Under the pieces are notes generated by a model. It did no database searches. It saw nothing but the letters and a program-made list of their open reading frames with translations, and was not told where the DNA came from. The translations under genes and the position numbers were made by a program. From Xylanimonas allomyrinae (GTDB lineage: Bacteria > Actinomycetota > Actinomycetes > Actinomycetales > Cellulomonadaceae), in NCBI RefSeq assembly GCF_004135345.1, contig NZ_CP035495.1, positions 3,224,001 to 3,288,000 on the forward strand: a stretch of DNA of 64,000 bases, given 5' to 3'. How positions within the stretch are numbered: the stretch's first letter is position 1; every line of letters starts with the position of its first letter. This document shows, one piece after another, positions 1 through 64,000 of the stretch.

Positions 1-1
1 A

Positions 2-2029
2 TTCAAGGCCGACCAGCCCGGTGACCTCGCGAACGTGACGATCACCGAGGCGCAGCAACCCGGCTACCGGATCGTCCCGCAGGCGGGCCAGAACGCCGCG
101 TGCGTCGTCAAGAACGCGTCGACCCCGGTCGAGGGCTCGCCCCTGCGCGTGACCGACGCCGACGACGGGTTCACGATCGCCGACCTCGCGGGCGGGGACA
201 TGGTGACGTGCACGGTCGTCAACAAGGAGCCCGCGCCACCGGTGATCGGCGGCCTCTTCGCACAGGGTCGCGCCCACGTCGACTACGACTGGGCGATCAC
301 CAAGGAGGTCACCAACGACCCCGACGGCGACCGCACCTGGGAGACGACACCGGGCGAGGACGTCTCGGTCGACTACCGGCTCACCGTCTCGGCGACGAAG
401 GACGTGTCGCCGCTCGACGTCGAAGGCTGGGTGACGGTCACCAACCCGTCGTCGGCCGAGCAGACGCTGAGCCTGCCGTCCGTCACCGTCGGGGGCGTCG
501 CCGCCACGGTCCACGTGCCGTCGGGCGAGGCGCCCGTGGTCGCGGGCGGCGGAGCGGTCACCCTCCGCTTCACGGCCGCGCTCGGCGCCGCGGACCTCGA
601 GGAGTGGATGCTCGAGGGCGGTGAGGTTCCCGTCGTCGTGAGCGTGCCCCACCGGCCCGACACGACGAGCGGGCTCAACCTCGACGACGTCGTCCGCACC
701 GTGCGGGACGCGACCGCCGTCGTCGGGGACGACTTCCCCGAGCTCGCGCGGGCGTACTCGCCCGCCGAGCGCACGCTCGACGCCGAGGCCGTCATCGCGG
801 CGGGCGGAACGGTGTTCGTCTACACCGCCGAGCGCGGCGGCAGCGTCCCCGCGGACGCCAGCGCGACGTTCGTCAACACCGCGACCGTCACGCCGAGCGA
901 CACGCCTGGCGGCGACCCGCGCGAGGACGACGAGAACCAGGACGCGGGCGCGCTCACCGACGACGAGACCGTCACCGTACGGACCCCTCCGCAGTACGAC
1001 CTGGCACTGCGACTGTGGGTCGCCGAGGTGTGGCGCGACGGCGTCATGGTGTTCGAACGCAACGCGGACCCGAGCGACGCGGGACCGGACTACGCGATCC
1101 CGCACGTCACGTTCGACCACACCGAGGTCGACATCCGCGTGGGTGACCTCGTGGTTCACGACATCCACCTGTTCAACCAGGGCGACCGCACGGCACGGGT
1201 CGAGGAGATCGTGAACTACCGCGCGCCCGGACTGGAGCTCGCCACCACCGAGTCGATGGACGGCGTCGAGGGTCACGACAACGCCGGCTGGGAGCTCGCC
1301 GGCGACGGCTTGCTCCACCTGCCGATGGGTGACGCCGGCCTGGTGCTTGCACCGGGCACCTCGTCCGAGGTCAGCCTGACCCTCCAGGTCGCGCTGGACG
1401 CACCGGAGGAGGACGAGTACGTCGACCGGTTCTCGTTCGCCGAGATCTCGCGCTTCAGCGGTTGGGTTCCGGCGAGCCGGCCGGCCGCCGCGGGTGCGGT
1501 CTTCGCCGCGCCGCTGATCGCGGCCCGCGGTCTGGACTGTGCGACCGCGCTGGCCGTGCCGCTCGCCGCGGAGGTCCACGACGGCGTTGCCGGTGCCTGG
1601 TCCGCCGACGTCCTCGACGCCGACTCCGTGCCCGACAGGCACAACGGCGGGATCGACCCCGACGAGCAGACGCTGGTCTACCACTCGTGGGAGGACAACG
1701 AGATCGACGAACGCAACACGACCATGCTCTGGGACGACGAGAGCACCGACCACGACAACGACGAGGACGACCACGACGGGTCCATCATCCGCGTGGCCCG
1801 GACGGTCGCCACGGTCCCCGAGGGGTCCGGTGCACCAGGGCCCGGGACGAACGCGCCGGCTCCCGGTGAGAACACTGCCCCGGCGGAGCCCCAGGGGAGC
1901 CTCGTCAGCGCGCCGGTCACGCTCCCGGTGACGGGCGCGACGGTCGCGGCCACCGCGGCGGTGGCGGTTCTGCTGGCCGCCGTGGGTGTCCTTCTGGTCG
2001 TTTCGCGCAGGGCGCGTCCGCGCGTCTGA
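2..2029 (+). CDS. Sortase-anchored surface protein, 5'-truncated by the window
   Basis: The frame is open from the first bases of the window, so the N-terminus and any signal peptide lie outside; 675 residues are visible. The first ~75 residues end in a TCTVVNKE segment of the kind that closes prealbumin-like/SpaA-type repeats of Gram-positive adhesins. Several beta-rich stretches follow, with asparagine- and threonine-rich strands (for example TVTNPSS and NTATVTPSD) like DUF11-type repeats. An acidic DDE/DHDNDEDDHD segment and a Pro/Ala/Gly-rich spacer precede the C-terminal sorting signal: LPVTG at about residue 641, a ~23-residue hydrophobic helix and a basic tail (RRARPRV). It should be linked to peptidoglycan by a class E/A-like sortase; no sortase gene is in the window. 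The ligand cannot be read from the sequence. A perfect hairpin follows the stop. The large surface protein at 14.6 kb has a similar plan but a different motif (LPLSG). Confidence 0.85.
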   Translation, partial: FKADQPGDLANVTITEAQQPGYRIVPQAGQNAACVVKNASTPVEGSPLRVTDADDGFTIADLAGGDMVTCTVVNKEPAPPVIGGLFAQGRAHVDYDWAITKEVTNDPDGDRTWETTPGEDVSVDYRLTVSATKDVSPLDVEGWVTVTNPSSAEQTLSLPSVTVGGVAATVHVPSGEAPVVAGGGAVTLRFTAALGAADLEEWMLEGGEVPVVVSVPHRPDTTSGLNLDDVVRTVRDATAVVGDDFPELARAYSPAERTLDAEAVIAAGGTVFVYTAERGGSVPADASATFVNTATVTPSDTPGGDPREDDENQDAGALTDDETVTVRTPPQYDLALRLWVAEVWRDGVMVFERNADPSDAGPDYAIPHVTFDHTEVDIRVGDLVVHDIHLFNQGDRTARVEEIVNYRAPGLELATTESMDGVEGHDNAGWELAGDGLLHLPMGDAGLVLAPGTSSEVSLTLQVALDAPEEDEYVDRFSFAEISRFSGWVPASRPAAAGAVFAAPLIAARGLDCATALAVPLAAEVHDGVAGAWSADVLDADSVPDRHNGGIDPDEQTLVYHSWEDNEIDERNTTMLWDDESTDHDNDEDDHDGSIIRVARTVATVPEGSGAPGPGTNAPAPGENTAPAEPQGSLVSAPVTLPVTGATVAATAAVAVLLAAVGVLLVVSRRARPRV

Positions 2030-2041
2030 CGGCGACCGCCT

Positions 2042-2085
2042 CGCGATCCCGGCACACCCTCGACGGGCGGTGTGCCGGGATCGCG
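2042..2085 (+). terminator. Strong hairpin after the surface-protein gene
   Basis: A perfect 17-bp inverted repeat (arms 2042-2058 and 2069-2085, 10-nt loop) starts 12 bp after the stop. There is no T-run, as is common for actinobacterial terminators. It separates the surface-protein gene from the helicase gene. Confidence 0.8.
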
Positions 2086-2248
2086 GCGTCTCGTCCCGTG
2101 GACCGGGCGGTCGGTGCCGGCGCACGAAGATGAGACACTGGACCAGGCGCCCGCATCTACCGGCGCCGACGTCGTGGAGATCGCCCCCCAGGGGAGCGCG
2201 CGCGGCGACCCACGACCGGCGCCTCGCGCCGTGCCCACGAAAGGCACC

Positions 2249-3670
2249 ATGAACTTCTCTTCCTTCGGCCTGCCCATGCCCGTTGTCGACTCCCTCGCGG
2301 AGCGCGGGATCACCGAGCCGTTCCCGATCCAGTCGGCCTCGCTGCCCGACTCCCTGTCCGGCAAGGACGTGCTCGGCCGCGGCCGTACCGGCTCGGGCAA
2401 GACCATCGCGTTCGCCCTGCCCGTCGTCACCCGCCTCGCCGGCGGCCGCCGCGCCCCGCGCCGCCCGCGTGCGCTGATCCTCGCCCCGACGCGTGAGCTC
2501 GCGCTGCAGATCGATGCGACGACGGCGCCGCTCGCCGCGACCCTCGGCCTGCGCACCACGACGGTGTTCGGCGGCGTCGCGCAGTCACGCCAGGTCGCCG
2601 CGCTCGACGCGGGTGTCGACATCCTCGTCGCGTGCCCCGGCCGCCTCGAGGACCTGCTCAACCAGAAGCTGCTCACGCTCGACGCGATCGAGATCACGGT
2701 GCTCGACGAGGCCGATCACATGGCCGATCTCGGGTTCCTGCCCGGCGTCAAGCGCATCCTGGACCGCACGCCGCAGCGCACGCAGCGCCTGCTGTTCTCG
2801 GCGACGCTCGACAACGGCGTCGACGTGCTGGTCAAGCGGTACCTGCACCAGCCCGTCACGCACTCGGTCGACGACGCCGCCGCGCCGCCGCCCCAGATGA
2901 CCCACCACGTGCTGGCCGTCGCGGACGCGGCCGCCAAGCGCGACGTCGTCCAGCAGCTCGCCGCGGGAACCGGGCGCCGGGTGCTGTTCACCCGCACCAA
3001 GCACCACGCCAAGAAGCTCGCCAAGCAGCTCACCGCGGCGGGCGTGCCCGCCGTCGACCTGCACGGCAACCTCGGCCAGGGCGCGCGTGAGCGCAACCTC
3101 GCGGCGTTCACCTCGGGTGCGGTGCGCGTGCTGGTGGCGACCGACATCGCGGCGCGCGGCATCCACGTCGACGACGTCGAGCTCGTGGTCCACGTGGACC
3201 CGCCGGCCGAGCACAAGGCGTACCTGCACCGCTCGGGCCGCACGGCTCGTGCCGGGTCGGGTGGGGACGTCGTCACGATCATGCTTCCCGAGCAGCGTGG
3301 CGACGTGGCCGACCTGACGCGCAAGGCGAAGATCAGCGTGCGCCCGCGCCCCGTGGTTCCGGGCGACGCGACTGTCGCGGCTCTCGTCGGGACGGTGCTC
3401 GCGCCGGTCGCCCCGCGCCCGCAGGCCGCCCCGGCCCAGCAGACGCGCCAGGGCCAGGGCCGGACCCAGCAAGCCCGGACCCAGCAGGCCCGCCCGCAGC
3501 AGGCCCGGACCCAGCAGGCCCGCCCGCAGCAGACCCGGGCGCAGGCGACCCGGCCGCCGCAGTCCTCGGGTCAGCAGACCGAGGAGCAGCGGTCGCCGCA
3601 GTCGCGCTCGCGGTCGCGCCGTCGTCGTCGCCCGGGCGCGAGCCAGGGCCGCGGCGCCGTCACAGGCTGA
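2249..3670 (+). CDS. DEAD-box ATP-dependent RNA helicase
   Basis: 473 residues. Both RecA-like domains of a DEAD-box helicase are present in order: Q-motif region FPIQ at 25-28, motif I GRTGSGKT at 45-52, PTREL, motif II DEAD at 153-156, motif III SAT at 184-186, then the helicase C domain ending in HRSGRTARAG from 327. The family unwinds RNA duplexes in ribosome assembly, decay or cold response; the exact RhlE/DeaD-like role is not clear. The C-terminal ~90 residues are low-complexity, with tandem QQAR(T/P) repeats and a final Arg/Ser-rich tail, a likely RNA-binding extension. I chose ATG 2249 because AAAGG lies 6 nt upstream and the protein then begins NFSSFGLP, as relatives do; the open frame extends further upstream without homology. 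Its 3' end overlaps the converging M50 gene by 11 bp. Confidence 0.93.
   Translation: MNFSSFGLPMPVVDSLAERGITEPFPIQSASLPDSLSGKDVLGRGRTGSGKTIAFALPVVTRLAGGRRAPRRPRALILAPTRELALQIDATTAPLAATLGLRTTTVFGGVAQSRQVAALDAGVDILVACPGRLEDLLNQKLLTLDAIEITVLDEADHMADLGFLPGVKRILDRTPQRTQRLLFSATLDNGVDVLVKRYLHQPVTHSVDDAAAPPPQMTHHVLAVADAAAKRDVVQQLAAGTGRRVLFTRTKHHAKKLAKQLTAAGVPAVDLHGNLGQGARERNLAAFTSGAVRVLVATDIAARGIHVDDVELVVHVDPPAEHKAYLHRSGRTARAGSGGDVVTIMLPEQRGDVADLTRKAKISVRPRPVVPGDATVAALVGTVLAPVAPRPQAAPAQQTRQGQGRTQQARTQQARPQQARTQQARPQQTRAQATRPPQSSGQQTEEQRSPQSRSRSRRRRRPGASQGRGAVTG
3481..3540 (+). repeat. 30-bp tandem repeat inside the helicase tail
   Basis: Two tandem 30-bp units (3481-3510 and 3511-3540) are identical over their first 22 bases. 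They encode alternating QQARP/QQART blocks. A diverged partial copy precedes them from about 3465. Such an array can change length by slippage. Confidence 0.8.
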
Positions 3671-4394
3671 GCGGACCCACGATCCACACGGCGCCCAGCA
3701 CCAGGGCGCCCACGGTGACCACGAGGAACACGGCCACCCACACCAGGCCCGGCAGCCCGGTGAGCCGCGCGAGCTGGTCCGCATCGGACTGCCGTGCGGC
3801 TCGCCGGGCGCGCTGCGCCTGGAGCTCGAACACGGGCCGTACCGCGCCCAGCAGCAGAAACCACGTGACCACGTAGGCCACGGCGGCCTGTGCCGGCTCG
3901 TCGAGGAACCACGACACGAGCACGAGCCCGACGCCGGCCACGAGCACCGACCACAGCCCGAACAGGTTGCGGATCTTGAACAGCACGAGCGCCAGCATCA
4001 CCACCAGCAGCCACAGCAGCCCGACGGCGTAGCCCGCGCGCAGCAGCCACGCCGCACCGAGCCCCACGAGGCCGGGGCCGACGTACCCCGCGAACGTCGT
4101 CGCGACCATGCCGAACCCGCGCGGGCGCCCCGCCGTGATCGTCAGGCCCGAGGTGTCGGAATGGAGCCGGATCGCGTCCAGGCGCCGCCCGGCGAGGGTG
4201 GCGACGAGGGCGTGAGCGCCCTCGTGCGCGATGGTGATGACATGCCGCGCCGTGCGCCACACCGGCCCCACGAGCACGACGGCGAGCGCGACGAGCCCCG
4301 CCGCGAGCACCACTTCCTGCGCGGGCGCCGGCACCGGTGACGTCGCCGCCTCCCAGATGCGCGCGAGCACGTCTTTCACTCCGCTCACGTTCAC
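3660..4394 (-). CDS. M50-family (site-2-protease-like) membrane metallopeptidase
   Basis: About 244 residues with six or so hydrophobic helices. An HEGAH motif (HExxH zinc site) sits at the end of the second hydrophobic stretch, and a later FLDEPAQ segment may supply the third ligand region. This is the pattern of the actinobacterial M50B-like family; the substrate is unknown. The start is uncertain: the open frame runs to a TTG at 4448, which would overlap the divergent msrB start. GTG codons at 4424, 4394, 4388 and 4379 are alternatives. I prefer 4394 because GAAGGGGG lies upstream and homologous sequence seems to begin just downstream (KDVLARIWEAA), although the spacing is long. The stop overlaps the end of the converging helicase gene. 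Confidence 0.78.
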   Translation of the reverse strand: MNVSGVKDVLARIWEAATSPVPAPAQEVVLAAGLVALAVVLVGPVWRTARHVITIAHEGAHALVATLAGRRLDAIRLHSDTSGLTITAGRPRGFGMVATTFAGYVGPGLVGLGAAWLLRAGYAVGLLWLLVVMLALVLFKIRNLFGLWSVLVAGVGLVLVSWFLDEPAQAAVAYVVTWFLLLGAVRPVFELQAQRARRAARQSDADQLARLTGLPGLVWVAVFLVVTVGALVLGAVWIVGPLSL

Positions 4395-4441
4395 GGGAAC
4401 CAGAATGCCCCCTTCGTTGTTCACGCCCTCGGAGGTGAGAA

Positions 4442-4852
4442 ATGACAAAGCAGTACGAAGTGACCAAGACGAACGACCAGTGGAGGGCTGATCTCTCCCC
4501 GAGCGAGTACGCCGTCCTGCGCCAGGCGGGCACGGAGCGTCCCTGGACGGGGGCGCTGCTCGACGAGAAGCGGGTCGGCATCTACCGGTGCCGGGCCTGC
4601 AGCAACGAGCTGTTCCGTTCGGAGACCAAGTTCGACTCGCGCTGTGGCTGGCCGAGCTTCTACAGCCCGCTCGCCGGCGATCGTGTCGAGCTCATCGAGG
4701 ACCGCAGCCTGGGCATGATCCGCACCGAGGTACGGTGCGCCCGCTGCGGCTCCCACCTGGGGCACGTCTTCGACGACGCGCCCCAGACTCCGACAGGTGA
4801 CCGGTTCTGCATGAACTCGGTCAGCCTGACCTTCGAGGAGCAGGAGGGCTAG
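4442..4852 (+). CDS. msrB: Peptide-methionine (R)-S-oxide reductase MsrB
   Basis: 136 residues, full length for single-domain MsrB. It reduces methionine-R-sulfoxide in proteins, with thioredoxin as the usual reductant, in the cytoplasm. Zinc-binding cysteine pairs are at C50/C53 (CRAC) and C99/C102 (CARC). The catalytic cysteine is C123 in RFCMNSVSL, and C68 in RCGWPSF is the likely resolving cysteine. The HLGHVFDD and CGWPSF signatures are intact. GGAGGTGAG lies just before the ATG at 4442. The stop overlaps the converging MarR gene by 4 bp. Confidence 0.96.
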   Translation: MTKQYEVTKTNDQWRADLSPSEYAVLRQAGTERPWTGALLDEKRVGIYRCRACSNELFRSETKFDSRCGWPSFYSPLAGDRVELIEDRSLGMIRTEVRCARCGSHLGHVFDDAPQTPTGDRFCMNSVSLTFEEQEG

Positions 4853-5346
4853 CGCGCCGAGGCAGGGTCGTCATGGGTGTCGCGCCAGCGCACCCAGTCC
4901 TCGGAGTAGCGGCGCAGCAGCGTCGCGAGGGTCGCGACGTCGTCCTGGTTCCACTCCGAGAGGGCCCGCCCGAGCGCGTCGATGCGCCCGTCACGCGCGG
5001 CGGCGAAGCGTGCTTCGCCGTCGCGCGTGAGCGTGATGAGCTGGCCGCGCGTGTCGTCAGGGTCGACCTCGCGCTGGATGAGGCCGAGGTCCGCGAGCCG
5101 CGAGAGCTGCCGCGACACGGTGGCCCTGCCGACACCGAAGTGTGCGGCGAGGTCGGACCCGCGCGTGCCGGGATGCATGTGGATGTGGGCGAGCAGCGGG
5201 TAGGCGCTCGCATCGAGCTCGGGGTGGACGACCAGGGCGATCTGCGCCGAGGACGACGCGGCCCGGCGCACCAGGATGCGCAGCTCGCGCTCGAGAGCGC
5301 TGAAGGGGTCGCTCGACGGGTCGGGCGCCGTGATGGCATGCGTCAT
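4849..5346 (-). CDS. MarR-family transcriptional regulator
   Basis: 165 residues. The central winged helix-turn-helix is clear: recognition-helix region VGRATVSRQLSRLADLGLIQRE, then a wing containing DPDDTRGQLITLTRDG. Flanking helices at both ends would form the dimer interface. The ligand and targets are unknown. It is transcribed on its own, downstream of the terminator that closes the exporter gene, and converges on msrB with a 4-bp overlap. A role in sensing oxidants or phenolic compounds would be a guess from the MsrB neighbour only. Confidence 0.9.
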   Translation of the reverse strand: MTHAITAPDPSSDPFSALERELRILVRRAASSSAQIALVVHPELDASAYPLLAHIHMHPGTRGSDLAAHFGVGRATVSRQLSRLADLGLIQREVDPDDTRGQLITLTRDGEARFAAARDGRIDALGRALSEWNQDDVATLATLLRRYSEDWVRWRDTHDDPASAR

Positions 5347-5396
5347 GCGCCCATCATCGCCCCTGAACAGGCGGGACGGTAGGCGGCAGGCCGCAA

Positions 5397-5443
5397 ACGG
5401 CGAGGCCGGGGCGCCCCGTGCTGGGGTGCCCCGGCCTCGCCGT
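5397..5443 (-). terminator. Rho-independent-type terminator after the MFS exporter
   Basis: A 21-bp stem with one G-U pair (arms 5397-5417 and 5423-5443) and a 5-nt GTGCT loop lies 15 bp past the exporter stop. On the minus strand it is followed by TT, so it is oriented to stop the marR-MFS transcript. Confidence 0.85.
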
Positions 5444-5457
5444 CGGCGCCGATCGGA

Positions 5458-7126
5458 TCAGCGGGACGCGGCTCCGGCGTCGTCCGCGCGCCCGGCGACG
5501 CTCGCGAGCACCGCCTCCTTGCCGGCGTCCGGGGCGGCGACGGTGGTCGCGGGTGCGGCGTCGGCCTTGTCCTGCTCCGCGAGCACCATCTCGATGCCGG
5601 AGCGCTTGCCCAGGGGACCTCCTTGATGAACAGCGTCGCGACGAGCGCGATCACGGCCATCGGCACGGCGATGAGGAAGATCTCGGAGATGCCGTCGGCG
5701 TAGGCGTTCTCGACGATCGTGCGGACCGGGCCCGGCAGGGTCGACATGTCGGGCACGGCCGAGGAGCTGCCGCCGAGCGCGTCGGCGGGGATGCCGAGGG
5801 TCGCGAGCCCGGTCAGCAGGTCGTTCTTGACCTGGCTGGCCAGCACGGCGCCCAGGGCCGAGACGCCGATGGCGCCGCCCAGCGACCGGAAGAACGCGAC
5901 GGTCGCGGTGCCGGTGCCCATCTCGTGGACGGCCAGCGTGTTCTGCACCGCCAGCACCAGGTTCTGCATGAGCGCACCGACCGACAGGCCCAGGCCGAAC
6001 AGGTAGATGCTGATGAGCACGAAGCTCGTGTGCGCGTCGATGGTGCTCATGCCCACCAGTGCGCCGATGAGGACGACGCCGCCGCCCACCATGATCGCCT
6101 TGTAGCGGCCGGTGCGGGAGATGATCTGGCCGAGCACGATGCCCGCGAGCATCGTGCCGACGACCATGGGGATGGTGAGCAGGCCGGACTGGGTCGGCGT
6201 CTTGCCGCGCGAGAGCTGCAGGTACTGCGACAGGAACACCGCGGTGCCGAACATCGCGACGCCCACGGCGATCGAGGCGACGACGGAGAGCACGAACGTG
6301 CGGTTGGCGAACAGGTGCATCGGGATGATCGGCTCGTCGACCTTGGTCTCGACGACGATGGCCGCGACGAGGCTCGCCACCGCTGCGGCGATCATGAGCG
6401 CCGTCTGCCACGATGCCCAGTCGAACTCGTTGCCCGCGAAGGTGACCCACAGGAGCAGCAGCGAGACGCCGATCGAGATGAGCGCGGCGCCCCAGTAGTC
6501 GACGCGGACGACCTTGCGCGGGCGTGCAGGCAGGTGCAGCGTCTTCTGCAGCACGATGATCGCGGCGACGGCGAACGGGATGCCGACGAAGAAGTTCCAG
6601 CGCCAGCCGAGCGCGGAGTCGGTGATGACGCCGCCGAGCAGCGGGCCGCCCACCTGCGACACCGCCATGACGCCGCCCATGATGCCCATGTACCGCCCGC
6701 GCTCACGCGGCGAGACGATGTCGGCGACGAGCACCGTGGCGAGCGCCATGAGGCCGCCGGCGCCCAGGCCCTGGACGGCACGGCACGCGATGAGCATGCC
6801 GATGTTCTGCGAGAACCCGGCGGCCGCGGCCGAGACGACGGTGATGACCAGGGCGATCTGGACGAGCGACTTGCGTCCGAACAGGTCGGCGAACTTGCCC
6901 CACAGGGGGGTGGAGACCGTCTGGGCGAGCAGCGTGGCGGTCACGACCCAGGTGTACGAGCTTTGCGAACCGCCCAGGTCCGCGACGATGCGTGGCATCG
7001 AGGAGGACGTGATGGTCGCCGCGAGGAGGGCGACGAACATGCCGAGGATGATCCCGAGAGAGCCTCGAGGACCTCCCGGTGGGTCATCGCCGCCGGCGTG
7101 GCCGTCGCGGTGGTGGTGGATGACAT
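5458..7126 (-). CDS. DHA2-type MFS multidrug exporter (two apparent frameshifts)
   Basis: Reassembled length is about 556 residues with 14 predicted membrane segments, as in the EmrB/QacA (DHA2) drug:H+ antiporters. The N-terminus MTHREVLEALSG lies in one frame and FVALLAATITSSSMPRIVADLGG in the next; one base is missing in the CCC run at 7053-7055. The body holds motif A-like GKFADLFGRK and motif C-like GGPLLGG. Near the C-terminus FIKEVP shifts again to LGKRSGIEMVLAEQDK because one base seems to be missing from the GGGG run at 5613-5616. Both sides of each break match the family, so sequence error is likelier than decay. The start overlaps the upstream marR stop (TGATG), so the two are one operon and the exporter should be under that MarR's control. 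Confidence 0.85.
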
Positions 7127-7665
7127 CAGTGAGTGCCTTCTTCGTCAGTGGCGGTGAGGGGAGGTTCGAGGGCGGCGTCGAGCGGGGCGTCGTGCGCGCT
7201 GGTGATCGCCTGGGCGACGCGGCGCACCTGGTGCGAGGCCTGGGCGATCTCCGCGGGCGACCAGAGGGTGAACGCCCCCCCGAGCATCTCGGCGAACTGC
7301 ACCGCGAGCTGCTCGGTGAGCGCCTCGCCCTGCTCGGTGAGCTCGAGCACGCGGACCCGCCGGTCGGCGGCGTCCACGGTGCGGCGCACGTACCCGGCGT
7401 CGACGAGCTGGCTGACCTGCCGGCTGGCGACCGACACGTCCACGCGGAGCTTGGCGGCGACGTCGGTGAGCTGGACGGGGCCGCATGTCGAGAGCAGGCG
7501 GACGACGCCGAGGCCGGCGCGTGGCCAGTCGAGTCGGCGTGCCAGGTGCAGCCCGGCCTCGCGCTGGGCGCGCGCCAGCTCCTCGAGCGCGGAGAAGAGG
7601 TCCTCGGCGGGGGGCTGGGAGCGGTGCTGCGGGGCGGCCGAGGTGGCCGCTGCGTGTGCGATCAC
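7126..7665 (-). CDS. MarR-family regulator of the adjacent exporter
   Basis: 179 residues with a MarR winged helix: DVAAKLRVDVSVASRQVSQL, then the wing DAADRRVRVLELTEQG. The GTG at 7665 is chosen over the first GTG (7671) because AAGGAG sits 5 nt before it, whereas the upstream GTG overlaps that ribosome site. Two palindromes lie directly upstream, one abutting the ribosome-binding site, which fits autorepression. The gene overlaps the exporter start, the classic marR-efflux arrangement in which a toxic ligand releases the repressor. Confidence 0.9.
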   Translation of the reverse strand: MIAHAAATSAAPQHRSQPPAEDLFSALEELARAQREAGLHLARRLDWPRAGLGVVRLLSTCGPVQLTDVAAKLRVDVSVASRQVSQLVDAGYVRRTVDAADRRVRVLELTEQGEALTEQLAVQFAEMLGGAFTLWSPAEIAQASHQVRRVAQAITSAHDAPLDAALEPPLTATDEEGTH

Positions 7666-7677
7666 GAACACTCCTTA

Positions 7678-7719
7678 GTTGCTGAGCGCAACAATAACCC
7701 CAAGTGCTTGCAGCAAGCA
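7678..7719. promoter_or_regulatory. Twin palindromes, probable MarR operators
   Basis: Site 1 at 7678-7692 is GTTGC-TGAGC-GCAAC. Site 2 at 7705-7719 is TGCTTGC-A-GCAAGCA. Both share TTGC/GCAA half-sites and are 27 bp apart centre to centre, in the only A/T-richer stretch between the marR and the divergent gene at 7768. Size, position and shared half-site fit a MarR dimer site. No binding data. Confidence 0.65.
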
Positions 7720-7767
7720 ACTATGGGGGGAACCCGGACGGAGCGCCTGGCGGGCACACTGGACGAC

Positions 7768-8397
7768 ATGAGCGAGCCCCGCTTCCGCCGCCCTGCCCGT
7801 CTCGACCCGCGTGACGCCGAGAGCCTCGCGGACCCGAGCGATCCCGCTCTGCGCGACGAGGTGGCGCACACCACAGCTCGCGCCGTCGTGAGCAGGGCGC
7901 GCGCCTCGGAGGACCCCGTAGTCGTCGAGCGGCTCGTGAGACTCGTCGAGACCGAAGGGCTCGACGCCGTCGCCGCCCTGTGGTCCGACGCCGCGCCCGT
8001 CACGCTCCCCGGGGCGCTGTGGCGCCTGTACTCGTTGCGGGAATGGGTGCTGCGCGACCCGCAGACGGTGGGACTGCGCTACCGCCTCGGAGCCGGTGCC
8101 GCGCCCGTGCACGAGGCGGTCGCAGGCGTTCCCCGCCCGCCGGAGCCGGCGGACCTGCGGGCGCTCGCCGACGCCGTGCTCTCGGGCGTCTTCGCGGGCG
8201 ACCTCGCCGTCGCGCTCGAACGCGCCGCCGCGTTCTGCCGCATCCTCGCCACGGGTGCCGCCTTCGACGCCGACGCCCGCGAGGCCGCAGACCCCGGCGG
8301 CGCCGACCGCATGACCCGCGGGGCGTCGGGACTGCTGCGCACGGCCGAGGAGCTGGAGCAGGCTGCCGGGTACTGGCGTGCCGGCATGCTCGACTAG
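7768..8397 (+). CDS. Conserved hypothetical protein
   Basis: 209 residues, soluble, Ala/Arg/Asp-rich, mostly helical in appearance, with no membrane segment or signal peptide. I do not recognise a named domain. The N-terminus MSEPRFRRPARLDPRDAE is followed by a helix-rich body that looks like an actinobacterial family of unknown function. The ATG at 7768 is preceded by CACACT at 7755-7760, 7 nt upstream, so the transcript may be leaderless; the MarR palindromes lie ~50 bp upstream. The DUF47-pit pair follows downstream, but a 242-bp structured gap separates them, so co-transcription is doubtful. Confidence 0.75.
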   Translation: MSEPRFRRPARLDPRDAESLADPSDPALRDEVAHTTARAVVSRARASEDPVVVERLVRLVETEGLDAVAALWSDAAPVTLPGALWRLYSLREWVLRDPQTVGLRYRLGAGAAPVHEAVAGVPRPPEPADLRALADAVLSGVFAGDLAVALERAAAFCRILATGAAFDADAREAADPGGADRMTRGASGLLRTAEELEQAAGYWRAGMLD

Positions 8398-8586
8398 AAT
8401 GCAGGGGCGACGTCGGGCCGAGGTTGCCCCGGGCTCCATCTTCAGCCGCTACGAGCGGCCACGCGCCGAGAGGCGCTTCCCGGTCCGGCGTCGCGCTCCT
8501 CGTGACAGCGGCCGAGGAACTGTCTCGCTCGGACGACGGTCGGCGCCAGCGCGTCGTGGAGCGTGCCCCTGGAGCGCGGGGCATTT
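8398..8586 (+). other. Gene-free stretch with several stable hairpins
   Basis: No credible coding frame. Perfect or near-perfect hairpins are CCGCT/AGCGG (8446-8458), GCGCC with a GAGA tetraloop (8463-8476) and TGCCCC/GGGGCA (8564-8583). The last is followed by TTT, like a small terminator or attenuator. GGGGC at 8404-8408 can also pair with GCCCC at 8426-8430. It could be the terminator of the upstream gene, a leader of the phosphate operon, or chance pairing in GC-rich DNA. Confidence 0.4.
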
Positions 8587-8593
8587 ACCCTGT

Positions 8594-8615
8594 GTTCGCC
8601 CCCGCTTCACCTTCG
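8594..8615 (+). promoter_or_regulatory. Candidate PHO box (PhoP direct repeats)
   Basis: Two adjacent 11-nt units, GTTCGCCCCCG and CTTCACCTTCG, each match about 9 of 11 positions of the Streptomyces PhoP direct-repeat unit as I remember it. They lie 25-46 bp before the DUF47 start. PhoP control of a pit/PhoU-like pair is known in Streptomyces; here it is inferred from pattern only. Confidence 0.4.
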
Positions 8616-8639
8616 ACTTCCTCCGACTGGAGAGCTGAC

Positions 8640-9260
8640 GTGCGCTTGCGTCTGACCCCGCGCGACACCACCTACTTCGATCTCTTCACCACGCTCGCCG
8701 GGCATGTCGTCACCGGGGTGGGGCTGCTCGCCGAGCTGCTCGGCGCGGACAAGGCCGGGCGCAAGGAGATCGCTGCACGGTTCGTCCAGGTCGAGCACGA
8801 GGCCGACGCGGTCGCCCACGAGATCACGATGCGTCTCAACCAGACGTTCGTGACCCCGTTCGACCGCGACGACATCTACGGCCTCGCCAACGCGCTCGAC
8901 GACATCATCGACGCGATGGAGGAGGCCTGCGACCTCATCGTCCTGTACAAGGTCGAGGAGCTGCCGCGCCGCGTCCCCGAGGTCGTGCAGGTGCTGCAAC
9001 GGTGCGCCGAGCTCACGCACGACGCCATGCCGCGACTGCGGACCATGGAGGAGCTGCGCGAGTACTGGACCGAGATCCACCTGCTGGAGCACCAGGCCGA
9101 CCGGCTGCACCGCAAGCTGCTGGCCCACCTCTTCGAGGAGACGACGGACGCGATCACGCTGATCAAGCTCAAGGAGATCGTCGACGTGCTCGAGGACGCG
9201 TGCGACGGCTTCGAGCGCGTCGCGACGCTCGTCGAGACGATCGCGCTCAAGGAGTCCTGA
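8640..9260 (+). CDS. DUF47 / PhoU-like protein, partner of the phosphate permease
   Basis: 206 residues, all helical, matching the DUF47 (PhoU-related) family that accompanies Pit transporters. Typical acidic/His motifs of the two-bundle fold are present: EHEADAVAHEI around 60-70 and a second EIHLLEHQADRLHR around 145. These residues bind metal clusters in PhoU relatives. It probably modulates Pit activity. GTG at 8640 is preferred: CTGGAGAG precedes it and the protein then begins RLRLTPRDTTYFDLF, the usual N-terminus. The pit gene starts 3 bp after its stop, so the two are co-translated. Confidence 0.9.
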   Translation: MRLRLTPRDTTYFDLFTTLAGHVVTGVGLLAELLGADKAGRKEIAARFVQVEHEADAVAHEITMRLNQTFVTPFDRDDIYGLANALDDIIDAMEEACDLIVLYKVEELPRRVPEVVQVLQRCAELTHDAMPRLRTMEELREYWTEIHLLEHQADRLHRKLLAHLFEETTDAITLIKLKEIVDVLEDACDGFERVATLVETIALKES

Positions 9261-9263
9261 CGC

Positions 9264-10261
9264 GTGGAGGCAGCACTCGTCGTCCTCGTGGTGGCGCTCG
9301 CACTCGGCTTCGACTACACCAACGGCTTCCACGATGCCGCGAACGCCATCGCGACCTCGGTCTCGACGCGTGCGCTGACGCCGCGTCTCGCCCTGATGAT
9401 GGCCGCGGTCATGAACTTCGCGGGGGCGCTCCTCGGGACCGCCGTCGCGGAGACGATCGCGAAGTCGATCGTCGCGCTCGACCACGCCTCGACCACCGTG
9501 GAGCTGCGGGTGGTGCTGTGCGCGCTCGTGGGGGCGATCGTGTGGAACCTCATCACGTGGTGGTTCGGGCTGCCGTCGTCGTCGACGCACTCGCTCATCG
9601 GCGGGCTCGTGGGGGCGGGGCTCGCGGGGGTCTGCCGATCTTCTGGCGTGCGATCCTCGACAAGGTCGTGCTGCCCATGGTCGTCTCGCCCCTGGTGGGC
9701 TTCGTGCTCGCGTTCGCGGTGATGATCGGGCTGCTGTGGCTGTTCCGTAATGCGGCCCCGGCCCGCGCGCATCGCCGGTTCCGTATCGCGCAGACGGCGT
9801 CGGCGGCGGCCATGGCCCTCGGCCACGGCCTGCAGGACGCGCAGAAGACGATGGGCGTCATCTACCTCGCGCTCATCTCGGTCGGCTGGGCCGATCCCGC
9901 GGACGGCATCCCGCTGTGGGTCAAGCTCGCTGCCGCGGCCGCGATCTCGCTCGGCACCTATTCGGGCGGGTGGCGCATCATGCGGACGCTCGGGCGCCGC
10001 ATCATCGAGCTCGATCCGGCGCGTGGCTTCGTGGCCGAGTCGGTGTCCGCGACGGTGCTCTATCTCAACGCGTTCGTGCTGCATGCGCCTGTCTCGACGA
10101 CGCACACCATCACGTCGGCGATCATGGGCGTCGGCGCGACGCGCCGTCTCTCGGCCGTGCGCTGGGGGGTGGCGAAGAACATCGCGATCGCGTGGGTGCT
10201 CACCATTCCGGCCGCGGCGGCCGTCGCGGCGTTCGCCACCTTGCTGGTGACGATGTGGTGA
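9264..10261 (+). CDS. PiT-family inorganic phosphate transporter (apparent frameshift)
   Basis: About 332 residues once rejoined. It is a low-affinity, cation- or proton-coupled phosphate permease of the cytoplasmic membrane. Both halves carry the inverted PiT signature: GFDYTNGFHDAANAIAT near the N-terminus and GHGLQDAQKTMGVIYLAL in the second half, plus GLPSSSTHSLIGGLVGAG and APVSTTHTITSAIMGVGA. The frame breaks at the GGGGG run 9626-9630; one more G gives a continuous ...LAGGGLPIFWRA.... Start is GTG 9264, coupled to the DUF47 gene. It converges on the Nudix gene with a 12-bp gap. Confidence 0.9.
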
Positions 10262-10273
10262 CCGCGTCGCCGC

Positions 10274-11248
10274 TCAGCTCAGCGGAGGCGTGACCCGTTC
10301 GACGGCGACGACGCGCGGGCCCTTGGGCGTGTGCGTCACGTGGGCGACCAGGAGCTCGCCTGGCTCGAGGAACGGGTCCTGCGGCGGGAGCTGGTCGGCC
10401 ACGCTGCGGCGCGAGTGCTGGCCCAGCACGTCGAGCACGGTCGGCAGGACGGGCCGGTGCGTGCACAGCACCGAGGATCGCGGGGTCTCCAGGAGCTGGC
10501 GGACGGTGCGCGCGACGCGGGCCGGTGACTGCTCGTGCTGCGTCTCGGTCAGGTGCTCGCTGTACCAGGGCCGCAGCTCGGCGGCCTTGACGTACGGTGC
10601 CACGGTCGCGGCGCATCGTTCCCAGCGGGAGCTGACGACGCGGCTGACCCCGTAGGAGGCGAGCACCGGGACGAGGGCCGCGGCGTGCGCGTACCCGATG
10701 GGCGTCAGCGGCCGGCCCAGCTCCTCGCCGTGCCAGGCCGCGCGGGGCAGGGCGCGGCCGTGCCGCGCGATGACGACGGCGTGCGTCGCGAGCCGGCCCT
10801 GCTCGAACTCTTCGACGAGTGCGGCGAGCGGCTTGCGGTCGGCGCGGCGCGTCAGGCGGGCGACCGCGTCGGTGGCGTCGAGCCAGCAGACCTTGTCGAT
10901 CTCCTCGGGTGACGCCGGCGGCACGGTCTGCCGGGCGGCGAGGGCGTGCCGGTGGCGTTCCGGCCGGGCGCGGTGCGCAGCCCAGTACGAGACGGTCTTC
11001 CACCGGCCGTCGGGCATCCGGTAGCGCAGGCCGGGCAGCGGCATGCCGAGCACGACGGGCTTCGACGTCTCCTCGGCCACCTCGCGGACGGCGGCCACCT
11101 GGTGGGACTCGCCGGGCTCGAGCTTGCCCTTGGGCCACGACCAGTCGTCGTAGCGCGGGCGGTGGACGAGCTGCACCTGGAGCTTCTCGTCACGTACACG
11201 CCAGACGAGGCCCCCCGCCGTCTGGACCGCTGGGACGCGTGCCGTCAC
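10274..11248 (-). CDS. MutT1-like Nudix hydrolase fused to a histidine phosphatase
   Basis: 324 residues, two domains. The N-terminal Nudix domain (~1-140) has GKLEPGE and REVAEET of the Nudix box, although the conserved Gly after the EE pair is Ser. The C-terminal domain (~165-310) is a histidine phosphatase with RHG at about residue 170 and a later [10 protein letters not shown] containing the second catalytic His. This architecture matches mycobacterial MutT1, which degrades 8-oxo-(d)GTP and diadenosine polyphosphates. The GTG start at 11248 overlaps the ppk stop (GTGA), so it is the third gene of the mshD-ppk operon; ppk-mutT1 adjacency is common in actinobacteria. Confidence 0.9.
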
Positions 11249-13536
11249 CGGCTCTGGTCCCTGCGCCGGCGATGACGGCGCACGAGCACGGCCTGCAGGT
11301 CGGCGAGCTGCTTGCCCTCGGCGTCCTTGTGGTGCCGGGTCCAGGCGCCGTCGGGGCCGAGGTGCCACGAGGACGTCTGGTCGGAGGCCGAGACCTCGAG
11401 CAGGTCGAGCAGCTCGGCGACGTGACCTTCGTCGGTGATGCGCACGAGCGCCTCGACTCGACGGTCGAGGTTGCGGTGCATGAGGTCGGCCGAGCCGATG
11501 AAGACCTCCGGCCCGGTCTCGGGACCCTCGCCGATCGCCGGCCCTGCCGCGTTGGCGAACGCGAAGATGCGCGAGTGCTCCAGGAACCGGCCCAGGATCG
11601 AGTGGACGCGGATGTTCTCGCTCAGGCCCGGCACGCCGGGGCGCAGCGCGCAGATGCCACGCACCACGAGGTCGACCTGGACACCGGCCTGCGACGCGCG
11701 ATACAGCGCGTCGATCGTCGCCTCGTCGACCGCGGAGTTGACCTTGATCTTGACCCACGCCTCGTGGCCGGCGCGCGCTGCCGCGGCCTCACGTTCGATG
11801 CGTTCGATGAGTCCCGAGCGGACGGTGCGCGGCGCGACGAGCAGGCGGTGGAACCGCGACTGCGGCGCGTACCCCGAGAGCTGGTTGAACAGCCGGGTCA
11901 GGTCCTGGCCGACGTCCGGGTCGCACGTCAGCAGGCCGTGGTCGGTGTACAGGCGGGCGGTCTTGGGGTGGTAGTTGCCCGTGCCGACGTGGCAGTAGCG
12001 TCGCAGCCCGTCCGCTTCCTGCCGCACCACCAGCGAGAGCTTGGCGTGGGTCTTGAGGCCCACGATGCCGTAGACGACGTGGACGCCCGCCTCTTCGAGC
12101 TTGCGGGCCCACGAGATGTTGGCCTGCTCGTCGAACCGCGCCTTGATCTCGACCAGCGCGAGCACCTGCTTGCCGGCGTCGGCGGCGTCGATGAGCGCGT
12201 CGACGATGGGCGAGTCGCCGCTCGTGCGGTAGAGCGTCTGCTTGATCGCGAGAACCCTCGGGTCGGCTGCCGCCTGCTCGAGGAACGTCTGCACCGACGT
12301 CGAGAACGAGTCGTAGGGGTGGTGCAGCAGCACGTCCCGGCGCTTGATCGCCTCGAAGACGTTGGTCGGCGTGGCCGACTCGACCTCGGCGAGCTGGCGG
12401 TGCGTCGTCGGGACGAACGACGGGTAGTGCAGGGCCTGCCGCTCCACGTCGGCGATGACGTTGAGGCCCGTCAGGTCGAGCGGTGCCGGCAGCAGGTAGA
12501 CCTCCTCGGGCGAGACGCCGAGCTCGCGCACCAGCAGGTCCCGGATGCGGGGGCTGATGCCCTCGGCCAGCTCGAGGCGCACCGGCGGGCCGAACCGGCG
12601 CCGCAGCAGCTCCTTCTCCATGGCCTTGAGAAGGTTCTCGGCGTCGTCCTCCTCGACCTCGAGGTCCTCGTTGCGCGTCACGCGGAACGTGTGCGACTCG
12701 ACGACCTCCATGCCGGGGAACAGGTGGTCGAGGTGGCGGGCGATGACCTCCTCGAGCGGCACGAACGACGTCGGCCGCTGTGCTGCGCCTCCCGACGACG
12801 GGTCGCTCGGGCGTCCCCGCTCGTCCACCGCGATGAACCGCGGCAGCAGCGGCGGCACCTTGACGCGCGCGAAGTGCTCCTTGCCCGTCAGCGGGTTGAG
12901 CACCACCACGGCCAGGTTGAGCGACAGCCCCGAGATGTACGGGAACGGGTGCGCGGGGTCGACCGCCAGCGGCGTGAGCACCGGGAAGATCTGCTTGCGG
13001 AAGAACTTGTGCAGGCGGTCCTGCTCGCGCGTCTCCAGGTCGTCCCAGTGGACGATCGTGATGCCCTCGGCCATGAGGGCGGGCTGCACGTCCTGTGCGA
13101 ACACCTTGGCGTGCCGGGACATGAGCCGGTGCGCGTGCCGGCTGATCCCGGCGAGGACCTCGTGCGGCGACGACCCCGACGCCGCCGTCACCGCGATGCC
13201 GATCGCGATGCGCCGCTTGAGGCCCGCGACCCGCACCATGAAGAACTCGTCGAGGTTCGAGGCGAAGATCGCCAGGAACCGCAGCCGCTCCAGCAGCGGC
13301 AGGTCCGCGTCCTCCGCGAGCTCCAGCACACGCTCGTTGAACGCCAGCCAGCTCAGCTCGCGGTCGGCGAACCTGTCCTCGGGCAGGGGCGGGAGCGCGT
13401 CCTGGGCGGCGTCGCCGCCGTCGTCGGCGCTCGAGTCCTCCGCGATGTGTTCGGCGATGTGCGCCGCGAGCTCGGGGTCGATGGTACGGGCGAAGCGCCC
13501 GCGGTCGTCACGGACCCGGATCTCTGGCGTGCTCAT
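11245..13536 (-). CDS. ppk: Polyphosphate kinase 1
   Basis: 763 residues. It makes polyphosphate from ATP in a reversible reaction. The PPK1 N-terminal domain begins near 58 ([19 protein letters not shown]). The phospholipase-D-like catalytic domains carry [15 protein letters not shown] and the autophosphorylated histidine in [17 protein letters not shown]. The extra N-terminal ~50 acidic residues ([13 protein letters not shown]) are variable in the family. ATG 13536 is chosen because upstream sequence in the same frame has no homology. The start is 2 bp after the mshD stop and the end overlaps the Nudix gene by 4 bp. Together with the Pit operon next door this is a small phosphate uptake and storage block. 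Confidence 0.96.
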
Positions 13537-13538
13537 GC

Positions 13539-14479
13539 CTAGATCATGGCATCGTTCGGGCGCCCATACTGGACATCGGCCGTCTCTCGCATGAAGCCTG
13601 CCGCGCGGTAGACGGCGATTGCAGCCGAGTTGTCGCCGTCCACGTACAGCACCGCACGTTCTGCGTGCCGCGCCAGGTAGGCCAGCCCGACGCCCGTCAG
13701 CGCCGCACCCAGCCCGCGGCCACGGTGCGCCGGGTCGACGCCCACGGCATAGATCTCTCCGTCGGAACCCTGCGGCCCCTCGGTCACCTTGGTCCAGATC
13801 GACCCCGCGAGCGCGCCGTCGGGCCCGGTCAGGAGAAGGAAGCCTTCCGGGTCGAACCACGGCGCGGCCATACGGTCGCGCAGGTCCGCGACCGTGAGGC
13901 GTCCCTGCTCGGGATGTGCGGCGAACGCGCGCGCGTTGAGGGCCACCCACGCGTCGTCGTCCCGGCCGGGAACGAAGGCACGCACCGCGTACCCGGTGGG
14001 GAGCGGCGCCGGTGCGGGGGCCGGCAGCGGCCTGGTCAGGAACAGCAGCTCACGCACGACGACGTAGCCGGCGCTCGCGGCGAAGGCCCGCGCCGGAGCG
14101 AGGTCCCCGTGCGCCCAGACGCGCAAGGCCTTGCCGCGCTGCCCTGGGGTGCCACTGAACTGGGGCAGCCGGGCGTCACGCTCGGCCGTGCGCAGCAGGA
14201 GCCGGCCGAGGCCGCCCCGGCGGTGCTCGGGGTGGACGACGATCTCGGCGCTCGCCGTGCCCCCGCTGCGGTCGATCTGTGCGTACCCGGTCACGGCACC
14301 GGTCCTGGAGCGTGCGACGGCGTGCGTGAGCCACGGCTCGTCGGCCGCCAGGCGCAGCAGCGGTTGCTCGGACAGGGGGGAACGCCGTCGGCCTGGCACG
14401 TGGTCTCGGCCAGTGTGCGGACGGCGTCGGCGTCGATGGGCGAGAGCGGACCGATCTGGAGCGGCACGGCGAAGCGCAT
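13539..14479 (-). CDS. mshD: Mycothiol synthase-like double GNAT acetyltransferase (apparent frameshift)
   Basis: About 313 residues, matching the length and tandem-GNAT layout of MshD, which acetylates Cys-GlcN-Ins in the last step of mycothiol synthesis. The N-terminal GNAT has [18 protein letters not shown] and the C-terminal GNAT has [17 protein letters not shown] (acetyl-CoA loop) with [18 protein letters not shown]. The frame changes at the GGGGGG run 14375-14380; one more base gives [15 protein letters not shown]. The ATG at 14479 precedes [15 protein letters not shown]. It is the first gene of the mshD-ppk-mutT1 operon. It could be another double-GNAT enzyme, but the final segment strongly resembles MshD. 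Confidence 0.85.
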
Positions 14480-14610
14480 GTGCCCATCGTCCCCTACCCG
14501 GGCCGCGCGAGGTCCTGGGATGAACCGAGGGGTGATTTCCCGGGCCGTGCGCCGTGGCGTTCGGTACGCCCGCCGACGATCGGTCACGTAGTCGAGGCGC
14601 TGGAGGAACC

Positions 14611-17600
14611 ATGAGGCGGGTTGTCGGGAACACTCGCGGTGCGGCCGCGGTCGCAGCGGCGATGGGCCGAGTCGGCGACCATCGGGTCCCGCCCGGCGTG
14701 CGGCATCATCGCGCCGCAGGTCGCCCACCGGCGCGGCGGCGGATCGCGGTGGTGGGCATCCTTGTGCTGCTCGTCGGCGTGCTGGCCGCCGTACTCATCG
14801 CCCTGACGCAGACGACCCCTCCTGCGTTCGCCGAGAGCAACCCGGCGAACAGCACCGTGCGTGGCGCGCAGACCTGGTACGCGTACGTCGGCGCCGGCGA
14901 GAGCCTGTCGGTGCGGTTCGACCGGGCCGGACGGGACTACAACGGCTGGGGTGACACCAGCAGGATCGAAGTCGCAGGCCCTGAGAACGGCGGCGCGGTG
15001 GTGTTTACGTGCGACGTCGACCTGAGTACCAGCTCGCCCTGCACCTTTACCCCCCGGAGAGGAGTACGCCGGGGGTCTACAGCATCGAGCTCAAGCCACG
15101 CGAGAACTCCTCCAACACGCTCGGCAATGTCACCCTCAACTGGGACATCACGGTGAAGAGGGGCGGGGTGGCGCGCCCCGGTCGTGTCTGGACGGAGCAC
15201 TACGTGCTCCGTGACGTGTACAGCAGCAGCGCAGACACCAGTGTGAACCTCGTGCTCTACTACCAGTCGGTCTACGGGTTCACCTACAAGACCCAACGAA
15301 GCGGCCTGAACGGCGCCGACTCGCGGTTCGTCGCGAACGCCTACGGGGCCGTCAACAGAGACAGCTGTACCTCGTCCCACCTGTCGATCCCGAACAGGGA
15401 GCTCCGGGACGCCAAGAATGTCTCCGGGGAGTACGGCGAGCTCGGAATCCCTGCGGACAACACGAAGTGTCGGTTCACGCCGTACAAGATCTTCTTCGAA
15501 CCGCCAAGCGAAGACCTTCCCCCCAGCGTGACCGTTCCCGACAAGGCGACGGGATCCATGAAGACCACGTGGCTGCGCGTGAGCCCTCCGGAACCACAAG
15601 AGATCAACGTGACGAACCTGACGTTCGCCCCCACGGGCGAAGGGTCGCGTGCCGGAGTCATCACCTTCGGCGTGAGCAAGCACGACGGTCAGGCGGTGGT
15701 ACAGGTCGACGTCAACAACGACGGCCAGTTCGACGGTCCCCTCGACCGGGTGTTCGACGTCCAGGTGCTCGCGGGCGAGCAGGTCAGGCTTCCGTTCGAC
15801 GGCAAGGACGCACGGCGCAACGACATCTCACCGACCACGCCGCTGGCGGTGCGCGTCGTCGTACCGTCCACAGGAGAGGTTCACTTCACCGACTTCGACG
15901 TCGAGATCCTCACCAATGGTCTGGAGGTCACGCGACTCAACGGCCCGCAGGCAGGCCGGACGAACGTCTCGTGGAACGACACGCTGATCGACAGCCAGAC
16001 GAGGAGCGGACTCGGCAAGTGCTCGCGGGTGAGTGCCACCTCAGGAACCAACGTCGACAGCACACCGGGTGTCCACTACTGGGGCATGGGCGACTGCATC
16101 GTCGAGGAATCCGACAGGCCGAACGTCTGGAACCCCAGGGGGCTAGCCAGTCGGAACACCTTCGGGACGTGGGGCAACCTCGCCGCGATCGACAACTGGG
16201 CGAACGTGCCGGTCAACCGGCAGGCCACGCTCGAGGTTCCCGCGTTCTCGATCGCCAAGGAGGCCACACCGGCTGCGGGCACCGCCGTCAAGCCCGGTTC
16301 GAAGATCACCTACCAGATCACCGCGAGCCCGGTGAGGTACAAGTTCCCGGCCACGGGCAATGACGGCGACGCGTGGATCCCCGCGACCACCTGGAGCGGG
16401 CGCTACGCCGACTCCGCCGCGTCGGTCGCAACCTCGGCGACCATCGACTGGTCCACGCTGGCGAACAACCCCGGCACCGGCAATCGTGCCTCCGTCGCAT
16501 CCACGAAGGACGGCTACTCCTGGGTCGGAACCGCGGTGCCGATCGGATCGGGCGTGGTGACCACGTACGACGCGACGGTCAAGCCGGCGAGCGAGCTGAG
16601 CGACCGCGCGCAGCTGCGCAACCTCGCGTTCGTCGTCACCGGGGACACTCCCGTACCGCCGCCGACCTGCGTGCCGGGACTGTGCGGCGAGACGGTCCAC
16701 CCCGCCGAGGTGATCGACGTCGTCAAGACGTCCAACCCGGAGGACGGGACAAAGGTCGATCCCGGCGGCGTCATCCAGTTCACGCTCACGTTCACCAACC
16801 GCAGCGCCGTCGCGGTCACTCCCACGTACTCCGACAACCTGGCCGGCGTCGTCGACGACGCCGTGGTGGACCGCTCCTCGATCTCGGCCAACAACGGGCT
16901 CCAGGCCCGATGGACCGACCAGGGGCCGGCGATCGAGGTGGGCGGCACGCTGGCCGCGGCAGGCGCCTCGGGGCCGACCGTGGGCACCGTCACCTACCGG
17001 GTGACGGTCAAGGACTCCGGGTTCGCGGACGGCGTCGTGCGCAACGTCGTCGTCGTGACGGGTCAGGATCCTGGCAGCACGTGCGCGCCGGGCGACCCGC
17101 TGTGCACCGAGCACCCGGTGACGGGGAGCTTCTTCGTGACCAAGACGTCCGACCCGGCGACCGGCGCGTACGTCTCCCCGGGGGACACCATCACCTACAC
17201 CGTCACCGCAACGGGGCGCGGGACGGGGATGGCGGGCATCGTCCTGGACGACAACCTCAAGGGAGTCCTCGGGAACGCCACGTTCGTCGCGGGATCGGCC
17301 ACGCTGACCGTGGCCGGTGGCCAGCCGACTCAGGTCGCCGACCCCGTCGGCGCGCGCCTCGTCTCGGGCTCGTTCGACCTGGCCGAGGACGAGACCGGCG
17401 TCCTGCGCTACTCCGTGAAGGTGAACGACGGCGCCTGGTCGAAGAAGCTCGACAACGTCGCGGGCGGGCGCGGCGAGGGCGACACCCCGCCCACCACGTG
17501 CGACCCGTGCACGACGACGCACACGGTCACGGCACGCATCGAAGTCCTCAAGATGAGCTCGTCCCTCGGCGGGTCGGCGCCGATCTCGGGCTCCGAGTGG

Positions 17601-18041
17601 GCGGTCTACGTCGACAAGGACGGCCTGATGGGCGAGCAGGTGACGAAGCCGGCGGTGCAGGCCGTGCCGGGCACGATCGGCAGGTTCGAGCTCGCGGGCA
17701 TCGTCCCGGGCACCTACTGGCTGACCGAGACCCGTGCGCCGGACGGCTTCACCCTCCTCGCGGAGCCGGTGCGCTTCGACGTCAGCGACAGTGGTGCGGT
17801 GTCGCTCCGCGACGCGGACCGCCAGGGTCAGGCCGTCACCACGGTGGTCGACCAGGGCACGGCGGTCATCACCGTGCGGAACGTGACGACTCCCGTGATC
17901 CTGCCCCTGTCGGGGGACACGGCGAAGGGGTCCCGGCCGTACACGGTGGCGGGAGGGTGCCTGCTGGTGATGTCGCTGTCGACGCTGCTGGCCGAGACCA
18001 CCAGGCGCCGCCGCGCCCGGCGGCACGGCAGCCGCGCGTGA
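14611..18041 (+). CDS. Large sortase-anchored adhesin-like protein (apparent frameshift)
   Basis: About 1143 residues when rejoined. The N-terminus is basic, with a hydrophobic helix ([20 protein letters not shown], ~45-64) ending PPAFAES, a likely signal peptide. The middle has two DUF11-type conserved repeats, starting [20 protein letters not shown] and [19 protein letters not shown], about 140 residues apart. A SpaA-type prealbumin-like domain follows (RIEVLKMSS ... [14 protein letters not shown]). The sorting signal is LPLSG at about 1098, then a hydrophobic stretch and a basic tail. The frame breaks at the CCCCCC run 15050-15055; one more C gives [24 protein letters not shown] lies 5 nt before ATG 14611. 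It is probably an adhesin or stalk protein; the ligand is unknown. Confidence 0.85.
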
Positions 18042-18060
18042 GCCGCGGCGGAGCGTGAGC

Positions 18061-18101
18061 CGCAGCCGAGGTCCAGGTCGACGGCCTGGACCTCGGCTGC
18101 G
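18061..18101. terminator. Bidirectional hairpin between convergent genes
   Basis: A perfect 17-bp stem (18061-18077 and 18085-18101) with a 7-nt loop sits between the surface-protein stop and the acs stop, so it can end both convergent transcripts. Confidence 0.85.
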
Positions 18102-18123
18102 CTGTGGGTGGGGGGGACGGCGC

Positions 18124-20121
<1,998 letters not shown>

Positions 20122-20180
20122 CGGAGGTACCTCCAACTTCGTCGCGGGCGGCTCCGCTCCATCGCGGGGCCGCGGACGCG

Positions 20181-20210
20181 AGTGTAGACCCACAGGTGAC
20201 AGGGGTCACA
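20181..20210 (-). promoter_or_regulatory. acs promoter with CRP/GlxR-type operator
   Basis: On the minus strand a -10 TACACT occupies 20186-20181, with GTGACC 17 bp upstream as a weak -35. Overlapping that -35 is GGTGA-CAGGGG-TCACA (20195-20210, plus-strand reading), one mismatch from the CRP consensus TGTGA-N6-TCACA. acs genes are classic CRP/GlxR targets; binding here is inferred. Confidence 0.65.
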
Positions 20211-20274
20211 GGTCTTGAGCGATCGAGGGATGAGATCACACTCCTGCGGCCTGTGTGCGGCGTGCCGCCGTTCT

Positions 20275-20280
20275 TAGGCT
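20275..20280 (+). promoter_or_regulatory. -10 TAGGCT, probable leaderless start for the OYE gene
   Basis: TAGGCT lies 8 nt before the GTG at 20289 and no ribosome site is visible, the usual look of a leaderless actinobacterial transcript. Confidence 0.5.
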
Positions 20281-20288
20281 GGGTCATC

Positions 20289-21353
20289 GTGAGTCTGCTC
20301 TTCGAGCCCGTGCGGCTGCGCGACCTGACCGTGACGAACCGCGCGTGGCTGGCGCCGATGTGCCAGTACTCGGCGGTCGACGGCCTGCCCGACGACTGGC
20401 ACCTGGCCCACCTGGGTGCGCGCGCCGCCGGCGGGTTCGGGCTGCTGCTCACCGAGGCCACCGCCGTCGTGCCCGAGGGACGGATCTCCCCGCAGGACGT
20501 CGGCCTGTGGGGCGACGAGCACGTCGCCGCATGGCGCCGCATCACCGGGTTCGTGCACGAGCAGGGGGCCGCGATCGGCGTGCAGCTCGCGCACGCCGGC
20601 CGCAAGGCGTCGGTGTTCCGCCCCTGGTCGCCCGTGCAGGGCAGCGTGCCGCGGGCCGAGGGCGGATGGCCGACCCTCGGCCCCACCGAGGTGGCCTTCC
20701 CCGGCTACGCCGCGCCCGCGGCGATGACCCCAGCGCAGATCGCGGCCGTGCCCGGGCAGTTCGCCGCAGCGGCCCGGCGTGCGCACGCGGCGGGGTTCGA
20801 CGTCGTCGAGCTGCACGCCGCGCACGGCTACCTGCTGCACCAGTTCCTCTCGCCACTGACCAACCGGCGCACCGACGACTACGGCGGCACCCCCGAGAAC
20901 CGGGCACGGCTGCTGGTCGAGACCGCGGACGCCGTGCGAGCGGTGTGGCCCGACGGCAAGCCGGTGTTCGTGCGCGTCTCGGCCACCGACTGGACGGACG
21001 GCGGCCTTCACGTCGACGACGTCGCCGCGGTGGTCAAGGACCTGGCGGCGCACGGCGTCGACCTGGTCGACGTCTCGACGGGCGGGCTCGTGCCGGCACA
21101 GGTCCCGGTCGCGCCTGGCTACCAGGTGCCGCACGCACGGCGTGTGCGCGAGCTGTCCGGGCTGGCGGTTGCCGCCGTCGGGCTCATCACGTCGGCCGAG
21201 CAGGCCGAGCAGGTGCTCGGCGACGGTGCCGCGGACGCGGTGCTGCTGGGCCGCCCGGCGCTTCGCGACCCGCACTGGCCGCTGCGCGCCGCACGCGAGC
21301 TCGGCGATGCCGTCGCCTGGCCTCCGCAGTACCAGCGCGCCGCCTGGCGGTGA
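20289..21353 (+). CDS. Old Yellow Enzyme-type NADH:flavin oxidoreductase (YqjM class)
   Basis: 354 residues, one FMN-binding TIM barrel. Motifs of the YqjM-like (thermophilic-like) class: PMCQYSA near 24-30, with the class-typical Cys that tunes FMN; ARAAGGFGLLLTEATAV; QLAHAGRK; and ELHAAHGYLLHQFLSPLTNRRTDDYGG, with substrate-binding His residues and the FMN phosphate region. It reduces activated C=C bonds of enones or maleimides using NAD(P)H; the physiological substrate is not evident. It is divergent from acs across a 167-bp region and ends in a hairpin terminator that overlaps its stop codon. Confidence 0.93.
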   Translation: MSLLFEPVRLRDLTVTNRAWLAPMCQYSAVDGLPDDWHLAHLGARAAGGFGLLLTEATAVVPEGRISPQDVGLWGDEHVAAWRRITGFVHEQGAAIGVQLAHAGRKASVFRPWSPVQGSVPRAEGGWPTLGPTEVAFPGYAAPAAMTPAQIAAVPGQFAAAARRAHAAGFDVVELHAAHGYLLHQFLSPLTNRRTDDYGGTPENRARLLVETADAVRAVWPDGKPVFVRVSATDWTDGGLHVDDVAAVVKDLAAHGVDLVDVSTGGLVPAQVPVAPGYQVPHARRVRELSGLAVAAVGLITSAEQAEQVLGDGAADAVLLGRPALRDPHWPLRAARELGDAVAWPPQYQRAAWR

Positions 21354-21380
21354 CCGGCACCCCGGAGGCGGGGTGCCGGT
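21353..21380 (+). terminator. Hairpin overlapping the OYE stop codon
   Basis: An 11-bp perfect stem (ACCGGCACCCC / GGGGTGCCGGT) with a 6-nt loop begins at the last base of the TGA. Confidence 0.75.
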
Positions 21381-21682
21381 GTCGGGATGCGGGTGTCGGA
21401 ATGCGGAATGTCGGGGTGCCGGTGCGGAGGGGGCAAGGCACGCGATTGCGGCACCCGGGAGTCAGTGTCGACCGGGTGCCGCGCTCGCCGGAGGGCACGG
21501 GTAGCAGGCGCCTTGTCCTGCTCCGTCACGGGACCTGGCCCGCCGGAGTGTCCGTTGAAGGGGACTACCTTGGCGTGGGTTCCGTGCCCTGCCGTGGTGT
21601 TGCTGTACCTCCATCAGACTCCTGCGGAGCGGGTTGCGCAAGGCGGGACGACGCCGCGTGACCGAGGCCACGCGCACGGGGC
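21381..21682. other. Intergenic region without a gene
   Basis: About 300 bp between two convergent genes. The first ~60 bp contain imperfect short repeats of GGTGTCGG/GGGTGCCGGTG type. No frame shows codon bias or a recognisable protein, and I see no RNA gene. Confidence 0.5.
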
Positions 21683-22459
21683 TCAGCGGCGCCGCAGCGC
21701 ACGCCACACCAGCACCCCGGCCACCGCGGCGGCCAGCACGCCCAGCACGCCGAGCACCGGCGTCGGCGGGCGCAGCGTCGTGCGCAGCGAGACGGGTCGC
21801 GAGAACGCGAGCACGCCCCAGCCGCGTTCGGCGGCGAGCCGGCGCAGCGTGCGGTCGGGGTTGACCACGAACCCGTGACCGACGGCGTCGAGCATCGGGG
21901 CGTCCGTGATCGAGTCGGTGTAGGCGTACGACCGCTGAAGGTCGTAGCCGTGCTTGCCCGCGAGCTCGCGGATCGCGACCGCCTTGTTCTCGCCGTAGGC
22001 GTAGAACTCCATCTCGCCCGTGTACTTGCCGTCGGCGACGCGCATGCGCGTGGCGACGACGTGGTCGGCGCCCAGCACCGTGGCGATGGGCTCGACCAGC
22101 TCGACTCCCGACGCCGAGACGATCACGACGTCGTGACCCAGCTCGTGGTGCTCGGCGATGAGCTCGACGGCCTCGGCGTACACGTAGGGGTCGATCACGT
22201 CGTGCACCGTCTCGGCGACGATCTGGCGGACCTTGTCGACGTCCCACCCGGCCGCGAGCTCCGACAGGTGCTTGCGCATGCGCTCGGTCTGGTCGGCGTC
22301 GGCACTGCCCACCACGAAGAGGAAGTGCGCGTACGCGGTGCGCAGCACGTCGACTCGGGTGACGAGACCGCCCTCGTAGAACGGGCGGGAGAGAGCGGCC
22401 GACGCGCTCGTGGCGATGATCGTCTTGTCGAGGTCGAAGAATGCGGCGACACGGCTCAC
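21683..22459 (-). CDS. HAD-IB family hydrolase with C-terminal membrane anchor (Tad neighbourhood)
   Basis: 258 residues. HAD motifs: DLDKT at 9-13 (nucleophile and acid Asp), SASG (motif II), a lysine in GENKAVAIRELA and YTDSITDAPML (motif IV). This is the SerB/CicA-like IB subfamily acting on small phosphorylated molecules. A hydrophobic helix (VLGVLGVLAAAVAGVLVWRAL) and basic tail anchor it to the membrane. Such a HAD protein sits beside the Tad/helicase cluster in many actinobacteria, but its role there is unknown. The GTG at 22459 has TAGGCT 6 nt upstream (minus strand), so a leaderless transcript is likely. Confidence 0.9.
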   Translation of the reverse strand: MSRVAAFFDLDKTIIATSASAALSRPFYEGGLVTRVDVLRTAYAHFLFVVGSADADQTERMRKHLSELAAGWDVDKVRQIVAETVHDVIDPYVYAEAVELIAEHHELGHDVVIVSASGVELVEPIATVLGADHVVATRMRVADGKYTGEMEFYAYGENKAVAIRELAGKHGYDLQRSYAYTDSITDAPMLDAVGHGFVVNPDRTLRRLAAERGWGVLAFSRPVSLRTTLRPPTPVLGVLGVLAAAVAGVLVWRALRRR

Positions 22460-22465
22460 GGGCCG

Positions 22466-22471
22466 AGCCTA
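22466..22471 (-). promoter_or_regulatory. -10 TAGGCT, probable leaderless start for the HAD gene
   Basis: On the minus strand TAGGCT is followed by six bases and then the GTG start. Confidence 0.5.
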
Positions 22472-22926
22472 GCCGGGGGGTGCGGTTCCCGGGCCGCGGG
22501 CGGGCCGACGGCGGTCGAGGTCGGCGCGTGGGCGGCGCGTGGGCGGCGCGTGGCCGCGGGCCGGCGGTGCCCGGGCCGGGGCGCTCGGGCCGCGGCCTGC
22601 GCGGTGGCGTCGCCCGCGCCGGGGTGGACGGCGCAGGCGGTCTCGACGCCGGTCGCGATGGTCGTCGGAGGCGGGTTCAGCGTGCGGGGAGCGCTGTGCT
22701 TCCTGCCGGCGGTGCGCCAGGGGAAGGCGCTGCGTGCCACGGGCTTGCTCGGGGCCAGCGTGTGACGGGTCCCGTTCGGCGGGCCTCGTCCTGCGGGAGG
22801 CGTGCGGGTCGTCCCGAGCCGCGGCGCGGTGCGAGCGAGGCGGGCCGCGGTCCGTCCCTCTCGCTTGTCCACAACCGGCGGTGAGACCGGCCCACGGCTC
22901 CCGTCCCGGGAGCAAGAGTCCGCGGC
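22472..22926. other. 455-bp divergent intergenic region before the Tad cluster
   Basis: No gene recognised. It holds an 11-bp tandem repeat of GCGGCGCGTGG (nearly three copies, 22522-22552) and should carry the promoters for the HAD gene and the Tad operon. I cannot place a convincing promoter for the latter; AAGAGT at 22914-22919 is a poor -10. Confidence 0.4.
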
Positions 22927-23682
22927 ATGGGACACCGAACCACACCACTGGTCGCCGTCGTCGGAGCACGCGGCGGCGCCGGGGCGTCGTGCGTCGCCGC
23001 CGCGGTCGCGCACGGGCTCCGCCGGGCACACGGGCGCGGCGTGCTCGTCGACCTCGACGCGGGCGGGCCCGGCGTCGAGGTGCTGCTCGGCGTCGAGGAC
23101 GAGCCCGGCGCCCGCTGGCCCGAGCTCACCGGGGCACGCGGCGACGTCGACGGCCGCGGACTTCTGGCGGCGCTGCCGCGCTGGGGCGCCGTACCGGTGC
23201 TGTCCACGACCCGGCTGCTGCCCGCCGCGCCCGACGACGACGTCGTGCTCGACGTGTGCGCCGCACTGCTGCGCTCCGGTGAGACCGTCGTCGCCGACCT
23301 GCCCCGGCCCGGCGCATGGACGCCCGCGGTGCGCGCGCTGCTCGCGGACGCCGACGAGGTGGTCGTGGTGACCACGGCGTCGATGCCCGGGGCCGCCGGC
23401 GCGGTCGCCGTGGCGCGGGCGCTCGACGGCCTCACCGGCGGCGCGCGGGCGCGGCTCGTGCTGCGCGGGCCGGGTGCCGGCCGCGTCGAGGCGACCGACG
23501 TCGAGCGGCTGACCGGGCTGCCCGTCGTCGCGCAGGTCGGCGAGGACCGGGCGCTCGCCGGTGCCGTCGAGCGTGGCGAAGGGCCACGAGTCGGGCGGGG
23601 CACGCGGCTCGGGCGCGCCGGTGCGCGGGTCGCGGAGCTGCTCGCGGCAGGGCCGACGGCGCTCGTGGGGAGCCCGCGATGA
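22927..23682 (+). CDS. CpaE/Ssd-like ParA-type ATPase of the Tad cluster
   Basis: 251 residues. A deviant Walker A, GARGGAGASCVAAAVA at about 13-28, uses Ala-Ser where canonical ParA proteins have Lys-Thr. VLVDLDAGGPGVEVLLG follows as Walker A' / switch I, and ETVVADLPRPG as Walker B-like. This matches the actinobacterial CpaE-like (Ssd, 'septum site determining') family that heads Tad clusters; TadZ/CpaE proteins place the pilus machine in the cell. The altered P-loop suggests weak or no ATP hydrolysis. Its stop overlaps the next gene (ATGA). Confidence 0.85.
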   Translation: MGHRTTPLVAVVGARGGAGASCVAAAVAHGLRRAHGRGVLVDLDAGGPGVEVLLGVEDEPGARWPELTGARGDVDGRGLLAALPRWGAVPVLSTTRLLPAAPDDDVVLDVCAALLRSGETVVADLPRPGAWTPAVRALLADADEVVVVTTASMPGAAGAVAVARALDGLTGGARARLVLRGPGAGRVEATDVERLTGLPVVAQVGEDRALAGAVERGEGPRVGRGTRLGRAGARVAELLAAGPTALVGSPR

Positions 23683-24904
23683 GTGCCGTCGACGATGGGC
23701 CGCGCGACCTCGGCCTGCGCGATCTCGGCCCGCGCGACCTCAGTCTGCTCGATCACGGACTGCTCGATCACGGCCTGCTCGGCGACGTGCGCGGGCGGCT
23801 CGGCACGCGCGACGTCGACGACGCGGCCGTGGGTGCGGCGCTCGTCGCGAGCGGGCGCGTGCTCGGCTCCGACGCGCTGCGTGAGCTGACGCGTGCCGCA
23901 CGTGCCGAGCTCGCCGGGGCCGGGCCCCTCCAGCCGCTGCTCGACCTGCCCGGAGTCACCGACGTGCTCGTCAACGGCCCGCACGACGTCTGGCTCGACC
24001 GCGGGCACGGGCTCGAACGCGCCGACGTGAACCTCGGCACGCCCGCGACCGTGCGGTCGCTCGCCGTCAGGCTCGCCGCACTCGCCGGGCAGCGGCTCGA
24101 CGACGCCGCGCCCGTGTGCGACGGACGGCTCCCGACGGGACGCGGCTGCACGCCGTCGTCGAGCCCGTCGTGCCCGCCGGGGCGGCGCTCTCCCTGCGGG
24201 TGCTGCGGCAGTCGTCCCTGAGCCTGGACGCGCTCGCCGCCGGGGGTGCCGTGCCGCCGGGATGGAGAGCGCTGCTGCGGGGACTCGTCGCCGGGCGTGC
24301 CAACGTGCTGATCTCGGGCGGGACCGGCACCGGCAAGACGACGCTGCTGGCGGCGCTGCTCGGACTCGTGCCGCACGACGAACGGCTCGTCACCGTGGAG
24401 GAGGCGCGCGAGCTCGCGCCCGCCCATCCGCACGTCGTGCCCCTGGTGACGCGGCGGGCCAACGTCGAGGGCGCCGGAGCCGTCGAGCTCACCGAGCTGG
24501 TACGGGCGGCGCTGCGCATGAGACCCGACCGCATCGTCGTCGGCGAGTGCCGCGGAGCCGAGGTACGCGAGGTGCTGCTCGCGATGAACACCGGGCACGA
24601 CGGCGGGATGGCCACGGTGCACGCGAACGCCGTCGAGCACGTGCCGGCACGGCTCGAGGCGCTCGCCGCGCTCGCCGGGATGCCGCGCGAGGCCGTGGCG
24701 GCACAGGCGGTCGCGGCGGTCGACGTCGTGCTGCACGTGCGGCGCGAAGGTGGGCGGCGGTTCGTGGCGGCGGTCGGCGTCGTCGGGCGCGACGGTGCCG
24801 GGTTCGAGGCGCGCGAGGCGGCGCGGTGGGACGGGGCGAGCTCCCAGGCGAGCGTCGTGGACGTGTGCGCCTGGGAGCGCGTGGTCGGGCAGTGGTCCTC
24901 GTGA
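23679..24904 (+). CDS. CpaF/TadA secretion ATPase (apparent frameshift)
   Basis: About 408 residues after rejoining. It is the VirB11/PilT-type ATPase that powers Tad pilus assembly at the inner membrane. Visible motifs: VTDVLVNGPHDVWLDRG in the N-terminal domain, Walker A ISGGTGTGKTTLLAALLGL, RMRPDRIVVGECRGAE (Asp/His-box region, Walker B) and GHDGGMATVHAN. The first ~35 residues repeat DLG/LLDHG blocks. The frame changes near the CCC at 24131-24133; one more base gives VCDGRLPDGTRLHAVVEP. Start ATG overlaps the CpaE-like stop and the end overlaps tadB by GTGA, so the cluster is translationally coupled. Confidence 0.88.
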
Positions 24905-25740
24905 TCGGGTTGACCGATGTGCTGATCGGCGGGTCGGCGTGCGGGCCTGCCGCGGGGCTGGTGGCGGACCTCGGTGCGCGGGCCGGGGTGCCGCCGGCCG
25001 GCGGTGCGGGGGGTGCCGTCGTCGTCGGTGTCGCCGTCGCGATCGCCGTCCGGGTGGCCCTCGGCGCAGGCGGGCGGCGCGCGTCGGCGGTGCTCGGCGG
25101 GCGGGGCGGCGGCCGGGCCGGGGTACGCGGCACCGGTGCGGGCCGAGGATGGCTCGCGTCGCTCGGTGGTGGTTCGCGCCGAAGCGCGACCGGGGCGGCC
25201 GCGTCCAGGGCCGGCACGTGGCCCTGGCGGAGAGCCGTAGGTCCGGGCGACGTCCGAGTCGTGGTGGCGCAGGTCGCGGCGCTGCTGCGGGCCGGAGCGC
25301 CGCCGGGCGCGGCGTGGACCCGTGCGGCGGGCGTCCCGGTCGACGCGCTCGGCGTGCCCCAGGCAGAAGCGCTCGGCGATGTCGTCGGGCGGTCGCCCGC
25401 ACGGGCCGTCGCCGCCGCGACCCGGCTGGCGCTCACGGTCGGGGCACCGCTCGGGCGCGTGCTCGAGGCGGTCTCCGACACGCTCGCCGCGCAGGCCGAC
25501 GCCGATGCCGAGCGGGAAGCCGCGCTGGCGGGTCCGAGGGCCACCGCGCGGGTGCTGTGGTGGCTCCCCGCAGTGGGGGTGCTGCTGGGCTGGGCGCTGG
25601 GCGCAGACCCGTGGGCCGCAGCGACCGACGGCGGTGCCGGGACGGCGGCCGTGTGCGGAGGGCTCGTGCTGCTCGCGGTCGGGCGCTGGTGGACCGGGCG
25701 GCTGGTCGCGGCCGCCCGCAAGGCGGGTGACGAGGCGTGA
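24901..25740 (+). CDS. TadB-like pilus assembly membrane protein
   Basis: 279 residues. The first ~60 are hydrophobic and Gly/Ala-rich (VVVGVAVAIAVRVALGAGG). A T2SSF-like cytoplasmic domain follows (VVAQVAALLRAGAPPGAAWTRAA ... LGRVLEAVSDTLAAQADADAEREAALAGPRATARVL), then two C-terminal membrane helices. This is the GspF/TadB plan: a platform protein for CpaF. The family resemblance is moderate but position between cpaF and tadC settles it. GTG start and stop both overlap their neighbours by 4 bp. Confidence 0.82.
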   Translation: MIGLTDVLIGGSACGPAAGLVADLGARAGVPPAGGAGGAVVVGVAVAIAVRVALGAGGRRASAVLGGRGGGRAGVRGTGAGRGWLASLGGGSRRSATGAAASRAGTWPWRRAVGPGDVRVVVAQVAALLRAGAPPGAAWTRAAGVPVDALGVPQAEALGDVVGRSPARAVAAATRLALTVGAPLGRVLEAVSDTLAAQADADAEREAALAGPRATARVLWWLPAVGVLLGWALGADPWAAATDGGAGTAAVCGGLVLLAVGRWWTGRLVAAARKAGDEA

Positions 25741-26303
25741 ACACCGTCGTGCTCGCCGCGGCCGGAGGACTGGCCGCCGCCACGCCATGGCTGCTCGCGT
25801 CCGCCGCTACCAGACGGCGATGCGCCCGGCTCGGTGCCGCACCGCCCGCCGCACGCGACGCCGTCGACGGCTTGGGCATCGAGGTCACGGTCGTGCTCGA
25901 GCTGCTCGGGGCCGCGCTGGGCGCCGGAGCGGGAGTGCCGCGCGCGCTGCAGGCGACGGGTGACGCCGTCGGCGGGATCGACGGCGTCGCGCTGCGGGCC
26001 GTCGCGGCGAGCCTGCGGCTGGGCGCCCCCTGGACCGAGGCGTGGGGTGGCGTGCCGCCACGGCTCGAGGTCGTAGGGCATGCGCTGCGCCCGGCGTGGG
26101 AGGAGGGCGCCGCACCTGGCGCCGCCCTCCGTGCGGCGAGCGACGAGCTTCGGCGGTCCCGCCGCGACGCCGCGCGACTCGCAGCGGGACGGCTGGCCGT
26201 GCGGCTGGTGCTGCCGCTCGGCGCGTGCTTCCTACCGGCGTTCGTGCTGGTCGGGCTCGTACCGGTGCTGCTGGCGCTGGGTGTGGGGCTGCTCGGCAGG
26301 TGA
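25737..26303 (+). CDS. TadC-like pilus assembly membrane protein
   Basis: 188 residues, short for TadC, as in the actinobacterial version. An N-terminal hydrophobic segment is followed by a T2SSF-like helical domain (IEVTVVLELLGAALGAGAGVPRALQATG) and two C-terminal helices (LVLPLGACFLPAFVLVGLVPVLLALGVGLLG). It should pair with TadB as the inner-membrane platform. GTG start overlaps the tadB stop. Confidence 0.82.
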   Translation: MNTVVLAAAGGLAAATPWLLASAATRRRCARLGAAPPAARDAVDGLGIEVTVVLELLGAALGAGAGVPRALQATGDAVGGIDGVALRAVAASLRLGAPWTEAWGGVPPRLEVVGHALRPAWEEGAAPGAALRAASDELRRSRRDAARLAAGRLAVRLVLPLGACFLPAFVLVGLVPVLLALGVGLLGR

Positions 26304-26391
26304 CGGCAGCCCACCAAGGACGTCCCGGCAGACGCCGGGTCGAGGTAGGCACCGCGGCCACGCGCCGCGGTGCGAACGAAAGGGGGAAGGC

Positions 26392-26565
26392 ATGGACGAG
26401 GAGACGACGGCCCCCGGGCCGGAGGCGGGCATGGCGACGGCCGAGTACGCGGTCGCGACGATCGGAGCGGTCGGCCTGGCCGGACTGCTCATCGCGATCC
26501 TCAAGAGCGACATGGTGCGAGGACTGCTGGAGAACATCATCACCACCGCCCTGTCGGTGGTGTGA
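26392..26565 (+). CDS. Flp-type pilin, DUF4244 family
   Basis: 57 residues. The leader ends GPEAG-MATAEYA: a Gly at 13 followed by Glu at +5 and Tyr at +6, the type IVb prepilin peptidase signature. A single hydrophobic helix (IGAVGLAGLLIAIL) follows. This is the small DUF4244 protein found between tadC and tadE in actinobacteria and is the most likely pilus subunit. AGGGGGAAGG lies upstream of ATG 26392, an unusually strong ribosome site for this cluster, as expected for a major subunit. No dedicated prepilin peptidase gene is in the window. Confidence 0.88.
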   Translation: MDEETTAPGPEAGMATAEYAVATIGAVGLAGLLIAILKSDMVRGLLENIITTALSVV

Positions 26566-26569
26566 GGCC

Positions 26570-26956
26570 ATGACGAGGGCACGGGCCCGAGACGGTCGGG
26601 GGCGCGCACCCGCCGGAGGCTGCGCCGAACGCGGCGCGGTCACCGCGGAGCTCGCCGTCGGGCTACCCGTCGTGGCTCTGCTGCTCGTCGCGGTGCTCGC
26701 CCTCACGGCCGCGTCCAGCGCGCAGCTTCGCGCGCTGGACGCGGCCCGGGCCGGGGCGCGGGCGCTGGCGATCGGGCAGGAGGAGGCGCAGGTGCGCGCG
26801 CTCGTCGCGACCGTGGGAGGCGAGGGCGCGGTAGCCGAGGTCCAGCGAGACGGAACGTGGGCAGTGGTCGAGGTCTCGCGGCCGGTCGGCGGCGGATGGT
26901 TCGCGCACGGCCCGCTGCGCGCCACCGCGCGGGCGACGGCGTGGGTCGAGCCGTGA
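26570..26956 (+). CDS. TadE-family minor pseudopilin
   Basis: 128 residues. The basic leader ends ERG-AVTAELAVGLPVV: Gly22 with Glu at +5, so it is also a prepilin-peptidase substrate. A hydrophobic helix and a short extracytoplasmic domain follow. TadE proteins are minor pilins. It starts 4 bp after the DUF4244 stop and overlaps the next gene by GTGA. Confidence 0.87.
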   Translation: MTRARARDGRGRAPAGGCAERGAVTAELAVGLPVVALLLVAVLALTAASSAQLRALDAARAGARALAIGQEEAQVRALVATVGGEGAVAEVQRDGTWAVVEVSRPVGGGWFAHGPLRATARATAWVEP

Positions 26957-27402
26957 ACGCCCCTCGGCCCTCCGGCGGCGTGCGCGTCAGCGCCCCTGGG
27001 GGCCCGCGCGGGCAGCGTCCGGAGGACGATGCACGACTCCGCGCGGCAGACGGCGAGCGCGGCGCCGGGACCGTGCTGGTTCTTTGCCTCGCCGCGGTCG
27101 TGCTGCTGCTCGGCCTCGGTCTCGCCACGCTCGGCACCGCTCAGGTCACGCGCGATGCCGCCCAGGGGGCCGCGGATCTCGCGGCGCTCGCGGGTGCGAC
27201 CGCGCTCCGCGACGGTCTCGACCCGTGCGGCACGGCCCGTGAGGCGGCGGTGCGCAACCACGCGTCCCTCGCGTCGTGCGATCTCGAGGACGGCGGCATC
27301 GTCGGCGTCGTGGTGACGCGGCCGATGCCCGCCGTCCCGGCATGGGCGGGAGGCGAGGCCGGCGCTCGCGCCCGGGCCGGGCCGCGGCTCGGGCCGGGCT
27401 GA
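26953..27402 (+). CDS. TadE-like protein of the helicase/secretion neighbourhood (Rv3654c type)
   Basis: 149 residues. A basic Pro/Gly/Arg-rich N-terminus leads to ERGAGTVLVLCLAAVVLLLGLGLA, a single membrane helix, then AAQGAADLAALAGA, the hallmark of the Rv3654c-like/TadG-like family (TIGRFAM 'helicase/secretion neighborhood TadE-like'). Unlike its two neighbours it lacks Glu at +5 of the Gly cleavage motif. The Cys pair around C83/C103 (DPCGTAREA and ASCDLED) could form a disulfide outside the cell. GTG start overlaps tadE. It is the last gene of the operon; 240 bp without a gene separate it from the convergent helicase. Confidence 0.85.
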   Translation: MNAPRPSGGVRVSAPGGPRGQRPEDDARLRAADGERGAGTVLVLCLAAVVLLLGLGLATLGTAQVTRDAAQGAADLAALAGATALRDGLDPCGTAREAAVRNHASLASCDLEDGGIVGVVVTRPMPAVPAWAGGEAGARARAGPRLGPG

Positions 27403-27642
27403 TCCCGAGGCGGCGTCGCCCGCTCCCGGACCGGCCGAGCCCCGCCGCGTCGCCGAGCGCCGGGCTCGTCTCTGCGCGGCGCAGGCCCGGGCGTGGGTCG
27501 GCGAGGGCTCGGACGCGGGTCGGCGTGGGCCGGCGAGGCCGGGACAGAGGAGGTGCCGGCGGGGTGCGAGCCGACGCCCGCCAAGCCGACGGCGACCGCG
27601 GCCGATGTGCCGACGTGCTCTCCCTGCGGGGCGGCTGGTCCG

Positions 27643-30121
27643 TCAGGCGCTCGGCGCGTGGCGCAGCACGGCGTCGAGGAGCGTGACCGCCGCGGCCTTG
27701 TCGAGCGGGCTGTTGTAGCTGCCGCACTTGGGCGACTGCACGCACGCCGGGCAGCCGTGGTCGCAGGGGCAGGCGGCGATCGCATCGCGCGTGGCGCGCA
27801 ACCACACCGCGCCGAGCCGGTACCCGCGCTCGGCGAACCCGGCGCCACCCGGGTAGGCGTCGTAGACGAAGACCGTCGCCTCCCCGGTGTCGGCGTGCAG
27901 CTCGGTCGAGATGCCGCCCAGGTCCCACCGGTCGCACGTCGCCAGCAGGGGAAGGAGCCCGATCGAGGCGTGCTCGGCCGCGTGCAGCGCACCCGGCACG
28001 ACGTCGGCGTCCAGGCCCGCTGCGCGCAGCACGAACTCGGGCACCGACCACCACACGGCGGTCGTCGCGAGGGTCCGCTCGGGCAGGTCGAGGGCCTCGG
28101 TGCCGAGCACCTGCAGGTCGGGCAGCCGGCGCCGCTCGAAGCTGACGACCTGGCTCGTGACCTCCACGGGCCGAGCCCCACGTGACCGGCCCCCATGACC
28201 GCCCGGTCGTGGCCCGCCCCGGCCCGGCGTCCGGCGCCGGCTCCTCGACCACGATCGACATGACCTCGCGCGACCACGTCCCGTGGTCGACGTCGCGTCG
28301 CACGACGAGCGCGACGCGATCGGCGAGATCGAGGTGGTCGACCACGAACGTCGTGCCCTGGTGGACGTACACCGCACCGTCGTGGACCTGGCCGTCGGCG
28401 GCGCCCGCGTCGACCGTCCCCAGCAGCCGGCCGGTGGGCGCCTCGACGACGCGCACGGGTCGTCCGCCCGAGCCGCGCAGATCGGCCATGCCGGCCGCGG
28501 GCTGCGCGTGCGTCCAGTACCAGCCGGAGGGCCGGCGTCGCAGCGCCCCGCCCTCGACCAGCTCGTCCAGCACGGCCCGCACGTGCGCCGGGTCGCCGAA
28601 CCGGGCCAGGTCCTCGGAGCGCAGCGGAACCTCCTGCGCCGCCGCGCACAGCTGCGGGGCCAGCACGTAGCGGTTGGCCGGGTCGAAGACCGTCGCCTCC
28701 AGCGGCGCGTCGAACACGGCCTCGGGATGGGTCACGAGGTAGGTGTCGAGCGGGTCCTCGCGGGCCACGAACGCCACCAGCCCGTCGGCCCCCGCGCGCC
28801 CGGCGCGCCCCGCCTGCTGCCACAGCGACATGCGCGTGCCGGGCCAGCCCGCGATGAGCACCGCGTCGAGCCCCGAGATGTCGACGCCGAGCTCGAGCGC
28901 GTTCGTCGTCGCCAGGCCCAGCAGCGCACCCGAGCGGATCGCCTGCTCGAGCTCGCGACGCTCCTCCGGCAGGTAGCCGCCACGGTAGGCGGCCACACGC
29001 CTCGACAGGTCGGCCGACACCGGCCGCAGGTGGTCGCGCGCCGCTTGCGCGACAGACTCCGCGCCGCGGCGCGACCGCGTGAACGCGAGCGTGCGCGCCC
29101 CGTGCGCCGCCAGGTCGGCCAGCAGGTCGGCCACCTCCGCGGTCGCCGTGCGGCGCGGGTGGTCGGCCGCGCCGTCGGCCGTCACCACGGGCGCCTGCTC
29201 ACCCTCGGCGTGGCCCGGGTCCAGCGGGTCGGGCAGCAGCCACGGGTCGTCGTCGCCGGGCGTGGAGCGCGCGAACGCGAACGACGCCAGCTCGGGCGGC
29301 TGCCACAGTGCCACGGTGCGCCGCCCGGACGGCGACGCGTCCGCGGTCAGCGCGACGACGTCGTCGGCGCTCACCCCGAGCAGCCGTGCGGCGCTCGCGG
29401 CGGGCTCGGCCGACGTCGCGCTCGCGACGACGAACGTGAGCGCCCCGCCCCGGTGGTGCTCGACGAGCCGGGCGAGGCGGCGCAGCACGAGGGAGACGTG
29501 CGCGCCGAACACGCCCCGGTAGGTGTGGCCCTCGTCGACGACGACGTAGCGCAGCGCACGCAGGAACCGCGACCAGCGCCGCTGGTTCGGGAGCAGCGAG
29601 AAGTGCAGGAAGTCGGGGTTGGTGAGCACGACGTCGGCGTGCTCCTGCACCCAGCGGCGCTCCTCGGCGGGGGTGTCGCCGTCGCAGGTGGCCACGCGCA
29701 GGTCGCGCCCGGCGTCGTCGGGCATGGCCGCCAGGACGCGGTCGAGGGCCGCGAGCTGGTCGGCGGCGAGCGCCTTGGTGGGGGACAGGTAGAGCACCGC
29801 GCCCCGTCGTTGCCGCGGCAGCCCGCGCCCGACGGCGGTCAGCGCGGGCAGCCAGAACGCGAGCGACTTGCCCGAGCCGGTCGACGTGGCGAGCGCGACG
29901 TGCCGTCCCGACCACGCGGCCGAGGCCGCGTCGGCCTGGTGCACCCACGGGCGCCCGACGCCCAGCGACCGGTAAGCCGCGACGAGGGCCGGGTCGGCCC
30001 ACGCGGGCCAGTCGGCGGTGCGGCCGGCTCGGGCGGGGAGGGTGCGCACGTGCGTCAGCCGGTCGGCTCGCGCGCCGCCCGCGAGCAGCACGTCGAGCAG
30101 CGGGTGGGGGGCGTCGGGCAC
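27643..30121 (-). CDS. MrfA/Lhr-like DEXH helicase with DUF1998-type zinc domain (apparent frameshift)
   Basis: About 825 residues. Helicase core: ATSTGSGKSLAFWLPAL (motif I), SPTKALAADQ (Ia), VVVDEGHTYRGVFGAHV (DEGH, motif II), SATS (III), then LLGLATTNALELGVDISGLD and QQAGRAGRAG (VI). The C-terminus has CPCDHGCPACVQSPKCG, the cysteine cluster of the MrfA/YprA DUF1998 domain, a DNA-repair helicase family. In actinobacteria it is the 'helicase/secretion neighborhood' DEAH helicase next to Tad genes. The frame shifts near 28168-28170, where one extra base (or two missing) is implied: TWGSA then VEVTSQVVSFERRR. This is the only break that is not a simple one-base loss. GGAGG precedes GTG 30121. 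Confidence 0.88.
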
Positions 30122-30217
30122 GGGTTCATCCTCCCAGGTCCGTGGTGGGACGACCGGCGCCGGCCGTCCGGGCCTGGCGGGCTGGCCCGGCGGGCTGGCC
30201 CGGCGTCGACCGGCGGC

Positions 30218-31006
30218 TCAGCGCGCCTGCGAGGCCGGCCCGTCGACCGTCAGGTGGCGGGCGAGGAACGGGTCGACGACCGCGTGGTACGCGGCGGGTG
30301 CGTCGCGCCGGACGCAGTGCCCTGCGCCGTCGATCACCACGGCCTCGACGTTCGGGTTGCTCGTCCGGGCTGCGAACGGCGCCAGAGCCCCGAGCGCAGG
30401 GAGCACGAACAGCGTCGGCACCGCGAGGGTCTCCAGCAGTGCCGGCCAGTCGCGTTCGGGCAGTTCGAGCCGGTCGATCATCGCCCGCTCGACGAACGGC
30501 TTGCACGCGGCCCAGGCGTGGATCTCGCGTGCGGACCAGGGGGTCTCGGCCGCCATCCGGCCGATCTCGGCGTCCGTCCCGCCCGCGAAGGCGTCGAGGA
30601 ACCGGTGCTGCTGCGCCTGGAACTCCGGCAACGAGTCGTTGTCTCCCGGGCACGGCAGGGGCGGGTCCTCCAGGACGACGGCACGGACCAGGCCGGGCGC
30701 GGCTGCCGCCACGCTCAGCGACAGGTGCGCGCCGAGCGAGTGCCCGACCAGCGCGGGAGGTTCCGGCAAGGACGCGAGCAGTTCCCGCAGGTCGCGCGTC
30801 CACCGCTGGGCGACGTCGCCCGGCTCGTCGTCGGTGAAGCGCGGTGAGGCACCGTGACCGCGCAGGTCGACGGCCAGGAGGGGCCACCGGGCCTGCCACC
30901 GGCCGACGGCGTCGGGCCAGGTGGTGCCCGCGTCGGTCAGGCCGTGGACCAGGACGAGGCGGGGCGCGCCCGCCGGCCCGAACCGATGCGTCACGATCGG
31001 TGCCAC
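30218..31006 (-). CDS. Alpha/beta-fold hydrolase
   Basis: 262 residues. Typical cytosolic alpha/beta hydrolase: oxyanion region LVLVHGLTDAGTTW (HG motif ~24), nucleophile elbow GHSLGAHLSLSVAA (Ser in GxSxG, ~99) and a C-terminal GAGHCVRRDAP with the catalytic His. A cap-like helical insertion lies between. The substrate is unknown; bromoperoxidase/esterase-like activity is typical. GTG 31006 is chosen because GGGAGG lies 5 nt upstream; longer open frame exists but lacks homology. Confidence 0.88.
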   Translation of the reverse strand: MAPIVTHRFGPAGAPRLVLVHGLTDAGTTWPDAVGRWQARWPLLAVDLRGHGASPRFTDDEPGDVAQRWTRDLRELLASLPEPPALVGHSLGAHLSLSVAAAAPGLVRAVVLEDPPLPCPGDNDSLPEFQAQQHRFLDAFAGGTDAEIGRMAAETPWSAREIHAWAACKPFVERAMIDRLELPERDWPALLETLAVPTLFVLPALGALAPFAARTSNPNVEAVVIDGAGHCVRRDAPAAYHAVVDPFLARHLTVDGPASQAR

Positions 31007-31150
31007 CGTGCCCTCCCACCCGTGCGCCGACGCCAGGAACGCCCTCAGTGTGGCCCGGCCGTGGCCGGCTGGTGGCGGCCCTGGCGCTCGAAGCGACGCA
31101 CGGGACCACCGGCACTGGCGTGAGGGACGCCGGGCACGCACCATCGAGTC

Positions 31151-31786
31151 ATGGACCGAACCCGTGGCCGTCCCGCGTCCCTCGTCGCGACCTGCGCCCT
31201 CGGAGTGGGGGCCGCCCTGCTCACCCGGCGCATGACCCAGACGTGGGGCACGCTCGCCGGCGAGGCGGACGAGGTGCTCGCGGGCGACGGGATCCTGCCG
31301 CACGCCGACGTCGTCGCCACGCGCGGGATCGGGATCGCCGCCCCGCCGCGGGCGGTGTGGCCGTGGCTGGTCCAGCTCGGGTACGGGCGCGGCGGCTTCT
31401 ACAGCTACGACCGGATCGAGCGGATGATCGGCCTCGACATCCACTCGGCGGATCGCGTCGAGGAGCGCTGGCAGGGCCTGGCCGTCGGCGACCCGGTCCA
31501 CCTGGCGCCGCAGGTGGCGCTGCGCGTCGCGGAGCTGGAGCCGGGGAGCCACCTCGTGCTGGAGGGCGACGGCTCGCTGCCGGGGGCCGGCGCGGCCCCC
31601 TACGCGTTCACGTGGGCGTTCGTGCTGCGTCCGGTGGACGCGGGCACGCGCCTGCTGGTCCGCGAGCGGTACCGCCCGCTGGGCGCGGGCGGGCGCGTGC
31701 TTGCGGAGGTGGTGCAGCCGATGAGCTTCGTGATGACGGCGGCCATGCTGCGCGGCATCCGCGAGCGGTCGCTGACGGCCGCCTGA
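31151..31786 (+). CDS. SRPBCC-type conserved protein with N-terminal membrane segment
   Basis: 211 residues. A short Ala-rich hydrophobic segment (SLVATCALGVGAALL) follows a basic start. The body carries ATRGIGIAAPPRAVWPWLVQLGYGRGGFYSYDRIE, the start of a polyketide-cyclase-like (SRPBCC) ligand-binding fold, and a beta-rich end (TRLLVRERYRP). Such proteins are common in actinobacteria with no assigned function. It is divergent from the hydrolase (144-bp gap) and converges on the M18 peptidase. Confidence 0.75.
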   Translation: MDRTRGRPASLVATCALGVGAALLTRRMTQTWGTLAGEADEVLAGDGILPHADVVATRGIGIAAPPRAVWPWLVQLGYGRGGFYSYDRIERMIGLDIHSADRVEERWQGLAVGDPVHLAPQVALRVAELEPGSHLVLEGDGSLPGAGAAPYAFTWAFVLRPVDAGTRLLVRERYRPLGAGGRVLAEVVQPMSFVMTAAMLRGIRERSLTAA

Positions 31787-31796
31787 GCGCTTCCGG

Positions 31797-33097
31797 TCAG
31801 CCGGCGAGCACCTGCGCCATCGCCCGCGTCAGGTACCACGGGTCGACGACGGCGGTCAGTTCGCGCGCGGAGTGCATCGACAGGATCGGCACCCCGACGT
31901 CGACGGTGCGCAGCCCGAACCGTGTGGCGGCGATCGGCCCGATGGTCGACCCGCACGGGATCGCGTTGTTGGACACGAACTCCTGGCTCGGCACGTCCGC
32001 GGCCGCGCATGCGGCCTGCCAGCGCGCGGCGCCGTGCGCGTCCGTCGCGTACCGCTGGTTGGCGTTGATCTTGAGGATGGGGCCGCCGCCCGCGACCGGG
32101 TGGTTGGCCGGGTCGTGCCGCTCGGGGTAGTTGGGGTGGACGGCGTGCCCGACGTCGGACGACACGAGGAACGACGCGGCGAACGCCTGCGCGCGCTGCT
32201 CGGTGGTCGCGCCGAGCGCGGCGGACACGCGGGTGAGCACGTCGCCGAGCAGCGGCCCGCCGGCGCCGGACCGCGTCTGGGAGCCGATCTCCTCGTGGTC
32301 GAACGCGGCGATCACTTGCACGCTCGGCCCGGTGCCCGCGACGCTCAGCAGTGCCGCGAGCGCGGCGTGCGTCGACAGCAGGTTGTCGAGCCTTCCCGAC
32401 GCCCACAGGGCGCCCCCCGCCCGAACGCACGTGGTGCCTGCGTGTCCGCGACGACGACGTCGTACCCGCCGATCGCGGCCGGGTCGACGCCGGCGCCGTC
32501 GTCGGCGGTCGCGGCGAGCGCCGCGAGCACGTCGGCCTCGGACGGGTCGCCCAGTCCCCATACGGGCTGGGTGTGGCGCTGCTTGTCGAGCGTGAGGCTC
32601 TCGTTGGCCGACCTGTCGAGGTGGACGGCGAGCTGTGGCAGGCGCAGCAGCGGCCCGGTGCGTACCAGGTGCTCGCTGCCGTCGAGCAGCACGAGGCGTC
32701 CCGCGAGCTCGAGCTCGCGGTCGAGCCACGAGTTGAGCAGCGGCCCGCCGTAGACCTCGACGCCGGCCTGCCAGAACCCGTGTCCGCCGGTGGTGGGGCG
32801 GGGCTTGAGCTTGAAGCCGGGTGAGTCGGTGTGCGTCCCCAGGACGGTGAACGGGGTCGTCGGCCCGGCGTGGGCGGGCACGGCGAACGCGACGACGGAG
32901 CCGTCTCGCACGACGACGTAGCGGCCGCCGGGCTCGATCGCCCAGGCGTCGGTCTCGTCCAGCGGGGCGAACCCGGCCGCTCGTGCGCGCATTGCGACAT
33001 CGGCTGCGGCGTGGAACGACGAGGGTGAGGCGGTGACGAATGCGCCCAGGTCCTCGACGTGGGCGCGGGCCTGGGCGGGGACGGCGGCGATCGGCAT
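31797..33097 (-). CDS. M18-family aspartyl aminopeptidase (apparent frameshift)
   Basis: About 433 residues, the usual M18 length. The metal-site motifs are present: GTHTDSPGFKLKPRP (first His/Asp), FDHEEIGSQTRSGA (catalytic Glu pair), SSDVGHAVHPNYPERHDP and GPILKINANQRYATD, then the C-terminal MHSARELTAVVDPW with the last His ligand. It removes N-terminal acidic residues from peptides in the cytoplasm. The frame changes at the CCCCCC run 32413-32418; one more base gives PRAFGRGGALWASGRLDNL. Start ATG 33097 (PIAAVPAQARAHVEDLGAFV). Confidence 0.92.
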
Positions 33098-33157
33098 GCA
33101 CCGCAGTCTCGCATGCGCTATGTCGTGGGCCACGTTGTCGCGCTCTTCACACCCTCT

Positions 33158-33186
33158 CGTGAGAACCGTCACATTGTGGGTACACT
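33158..33186 (+). promoter_or_regulatory. hppA promoter region with CRP/GlxR-type operator
   Basis: CGTGA-GAACCG-TCACA at 33158-33173 is one mismatch from TGTGA-N6-TCACA. A -10-like TACACT follows at 33181-33186; no good -35 is seen, the operator taking its place. The start codon is about 75 bp downstream. Confidence 0.5.
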
Positions 33187-33259
33187 CCCGGCATCCCGTC
33201 GTCAACGACGCCGGCGGGTCCTTTCACCGCCTCGGGGGAGGCGTCGTCAAGGAGGACGG

Positions 33260-35575
<2,316 letters not shown>

Positions 35576-35626
35576 GGCCGTTCTCGCGTCGGCGCCGAGG
35601 GCCCGCGGGCGCAGGCGTCGACCGGC

Positions 35627-36169
35627 CTAGAGCCCCGTGCGTCCGTCGATGCACTCGCGCAGCAGGTCAACGTGGCCCATGTGCCGCGCGTACTCCTCGA
35701 TCAGGTGGACCAGCACGTCACGAGCCTCGACCGTGCCGTCCGCGAACGGCACCTCGCGGTCCATCTCCTCCGACCAGAACACGTCGTCGGACGCCGCGAC
35801 CGCCTCGCCCCACGCGTCCCACGCCTCGGTCACGCACGCGTCGGTCGCCGTCGCGCCGGCGAAGTCGTGGTCGGCGACCTCCGGCAGCTCGAACGGACCG
35901 GGCGTGTGCCGGCCGTTCAGCACGCGCTGGAACCAGTGGTGCTCGACGTTGGCGAGGTGCCGCACGATCCCGAGCAGCGACAGCGCCGACGGCGGCACCG
36001 ACCGCCGTGCGAGCTGCTCGGCGTCGAGGCCGTCGCACTTCATCACGAGCGTCATCCGGTAGCGGCACAGGTACTCCCAGACCGTCTCCTTCTCGCCCGA
36101 GGGCTCGGGGCCGGTGGAACGCGGGTCGTGTTCGGGGTCGACCCACAGGGCGGTCGTCGCGGACGTCAC
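35627..36169 (-). CDS. DinB-family (DUF664) putative metal-dependent protein
   Basis: 180 residues, four-helix-bundle DinB/YfiT fold. The metal-binding histidines appear in RHLANVEHHWFQRVLNG and in HLIEEYARHMGHVDLLRE. Actinobacterial members include mycothiol- or bacillithiol-dependent transferases, so a thiol-dependent detoxification role is possible but unproved. GTG 36169 is the probable start: family-like sequence begins right after it, and the longer open frame upstream has none. Confidence 0.88.
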   Translation of the reverse strand: MTSATTALWVDPEHDPRSTGPEPSGEKETVWEYLCRYRMTLVMKCDGLDAEQLARRSVPPSALSLLGIVRHLANVEHHWFQRVLNGRHTPGPFELPEVADHDFAGATATDACVTEAWDAWGEAVAASDDVFWSEEMDREVPFADGTVEARDVLVHLIEEYARHMGHVDLLRECIDGRTGL

Positions 36170-36244
36170 GCGCGGAGGATCACCCGAGCGTCCCGCCCTG
36201 GTCAAGTGCACGATCAGGCATTCGGCGCGCGCCGGGCTCCGCGC

Positions 36245-36250
36245 TACCCT
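36245..36250 (+). promoter_or_regulatory. -10 TACCCT, probable leaderless start
   Basis: TACCCT is followed by six bases and the ATG at 36257, with no ribosome site. Confidence 0.5.
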
Positions 36251-36256
36251 CCCGCC

Positions 36257-36781
36257 ATGAAGCGAGCCACGACGCGACGGTTCGCCGTGCGTGTTCCGCG
36301 CGGTCGCCGCCTCGCCGTCCCCCGCATGCTCGACCGTCGGCTGGCGCTCGTCACGGTGGCGGGCGCCGCGCTCGTCGCGGGCCTGGGAGCGGGCGCGGCC
36401 GGTGACCGGGTCCCCGAGGCCGCGCCCGAACCCGTCGCTGCGACGCCCGAGCAGTGCGCCGCCGCCCAGGTCGCCTGGACGGAGTCGGCGGCGCGGCAGG
36501 TGACGATGGACGCCGAGGATCCGGCGACGCTGCGGGCAGGGTTCGTCGGGGCGAGCCGGGCGCTGGCGGACGTCGCCCCGCCGGCCGCGGTCGCGGCGGA
36601 CTGGACCGCCGTGAGGTCCTTCTTCGACACGGTCGCCCAGGCCGTCGCTCCGGTGGACCCCGCGGACGCGGACGGGATCGTGGCCGCCGTCGACACCGCC
36701 CTCGCCGGGCTCGACACCGGCGCGGTCACCGCGGCCTCGGCGCGCGTGACGCAGTTCCTGCACACCGACTGCGCGGGCTGA
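36257..36781 (+). CDS. Small exported/membrane-anchored two-cysteine protein, paralogue of the next gene
   Basis: 174 residues. A basic N-terminus (KRATTRRFAVRVPRGRR) precedes a hydrophobic helix (LALVTVAGAALVAGLGAGAAG), which could be a signal peptide or anchor. The rest is a helical domain bounded by two Cys: EQCAAAQVAWTES near its start and TQFLHTDCAG at the very end. The following lipoprotein has the same pattern (ADCAALQAAW ... TQFVSGGCVAP), so the two arose by tandem duplication. No known domain or function. The two cysteines could form a disulfide outside the membrane. Confidence 0.75.
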   Translation: MKRATTRRFAVRVPRGRRLAVPRMLDRRLALVTVAGAALVAGLGAGAAGDRVPEAAPEPVAATPEQCAAAQVAWTESAARQVTMDAEDPATLRAGFVGASRALADVAPPAAVAADWTAVRSFFDTVAQAVAPVDPADADGIVAAVDTALAGLDTGAVTAASARVTQFLHTDCAG

Positions 36782-36807
36782 GGCGAGATGTCTCGCGGGT
36801 GAGATCT

Positions 36808-36834
36808 GGCGCGGTTTCTGCCCTGAACCGCGCC
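36808..36834 (+). terminator. Hairpin between the two paralogues
   Basis: A perfect 9-bp stem GGCGCGGTT/AACCGCGCC with a 9-nt loop lies 26 bp after the stop. A second palindrome GCGAGA-TG-TCTCGC lies at 36783-36796. It may separate the two paralogues into distinct transcripts. Confidence 0.6.
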
Positions 36835-36876
36835 GCGCGATTTCATCTGACGCGCTCGGTGGGTGACGATGGACGG

Positions 36877-37461
36877 ATGCTTCCCTTCCGGCCGGTACAG
36901 CCCCGCGCGCCCCGCGTGCGCGCCGTGGCGGCCCTCGTCTCAGCGGGGGTGCTCGCCACCGTCCTGCTCGGCGGCTGCAGCGGACCCTTCGGCGCGAACG
37001 ACTCCGGGTCGGGCGAGCCCACGTCGGAGTCGTCCGCGGTGGTCGTCGCCCCGGACGCCGTCGTGCCCGAGTCCGACGGCGGCGGCGCCGAGATGCCGGC
37101 CGCCGAGCCGAACGCCACACCCGAGGCGGACTGCGCTGCTCTGCAGGCCGCGTGGAACCAGACCAACCAGGCGCTGGTGAACCTCAGCGCAGACCACCCG
37201 CGCGCGCTGGTCAACTCCTTCCGTGTCGCGGCCGAGGCGATGACGGGCGTCGAGGCTCCCGAGGCGATCGCCGAGCCGTGGTCGGCCATGGCCCGCTACC
37301 TCGCGCGGGTCAACAAGGGCCTGGAGGACGTCGACGCGAGCGACGCCGGTGCCGTCTCCGCCGCGATGGCCGACGCCGTGTCCGCCGACGACACGAAGGC
37401 GGCCACCGCCGCCGGCGAGAAGATCACGCAGTTCGTCTCCGGCGGCTGCGTCGCGCCGTGA
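36877..37461 (+). CDS. Lipoprotein, paralogue of the preceding two-cysteine protein
   Basis: 194 residues. A lipobox VLLGGC with Cys34 marks it as a lipoprotein anchored on the outer face of the membrane. A ~55-residue Ser/Pro/Ala/Glu-rich linker follows, then the same two-cysteine helical domain as the preceding gene (ADCAALQAAWNQTNQALVNL ... TAAGEKITQFVSGGC). Function unknown. The stop overlaps the methyltransferase start (GTGA), so these two are co-translated; whether they cooperate is unknown. Confidence 0.78.
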   Translation: MLPFRPVQPRAPRVRAVAALVSAGVLATVLLGGCSGPFGANDSGSGEPTSESSAVVVAPDAVVPESDGGGAEMPAAEPNATPEADCAALQAAWNQTNQALVNLSADHPRALVNSFRVAAEAMTGVEAPEAIAEPWSAMARYLARVNKGLEDVDASDAGAVSAAMADAVSADDTKAATAAGEKITQFVSGGCVAP

Positions 37462-39043
37462 GCGTCCCTGCCGCCGACGCCGCCGCGCTCGCCGCGCTCC
37501 GTGCCGACCTGGAGGATGCCGACTACACCGTCGACGGCGTCGCCGACCTCGTCGGCAGCCTGGGGGTGGCGGCGCTGCACCGCGAGCAGGCGCTGCCCGC
37601 GATCCGGGCGGTCGAGGCCGCCGTCGGTGGCCGCGCGCCACGCTCCTGGGACCCGCGGGCCACGCTCACCCGGCTCTTCCTGCTGGGCGGCCAGGTGCCG
37701 CGCGCCGCGCTCGACGCGGCGCTCCCGGCCACGGGCGCCGACGGACTCGTGCGTGCGGGCCTCGCGATCGCTGCCGGCCAGGGCGACGACGCCGCGGTGC
37801 GCGCCGCCGTCGACCTCGCGCCCTATGCGGCCACCGACGCGCGCGGCGACGTGCGCTGGTGGCTCGCCTCCGACCTGGGCGAGCTGGCCCGGGGCGGGGC
37901 CATCGCCAACGACCACGTGCTCGGCGCGGGCGGGGCGTCGCTCATGCTCGCGCAGGTCACGATGCGTGAGCCGGTCGGGCGCGTGCTCGACCTGGGCACC
38001 GGGTGCGGCATCCAGGCGCTGCACGCGTCGCGGCACGCGGGCGCCGTCGTCGGCACGGACGTCTCGGCTCGGGCGCTGGCGTTCGCGCGGCTCAACGCGG
38101 GTCTCAACCTGGGGGACGCGGACGCGTTCGACCTGCGGCTCGGGTCGATGCTCGAGCCGGTCGCGGGGAGGCCTTCGACCTCGTGGTGTCGAACCCGCCG
38201 TTCGTCATCACGCCGCACTCCGGGGCGGCAGGCCGCGCCGTCCACGACGCCCTGGGCGACTTCGAGTACCGCGACGGGGGCCGCGCGGGCGACGACCTCG
38301 TGCGCGACCTGGTCACCGCCGTCGGTGCGGTGCTCGCGCCCGGTGGGACGGCCCAGCTTCTGGGCAACTGGGAGCACCGGCGTGGCGAGCCGTGGGCGGA
38401 GCGTGTCGGAGCCTGGCTCGACGCGTCGGGGCTCGACGGCTGGGTGATCCAGCGCGAGGTGCTCGACCCGGCCGAGTACGCCGAGACGTGGATCCGCGAC
38501 GGCGGCACCACCCCCGACCGCGACCCGGACGGGTGGGCGGCCGCATACGGGGCGTGGCTCGACGACTTCGCGTCGCGTGACGTCGAGGCGATCGGGTTCG
38601 GCATCGTCACGCTGCGGCGCCCGGCCACCGAGCGCGCACGCCTGCGCCGCATCGAGGAGCACACGGGCGCGGTACGGCAGCCCCTCGGCGCGCATCTTGC
38701 GGCCTCGCTCGCGGCGCACGAGTGGCTCGCGGCCCGGACCGACGAGTCGCTCGCGCACTCACGGCTGGAGGTCGCCGCGGACGTGACCGAGGAGCGGTAC
38801 CTCACCCCGGGCCTGCCGGACCCGAACGTCGTCGTCGTGCGGCAGGGCGACGGGCTGGGCCGCGGGGTCCACGCCTCGACGGCCCTCGCCGCGCTGGTCG
38901 GCGCGTGCGACGGCGAGCTCACGGTGGGGCAGATCGCGGGGGCGGTCGCCGCCCTCGTCGACGTCGACGCGGACGCCCTGCGCGCCGAGCTGCTTCCCGC
39001 GGTGCGCGGGCTGGTGCGCGACGGCTTCCTGCGGCCGGCCTGA
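37458..39043 (+). CDS. Class I SAM-dependent methyltransferase of unknown target (apparent frameshift)
   Basis: About 528 residues. The N-terminal ~180 residues are helical and unlike known domains. The SAM-binding motif I is VGRVLDLGTGCGIQALHAS (~176-194). Motif IV is VVSNPPFVITP, an NPPF signature typical of enzymes that methylate exocyclic or amide nitrogen (HemK/PrmC, DNA or RNA N6-adenine types). The C-terminal ~170 residues form a further domain, with a winged-helix-like end. The frame breaks at the GGGG run 38165-38168; one more G gives PVAGEAFDLVVSNPPF. This three-part protein is an actinobacterial family; the substrate is unassigned. GTG start coupled to the lipoprotein. Confidence 0.82.
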
Positions 39044-39119
39044 GCCCGCGGTGGCACGTTCGCGCCGGGTCGCCGCGCGGCCCGTCCCGCACGATCACGG
39101 CCTCCCCACATCCTTTCGC

Positions 39120-39125
39120 TACGGT
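39120..39125 (+). promoter_or_regulatory. -10 TACGGT, probable leaderless start for the PAP2 gene
   Basis: TACGGT is followed by six bases and ATG 39132, with no ribosome site. Confidence 0.5.
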
Positions 39126-39131
39126 CTTACC

Positions 39132-40049
39132 ATGCTCGACGCCACCCAGACCGCTCCTCGGTACCCCGTGCCTCTGGTGCACGCCGTGCCCCGGACGGTG
39201 CCGCGGGTGTTGTCCGCGCTCGTCGCGGTCGTCGCCGCGCTGGGCGTCCACCTCGTGTGGGCCGTCTTCGTCGCGACCGAGGCGGGCCAGCGTGTCGACC
39301 AGCTCGCGCTCACGGGTGCGCAGCACGGGCAGTACCGCCTGTGGACGCTCGCGGAGCCCGTGCTCGACGTCGTCTCCGTGGCCTTCGTCGTCGCGGGCAT
39401 CGTCGTGGCCATGACCGTGGCGCTGGCGCGCCGGCGCTGGGCGCTCGCCCTCCAGGTCGCCGTGCTCGTCGGGGGCGCGAACGCGACGACGCAGCTGTTG
39501 AAGAAGCTCGTCTACGACCGGCCCCACCTGCTGCCCGGGTGGAGCGGGCCCAACACGCTCCCGAGCGGTCACACCACGGTCGCGGCGTCGGTCGCGCTCG
39601 CGCTGCTCCTCGTCGTCCCGCGCGCCTGGCGGCCCGTGGTCGCCGTGCTCGGCGCCCTCTGGACGGCCGCCATGGGCGTGTCCACGCTGGTGGGGCAGTG
39701 GCACCGGCCTTCCGACGTCGTCGCCGCCCTGCTGGTGACGCTCGCGTGGGCTGCGGCGGTCTGCGTGTTCGGCTCACGGTCGTCGCTCGACGTCGCCCGC
39801 CCGGGTGCGGGCATGCCGTTGCGGGGTTCGCTCGCGACGGCCGGGCTCCTCGTGCTCGGCGCCGCGGGTGCCGGCGTCGGCGCCCTCGTGGCGCTCGGCG
39901 ACCTGCACGGCGGTGGGCGCGGGGTGCCGTTCTCCGGGGAGGTCACCGCCTACACCGGAGGCGTCGCGGGGGTGGTCGCGGTGACGGCGGCGGCGTTCGC
40001 GGCGATGCTGCTGCTGCGGCAGGCGACGGCGCGGCCGGGACCCACCTGA
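39132..40049 (+). CDS. PAP2-family membrane phosphatase
   Basis: 305 residues with about seven hydrophobic segments. The three catalytic motifs of phosphatidic-acid phosphatase type 2 are intact: KKLVYDRPH (C1), LPSGHTTVA (C2, His general acid) and GQWHRPSDVVAA (C3, nucleophilic His). The active site would face outside. Likely substrates are lipid phosphates such as undecaprenyl pyrophosphate, phosphatidic acid or phosphatidylglycerophosphate. The C-terminal third adds two further helices beyond the PAP2 core. It lies between the methyltransferase and topA with no overlap. Confidence 0.9.
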   Translation: MLDATQTAPRYPVPLVHAVPRTVPRVLSALVAVVAALGVHLVWAVFVATEAGQRVDQLALTGAQHGQYRLWTLAEPVLDVVSVAFVVAGIVVAMTVALARRRWALALQVAVLVGGANATTQLLKKLVYDRPHLLPGWSGPNTLPSGHTTVAASVALALLLVVPRAWRPVVAVLGALWTAAMGVSTLVGQWHRPSDVVAALLVTLAWAAAVCVFGSRSSLDVARPGAGMPLRGSLATAGLLVLGAAGAGVGALVALGDLHGGGRGVPFSGEVTAYTGGVAGVVAVTAAAFAAMLLLRQATARPGPT

Positions 40050-40214
40050 GCCTTTCACCCACCGGGCTCGCGGAGGCGCGCGAGCCGCGCCGGTCCGTGA
40101 GTGCGCGCGACGCCCAGCGGCGGCCACGGGTAAGGTGCCCGGACGGTGGGGGCGTACCGTGAACACCCGCGGAGCCGCGCCCGGCCCGCACGGAACCCCG
40201 GAGAGCAGGAACGG

Positions 40215-42968
40215 ATGCCACGCAAGCTCGTGATCGTCGAGTCGCCGACCAAGGCTCGCAAGATCGCCGGCTACCTCGGCAAGGACTACGAGGTGGAAGC
40301 CAGCGTCGGGCACATCCGTGACCTTCCGCAGCCTTCCGAGCTTCCGGCGGAGATGAAGAAGGGCCCGTTCGGCAAGTTCGCCGTCGACGTCACGAACGGG
40401 TTCGAGCCTTACTACGAGGTGTACGCGGACAAGAAGGCCAAGGTCCGCGAGCTCAAGAAGGCGCTCAAGGAGGCCGACGAGCTGTTCCTCGCGACCGATG
40501 AGGACCGCGAGGGCGAAGCGATCGCGTGGCACCTCATCCAGGAGCTCAAGCCCAAGGTGCCCGTGCGCCGCATGGTGTTCCACGAGATCACCCGCGAGGC
40601 GATCCTGCGGGCGCTGGAGAGCACACGTGAGCTCGACACCGATCTCGTCGACGCGCAGGAGACGCGCCGCATCCTCGACCGCCTGTACGGCTACGAGGTC
40701 TCGCCCGTGCTGTGGCGCAAGGTCCGCCAGGGCCTGTCGGCCGGGCGGGTGCAGTCGGTCGCCACACGCCTCGTCGTCGAGCGCGAACGTGAGCGGATGG
40801 CGTTCGTCGCGGCGTCGTACTGGGACGTCACCGGGTCGTTCGCGCCGACGTCGGGCGAGGACGCCGGCACGCTGTTCACCGCGCGCCTGACGGGTGTCGC
40901 GGGCGAGCGCGTCGCCTCGGGCCGCGACTTCGACGACAAGGGGCGGCTCAAGGTCCGCACCGGTGTCGTCCACCTCGACGAGGCGACGGCGAACGCCGTC
41001 GTCGCGGGCCTGGACGGTGCCGGGTTCTCTGTACGTTCGCTCGAGACCAAGCCGTACACGCGCAAGCCGGCCGCGCCGTTCACGACCTCGACGCTGCAGC
41101 AGGAGGCCTCGCGCAAGCTGCGCATGAACGCACGCGCGACCATGCGCACCGCGCAGTCCCTGTACGAGAACGGCTACATCACGTACATGCGTACGGACTC
41201 CCCGGCGCTGAGCTCCGAGGCGATCGACGCCGCACGGCGCCAGGCCGCCGAGCTGTACGGCACCGAGTACGTGCCCGGGGCGCCGCGGCTCTACCAGTCG
41301 AAGTCGGCGGGCGCCCAGGAGGCGCACGAGGCGATCCGCCCCGCGGGCGACTCGTTCCGCACCCCCGCCCAGGTGGCGGGCGAGCTCACCGGCGACCAGT
41401 TCCGGCTGTACGAGCTCATCTGGAAGCGGACCGTCGCCTCGCAGATGGCCGACGCCAAGGGGTCGACGGCATCGGTGCGGCTCGCGGCCGCGCTGTCCGG
41501 TGCCGCGGGCGATCTCGCCGGGCGCGACGCCGTGTTCTCGGCGTCGGGCACCGTCATCACGTTCCGCGGGTTCCTCGCCGCGTACGAGGAGGGCTCGGAC
41601 ACCGAGGACGCGCCCGAGGCCGCGACCACGGGCAAGGACGCCCGCCTGCCGCGCATGGCCGAGGGTGACGCGCTCGACGCGCGCGACCTGAGCGCCGACG
41701 GGCACTCCACCACCCCGCCCGCGCGCTTCACCGAGGCGTCGCTCGTCAAGGCGCTCGAAGAGCTCGGCATCGGCCGCCCGTCGACGTACGCCGCCACGAT
41801 CTCGACCATCCAGGACCGCGGGTATGTGCGCACGGCCGGGCAGGCGCTGATCCCGACCTGGCTGGCCTTCGCCGTGACCCGGCTCCTGGAGGATCACTTC
41901 GGCTCGCTGGTCGACTACCGCTTCACCGCGGCGATGGAGGCCGACCTCGACGAGATCGCGGCGGGCGAGCGCGAGCGCGTCGCCTGGCTCACCGAGTTCT
42001 ACTTCGGCGGGTCGGCGGACGCTCCCGCCGCCGGCTCGGGGACCGCGGGCGGGCTCAAGAACCTCGTGGAGAATCTCGGCGAGATCGACCCGGTGGCCAT
42101 CAACTCCGTGGAGATCGGGGACGGGCTGCGCGTGCGCGTGGGCCGCTACGGGCCGTACCTGGAGGACCTGTCGGCACCGGTCGCCGAGGGGGAGAACCCG
42201 CCTCGCGCCTCGGTGCCCGACGACCTCGCGCCCGACGAGCTGACGGTCGAGAAGGCGCGTGAGCTGCTCGCCGCGGGCGGGGACGACGGGCGTTCGCTCG
42301 GCGCGGACCCGGCCACGGGCCACGAGATCATCGCCAAGGCCGGACGCTACGGCCCGTACGTCACCGAGGTGCTGCCCGAGCCCGTGCTCGCCGAGGGCCT
42401 GTCGGCCGCCGCGCGCAAGAAGGCGCTGGCCGCGCAGCCCAAGCCCCGCACGGCGTCGCTGTTCAAGGACATGGACCTGGCGACCGTCACGCTCGACGAC
42501 GCCCTCAAGCTCCTGTCGCTGCCGCGCGTCGTGGGCGTCGACCCCGAGTCGGGCACCGAGATCACCGCGCAGAACGGCCGCTACGGGCCCTACCTCAAGA
42601 AGGGCACCGACTCGCGCACGCTCGCGTCCGAGGCGATGCTCCTGACGGTCACGCTCGACGAGGCGCTGAAGATCTACGCCGAGCCGAAGCGCGGGCGTGG
42701 GGCTCGCGGGGCCGCTCAGCCGCCGCTGCGTGAGCTCGGCGACGACCCGACGAGCGGCAAGCCCATCGTGGTCAAGGACGGTCGCTTCGGCCCGTACGTC
42801 ACCGACGGGGAGACCAACCGGACCCTGCCGCGCGACGTCACGCCCGAGTCGATCACCCCCGAGCGTGCGATCGAGCTGCTCGCCGAGAAGCGCGCCGCGG
42901 GCCCGGCGAAGCGGCGCACGACGGCGCGCAAGCCGGCGGCTCCGCGCAAGAAGGCTGCGGCGAAGTAG
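40215..42968 (+). CDS. topA: DNA topoisomerase I
   Basis: 917 residues. Type IA enzyme that relaxes negative supercoils. The TOPRIM domain starts at once (KLVIVESPTKARKIAGYLG, with ATDEDREGEAIAWHL for the acidic metal triad). The active-site tyrosine is Tyr324 in YITYMRTDS. As in other actinobacteria the C-terminus lacks zinc fingers; instead it has four Topo_C repeats (each with GRYGPY or GRFGPYV) and ends in a Lys/Ala/Arg-rich tail (KRRTTARKPAAPRKKAAAK) that binds DNA. A -10-like TAAGGT lies at 40131-40136, giving a leader of about 70 nt. It converges on the ABC permease gene with a 13-bp gap. Confidence 0.97.
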   Translation: MPRKLVIVESPTKARKIAGYLGKDYEVEASVGHIRDLPQPSELPAEMKKGPFGKFAVDVTNGFEPYYEVYADKKAKVRELKKALKEADELFLATDEDREGEAIAWHLIQELKPKVPVRRMVFHEITREAILRALESTRELDTDLVDAQETRRILDRLYGYEVSPVLWRKVRQGLSAGRVQSVATRLVVERERERMAFVAASYWDVTGSFAPTSGEDAGTLFTARLTGVAGERVASGRDFDDKGRLKVRTGVVHLDEATANAVVAGLDGAGFSVRSLETKPYTRKPAAPFTTSTLQQEASRKLRMNARATMRTAQSLYENGYITYMRTDSPALSSEAIDAARRQAAELYGTEYVPGAPRLYQSKSAGAQEAHEAIRPAGDSFRTPAQVAGELTGDQFRLYELIWKRTVASQMADAKGSTASVRLAAALSGAAGDLAGRDAVFSASGTVITFRGFLAAYEEGSDTEDAPEAATTGKDARLPRMAEGDALDARDLSADGHSTTPPARFTEASLVKALEELGIGRPSTYAATISTIQDRGYVRTAGQALIPTWLAFAVTRLLEDHFGSLVDYRFTAAMEADLDEIAAGERERVAWLTEFYFGGSADAPAAGSGTAGGLKNLVENLGEIDPVAINSVEIGDGLRVRVGRYGPYLEDLSAPVAEGENPPRASVPDDLAPDELTVEKARELLAAGGDDGRSLGADPATGHEIIAKAGRYGPYVTEVLPEPVLAEGLSAAARKKALAAQPKPRTASLFKDMDLATVTLDDALKLLSLPRVVGVDPESGTEITAQNGRYGPYLKKGTDSRTLASEAMLLTVTLDEALKIYAEPKRGRGARGAAQPPLRELGDDPTSGKPIVVKDGRFGPYVTDGETNRTLPRDVTPESITPERAIELLAEKRAAGPAKRRTTARKPAAPRKKAAAK

Positions 42969-42981
42969 GGCTCCGGCGGGC

Positions 42982-45593
42982 TCAGTCCACCGTCACGGCC
43001 TCCAGCACGGGCAGCCGTGCCGCGCGGACGGCCGGCCCGATGCTCGCCACGAGCCCGATGACGACGGCCACGCCCAGGACGGCGAGCACCTGCCCCCAGG
43101 GGACGGCCAGGCGGCTGAGCCCCTCGTCGGCGAGCACCCCCGGCAGCGCGGCGCTCACCGCGATGCCCGTGGCCACGCCCAGCACCGTGCCGTACACCGC
43201 GATGAGCACCGACTCCAGGGCGATGACCGCGGCGAGCTGCAACCGCCCCAGCCCCACGGCGCGCAGCAGGCCGATCTCGCGCGTGCGCTCGATGACGCTG
43301 AGCGCGAGCGTGTTCACGATGCCCAGCAGCGCGATGACGATCGACAGGGCGAGCAGCGCGTACAGGATCGCGATGGCCTGGTCGACCTGGTCGGCGACGG
43401 CCGAGGCCGTCTCGTCGCGGTCGCGCACCGTCAGGACGAGGAACGGTGCGACGGCCTCGCGCAGGTCGGCGCGCACGGCGCCGACGTCGGTGCCGTCGGC
43501 GGGCGTGACGTAGACCGCCCGGACGCGTGCCTGCCCGGCGGGGACGACGTCGTCGAACACGTCGTCGCGCAGCACGATGCCCGTGCCGACGACCTGGCTG
43601 TCGAAGACGGCGCCGACCCGGACGGTCACACGGTGCGCGCCGAGACCCAGCCGCAGCTCGTCGCCGACCTGCACGCCCAGGGTGCGCGCGGTGCGGCGCA
43701 CCACCGCGGCCTCCCCGTCGGCGAGCGCGGTCGAGGGGTCGCCCTGGAGGGCGTCGACGCGCAGCGCCGAGGCGAAGAACCCTCCGGCGACGCCCGCGAC
43801 CTCGACCGACCGGGCCTCACCGTCACCCGCCGCGGCGCCCGTGGTCGCGAGCCGGACGACGTCGGTCGCGCCGACGCCCGGCACCGCGCGCACGGCGGGA
43901 ACCGCGTCGGCGGGCAGCTGCATCGTGGCCGAGTCGACCAGGAGGGGAGCCCTCAGCTCGGTGTGGACGACGGTGCTCACCGACGCCTCGGTCGACGCGG
44001 CGATGACCCCCGTGCACGCGACCAGCGCCATGCCGATGAGCAGCGCGCCCGCCGTCGCCGCGGTGCGGCGCGGGTTGCGTGTGACGTTGCCGCGGGCCAG
44101 GCCGCCAAAAGGGCGCAGCAGCCAGGCCGCGGGGGCGCCGAGCACACGCAGCACGCCCCGGGCCACCGCGGGCGAGCCGACGAGCACGCCGAGCAGCAGC
44201 AGTCCCGCGCCGACGCCCAGCACCCAGCGCGGCGGCAGGGCGTCGACCCACCCCCAGCCGGTCACGCGGGCGTCGAGCGCGGAGCCGAGCCGCGAGGCGA
44301 GCACCAGCGCCCCGCTGCCGGCGATCGCCAGCACCGCCCCGGCCAGCGCGCGGGCACCCGTGCCGCGCTCGGGGCGACGTCGTCGCGCATCGCCTGCACG
44401 GGCGGCACGAGCGCGGCGCGGCGTGCGGGCAGCGCCGCGGCGACCAGGCACAGCACGGTGCCGAGCGTGACCGCCACCGCGACCTCGCCCGCCGACAGCG
44501 GCACGTCGCTGCCCAGCTGCATGCCGAACCGGGCCAGCACCGCGCGGATGCCGTGCACCAGCCCCACGCCGCCACCCACCCCGAGGGCAGCCCCCACGAG
44601 CCCCACCGCGAACGCCTGCACGAGCACCGAGGCGAAGACCTGCGCGGGGGATGCGCCGACGGCGCGCAGCAGCGCGTTCTCGCGCTGGCGTTCGCGCACC
44701 GCCATCGCGAACGCGTTGGTGATGATGAACGCGCCCACCACCAGGGCGATCGCGGCGAAGATGAGCAGGAACGTCTGCAGGAACCCGAGCACCTCCTGGA
44801 TCGAGGCGCGTGACTCGGCGCGGACCGTCTCTCCGGTGACGGCCTGCGCGCCGGAGCCCGCGGGCAGCGCGGCGGCGACGCGGGCGGCGAGCGTCGCCTC
44901 GTCGACGCCCGGATCGGCGTACACGGACAGCTGCGGCACCTGCCCGTCCGGGGCGAAGACCGCGCGGGCCGTGGCGGCGTCGACGCCCACGAGCACGGCG
45001 CCGGCCGCCGAGGCGTCGATCGCGAACGTGCCCGAGACGGTGACCTGCCGCGGCGAGTCCCCGATCACCACCGTGGTCGCGTCCCCCGTGCGCAGGCCCG
45101 AGGCGCGCACGGCACCGGTCTCGAGCACGATCTGACCCTCGCCCGGCCACTCGCCCGTCGTGAGGTGGGCGGTCGGGTACTCGGGGTCGATCGCGAACGC
45201 CAGCGACGGCGGGCCCGAGGTCACGACCGCGGTGCCGTCGGCGCCGACGAGCACGACGGGGCCCGAGTAGTCCGGGACGACGCGCTGGACGCCGTCGACG
45301 GCCGCGACGTCGTCGGCGAGCGCGGCGGCGACCGGGCTGCGTTGCGCACCGAATCCCACGGGCGACGTGGGGGCGGCTCCCGGGTTCGCGAGGTCGGTCG
45401 CGACGGCCTCGGCCCCGCGGACGTAGACCGCGGCGTTGACCGACGTCGTGATGATCGCGTCGAACGTCGCGGCGAGCATGCCGCGGAACGCGAACGTGCC
45501 GACGACGAACGCGACGCCGAGCGTGACCGCGAGCACCGACAGGCTGAACCGGACCAGGTGCTCGCGGACGCCGCGCAGGGCGACCCGGATCAC
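42982..45593 (-). CDS. FtsX-like ABC transporter permease (apparent frameshift)
   Basis: About 870 residues. It has the two-FtsX arrangement of MacB/LolC-type macrolide or lipoprotein export permeases: an N-terminal helix, a large extracytoplasmic domain, three helices (FLLIFAAIALVVGAFIITNAF ...), a second N-terminal-like helix after ~470, a second external domain and a final three helices (ILYALLALSIVIALLGIVNTL ...). RERQRENALLRAVGASPAQV and ERTREIGLLRAVGLGRLQL are the conserved FtsX coupling loops. The frame changes at the GGGG run 44371-44374; one more base gives MRDDVAPERGTGARALAGAVLA. The GTG start overlaps the ATPase stop (GTGA). Substrate unknown. Confidence 0.88.
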
Positions 45594-46522
45594 GGGGTCG
45601 CGGTCTCCGCCCCGGCCGGGGCGTCCGTGGCGGGGCGCGGAGGCTCGTCGGCGGGGATCGCCGCGTGCATGCCCGTGGGCGGACGCGCGGGCTCGTCGGC
45701 GGGGACCAGCGCGTGCATGCCTGTGGGTGGACGTGCGGGCTCGTCGTCGTCCTCGGCTCCGACGGCGGCGAGGATCTGCTCGCGGCTGGGGGCGTCGAGG
45801 TCGGCGGTGATGCGGCCGTCGCCGAGCATGAGCACGCGGTGCGCGTAGGACGCGGCACGCGGGTCGTGCGTGACCATGACGACGGTCTGGCCCAGGTCGT
45901 CGACGCTGCGGCGCAGGAACGTCAGCACCTCGCGCGAGGACCGTGAGTCGAGGTTGCCCGTCGGTTCGTCCGCGAACACCACGGACGGGCGCCCCACCAG
46001 GGCTCGCGCGCACGCGACACGCTGCTGCTCACCGCCCGACAGCGCGTTGGGGCGGTGGTGCAGCCGTGCGCGCATGCCGACGGCGTCGACCACCTCGTCG
46101 AACCAGGCCGGGTCGATGGGCGCGCGTGCGATGTCGAGCGGCAGCGTGATGTTCTCCGCCGCGGTGAGCGTCGGCACGAGGTTGTACGCCTGGAACACGA
46201 ACCCGATGCGGGTGCGCCGCAGCCGGGTGAGCTTGCGCTGGCTGAGCGACGACACCTCGACGCCGTCGACGACGACGGTGCCGCTCGTGGGCGTGTCGAG
46301 CCCGGCCATGCAGTGCATGAGCGTCGACTTGCCCGACCCGGACGGCCCCATGATCGCGGTCAGCCGCCCGCGCGCGAAGTCGACGGACACGCCGTCGAGC
46401 GCCCGCACCTGCGTGTCGCCGGACCCGTAGGTCCGCACGAGGTCGCGCGCCGAGGCCTGCGCGGGCGGCTGCTCGGGGCGGGGGGTGTCGGGCGCGGTGT
46501 GCCGTCCGCGAGGCAGGTCCAT
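45590..46522 (-). CDS. ABC transporter ATPase, MacB/LolD type
   Basis: 310 residues. Walker A GPSGSGKST, Q-loop VFQAYNLVPTLTA, signature ALSGGEQQRVACARAL, Walker B VVFADEPTGNLD and H-loop VTHDPRAA are all intact, with the LolD/MacB-type DLVRTYGSGDTQVRALDGVS start. It drives the FtsX-like permease encoded next, with which it overlaps by 4 bp. The C-terminus is extended by ~60 residues that repeat a 16-residue Pro/Ala/Glu unit (DEPARPPTGMHA...). This tail is unusual for the family and may be a flexible linker. ATG 46522 is preferred (GGGGG just upstream). Confidence 0.92.
   Translation of the reverse strand: MDLPRGRHTAPDTPRPEQPPAQASARDLVRTYGSGDTQVRALDGVSVDFARGRLTAIMGPSGSGKSTLMHCMAGLDTPTSGTVVVDGVEVSSLSQRKLTRLRRTRIGFVFQAYNLVPTLTAAENITLPLDIARAPIDPAWFDEVVDAVGMRARLHHRPNALSGGEQQRVACARALVGRPSVVFADEPTGNLDSRSSREVLTFLRRSVDDLGQTVVMVTHDPRAASYAHRVLMLGDGRITADLDAPSREQILAAVGAEDDDEPARPPTGMHALVPADEPARPPTGMHAAIPADEPPRPATDAPAGAETATP
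45642..45750 (-). repeat. 48-bp tandem repeat in the ABC ATPase C-terminus
   Basis: Units begin at 45642, 45690 and 45738 (period 48 bp, the last partial), encoding about 16 residues each. Conservation at DNA level points to recent duplication. Confidence 0.85.
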
Positions 46523-46613
46523 GCCCCCATGCTGGCCCGCCCGGCCCGGTGCGCGCATGTGCGCGCGCCGGGGCGAGCGTCGCGGGGGTGTTGCACAGTG
46601 CCCGTGACCGACC

Positions 46614-46844
46614 ATGAAGAGGGATGAGAACCAGGACCGGCCCGTGAGCCCCGCCGCGAACCGTCCCGACTTCGGCGAGGTGTTCCGCTCCACCTACCCG
46701 GGCGTGCTCGCGTACCTGCGGCGACGCGCCGCCGCTGTGCGGGCCCGGGTCGGTGCCGTTCGAGAGCTGCTGAGCGACGCCCGGCGACGACCGCCCCGGC
46801 CCCGGATCGACGCCCGGGACCGGGGCGGTCGCCGTCGTCGCTGA
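46614..46844 (+). pseudogene. Truncated ECF sigma factor (region 2 stub)
   Basis: 76 codons. Residues ~18-38 (RPDFGEVFRSTYPGVLAYLRRRA) look like the start of sigma-70 region 2 of ECF sigma factors. The similarity stops there; the remaining ~35 residues are Arg-rich, low-complexity and run into a hairpin. I searched the other two frames past the break and see no continuation of regions 2-4, so this is not a one-base frameshift but a loss of most of the gene. It lies just upstream of and divergent from the ABC exporter, which such a sigma factor (or its lost anti-sigma partner) may once have controlled. It could instead be a short chance ORF. Confidence 0.5.
46789..46830. terminator. Hairpin between the sigma stub and the cysteine desulfurase
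   Basis: A stem of 11 + 5 bp with one mismatch (GACCGCCCCGG-x-CCCGG, arms 46789-46805 and 46814-46830) and an 8-nt loop. It can end the NAD operon, which is transcribed toward it. Confidence 0.65.
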
Positions 46845-46866
46845 TCGCCGGCCCCGGGAGCGAAGG

Positions 46867-48027
46867 TCAGGTTCCGAGGCGCCCGACGGCCGTCGTCGCA
46901 TCGACCACGGCGGCGACCAGCGTGCCGGCGTCGAAGGGCGCCTCGACCGTGAACCGCACGGCCGTCTGCGCGACCTCGGGTGGCACGCCCAGCGCGAGCA
47001 GCACGTGCGACGGCTCGTCGCGCCCGGCCGCGCACGCCGACCCGCTCGACGTCACCACCCCGGCACGTTCGAGCTCCAGCAGCACCGCCTCGCCGCTCGT
47101 GCCGGGGAAGCAGAAGCTCGCGTGGCCCGGCAGGCGGGTCGCCGCCCCCATGGTTCGGTGCGCCGCCCGCGGGTCCGGCCCGGTCAGGACGGCGCCGGGC
47201 ACACGCGCGAGCACCCCCGCGACGAGTGTGTCGCGTGACGCCGCCACGTCGGCCGCCCGCCCCCGCAACGCGGGCAGCGCGCGTACGGCCGCCGCGAGCC
47301 CGACGGCGAACGCGACGTTCTCGGTGCCGGACCGGCGCCCGCGCTCCTGCCCGCCGCCGTGGACGAGCGGTTCGAGCGGCAGCCCGGCGCGCACCAGCAG
47401 CGCGCCGACGCCCTTCGGGGCGCCGAGCTTGTGACCCGAGACGGACAGTGCGTCGACCCCGAGCCCGGCCAGCGAGACGTCGAGCCAGCCCGCGGACTGC
47501 ACGGCGTCGGTGTGGAAGAGCGCGCCGGCCTCGTGTGCGGTGGCCGCGAGGGCGCGCACGTCCTGGACCGTGCCGACCTCGTTGTTGCCGTGGTGGATCG
47601 TCACGAGGGTCGTGTCGGGGCGCAGGGCGGCGCGCAGCGCGTCGGGGGTGACGGTGCCGTCGGGGGCCGGGGCCAGCACGGTCGCCGCGAACCCGTGGCA
47701 CCGTTCCAGGTACGCGACGGACTCCAGCACCGCCTCGTGCTCGATCGCCGACGTGACGACGTGCCGACCCCGCGGCGCGGCGAGCGCGAGCCCCTTGACC
47801 GCGAGGTTGTCGGCCTCCGTGCCGCCCGACGTGAAGATCACCTCGCCGGGCCGCGCGCCGAACGCCGCCGCGACGTCCGCCCGGGCGGACGTGAGCGCCG
47901 TCGCGGCCCGGTGCCCGAGGTCGTGCGTCGACGACGGGTTGCCGAACTCGCCGGTCAGGTAGGGCCAGAGCGCTTCGAGCACCTCGCGTCGTACGGGCGT
48001 GGTGGCGGCCGCGTCGGCGTAGAGCAT
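46867..48027 (-). CDS. Cysteine desulfurase (NifS/IscS-like) of the NAD operon
   Basis: 386 residues. PLP enzyme that removes sulfur from cysteine for iron-sulfur clusters. PLP-binding HTDAVQSAG and the Schiff-base Lys200 in SGHKLGAPKG are present, and the catalytic loop SSGSACAAGRDEPSHVL holds Cys332. It starts 2 bp after the nadC stop and is the last gene of nrtR-nadA-nadB-nadC. A similar nifS-like gene accompanies nad genes in Bacillus, where it supplies sulfur for the NadA cluster; the same role is inferred here. IscS-type proteins also act in tRNA thiolation, so a wider role is possible. Confidence 0.93.
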   Translation of the reverse strand: MLYADAAATTPVRREVLEALWPYLTGEFGNPSSTHDLGHRAATALTSARADVAAAFGARPGEVIFTSGGTEADNLAVKGLALAAPRGRHVVTSAIEHEAVLESVAYLERCHGFAATVLAPAPDGTVTPDALRAALRPDTTLVTIHHGNNEVGTVQDVRALAATAHEAGALFHTDAVQSAGWLDVSLAGLGVDALSVSGHKLGAPKGVGALLVRAGLPLEPLVHGGGQERGRRSGTENVAFAVGLAAAVRALPALRGRAADVAASRDTLVAGVLARVPGAVLTGPDPRAAHRTMGAATRLPGHASFCFPGTSGEAVLLELERAGVVTSSGSACAAGRDEPSHVLLALGVPPEVAQTAVRFTVEAPFDAGTLVAAVVDATTAVGRLGT

Positions 48028-48029
48028 GG

Positions 48030-48917
48030 TCAGCCGGCGGCGGCCGCGACGCGCAGCGCCGCCGTCACGTCCATGTCGAGGCCCAGGTCGAGCGACCGCA
48101 CCCCGTGGGTCAGGGCGCCGACCGAGATGACGTCGACCCCGGTCTCGGCCACCCCGCGGATCGTGTCGAGCGTGATGCCGCCCGACGCCTCGACGATCGC
48201 CCGGCCCGCGACGATCCCGATGCCGGTGCGCAGGTCGTCGTTCGAGAAGTTGTCGAGCATGATCGTGGTGACCCCGGCCGCCACGACCTCCTCGACCTGG
48301 TCGAGGCGGTCGACCTCGACCTCGATGGTGGTGGCGTGCGGCAGCGCAGCGCGTGCGGCGCGGATCGCGTCGCCCACCGAGACGCCCTGCGCGGCGAGCA
48401 CCGCGAGGTGGTTGTCCTTGGCGAGCACCGCGTCCGAGAGCGAGAAGCGGTGGTTGTGCCCGCCGCCGTCGCGCACCGCTGCCCGCTCCAGGACGCGCAG
48501 CCCCGGCGTCGTCTTGCGGGTGTCGACGACGCGGGCGCCCGTCCCGGCGACGGCCTCGACGTAGCGGGCGGTCGCCGTCGCGATGCCGGACAGGCGCTGG
48601 ACGAGGTTGAGGCCGATGCGCTCGGCACGCAGCACCGCACGGGCGTCACCCTCGACGACGGCGAGCACGTCGCCCGCCGCGAAGCGCTCTCCGTCGGCGG
48701 CTCGCTGCTCGACGACGGCGTCCGGGTCGAGCAGCGTGAACGCTCGGGCGAACACGTCCAGCCCGGACAGGACGCCCGGCTCGCGGGCCACGAGCGCGGC
48801 CCGCGCGCGGGCGCCGGAGGGCAGGAACACCTCGCTCGTCAGGTCGCCCCACGGGGCGTCCTCGGCGAGCGCGCGCACCAGGATGTCGTCGACCGCGGCG
48901 GCGGGGGTCAGGCTCAT
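48030..48917 (-). CDS. nadC: Nicotinate-nucleotide pyrophosphorylase (carboxylating)
   Basis: 295 residues, full length. It converts quinolinate and PRPP to nicotinate mononucleotide, CO2 and PPi. QPRTase motifs: EDAPWGDLTSE near 19, RIGLNLVQRLSGIAT, VDTRKTTPGLRVLER, GGGHNHRFSLSDAVLAKDNH and the final EASGGITLDTIRG and VGALTH. ATG 48917 overlaps the nadB stop (ATGA). Third biosynthetic step in the operon. Confidence 0.96.
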   Translation of the reverse strand: MSLTPAAAVDDILVRALAEDAPWGDLTSEVFLPSGARARAALVAREPGVLSGLDVFARAFTLLDPDAVVEQRAADGERFAAGDVLAVVEGDARAVLRAERIGLNLVQRLSGIATATARYVEAVAGTGARVVDTRKTTPGLRVLERAAVRDGGGHNHRFSLSDAVLAKDNHLAVLAAQGVSVGDAIRAARAALPHATTIEVEVDRLDQVEEVVAAGVTTIMLDNFSNDDLRTGIGIVAGRAIVEASGGITLDTIRGVAETGVDVISVGALTHGVRSLDLGLDMDVTAALRVAAAAG

Positions 48918-50629
48918 GCGAGGACTCCGGTCGCGGGGGCGGTGGCGGGCACCAGGGCGGCTGTGGGCAGACGCCAGGCGCGGGAGGCGGCCTGGGCGTC
49001 GTCGGGCGCGGGGAAGTCGGAGCGGGCGTGCCCGCCGCGCGACTCGGTGCGTGCGAGCGCGGCCGTGACGAGGGCGCGGCCCAGCTCGAACAGGTTGCGG
49101 TCCTCCAGTGCGCCGAACGCGTCGGCGCGCGGCGGGCGCACGGCCCCGTCGATCACGTCGGCGGCGTGCCGCAGCCCGTCGGCGCCGCGCACCAGGCCGG
49201 CGTGCTCCCACAGGAGCGACTGGAGCCCGGCGCGGTCGAGCACGGCCGGGGCGGCGGCGTGCGGCGCGCCCCGGTGCGGCGGCAGCACCCGGTGCGCGAT
49301 GCGGCCGGGCCGCCCGGGGTCGGCGGCAGGGCGTGCGGCCGGGTGCACGGTCGCGGTGTGGCCCGGTGTGGGCAGCACGTGCGCCCCGACCGCCGTCGTC
49401 GGCCACGCCTCGTCCTCGATCGCCGCCGCGGCCCGCCACCCGAACACGAGCGCTTCGAGCAGCGAGTTCGACGCGAGCCGGTTGGCCCCGTGGACGCCCG
49501 TGCACGCGGCCTCGCCGACCGCGAAGAGACCGGGCAGCGACGTGCGCCCCGACAGGTCGGTGCGGATGCCGCCCATCCAGTAGTGCGCGGCGGGGGTCAC
49601 GGGCACCGGCTCGGTGCCCCAGTCGAACCCGTGCGCCTGGAGGGTCGCGGTGATGCCGGGGAACCGCTGCGCGAGCCGCTCGCCGCCCAGCGCGGTGGCG
49701 TCGAGCAGCACGGGCGTGCCGCCCTGGGCGGCCATGGCCGCGGCGATCCCGCGGGCGACGACGTCGCGCGGGGCGAGCTCGGCGTCGGGGTGGACGTCGA
49801 GCATGAAGCGGCGGCCGGTGGCGTCGCGCAGCACCGCCCCCTCGCCGCGCACGGCCTCGGAGATGAGCGGTGTTCCCGGCACGGCGAGCGCCGTGGGGTG
49901 GAACTGGTAGAACTCCAGGTCGGCGACGGCGGCCCCGGCGCGCAGGGCGGCGGCGACGCCGTCACCCGTGGTGACCTCGGGGTTGGTGGTGTGCCGGAAG
50001 AGCTGCCCGGCGCCGCCGGTCGCGAGCACGACGGCGTCGGCGCGCAGGATCGAGGAGGACCCGTCGGCGTGCACGACGTCGACGCCGACGACGCGGCGCC
50101 CGGCCCCGGCGTGCGGGGCGGCCGCGTCGCACGGCGCGGGCTCGACGACCAGGTCGCGCAGCATCGTGCGCTCGTGCACCTCGAGCGGCACCGTGCGGAC
50201 GGCGTCGATGAGGGCGATCTCGATCGACAGGCCGGTGGCGTCGCCGTGCGAGTGCAGCACGCGCGCCGCCGAGTGTGCGGCCTCGCGTCCGCGGGCGAGG
50301 TCGCTGCCGGGCCCGGCGACACGGTCGAGGTCGAGGCCGAGGGCGAGCAGGTCGCGCACGCGTTCGGGCCCCTCGGCGCACAGCAGCCGCACCGCGTCGG
50401 CGTCGCACAGCCCGGCGCCCGCGACGAGGGTGTCGGCGACGTGGGCGTCGATCGTGTCGCCGTCGGGGCCGCCCTCGGCCATGACCGCGGCGACGCCGCC
50501 CTGGGCGTAGCGCGTGTTGGACTCGGGCAGGTCGGCCTTGGTCACGAGGGCGACGTCGTGCCCGCGGGTGGCCGCGCGGAAAGCGGTGAGCAGCCCGGCA
50601 GCGCCGGAGCCGACGACGACGACACGCAT
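48914..50629 (-). CDS. nadB: L-aspartate oxidase
   Basis: 571 residues. FAD enzyme that oxidises aspartate to iminoaspartate. The FAD-binding motif VVGSGAAGLLTAFRAA is at the N-terminus. SNTRYAQGGVAAV, ARVLHSHGDATG, HPTALAVPG, RGEGAVLRD, HYWMGGIRTD and GVHGANRLASNSLLEALVFG are standard succinate-dehydrogenase-type/NadB motifs. The final ~100 residues form the helical C-terminal domain. The gene overlaps nadA upstream (TGATG) and nadC downstream, so translation is coupled. Confidence 0.96.
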   Translation of the reverse strand: MRVVVVGSGAAGLLTAFRAATRGHDVALVTKADLPESNTRYAQGGVAAVMAEGGPDGDTIDAHVADTLVAGAGLCDADAVRLLCAEGPERVRDLLALGLDLDRVAGPGSDLARGREAAHSAARVLHSHGDATGLSIEIALIDAVRTVPLEVHERTMLRDLVVEPAPCDAAAPHAGAGRRVVGVDVVHADGSSSILRADAVVLATGGAGQLFRHTTNPEVTTGDGVAAALRAGAAVADLEFYQFHPTALAVPGTPLISEAVRGEGAVLRDATGRRFMLDVHPDAELAPRDVVARGIAAAMAAQGGTPVLLDATALGGERLAQRFPGITATLQAHGFDWGTEPVPVTPAAHYWMGGIRTDLSGRTSLPGLFAVGEAACTGVHGANRLASNSLLEALVFGWRAAAAIEDEAWPTTAVGAHVLPTPGHTATVHPAARPAADPGRPGRIAHRVLPPHRGAPHAAAPAVLDRAGLQSLLWEHAGLVRGADGLRHAADVIDGAVRPPRADAFGALEDRNLFELGRALVTAALARTESRGGHARSDFPAPDDAQAASRAWRLPTAALVPATAPATGVLA

Positions 50630-51912
50630 CAGCGGGCCTCCGATCCGGTGGTGGCGGGCTTGGGCTTGGCCGCGAGCATCCGTTCGAGGGCCACGCGGGC
50701 GTCGGCGGCGACGTCGTCGGGCACGGTGACCTGGTTGACGACGCGCCCGGCCACGAGCTCCTCGAGCACCCAGGCGAGGTAGCCGGGGTGGATGCGGTAC
50801 ATGGTCGAGCAGGGGCAGACGACGGGGTCGAGGCAGAAGATCGTGTGCTGGGGGAACTCGGCGGCGAGCCGGTTGACCATGTTGATCTCGGTGCCGATGG
50901 CGAACGTCGTCGGCTCGGTCGCGGCGGCCACGGCCTTGCGGATGTGGTCGGTGGACCCGGCCTCGTCGGCCGCGTCGACCACGGCCATGGCGCACTCGGG
51001 GTGCACGATGACCCGCACGCCGGGGTGCTCGGCGCGGGCCTGCTCGATCTGGCCGACGGTGAAGCGCTTGTGGACGGAGCAGAACCCGTGCCACAGGATG
51101 ACGCGCGCGTCGCGCAGGTCCTCGGCGCTGGAGCCGCCCAGCGTGAGGCGCGGGTTCCACAGGGGCATCCGGTCGAGCGGCACGCCGAGCTTCTTGGCGG
51201 TGTTGCGCCCCAGGTGCTGGTCGGGGAAGAACAGCACGCGCTGCCCGCGCTCGAACGCCCACTCCAGCACGGTCTCGGCGTTGGACGACGTGCACACGAT
51301 GCCGCCGTGGCGGCCGCAGAACGCCTTGAGGTCGGCGGCCGAGTTCATGTACGTCACGGGGATGACGGGCGCGCGCCCGTCGGCGTCGGGCTCGTCGCCG
51401 TAGAGCGCGGTGAGCTGGGCCCACGCGTCCTCGACGGCGTCGATGTCGGCCATGTCCGCCATCGAGCAGCCGGCCGCGAGGTTGGGCAGGATCACGGTCT
51501 GGCCGGGCTTGGCCAGCACGTCGGCCGTCTCGGCCATGAAGTGCACGCCGCAGAAGACGATGGCCTCGGCGTCGGGCACGGTCTGGGCGGCGTTGGCGAG
51601 CTGGAACGAGTCGCCCAGGAAGTCGGCGTGCTGCACGATCTCGTCGCGCTGGTAGAAGTGGCCGAGCACGACGGCGCGCGGGCCGAGCGCGGCACGCGCG
51701 GCGGCGATCCGGTCGCTCAGCTCGTCGTCGCCGGCCTCGCGGTACTGCGCGGGCAGCGCGCCCTGGCGGGGCGAGGACGCGGGGGCGGTGTCGTCGAGGG
51801 AGGCGCCGGGGCCGTAGCCGGGCACGGTGTCGAAGTCCCACGGCCCCTGTGCGAGGCCGGAGTCACAGGTCGCGCTGGGCGCGGCCTGCACGAGGAGGTC
51901 CACGGAGGTCAT
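50629..51912 (-). CDS. nadA: Quinolinate synthase
   Basis: 427 residues. It condenses iminoaspartate with dihydroxyacetone phosphate to quinolinate and needs a [4Fe-4S] cluster. Cluster cysteines are in IVFCGVHFMAETA, GIVCTSSNAE or FCSVHKRF, and VVCPCSTMYRIHP near the C-terminus; the long actinobacterial/cyanobacterial-type NadA has extra N-terminal residues, here ~65. VLGHFYQRDEIVQHADFLGDS opens the first domain. The start overlaps the nrtR stop (ATGA). Confidence 0.95.
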   Translation of the reverse strand: MTSVDLLVQAAPSATCDSGLAQGPWDFDTVPGYGPGASLDDTAPASSPRQGALPAQYREAGDDELSDRIAAARAALGPRAVVLGHFYQRDEIVQHADFLGDSFQLANAAQTVPDAEAIVFCGVHFMAETADVLAKPGQTVILPNLAAGCSMADMADIDAVEDAWAQLTALYGDEPDADGRAPVIPVTYMNSAADLKAFCGRHGGIVCTSSNAETVLEWAFERGQRVLFFPDQHLGRNTAKKLGVPLDRMPLWNPRLTLGGSSAEDLRDARVILWHGFCSVHKRFTVGQIEQARAEHPGVRVIVHPECAMAVVDAADEAGSTDHIRKAVAAATEPTTFAIGTEINMVNRLAAEFPQHTIFCLDPVVCPCSTMYRIHPGYLAWVLEELVAGRVVNQVTVPDDVAADARVALERMLAAKPKPATTGSEAR

Positions 51913-52657
51913 TGCCGTTCTCCAGGTGAGGGGAAGGGAGCGTCGTCGCCCAGGGGACCGTTGTCCACGAGGGTCGCCGACGTGTCGAAGCGGTACAGCC
52001 GTGGTGGCCGGTGCCTGCCACCGGTCACGCGCTCCCCGGTGGCGACGATGACGCCGGAGGCCTCCACCTGGCGGCGGAAGTTTGCGGGGTCGAGCTCGCG
52101 GTCCAGCACGGCCTCGTGGACCTGCCGGAGCTCGCTGAGCGTGAAGGTCTCGCCCAGGAACCCCTGGGCGATGGCCGAGTACTCGACCTTGGTGCGCAGC
52201 CGCCACAGCGCGTACTCGACGACGCGGTCGTGGTCGAACGCCAGGTGCGGGTCGCCCTCGGCCAGGGAGTCGGCGACGAACCACCGCACGTTCGCGGTGT
52301 CGCGGGCGGGGCCCTTGCCCGAGGGCGGGCGCTCGCCGATCTCCTCGGGGCGCACCAGCGCCCAGTAGACGACGCTGACGACCCGTCCGCCGGGTGACCG
52401 GCCGGGGTCGCCGAACGTGTAGAGCTGCTCCAGGTAGGAGGGGCGCACCCCCGTCGTCTCGACGAGCGTGCGGCCTGCGGAGGCCGCGAGGGACTCCGTG
52501 ACGGTGACCCAGCCTCCGGGCAGCGCCCACTGGCCCTCGTAGGGCTCGCGGGTGCGCCGCACCAGGGGATCGACAGCACCGGGCGGTGCGTGGTGGGGTG
52601 CGGGCGGAGCGCGAAGATGACCGTGGAGACGGCGAGGCCGATGTCGTGCACGCACAC
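51909..52657 (-). CDS. nrtR: NrtR-type Nudix transcriptional repressor of NAD synthesis (apparent frameshift)
   Basis: About 249 residues. The N-terminal Nudix-like domain (VHDIGLAVSTVIFALRPH ... GQWALPGGWVTVTESLAASAGRTL) is followed by a winged helix (FTLSELRQVHEAVLDRELDPANFRRQVEASGVI). This is the NrtR architecture; these repressors sense ADP-ribose and control NAD genes. The Nudix box is degenerate, as expected for a sensor rather than an enzyme. The frame changes at the GGGG run 52565-52568; one more base gives VLSIPLVRRTREPYEG. It is the first gene of the operon it would repress. GTG 52657 is the likely start. Confidence 0.88.
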
Positions 52658-52683
52658 CCCCGAAGGTCGCGGTCCGTGGTCTG

Positions 52684-52715
52684 ACCTGAGTAAAAGTCGG
52701 TATGACTAGAACGGA
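52684..52715. promoter_or_regulatory. A/T-richer divergent promoter region, possible NrtR operator
   Basis: The stretch is noticeably A/T-richer than its surroundings and lies 27-58 bp before the nrtR start. It contains the dyad AGTC-GGTAT-GACT (52695-52707). NrtR autoregulation would need a site here, but I cannot match a known actinobacterial NrtR motif with confidence. Confidence 0.35.
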
Positions 52716-52762
52716 TGCTACACCTTCGGGTCAGGGTGACTGCAAGTGTGTCCAGCGGGCGG

Positions 52763-52768
52763 TACGTT
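52763..52768 (+). promoter_or_regulatory. -10 TACGTT, probable leaderless start for the oxidoreductase
   Basis: TACGTT is followed by seven bases and ATG 52776, which supports that start over the GTG at 52746. Confidence 0.5.
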
Positions 52769-52775
52769 GCCGAAC

Positions 52776-53831
52776 ATGGCCCAGCCCCACGCGTATGCCG
52801 CCCGCCTCACCGCCGCCGACCTCGACGGCACCGTGCCCGACCTGCTCTCCGCCCCCGCGATCCGCTGGGGCATCCTCGGCGCCGGAACGATCGCGGCATC
52901 GTTCAGCGACGGCGTCCGCGAGCGCACGCGCGCGTCCGTCGTGGCCGTCGGCTCACGGTCTGCCGCCAAGGCCCAGGAGTTCGCCGCCGCGCACGCCCCG
53001 GGCGCACGCGCGCACGGCTCCTACGAGGCGCTCGTCGCCGACCCCGGCGTCGACGTCGTGTACGTGGCCACCCCGCACTCCCACCACCTGGAGCACGCGC
53101 TGCTCGCCGTGCGGGCCGGCAAGCACGTGCTCGTCGAGAAGCCCCTGGCGCGCTCGGCGGCCGAGTCGCGGGTGCTGCTCGACGCCGCCCGCGAGGCGGG
53201 CGTGTTCCTCATGGAGGCCATGTGGACGCGGTTCCTGCCGCACGTCGCCGCGCTGCGCGGCGCGATCGCGCGCGGCGAGATCGGCACGGTCGTCACCATT
53301 GAGGCCGAGTTCGACGTGTTCTTCCCCTACGACCCGGCGCACCGGATCTTCGCGCCCGGGCTGGCGGGCGGCGCCCTGCTCGACCTGGGCATCTACCCGG
53401 TCGCGTTCGCGCACGACCTGCTCGGGGCGCCGTCGTCGGTCACCGTGCGCGGGACGCGCGCGCCCACCGGGGTCGACGACCACGTCGCCCTCGTCCTGGA
53501 ATGGGACGGCGGGCAGCACGCCGTGCTGCACACGTCGTCGCGCGCCGCGGGCCCGCACGCCGCGACCGTCGTCGGCACGCGCGGGCGGGTCGAGGTCCCG
53601 CGCGAGTTCTTCATGCCGGCGGACCTCGTGGTGACCCGTGCCGACGGCACGAGCTGGGACTTCACCTCGCCGCGCGGCGAGGGCAAGGCCTACGAGGCCG
53701 CCGAGGTCGCGCGCCTGGTCGCCGCGGGCGTCACGGCGTCGCCCCGCCACCCCTGGCAGGACACGATCGAGGTGATGGCGATCCTCGACGAGGCTCGCCG
53801 TCAGCTCGGCGTGGTCTACCCGGGGGAGTGA
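52776..53831 (+). CDS. Gfo/Idh/MocA-family oxidoreductase
   Basis: 351 residues. The N-terminal Rossmann domain binds NAD(P): RWGILGAGTIAASF at ~29. YVATPHSHHLEHALLAVRAGKHVLVEKPLA has the conserved EKP catalytic lysine, and LLDLGIYPVAFAHDLLG is the typical GG/D-G-YP motif of the second domain. It resembles the trans-1,2-dihydrobenzenediol/xylose dehydrogenase-like branch. The substrate, probably a sugar or cyclitol, is unknown. The first ~27 residues are an extension relative to minimal family members. Divergent from the NAD operon. Confidence 0.9.
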   Translation: MAQPHAYAARLTAADLDGTVPDLLSAPAIRWGILGAGTIAASFSDGVRERTRASVVAVGSRSAAKAQEFAAAHAPGARAHGSYEALVADPGVDVVYVATPHSHHLEHALLAVRAGKHVLVEKPLARSAAESRVLLDAAREAGVFLMEAMWTRFLPHVAALRGAIARGEIGTVVTIEAEFDVFFPYDPAHRIFAPGLAGGALLDLGIYPVAFAHDLLGAPSSVTVRGTRAPTGVDDHVALVLEWDGGQHAVLHTSSRAAGPHAATVVGTRGRVEVPREFFMPADLVVTRADGTSWDFTSPRGEGKAYEAAEVARLVAAGVTASPRHPWQDTIEVMAILDEARRQLGVVYPGE

Positions 53832-53844
53832 CGACGGCGCTGGC

Positions 53845-54243
53845 TCAGCGCGTGAAGCGGCGTCCCGACACCTCGGTGGGCGTGATGCGCAGCCACACGG
53901 GCTTGTGCGTGTCGAGGTAGGTCAGCAGCCCGGTCGCCTCGGCGTCCGTGATGTCGTCGTCGTGCTCCAGGATCTCGGCGGTGCCCTTGAGCACGACGCT
54001 GTAGGCGAGGTCCGTGCCGATCTCGTCGACCTCGAACGCGATGCGGCCGTTGACGGCGATCTCGGCGAGCTTGGAGCCCGGCGCGGTCCGGACGAAGATG
54101 CGGCGCTTGGTCGCGGCGTAGTTCACGGGGAAGATCTCGACGTCACCGGCGACGGCCGTGGCGAGGCGTCCGATCTTCTGGAGGCCCAGCACCTCCCACG
54201 ACTGCTCGTCAGTGAGTGGGGTGGCGGTCGAACGGTCCGTCAT
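53845..54243 (-). CDS. Pyridoxamine 5'-phosphate oxidase-family (split-barrel flavin-binding) protein
   Basis: 132 residues, a single FMN/F420-type split barrel. The pattern LGLQKIGRLATAVAGDVEIFPVNYA, then RIFVRTAPGSKLAEIAVNGRIAFEVDEI, is typical of actinobacterial nitroimidazole-reductase-like/PPOX proteins of stress regulons. The cofactor cannot be decided. ATG 54243 is chosen since GGAGG lies 6 nt before it; a TTG 12 bp upstream is in frame. It converges on the oxidoreductase gene with a 13-bp gap. Confidence 0.88.
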   Translation of the reverse strand: MTDRSTATPLTDEQSWEVLGLQKIGRLATAVAGDVEIFPVNYAATKRRIFVRTAPGSKLAEIAVNGRIAFEVDEIGTDLAYSVVLKGTAEILEHDDDITDAEATGLLTYLDTHKPVWLRITPTEVSGRRFTR

Positions 54244-54398
54244 GTCGTCCTCCAAGCTGATCAGTGGCGTACACCCCAGTGTGGACCGACCACACCGGTC
54301 CGGGCGAGCCTACCTGGGCGCCGTAGGACGTGACGTGGGCCACTGCGGCCCCGTGGCGGGCTGCGTCGGCGCTCGTGGTCGCTGTCGGAGCCCGCGGT

Positions 54399-54404
54399 TA
54401 GGGT
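54399..54404 (+). promoter_or_regulatory. -10 TAGGGT, probable leaderless start for tmk
   Basis: TAGGGT is followed by seven bases and the GTG at 54412; this favours that GTG over the one at 54403, which overlaps the -10. Confidence 0.5.
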
Positions 54405-54411
54405 GAGCGGC

Positions 54412-55059
54412 GTGAGCACACCCGGGTACTTCGTGTCGTTCGAGGGCGGCGACGGCGGCGGCAAGACGACGCAGGCGCGCCTCCTGGGCGACTGGCTGGG
54501 CACGCTCACCGGGCGCGAGGTCGTGGTGACGCGCGAACCGGGCGGCACCGCGCTCGGCGCCGAGCTGCGGCAGGTGATCCTGCACGGGCAGGACATGGAC
54601 CCGCGCACCGAGGCGCTGCTGTACGCCGCCGACCGCGCCCACCACGTCGCGTCGCTCGTGCGGCCCGCCCTGGAGCGTGGCGCCGTCGTCGTCACCGACC
54701 GGTACCTGGACTCGTCGGTCGCCTACCAGGCGGGCGGGCGCGAGCTGGGGGAGGCCGAGGTCGAACGGCTGTCGCTGTGGGCCGTGCAAGGCCTGCTCCC
54801 GGACCTGACGATCCTGCTCGACGTCGACCCCGCGACGTCGGCGGCCCGCATGACGGGCGACCCCGACCGCCTGGAGCGTGCGGGCGACGACTTCCACCGG
54901 CGCACGCGTGAGGCCTACCTGAGCCGCGCGGGAACGGACCCGGCCCGCTGGGTCGTGGTCGACGCCGCGGGAACCGTCGACCAGGTCCACGCGCAGGTGC
55001 GCGCGGCCGTCGCCCCCCGGCTGCCGCAGGCACGGTCCGGCGCGGCAGACGGCCGATGA
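54412..55059 (+). CDS. tmk: Thymidylate kinase
   Basis: 215 residues. It phosphorylates dTMP to dTDP. P-loop [16 protein letters not shown] at ~9-24, dTMP-binding DR motif [14 protein letters not shown] and the lid region with [20 protein letters not shown]. The P-loop DG pair and TREPGGT match the TMPK family. It overlaps holB by ATGA, the usual tmk-holB operon of actinobacteria. The GTG at 54412 has a -10-like box 7 nt upstream. Confidence 0.95.
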
Positions 55060-56201
55060 GCGTCTGGGACGACGTCGTCGGGCAGCCCGCCGCCGTCGAG
55101 GTGCTGCAGCGGGCGGTCTGCGACCCGCGCTCGATGACGCACGCGTGGCTGCTCACCGGCCCGCCCGGCTCGGGCCGGTCGGTCGCGGCACGCGCGTTCG
55201 CCGCGGCGCTCCAGTGCCCCGACGGCGGGTGCGGCGCATGCCACCAGTGCACGACGACGCTGGCCGGCACCCACCCCGACCTGACCGTCGTCGCCACCGA
55301 CCAGGTCACCATCCGCATCGACGAGGTGCGCTCGCTCATCGGCACCGCGGCACGCACGCCGTCGGCCGGCCGGTTCCGCGTCATCGTCGTCGAGGACGCC
55401 GACCGCATGCTCGAACGCACCACCAACGTGCTGCTCAAGGCCATCGAGGAACCGCCGCCGCACACGGTGTGGGTGCTGTGCGCCCCCAGCCCGCAGGACG
55501 TGCTGCCCACCATCCGCTCGCGCGCCCGCGCCGTGGCGCTGCGCGTGCCCCCGCCCGAGGCGGTCGCCGAGCTGCTGGTGCGGCGCGACGGCGCCGACCC
55601 CGCCGTGGCGCTGGCTGCCGCGCGTGCCGCGCAGTCGCACGTGGGACTCGCCCGCCGTCTCGCCCGCGACCCCGAGGCGCGGCGGCGGCGCTCGGCCGTG
55701 CTCGCCGTCGCCCGCCGCATCCGCGGGGTCGGCGACGCCGTGCTCGCCGCCGGCGAGCTCGTCGACGTCGCCAAGGCCGAGGCGACGGCGTCGACCGCGG
55801 AACGCGACGGGGTCGAGCGTGCCGCGCTGCTGCGCACGCTGGGAGCAGCCGACGGCGAGACGCTGCCGCCGCGGCTGCGCAGCCAGGTCAAGCAGCTCGA
55901 GGACGACCAGAAGCGCCGGGCCACGCGCCGCCAGCGGGACGTGCTCGACCGCTCGATGGTCGACTTGCTGTCGCTGTACCGCGACGTGCTGGTGCTCCAG
56001 ATCGGCGCCGACGTCGAGCTCGTCAACGGCGCCGACCCCGCCGACCTCGCCGTCGTGCAGGCGCTCGCCGCCGACTCGACGCCCGAGCAGACCGTGCGGC
56101 GCATGGACGCCATCGGCCAGGCGCGCGAGCGGCTCGACGGGAACGTCGCGCCGCTGCTGGCGCTCGAAGCCATGGCCGTCGCGCTCCGACCGCAGGGCTG
56201 A
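55056..56201 (+). CDS. holB: DNA polymerase III clamp-loader subunit delta'
   Basis: 381 residues. AAA+ fold: [19 protein letters not shown], then a P-loop-like [14 protein letters not shown] in which the ATP-binding Lys is Arg, as expected for delta', which does not hydrolyse ATP. Zinc-binding [12 protein letters not shown] follows, then [24 protein letters not shown] (SRC-like TIRSRAR further on). The C-terminal ~170 residues form the oligomerisation collar. Part of the clamp loader of the replisome. Start overlaps tmk (ATGA). Confidence 0.94.
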
Positions 56202-56250
56202 GCAGGCGAGTTCTCACCAACCGTTCACACGGCACGGCGCGTGCTGCCGG

Positions 56251-56256
56251 TAAGTT
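56251..56256 (+). promoter_or_regulatory. -10 TAAGTT, probable leaderless start for the lipoprotein
   Basis: TAAGTT is followed by six bases and the GTG at 56263. Confidence 0.5.
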
Positions 56257-56262
56257 GGCCGG

Positions 56263-57815
56263 GTGAGCCTGACGTCCGCCCCCGCGCGAACCCTCGTCTC
56301 CGCCCTCTCGATCGTCGCCCTGGCATTGCTGGCAGGCTGCGGGGGGTCGGACAACCACAGACAGGGAGCGACGCCGCCGCCGCCATCGGTGAGCGTTCCG
56401 CAGGCCGACGCGACCGCCGGAGCCCCTGAGGGCTACGAGAGCTACTACGGCCAGTCCGTGACCTGGACGAGCTGCGACGACGGGTTCGAGTGCGCGCGCA
56501 TCGACGCCCCGCTGTCGTGGCATGACGCCAGCGCCGGCTCGATCGAGCTCGCTCTCACCCGGCACCCGGCGACAGGCACCAAGCAAGGCTCGGTGCTGGT
56601 CAACCCCGGCGGGCCCGGCGAGTCCGGCACCGGCTGGATCAAGGACGGGTGGTCAAGCTTCGGCGAACGGCTCCGCGACGCCTACGACGTCGTCGCGTTC
56701 GACCCGCGGGGGTCCAGGGGTCCACCCCCGTCGTCTGCTTCGACGACGCCCGCAAGGACGCCTCGCTCTCCATGGACTTCGACGACGACGACGCCGGGCT
56801 GGCCGCGATGGCCGCCGAGTACTCCGCCTGGGCCAAGGCCTGCGGCGAGAACACCGGCGCGCTGCTCGGCAACGTCGACACGCAGTCGGCTGCCCGCGAC
56901 ATGGACCTCATCCGCGCCGTCGTCGGCGAGAAGAAGCTCGACTACCTCGGCTTCTCCTACGGGACCCAGCTCGGCGCGACCTATGCGGGACTGTTCCCCG
57001 ACCGGGTCGGCAACATGGTGCTCGACGGCGCCGTCGACCCCAACCTCACGGCCGACGAAGCCTCGGAGCAGCAGGCGGGCGGGTTCGAGCTGGCGCTGCG
57101 CAACTACGTCAAGGACTGCCAGGGCGGCGCGAACTGCCCGCTCAAGGGCGACGTCGAGCAAGGCCTGCGGCAGGTGCGCGACGTGCTCGACCGCGCGCTC
57201 ACCGACCCGTACCCGACGCAGAGCAACCGGCGCGTCACGCAGACCCTGACGTTCTACGGCATCGCCGTGGCGCTGTACGACCAGCGTTCGTGGCCGTACC
57301 TCACCCAGGCCCTCGACGAGGTGATCACCCAGGGCACGGGCGACGCGCTGCTGTTTCTCGCCGACTTCTACAACGCCCGGCAGCCGGACGGCACCTTCGA
57401 GGGCAACAGCGCCGAGGGCTTCCGCGCGGTCGGCTGCCTCGACGGGCGCGGCACCACCGACATGGCCCAGATGCGCGCCGACGCGGCGGCGCTCGAGCAG
57501 GCCGCCCCCACGGTCGGCCGCTTCTTCGCCTACTCGGGGCTGGTCTGCGCCGACTGGCCGTACCCCGTCGTCGACCAGGAGTTCGACCTGCACGCCGCCG
57601 GCGCGCCACCCATCGTCGTCATCGGCACCACGAACGACCCCGCGACGCCCTACGCGTGGGCGCAGTCGCTCGCCAAGACGCTCGACTCCGGGCTGCTCGT
57701 CACCTACGAGGGCGAGGGCCACACGGCGTACGGGCGCTCGAACCAGTGCATCGTCGACGCGGTCGACGGGTTCCTGGTCGACGGGGACGTGCCGAAGGAC
57801 GGGCTGCACTGCTGA
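56263..57815 (+). CDS. Alpha/beta-hydrolase lipoprotein, TAP-like tripeptidyl aminopeptidase (apparent frameshift)
   Basis: About 517 residues. Lipobox LLAGC with Cys26. The family-typical SVTWTSCDDGFECARIDAPLSW precedes the hydrolase fold: VNPGGPGESGTGW (oxyanion loop), nucleophile in LGFSYGTQLGATYAGL, acid in TTNDPATPYAWA and His in GEGHTAYGRSNQC near the C-terminus. This is the SlpD/SlpE/TAP-type exported peptidase of actinobacteria, which trims N-terminal tripeptides. Paired cysteines (for example C...ANCPL, CLDGRG, LVCADW) suit an extracellular protein. The frame changes at the GGGGG run 56708-56712; one more G gives FDPRGVQGSTPVVCFDD. Confidence 0.9.
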
Positions 57816-57821
57816 TCGGTT

Positions 57822-57850
57822 TTGGCTCGGGGGCGCTCGTCGGGTACTGT
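57822..57850 (+). promoter_or_regulatory. tRNA-Thr promoter
   Basis: -35 TTGGCT (57822-57827) and -10 TACTGT (57845-57850) with a 17-bp spacer, ending 38 bp before the mature tRNA. Confidence 0.7.
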
Positions 57851-57888
57851 AGGCGCGCTCGCCGATCCGTCCGGAGACGGTGCAGCAC

Positions 57889-57961
57889 GCCGCCCTAGCT
57901 CAGTCGGCAGAGCGATTCACTCGTAATGAATAGGTCAAGGGTTCGATTCCCTTGGGCGGCT
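57889..57961 (+). tRNA. tRNA-Thr (anticodon CGT)
   Basis: A 73-nt cloverleaf: acceptor GCCGCCC/GGGCGGC (7 perfect pairs), D stem GCTC/GAGC, anticodon stem ATTCA/TGAAT with loop CTCGTAA (anticodon CGT), 5-nt variable loop, T stem AAGGG/CCCTT with loop TTCGATT, discriminator T. It reads ACG codons. No CCA is encoded. Confidence 0.97.
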
Positions 57962-57967
57962 CCGAAA

Positions 57968-58007
57968 GCAGAAGGCCCGGAATCCGTTGAGATTCCGGGC
58001 CTTCTGC
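57968..58007 (+). terminator. tRNA-Thr terminator
   Basis: A perfect 17-bp stem (57968-57984 and 57991-58007) with a 6-nt CGTTGA loop begins 6 bp after the tRNA. Confidence 0.85.
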
Positions 58008-58204
58008 ATGCCTGGACGAGGGTCCGCGAGCGCTGCCGCCGGGGCGCCTGAGGCGCCGCAGGGGGCCATTAGGTGGGCCATTGCTCGGCGGCCTCCATTC
58101 AGCCCTCGACCCGCCACGCATGTCGCCGCCCACCGCGCGAACGTCGACACCGCCGGACATGGGAGGCGCCGCTCGCTCCGGGCGAGTCTCGCAAGACCGC
58201 GAAA

Positions 58205-58471
58205 CAGGGCCTCGGGTTCGCCGCCGAGGGCGCATCGCGCTGGGGGGGTATCGCGTTCCCGTTCGTGACTGCTGCGGGCACTAGCTTTGATGGGTTGTCA
58301 GGGACCTGTTGCGTCCCGCCGGACCCGATGTGGAAGCAGGGTGCGGTCTTCAGCGATGGCGCGACGCTGACGGGAGACGTCTGCGTTTCCGTGCCTGCGG
58401 ACCAGGTTGACGGTGGGCTCTGGCGCGTCGCCGACGTGGAAGACGCCTCGGTGTGGCTCTCAACGTCCTGA
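58205..58471 (+). pseudogene. Fragment of a secreted protein of unknown function, probably decayed
   Basis: About 88 codons with protein-like content: GFAAEGASRWGGIAFPFVTA, FDGLSGTCCVPPD, VCVSVPADQVDGGLWRV and a VWLSTS end, which look like the C-terminus of actinobacterial secreted proteins or lipoproteins. No signal peptide, start codon with ribosome site or N-terminal domain precedes it; in-frame sequence upstream is Arg-rich noise. Codon use (TTT, GAT, TTG, ACT, AGC) is less G/C-biased than its neighbours, suggesting foreign origin. A G7 run at 58242-58248 could hide a further frameshift. The rest of 58008-58646 has no recognised gene; a small hairpin GGCGCC-TGA-GGCGCC lies at 58043-58057. 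Confidence 0.5.
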
Positions 58472-58646
58472 CCGGCCGCAACGCACAGCCCCGGCCATCG
58501 CGGCCGCCGATCCGCCCTTGCGCCCCTCGCCCCGCATCGCGCGCGCTCGCGCGATCTCGCGTCGCCCCCTCGGAGCACCCCTCTCCCTTGTGCTGATCTC
58601 CCGCGCCCGGCCTAACCTCGACTCGGGCGCACGACGGGAGCGGCAC

Positions 58647-59561
58647 ATGACGGCGAGCGGGGCCAGACGCTGGGCGGGCGACCTGCGCGCGGCCCTGCGC
58701 CGTGAGGCCGCGACGATCCGTGCCCGCGACCCCGAGGTCGACGCGAGCGACATCGGCGCGTTCGCGACCCCGCTGGTGGTGCGTCTGGTTCTGTTCGCCC
58801 TGGTGGGGCTCGTGCCGCTGCTCGGTATCCGCATGGCTGACGACGTCGACGCGACGGTGTTCGGGCCGCTGCTCGCCTCGGCGGCGCTCGCGGCGATCAG
58901 TGCGACGGCGGTGGCCTGGCTGCTCGCGATCATGCTCGCGGGGCTGACGGTGCTGGTCGTCTACCGGGAGGCTCCGCGCCGGGCGTCGCGCAGCGTGAGC
59001 CGCGCCGCGCGCGAGTCGTTCGAGCGCATCTCGACCTTCACCTCGACCTTGACGCTGGTCTCGCTCATCGCCGGGCTCGTCGGGCTGTCGTTCGGCCTGC
59101 CGACCCGGCGTGCGAGCGACCTGGAGACGTCGGTGCTGGAGGATCTGCTCGCGGCCCAGCTCGGGGTGCTGCTCGTGGTGCTCGCCGTCGGGTTCGTCGT
59201 CGAGGCGCAGCGTGCCGCTGCCGACGTGCTCGACGCCGAGTCGCGCATCTTCGCGTGGCCGTTCGCGCTGGCGCTGACGGTCGTGGCGCTGTTCGTGGCG
59301 ACGTCGCTGGGCCCGTTCGAGCCGACGTCGCTCATCGCCAAGCTCCTGACCGAGTGGCTGCCCGCCGACGTCGGGGGCGTGCCGCGTGCGCAGGCGGTGC
59401 GCGAGGCCGTGCCGTCGTCCCTGCGCGCGTGGGTGGTGACCGCGATCGTGCCGGTCGCCGTCGTCGTGTGGGTGCTCACCACGCGCACGCTGGGCGTGCT
59501 GCCGCGGCTGCGCGCCGACGTCGCCGCCGCGGGTGCGGCGCAGCGGGCCCGGGCCGCGTAG
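58647..59561 (+). CDS. Multi-pass membrane protein of unknown function
   Basis: 304 residues. About six hydrophobic segments in three pairs: LVVRLVLFALVGLVPLLGI, ALAAISATAVAWLLAIMLAGLTVLVV, TLTLVSLIAGLVGLSFGL, LGVLLVVLAVGFVVEAQ, PFALALTVVALFVATSL and VVTAIVPVAVVVWVLTT. The first ~40 residues are basic and cytoplasmic. I recognise no family or functional residue. ACGGGAG lies 8 nt before the ATG and TAACCT at 58612-58617 is a possible -10. It converges on the small membrane protein gene. Confidence 0.72.
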   Translation: MTASGARRWAGDLRAALRREAATIRARDPEVDASDIGAFATPLVVRLVLFALVGLVPLLGIRMADDVDATVFGPLLASAALAAISATAVAWLLAIMLAGLTVLVVYREAPRRASRSVSRAARESFERISTFTSTLTLVSLIAGLVGLSFGLPTRRASDLETSVLEDLLAAQLGVLLVVLAVGFVVEAQRAAADVLDAESRIFAWPFALALTVVALFVATSLGPFEPTSLIAKLLTEWLPADVGGVPRAQAVREAVPSSLRAWVVTAIVPVAVVVWVLTTRTLGVLPRLRADVAAAGAAQRARAA

Positions 59562-59595
59562 GCGTTCTGCCGGGACGTGTCCGCGCCGGGACCCG

Positions 59596-59907
59596 TCAGG
59601 GCGACGACGACGACGCCGCGAGCGCGCGCGACTCGAGCCGCCAGCCGCGCAGCGCCCCCACGCATGCCGCCGCGTCGAGCGCGACGGCGACCGCGGCGAC
59701 GGACTTGATCGCCACGATCGTCGCTGCCAGTGCGGGGTGTGTTCCGGCGAGGGGGAACAGCGTCACCGCCGACCAGGCGAACGCGCCGAGCATCACGACG
59801 AGTGCGCCGCCCGCCACCGCGGTCACCGTCCGGTAGAAGTCGAGGCGCTCGCGGTGGCCCGCCGCGGTGGCGGCCCGTGAACCCTCGTAGAAGGAGGCCA
59901 GGATCAT
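59596..59907 (-). CDS. Small two-helix membrane protein
   Basis: 103 residues. Two hydrophobic helices (VTAVAGGALVVMLGAFAWSAV and ALAATIVAIKSVAAVAVALDAAACVGAL) are joined by a short loop; the N-terminal 25 residues are polar. Codon bias fits a real gene. No family recognised and the ribosome site is weak. It is divergent from def with a 96-bp gap. Confidence 0.6.
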   Translation of the reverse strand: MILASFYEGSRAATAAGHRERLDFYRTVTAVAGGALVVMLGAFAWSAVTLFPLAGTHPALAATIVAIKSVAAVAVALDAAACVGALRGWRLESRALAASSSSP

Positions 59908-59991
59908 GTGTCCACTTCAGCCGATGTCGCGCGCCCCGGCGCGAGGGTGGCCGAGATCGGGCCCTTGACGCGTCTCGCGGGGCACCGGCCT

Positions 59992-59997
59992 TACCCT
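59992..59997 (+). promoter_or_regulatory. -10 TACCCT, probable leaderless start for def
   Basis: TACCCT is followed by six bases and ATG 60004. TTGACG at 59965-59970 is upstream, but the 21-bp spacing is long for a -35. Confidence 0.5.
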
Positions 59998-60003
59998 CGG
60001 TGC

Positions 60004-60690
60004 ATGCCCCGCAGATTCGGCCGCCGTCGCCCCACGACGTACCTCCTGGGGGAGCCTGTCGGCGAGTACCCCGCGTACGCCCCTGAGTCGCAGCGGGGGC
60101 GTGTGCTGCGCATCACGGAGATCGGTGAGCCGGTGCTGCACGCTCCCGCGCGGGCGGTGACCGAGTTCTCGACGCCCGAGCTCGCGCGGCTGATCGACGA
60201 CATGTTCGCGACCATGGACGTCGCCGAGGGTGTCGGGCTCGCCGCACCGCAGGTCGGCGTCGACCTGCGCGTGTTCGTCTACGACCTGACCGACGACCGC
60301 GGTGACCGCCACGTGGGCGCCGTCGTCAACCCGGTGCTCGAGGTCGGCCTCGACGCCGAGCCGCAGACGGAGGACGAAGGCTGCCTGTCGGTCCCGGGCG
60401 CGTACGTGCCGCTGGCTCGCCCGGGTGAGGCGTCGATCCGCGGCGTCGATCAGCACGGCGCGCCCGTCCAGCTCGACGCCACCGGGTATCTGGCCCGCTG
60501 CTTCATCCACGAGGCGCAGCACCTCGACGGTCTCCTGTACTGGGACCACCTGACGTCGGCGCAGCAGGCCGACGCGTTGCGTCAGCGCGACGAGAAGCGT
60601 GCCGAGGTGCTCGCGAACCGCCGCGAGATCGCGATCGAGCTGGAGAAGACCCCGGCGGAGTACCCGGCGAGTCCCGCGGGCGGCCGGTAG
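60004..60690 (+). CDS. def: Peptide deformylase
   Basis: 228 residues. It removes the formyl group from the N-terminal Met of new proteins. All three PDF motifs are present: GVGLAAPQVG at 76-85, EGCLSVPG with metal ligand C127, and the metal site HEAQH (H169, E170, H173) followed by LDGLLYWD. The N-terminus has about 30 residues more than classical PDFs and the C-terminus ~45 more (RDEKRAEVLANRREIAIELE). It converges on the hydrolase gene with a 2-bp gap. A second copy elsewhere in the genome would be typical. Confidence 0.94.
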   Translation: MPRRFGRRRPTTYLLGEPVGEYPAYAPESQRGRVLRITEIGEPVLHAPARAVTEFSTPELARLIDDMFATMDVAEGVGLAAPQVGVDLRVFVYDLTDDRGDRHVGAVVNPVLEVGLDAEPQTEDEGCLSVPGAYVPLARPGEASIRGVDQHGAPVQLDATGYLARCFIHEAQHLDGLLYWDHLTSAQQADALRQRDEKRAEVLANRREIAIELEKTPAEYPASPAGGR

Positions 60691-60692
60691 CC

Positions 60693-61253
60693 CTACCGCG
60701 CCGCAACCCAGGCGGCGACGGCGTCCGCGACCTCGGCGTCGCGCCCGCGCACGTCGTGGGCACCGGGAAGCGTGACCAGCGTGACCGGCCCGGGGATCGC
60801 GGCGGCGTGCTCGGCCAGCTCGTCGGGGGAGCCGAACGGGTCGCGGTCGCCCGAGACGAACAGGACGGGCACCCGCAGGTCGGGGAAGTGCGTGACGCGC
60901 AGGTTCTCGGGCCTGCCCGGCTGGTGCAGCGGGTAGCTGAGCAGCACCAGTCCCGCGGCGGGGAGGCCCGCGGCCACCGTCATCGAGCACATGCGCCCGC
61001 CGTAGGACCGGCCGCCGAGCAGCAGGTCCTCGGTGCCGACGCCCAGATCGTCGGCGAACCGCTGCGCCTCGGCGCGCAGGTGCGCGACGGCGACGGGCGG
61101 CCGGTCGGGCATGCGCCGGCCCGCCAGCCGGTACGGGAAGTCGAGCCGGCGGACCGGCAGCGGGGCCAGCGCGGCCTCGACCGCGACGAGCGCAGGGTGG
61201 TCGCGGCTCGCGCCTGCCCCGGGTGTCAGCAGCAGTCCTGCGGCGGAGCCCAC
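60693..61253 (-). CDS. Small alpha/beta-family hydrolase (KANL3/Tex30-like)
   Basis: 186 residues. LLLTPGAGASRDHPALVAVEAAL opens the fold. The nucleophile elbow is GGRSYGGRMC, the acid is in FVSGDRDPFGSPDEL and the His in LPGAHDVRG. Small enzymes of this type are annotated as dienelactone-hydrolase-like with unknown substrate. GTG 61253 is the only in-frame start that does not lie within the upstream gene; the 5-bp gap to the universal stress gene suggests one transcript. Confidence 0.85.
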   Translation of the reverse strand: MGSAAGLLLTPGAGASRDHPALVAVEAALAPLPVRRLDFPYRLAGRRMPDRPPVAVAHLRAEAQRFADDLGVGTEDLLLGGRSYGGRMCSMTVAAGLPAAGLVLLSYPLHQPGRPENLRVTHFPDLRVPVLFVSGDRDPFGSPDELAEHAAAIPGPVTLVTLPGAHDVRGRDAEVADAVAAWVAAR

Positions 61254-61258
61254 GGTGC

Positions 61259-62125
61259 TCAGCGCACCACCGTCACGGGGCACGCCGCGTACTCCAGCAC
61301 CTGCCGGCTCACCGAGCCCAGCAGCAGCCGGTCGAACCCGCCCAGGCCCCGCGCGCCGACGACGACGCGCCCGGCCGCCGTCGACGCCTCGATGAGGGCC
61401 GCGGCGGGCGACTTGTGGACGAGGTTGCGGACGAGCTGTTCGGGCGGAAGCGTGATCCCGGCGGCCTCGATCGCCTCGTCGAGCCGGTCGGCCGCGAAGC
61501 TCTCGTACTCGTCGAGCGGCGGGGCCCACCCCCACGACCCGGGCAGCGGCGCGAGCGTGGTGATCTGCCACGCGAACACCGCCTCGAGCACGCCGCCGGT
61601 TCGTGCGGCGACCTCGGCGCCGTGCTGGAGCGCCAGCATCGACGACCCGGAGGTGTCGACGCCGACGACGACGCGCGTGCCGTCGGCCTCGTCGTCGTCG
61701 GTCGGTCCTGCGCCGTCGGCGCGGACCACCGTGACCGGCACCTCGGCACGCTCGACCACCTCGGAGGACACCGACCCGAGCACGAGGCGGCCGAGCCGGC
61801 CGCGGCGTCGTCGGCCGAGAACCAGCAGGTCCACGTCCTGCGCCGCCGCCAGGAGCGCTTCGGGCGGGTCGCCCTCGGCGACCTGCGCGGCGGCCTCGAC
61901 GTCGGCCAGGCCGGTGCGCCGCACGGCGGTGTCGAGCAGCGTGAGCAGGTCCTCGCGTTGCCGTTCGAGCAGGTCCTGGTACTCGTGCGGCTGCACGCCG
62001 CGTGGCCCCGTCCATGCCATGACGGCCGTGAGCGGCACCGCGCGAGACGCCGCTTCGGCCAGGGCCCAGTCGAGGGCGACGTCCGCCTCGGGCGAACCGC
62101 TCACACCGACCACGACACCGTGCAT
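61259..62125 (-). CDS. Universal stress protein with two Usp domains
   Basis: 288 residues. Tandem UspA domains: 1-140 (VVVGVSGSPEADVALDWALAEA ... VLGRRRRGRLGRLVLGSVS) and 150-288 (VVVGVDTSGSSMLALQHG ... VVGARGLGGFDRLLLGSVSRQVL). The G-x2-G-x9-G(S) nucleotide-binding pattern is clear in domain 2 and less perfect in domain 1. Such double-domain proteins bind ATP and are induced in hypoxia or stationary phase in mycobacteria. AGGAGG lies 7 nt before ATG 62125, longer frames being unlikely. Confidence 0.92.
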   Translation of the reverse strand: MHGVVVGVSGSPEADVALDWALAEAASRAVPLTAVMAWTGPRGVQPHEYQDLLERQREDLLTLLDTAVRRTGLADVEAAAQVAEGDPPEALLAAAQDVDLLVLGRRRRGRLGRLVLGSVSSEVVERAEVPVTVVRADGAGPTDDDEADGTRVVVGVDTSGSSMLALQHGAEVAARTGGVLEAVFAWQITTLAPLPGSWGWAPPLDEYESFAADRLDEAIEAAGITLPPEQLVRNLVHKSPAAALIEASTAAGRVVVGARGLGGFDRLLLGSVSRQVLEYAACPVTVVR

Positions 62126-62238
62126 CGCCAGGTCCTCCTGTCGTCGCTCGGCGCCCGCGCGGGCGCCCTGCGGGCAGCATAGGGGCGCGGCCCGCGCCGC
62201 AGCAGGGGGAGGCGGCAGCGAGTCGCGCACAGTTCCGG

Positions 62239-62804
62239 TCAGGCGCCGTCCGCCTGGTGCAGCAGGCTGCGCACGGGCCGCATGACGACGTCGACGGCGT
62301 CGACGAGGTCCTGCGGCCCGGCGACGACGACGGCGCGCGCCCGGTGCGAGGCCAGGACGGCGGTGACCCGCGGGCGGTCACGCGCCAGCACGGGACGTCG
62401 GCGCCGTCCATGGTGAAGGTGCCGGTCACGAGGGGCACCTCGCCGACCGCGGCGATGACGGCACGCATCGCGCTCTTGTAGTCGTCGTACTGGTCCGCGA
62501 AGTCAGGCTGGTGCAGGTCGGCGTGCAGCGGTGCGGCGAGCGCCCCCGACGCCGCCGCGCGCACGACGTCGTCGGCGAGGTCGACGGGGCAGAGGCCGCG
62601 CATTGTCTCGACCTCGACCGTCTCGCCCGCGAAGGAGCGGTAGACGCGCATGAACCGGGCCGACGTCGGGTCGGCGGGGCCGTCGTCGCCGGTGACGTTC
62701 TCCTCCTCGAGGTCGAGCCCCCAGGTCAGCGGGTCGTCGATCTCCGCGACGACGCCCGGGAAGCGCGCGAAGCGTGCGACGAGTCGTTCCCACGACGTCT
62801 CCAT
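62239..62804 (-). CDS. Hypothetical protein beside clpC (apparent frameshift)
   Basis: About 188 residues when rejoined. The first ~135 ([30 protein letters not shown] ... [18 protein letters not shown]) continue, after a break in the GGG at 62392-62394, as [46 protein letters not shown]. No domain recognised, no signal peptide or membrane helix. It has a plausible start at ATG 62804 with GGAGGAAA upstream. It is divergent from clpC across 219 bp. Confidence 0.65.
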
Positions 62805-62937
62805 GGCTTTCCTCCGTCCGGGGTGCTGCGTCGGACGACGCCCTGGACCGAGCGTGCAACGCGTACCGGCGGCTGTCCATCGGGCGCGCCGCGCGCTCGG
62901 GCCGTCGTGCCGCGGCACGGCCCCAGGCCCGTGATCA

Positions 62938-62951
62938 CGCCGCTGGCGAAC
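62938..62951 (+). promoter_or_regulatory. ClgR-type operator before clpC
   Basis: CGCCGCTGGCGAAC reads on the other strand as GTTCGC-N5-GCG, the consensus I recall for the ClgR activator of clp genes. A -10-like TAGAGT follows at 62990-62995, and the clpC start is 73 bp downstream. The -35 is poor, as for an activated promoter. Confidence 0.6.
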
Positions 62952-63023
62952 AAAGGCAGAACTCGGGGGATCGGCTCGTTGGGAGCGAATAGAGTCGTTG
63001 CACGCCCGCGTGAGGAGCAGCCC

Positions 63024-64000
63024 ATGTTCGAACGTTTTACCGACCGTGCCCGTCGGGTGGTCGTCCTCGCCCAGGAAGAGGCGCGGATGCTCAACCACAA
63101 CTACATCGGCACCGAGCACATCCTGCTCGGCCTCATCCACGAGGGTGAGGGCGTTGCCGCGAAGGCGCTCGAGTCGCTCAGCATCTCGCTCGACGGCGTG
63201 CGCACACAGGTGACGGAGATCATCGGCGAGGGCCAGCAGGCCCCGAGCGGGCACATCCCGTTCACGCCGCGCGCCAAGAAGGTGCTGGAGCTCTCGCTGC
63301 GCGAGGCGCTGCAGCTCGGTCACAACTACATCGGCACCGAGCACATCCTGCTCGGCCTCATCCGCGAGGGCGAGGGTGTCGCCGCCCAGGTGCTCACCAA
63401 GATGGGTGCCGACCTCAACAAGGTGCGCCAGCAGGTCATCCAGCTCCTGTCGGGCTACCAGGGCAAGGAGCCGGTCGCTGCCGGCGGCCCCCAGGAGGGC
63501 CAGCCCTCGGGCTCGGCGGTGCTCGACCAGTTCGGCCGCAACCTCACCCAGGCCGCCCGCGAGGGCAAGCTCGACCCGGTCATCGGCCGTGGCAAGGAGA
63601 TCGAGCGCGTCATGCAGGTGCTGTCGCGCCGCACCAAGAACAACCCGGTGCTGATCGGCGAGCCCGGCGTCGGCAAGACGGCCGTCGTCGAGGGCCTGGC
63701 GCAGGACATCGTGCGCGGCGACGTGCCCGAGACGCTCAAGGACAAGCAGCTCTACACGCTCGACCTGGGCGCCCTCGTGGCCGGCTCGCGCTACCGCGGT
63801 GACTTCGAGGAGCGCCTGAAGAAGGTGCTCAAGGAGATCCGCACGCGCGGCGACATCATCCTGTTCATCGACGAGATCCACACGCTCGTCGGTGCGGGTG
63901 CCGCCGAGGGCGCGATCGACGCCGCGTCGATCCTCAAGCCCATGCTGGCCCGTGGCGAGCTGCAGACCATCGGCGCGACCACGCTCGACGAGTACCGCAA
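63024..64000 (+). CDS. clpC: ATP-dependent Clp protease ATPase subunit ClpC, 3'-truncated by the window
   Basis: The first 325 residues are visible. ClpC unfolds substrates for the ClpP protease. Two Clp-N repeats ([13 protein letters not shown] appears at ~26 and ~102) make up the N-terminal domain. AAA+ domain 1 follows with Walker [14 protein letters not shown] (Lys218) and Walker [23 protein letters not shown]. Spacing and the [21 protein letters not shown] start are those of actinobacterial ClpC, an essential chaperone. GAGGAG lies 5 nt before the ATG. A ClgR-type box lies upstream. Confidence 0.97.

Follow-up and report, generated by a model that had tools for sequence, protein, structure and literature searches.

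Upstream of the pyrophosphatase gene hppA in Xylanimonas allomyrinae lies a palindrome of the CRP/GlxR type, and a similar one stands before acs, the gene of acetyl-CoA synthetase. The locus raises the question whether these are operators of one regulator, in which direction that regulator would act, and what purpose a common control of the two genes would serve. The analysed stretch (the window) comprises 64,000 nt (C1:3224001-3288000) of an actinobacterial genome of 3.85 Mb. The hppA palindrome CGTGAGAACCGTCACA has one mismatch to the consensus TGTGANNNNNNTCACA (TGTGA-N6-TCACA). It is separated from the -10 hexamer TACACT by the seven nucleotides TTGTGGG and from the hppA ATG, which is preceded by AAGGAGG, by 86 nt. 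Its left half-site (GTGAG) does not have the C at position 6 that is present in 55% of the half-sites of the genome. The first-pass annotation had proposed a CRP/GlxR-type site before hppA, and this proposal stands: the palindrome lies just upstream of TACACT, is kept in relatives, and occurs in a genome that encodes a single clear CRP/GlxR orthologue. The acs promoter (Table 1) has the same arrangement of a palindrome followed by TACACT. The palindrome reads GGTGACAGGGGTCACA on the forward strand and TGTGACCCCTGTCACC on the minus strand, on which the promoter as a whole is TGTGACCCCTGTCACC-TGTGGGTC-TACACT, and the stretch between palindrome and -10 is alike in the two promoters of this genome (TGTGGGT).

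Table 1. Features of the hppA and acs promoter regions, in window coordinates.
Feature	Position	Strand	Basis
hppA promoter, CRP/GlxR-type palindrome CGTGAGAACCGTCACA (CGTGA-GAACCG-TCACA)	33158..33173	+	sequence; kept in relatives
hppA promoter, -10 TACACT	33181..33186	+	sequence and alignment of relatives
hppA composite operator-promoter, GTGA-N6-TCAC-N8-TACACT	33159..33186	+	composite search (G000:C1:3257159-3257186)
hppA, membrane H+-translocating pyrophosphatase, 771 aa	33260..35575	+	NCBIfam NF001952, 1243.9 bits
acs promoter, CRP/GlxR-type palindrome TGTGA-CCCCTG-TCACC	20195..20210	-	sequence
acs promoter, -10 TACACT, 8 nt past the palindrome	20181..20186	-	composite G000:C1:3244181-3244209
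acs, AMP-forming acetyl-CoA synthetase, 665 aa	18124..20121	-	NF001208, 1014.7 bits; TTG start at 20121 likely

Raw counting of sites in the window shows no enrichment, since with up to two mismatches only 4 matches were found versus 10.6 expected from shuffles. The first-pass annotation had considered two sites in 64 kb to be more than chance would give. This is weak evidence, as the probability of two sites is ~0.19 at the motif density of the genome itself (~0.02 at the density of the reversed pattern), and window counting was dropped as an argument. That the motif is real in this genome follows from the genome-wide search, in which 48 places matched with at most one mismatch versus 13 for the reversed pattern. 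Besides those of acs and hppA there are 46 places, 6 within called genes and 40 between genes. The gene caller was crude and missed some genes, leaving several "intergenic" places without a called gene nearby, so that the number of intragenic sites is a lower bound. On this count, at least 6 of the 46 other sites are inside called genes, and the coding regions do not appear to harbour many equally good sites.

The decisive support is conservation and position, both of which were tested and found to agree with an operator. Upstream regions were drawn from 59 genomes, this one included; 40 of them provided a usable hppA region and 46 a usable acs region. For hppA, six of the 46 genomes with a match were left out as divergent or short (G004, G006, G007, G014, G031 and G046). 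For acs, 13 of the 59 matching genomes were left out, either because they had distant ligases only (G003, G004, G006, G007, G009, G038, G039, G050, G054, G055 and G057) or because the gene lay in pieces at contig ends (G035 and G045). Defined as the core with at most one mismatch followed 4-10 nt further on by TANNNT, the composite was present in 19 of the 40 hppA upstream regions (300 rounds of dinucleotide shuffling: mean 0.03, maximum 1) and in 17 of the 46 acs upstream regions (300 rounds: mean 0.08, maximum 2). The -10 hexamer reads TAGACT or TACACT in 18 of the 19 hppA composites, own genome included, and in 14 of the 17 acs composites. Conservation is high in the arms of the palindrome and far lower in its central bases and in the flanks. 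Both features are expected of a dimer site on a SigA-type promoter.

Both upstream regions were available for 37 genomes, own included; the composite was found at both genes in 14, at hppA alone in 5, at acs alone in 2 and at neither in 16. Conservation is strong, and the pairing of the motif at acs and hppA, which had been suggested from the window, is indeed kept in relatives. The association between the two sites (Fisher P 0.0002 in the 37 genomes, 0.026 within the family) is not relied on because the genomes are related. The nearest named hppA loci include those of Cellulosimicrobium, Isoptericola, Promicromonospora, Oerskovia, Sanguibacter and Cellulomonas, which presumably belong to the family searched. 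In more distant actinobacteria the hppA palindromes, where present, mostly lie farther upstream and do not form part of a composite, a position from which activation would be possible; the core is exact in L075, L085, L086, L094, L096 and L117 and weaker in L107 and L118.

Some further observations concern the surroundings of acs in relatives. In six genomes (G037, G040, G043, G048, G053 and G058) a single contig carries crp, acs and hppA within a span of ~20-45 kb. The distance between crp and acs is 1-3 kb in G042, G047 and G048, and in this genome crp is 0.8 Mb away; the linkage may be ancient. A set of acs leaders in which the exact CRP site is absent (L151, L152, L156-L158, L227, L228 and L230) has two elements near the transcript start, one resembling GGGAC-N4-GTCC and one resembling GCA(C/A)CA-NN-G(T/A)CGATGC.

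The exact composite, GTGA-N6-TCAC-N4-10-TASACT, was searched in 140 genomes of the family, own included, in 133 of which acs and in 124 of which hppA was found at the thresholds used. It gave 100 matches in 58 genomes (reversed pattern: 4), and the positions of hppA (53) and of acs (58) were considered for these 58 genomes only. Within 300 nt upstream of hppA there are 43 exact composites and within the same distance of acs 36, together 79 of the 100, the remaining 21 being elsewhere; the form is shared near-exclusively by acs and hppA. Both genes carry it in 31 genomes, only hppA in 12 and only acs in 5, and hppA is found without it in 81 of the 124 hppA-bearing genomes. The counts are not independent events, because the genomes are related and the 43 hppA composites come from 9 genera. 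Inspection of 12 of the 21 other composites placed one before malate:quinone oxidoreductase (composites similar to this one in G001, G008, G013 and G027 fall outside the 12), and single ones before a secreted M6 peptidase, a UDP-sugar dehydrogenase and a glyoxalase-like protein. Four precede proteins with a similar N-terminus, two of which match the Pfam GAF family, two have no convincing gene and two more stand before unscanned genes. The third exact composite of this genome (C1:2113604-2113629) is one of the four; it precedes a 507-residue protein whose N-terminus resembles that of GAF-domain regulators of G002 and G063.

The CRP orthologue of the genome (225 aa, C1:2432577-2433251) has as best PDB matches the CRP of M. 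tuberculosis (3mzh/3d0s, E ~2e-81) and GlxR of C. glutamicum (4cyd), and is present in 57 of the 59 genomes, own included. A search of the genome with the HTH_Crp_2 profile gave 10 matches, the top one at 70.8 bits and the next two, at 29.5 and 28.4 bits, both just above the cut-off. A single PF00211 match above the cut-off (49.5 bits) has a class III cyclase domain and is a candidate adenylate cyclase, by which the cell would be able to produce cAMP. Among 50 neighbours of the sites that were scanned against Pfam we found citrate synthase, malate:quinone oxidoreductase (Mqo), cytochrome bd, four thiolases, an enoyl-CoA hydratase, two AMP-binding ligases, a phosphoketolase, a dicarboxylate symporter and solute-binding proteins; the remainder comprises regulators, genes of other kinds and a few that matched no family. 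The neighbourhood has the look of a GlxR-type regulon of carbon metabolism and respiration (TCA cycle, respiration, beta-oxidation, transport). The earlier idea of a regulon of acs and hppA therefore does not hold as a closed one: the genome has 48 sites, 40 of them at other intergenic places and many beside genes of these types, and acs and hppA are two members among many.

The direction of control can be approached from the geometry of the promoters. Class I or II activation by CRP proceeds, as a rule, from a site that is centred at about -41.5 or farther upstream. If hppA transcription starts at ~33193, 7 nt past the -10 hexamer, the centre of the palindrome falls at about -28 and the palindrome covers the -35/spacer region. 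The spacing between palindrome and -10 is 6-7 nt in 16 of the 19 hppA composites and 8-10 nt in 16 of the 17 acs composites, distances that are too short for activation of class I or II. In the Sanguibacter-like genus (that of G028) the hppA palindrome lies on the downstream side of the -10 in all six genomes, beginning 23-27 nt beyond the hexamer's first base and centred at about +20, a position that again appears repressor-like; the acs promoters of these six genomes have no exact site. At several loci (e.g. L033, L036 and L041) the -10 persists although the palindrome has gone, so the palindrome seems to be more than a -35 element. Sites over the -35/-10 or the early transcribed region, as found here, are what a CRP-repressed promoter would be expected to have. 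The sign of CRP action is set by the position of the site relative to RNA polymerase (PMC5449483). The overlap with the -35/spacer makes repression likelier than activation, and repression would fit the hppA site better.

Starting from the sites, their position and conservation, the composite form common to acs and hppA, and the presence of CRP with a candidate cyclase, we infer the binding, its sign, the signal and the benefit as follows. The palindrome would be the operator of the one clear CRP/GlxR orthologue; at the SigA-type promoter of hppA, CRP with bound cAMP would cover the -35/spacer and exclude RNA polymerase, and the acs promoter would be occluded likewise. A fall in cAMP would then release both genes. 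We consider it likely that cAMP-CRP represses acs and hppA together in this manner, and a joint shut-off of the two genes is probable. Cells of C. glutamicum have a high cAMP level on glucose and a low one on acetate (PMC4254451); if this pattern holds here, acs and hppA would be released on acetate. Acs would then activate acetate and yield PPi, and HppA would convert this PPi into proton-motive force, with the soluble pyrophosphatase, which has no such site, working alongside. Since the soluble enzyme is encoded (C1:2397662) and the nearest of the 48 sites is more than 45 kb away from it, HppA would be a conditional addition. This logic of PPi recovery is plausible. As a wider and more tentative proposal, to which we give somewhat less than even confidence, hppA would be a carbon-catabolite-repressed gene in the family: cAMP-CRP would repress hppA and acs through the same promoter form, PPi would be recovered only on acetate or other AMP-forming substrates, and growth on sugars would be served by the soluble pyrophosphatase.

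Other explanations of the palindrome have to be weighed against this reading. A chance match would agree with window counts that are no higher than expected, but is hardly credible in view of the composite in 19 of 40 hppA upstream regions versus 0.03 expected from shuffles. The palindrome might also be the site of another dimeric regulator of acetate or energy metabolism, as the assignment to CRP is made from sequence, the stretch TGTGGGT common to acs and hppA may belong to a larger site, and HTH_Crp_2 has two weaker matches just above the cut-off. Against this, the arms agree with those of the other 40 intergenic sites of the genome, the 48 sites (versus 13 in the control) lie in many cases beside genes of the kind that GlxR targets, and there is a single strong match to the CRP/FNR family, which together make another regulator improbable.

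A CRP that activates hppA and acs, as it does acs in E. coli, would have to act through a promoter other than TACACT. Such a role would be in line with the description of GlxR as an activator "in most cases" (PMC4254451) and of E. coli acsP2 as a class III CRP promoter (PMC5449483), and with the palindromes that lie farther upstream in L107 and L118. The close spacings in both promoters and the downstream position in all six Sanguibacter-like genomes nevertheless speak against class I or II activation, and we regard activation as unlikely, if slightly less so than a different regulator. Repression by cAMP-CRP, the reading preferred here, is compatible with a more modest view of its purpose, in which acs and hppA simply belong, like many other genes, to a large CRP regulon of carbon metabolism and have no specific link to PPi. 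It is quite possible, without being what we would expect, that this is the case: the 48 sites have neighbours such as citrate synthase, Mqo, cytochrome bd, the four thiolases, phosphoketolase and transporters, and in relatives the composite is also found at mqo and a GAF-domain regulator. On the other hand, the concentration of 79 of the 100 composites of the 140 genomes on acs and hppA argues against this view, and the two AMP-binding ligases among the site neighbours presumably release PPi as well.

Several observations were made on the hppA leader and its neighbours. A known RNA family or fluoride riboswitch was rejected for the leader, as the scan of positions 33100-33400 produced only two matches, both of them weak (E 0.38 and 7.2) and nowhere near the gathering scores, and Rfam at gathering thresholds gave no match in 20 hppA loci. 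A MAFFT/RNAalifold analysis of 35 leader loci found only a 4-pair hairpin around the Shine-Dalgarno sequence, which in this genome (33245-33258) can occupy the loop of a small hairpin (CGUC-AAGGAG-GACG). The form [AG]AGGAGG is present in 77 of 109 actinobacterial hppA leaders (107 distinct), with a stem of at least 4 pairs in 72 of these 77; compensatory changes are few (L120, L075 and L086), a loose control on genes of the window gave 4 of 14, and the lowest-energy fold of the window's own leader differs from this hairpin. Another hairpin, CCCGUCG-UCAACGACGC-CGGCGGG (33195-33218), is situated near the inferred start of the hppA transcript and has no Rfam match at gathering scores. In relatives its stems differ, and the six-base loop is like AACGAG, AACGGG or GAUGGG. 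On the minus strand at 31797-33097 a divergent M18 aminopeptidase gene is split over two frames near a run of G, owing either to a frameshift in the gene or to an error of the assembly, and at 15009-18041 an ORF of 1010 residues weakly resembles families of LPXTG pilins and DUF11-type repeats.

The type of operator and the geometry of repression are already known, whereas hppA as a target, the promoter form common to acs and hppA, and the range of genomes that have this form appear to be unreported in the literature searched; in the open literature on GlxR/CRP, acs and membrane pyrophosphatase, no report of CRP at hppA was found. A close parallel is the GlxR regulon of C. glutamicum, which has the same consensus TGTGA-N6-TCACA (PMC7999487), an orthologous regulator, and targets in central carbon metabolism and respiration. 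It differs in that GlxR is described as mostly an activator (PMC4254451), whereas the site here overlaps the core promoter, and in that hppA is not among its targets in the literature searched. Crp of Streptomyces coelicolor (SCO3571) is described as having 393 target genes and the motif GTG(N)6GNCAC (PMC10033298, citing Gao et al. 2012). Unlike here, hppA of Streptomyces is preceded at 15 of 23 loci (L081-L133) by a different palindrome, GTGAA-N4-TTCAC. In its full form it is CGTGAA-N4-TTCACG (two begin with AGTGAA) and lies 142-256 nt before hppA, within the 260 nt scanned; being GTGAA/TTCAC, these palindromes were not counted as CRP sites. The membrane pyrophosphatase of Rhodospirillum rubrum under RegA resembles our case in that a global metabolic regulator switches a bacterial enzyme of this type by energy state (PMC11210485). 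The regulator is of another family, in another phylum, and the available text of that source does not mention an acs partner. Since little is known on how bacteria control the expression of soluble and membrane pyrophosphatases, according to the same 2024 review (PMC11210485), the acs-hppA operator is a useful and testable lead. Through a conserved operator common to hppA and acs, the timing and purpose of HppA can be tested directly and cheaply. In E. coli CRP activates acs, whereas the geometry here points to repression, and the prediction is therefore that CRP control of acs would be opposite in sign to that of E. coli. What the two systems would have in common is acs as a CRP target, in E. 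coli through the class III promoter acsP2 (PMC5449483).
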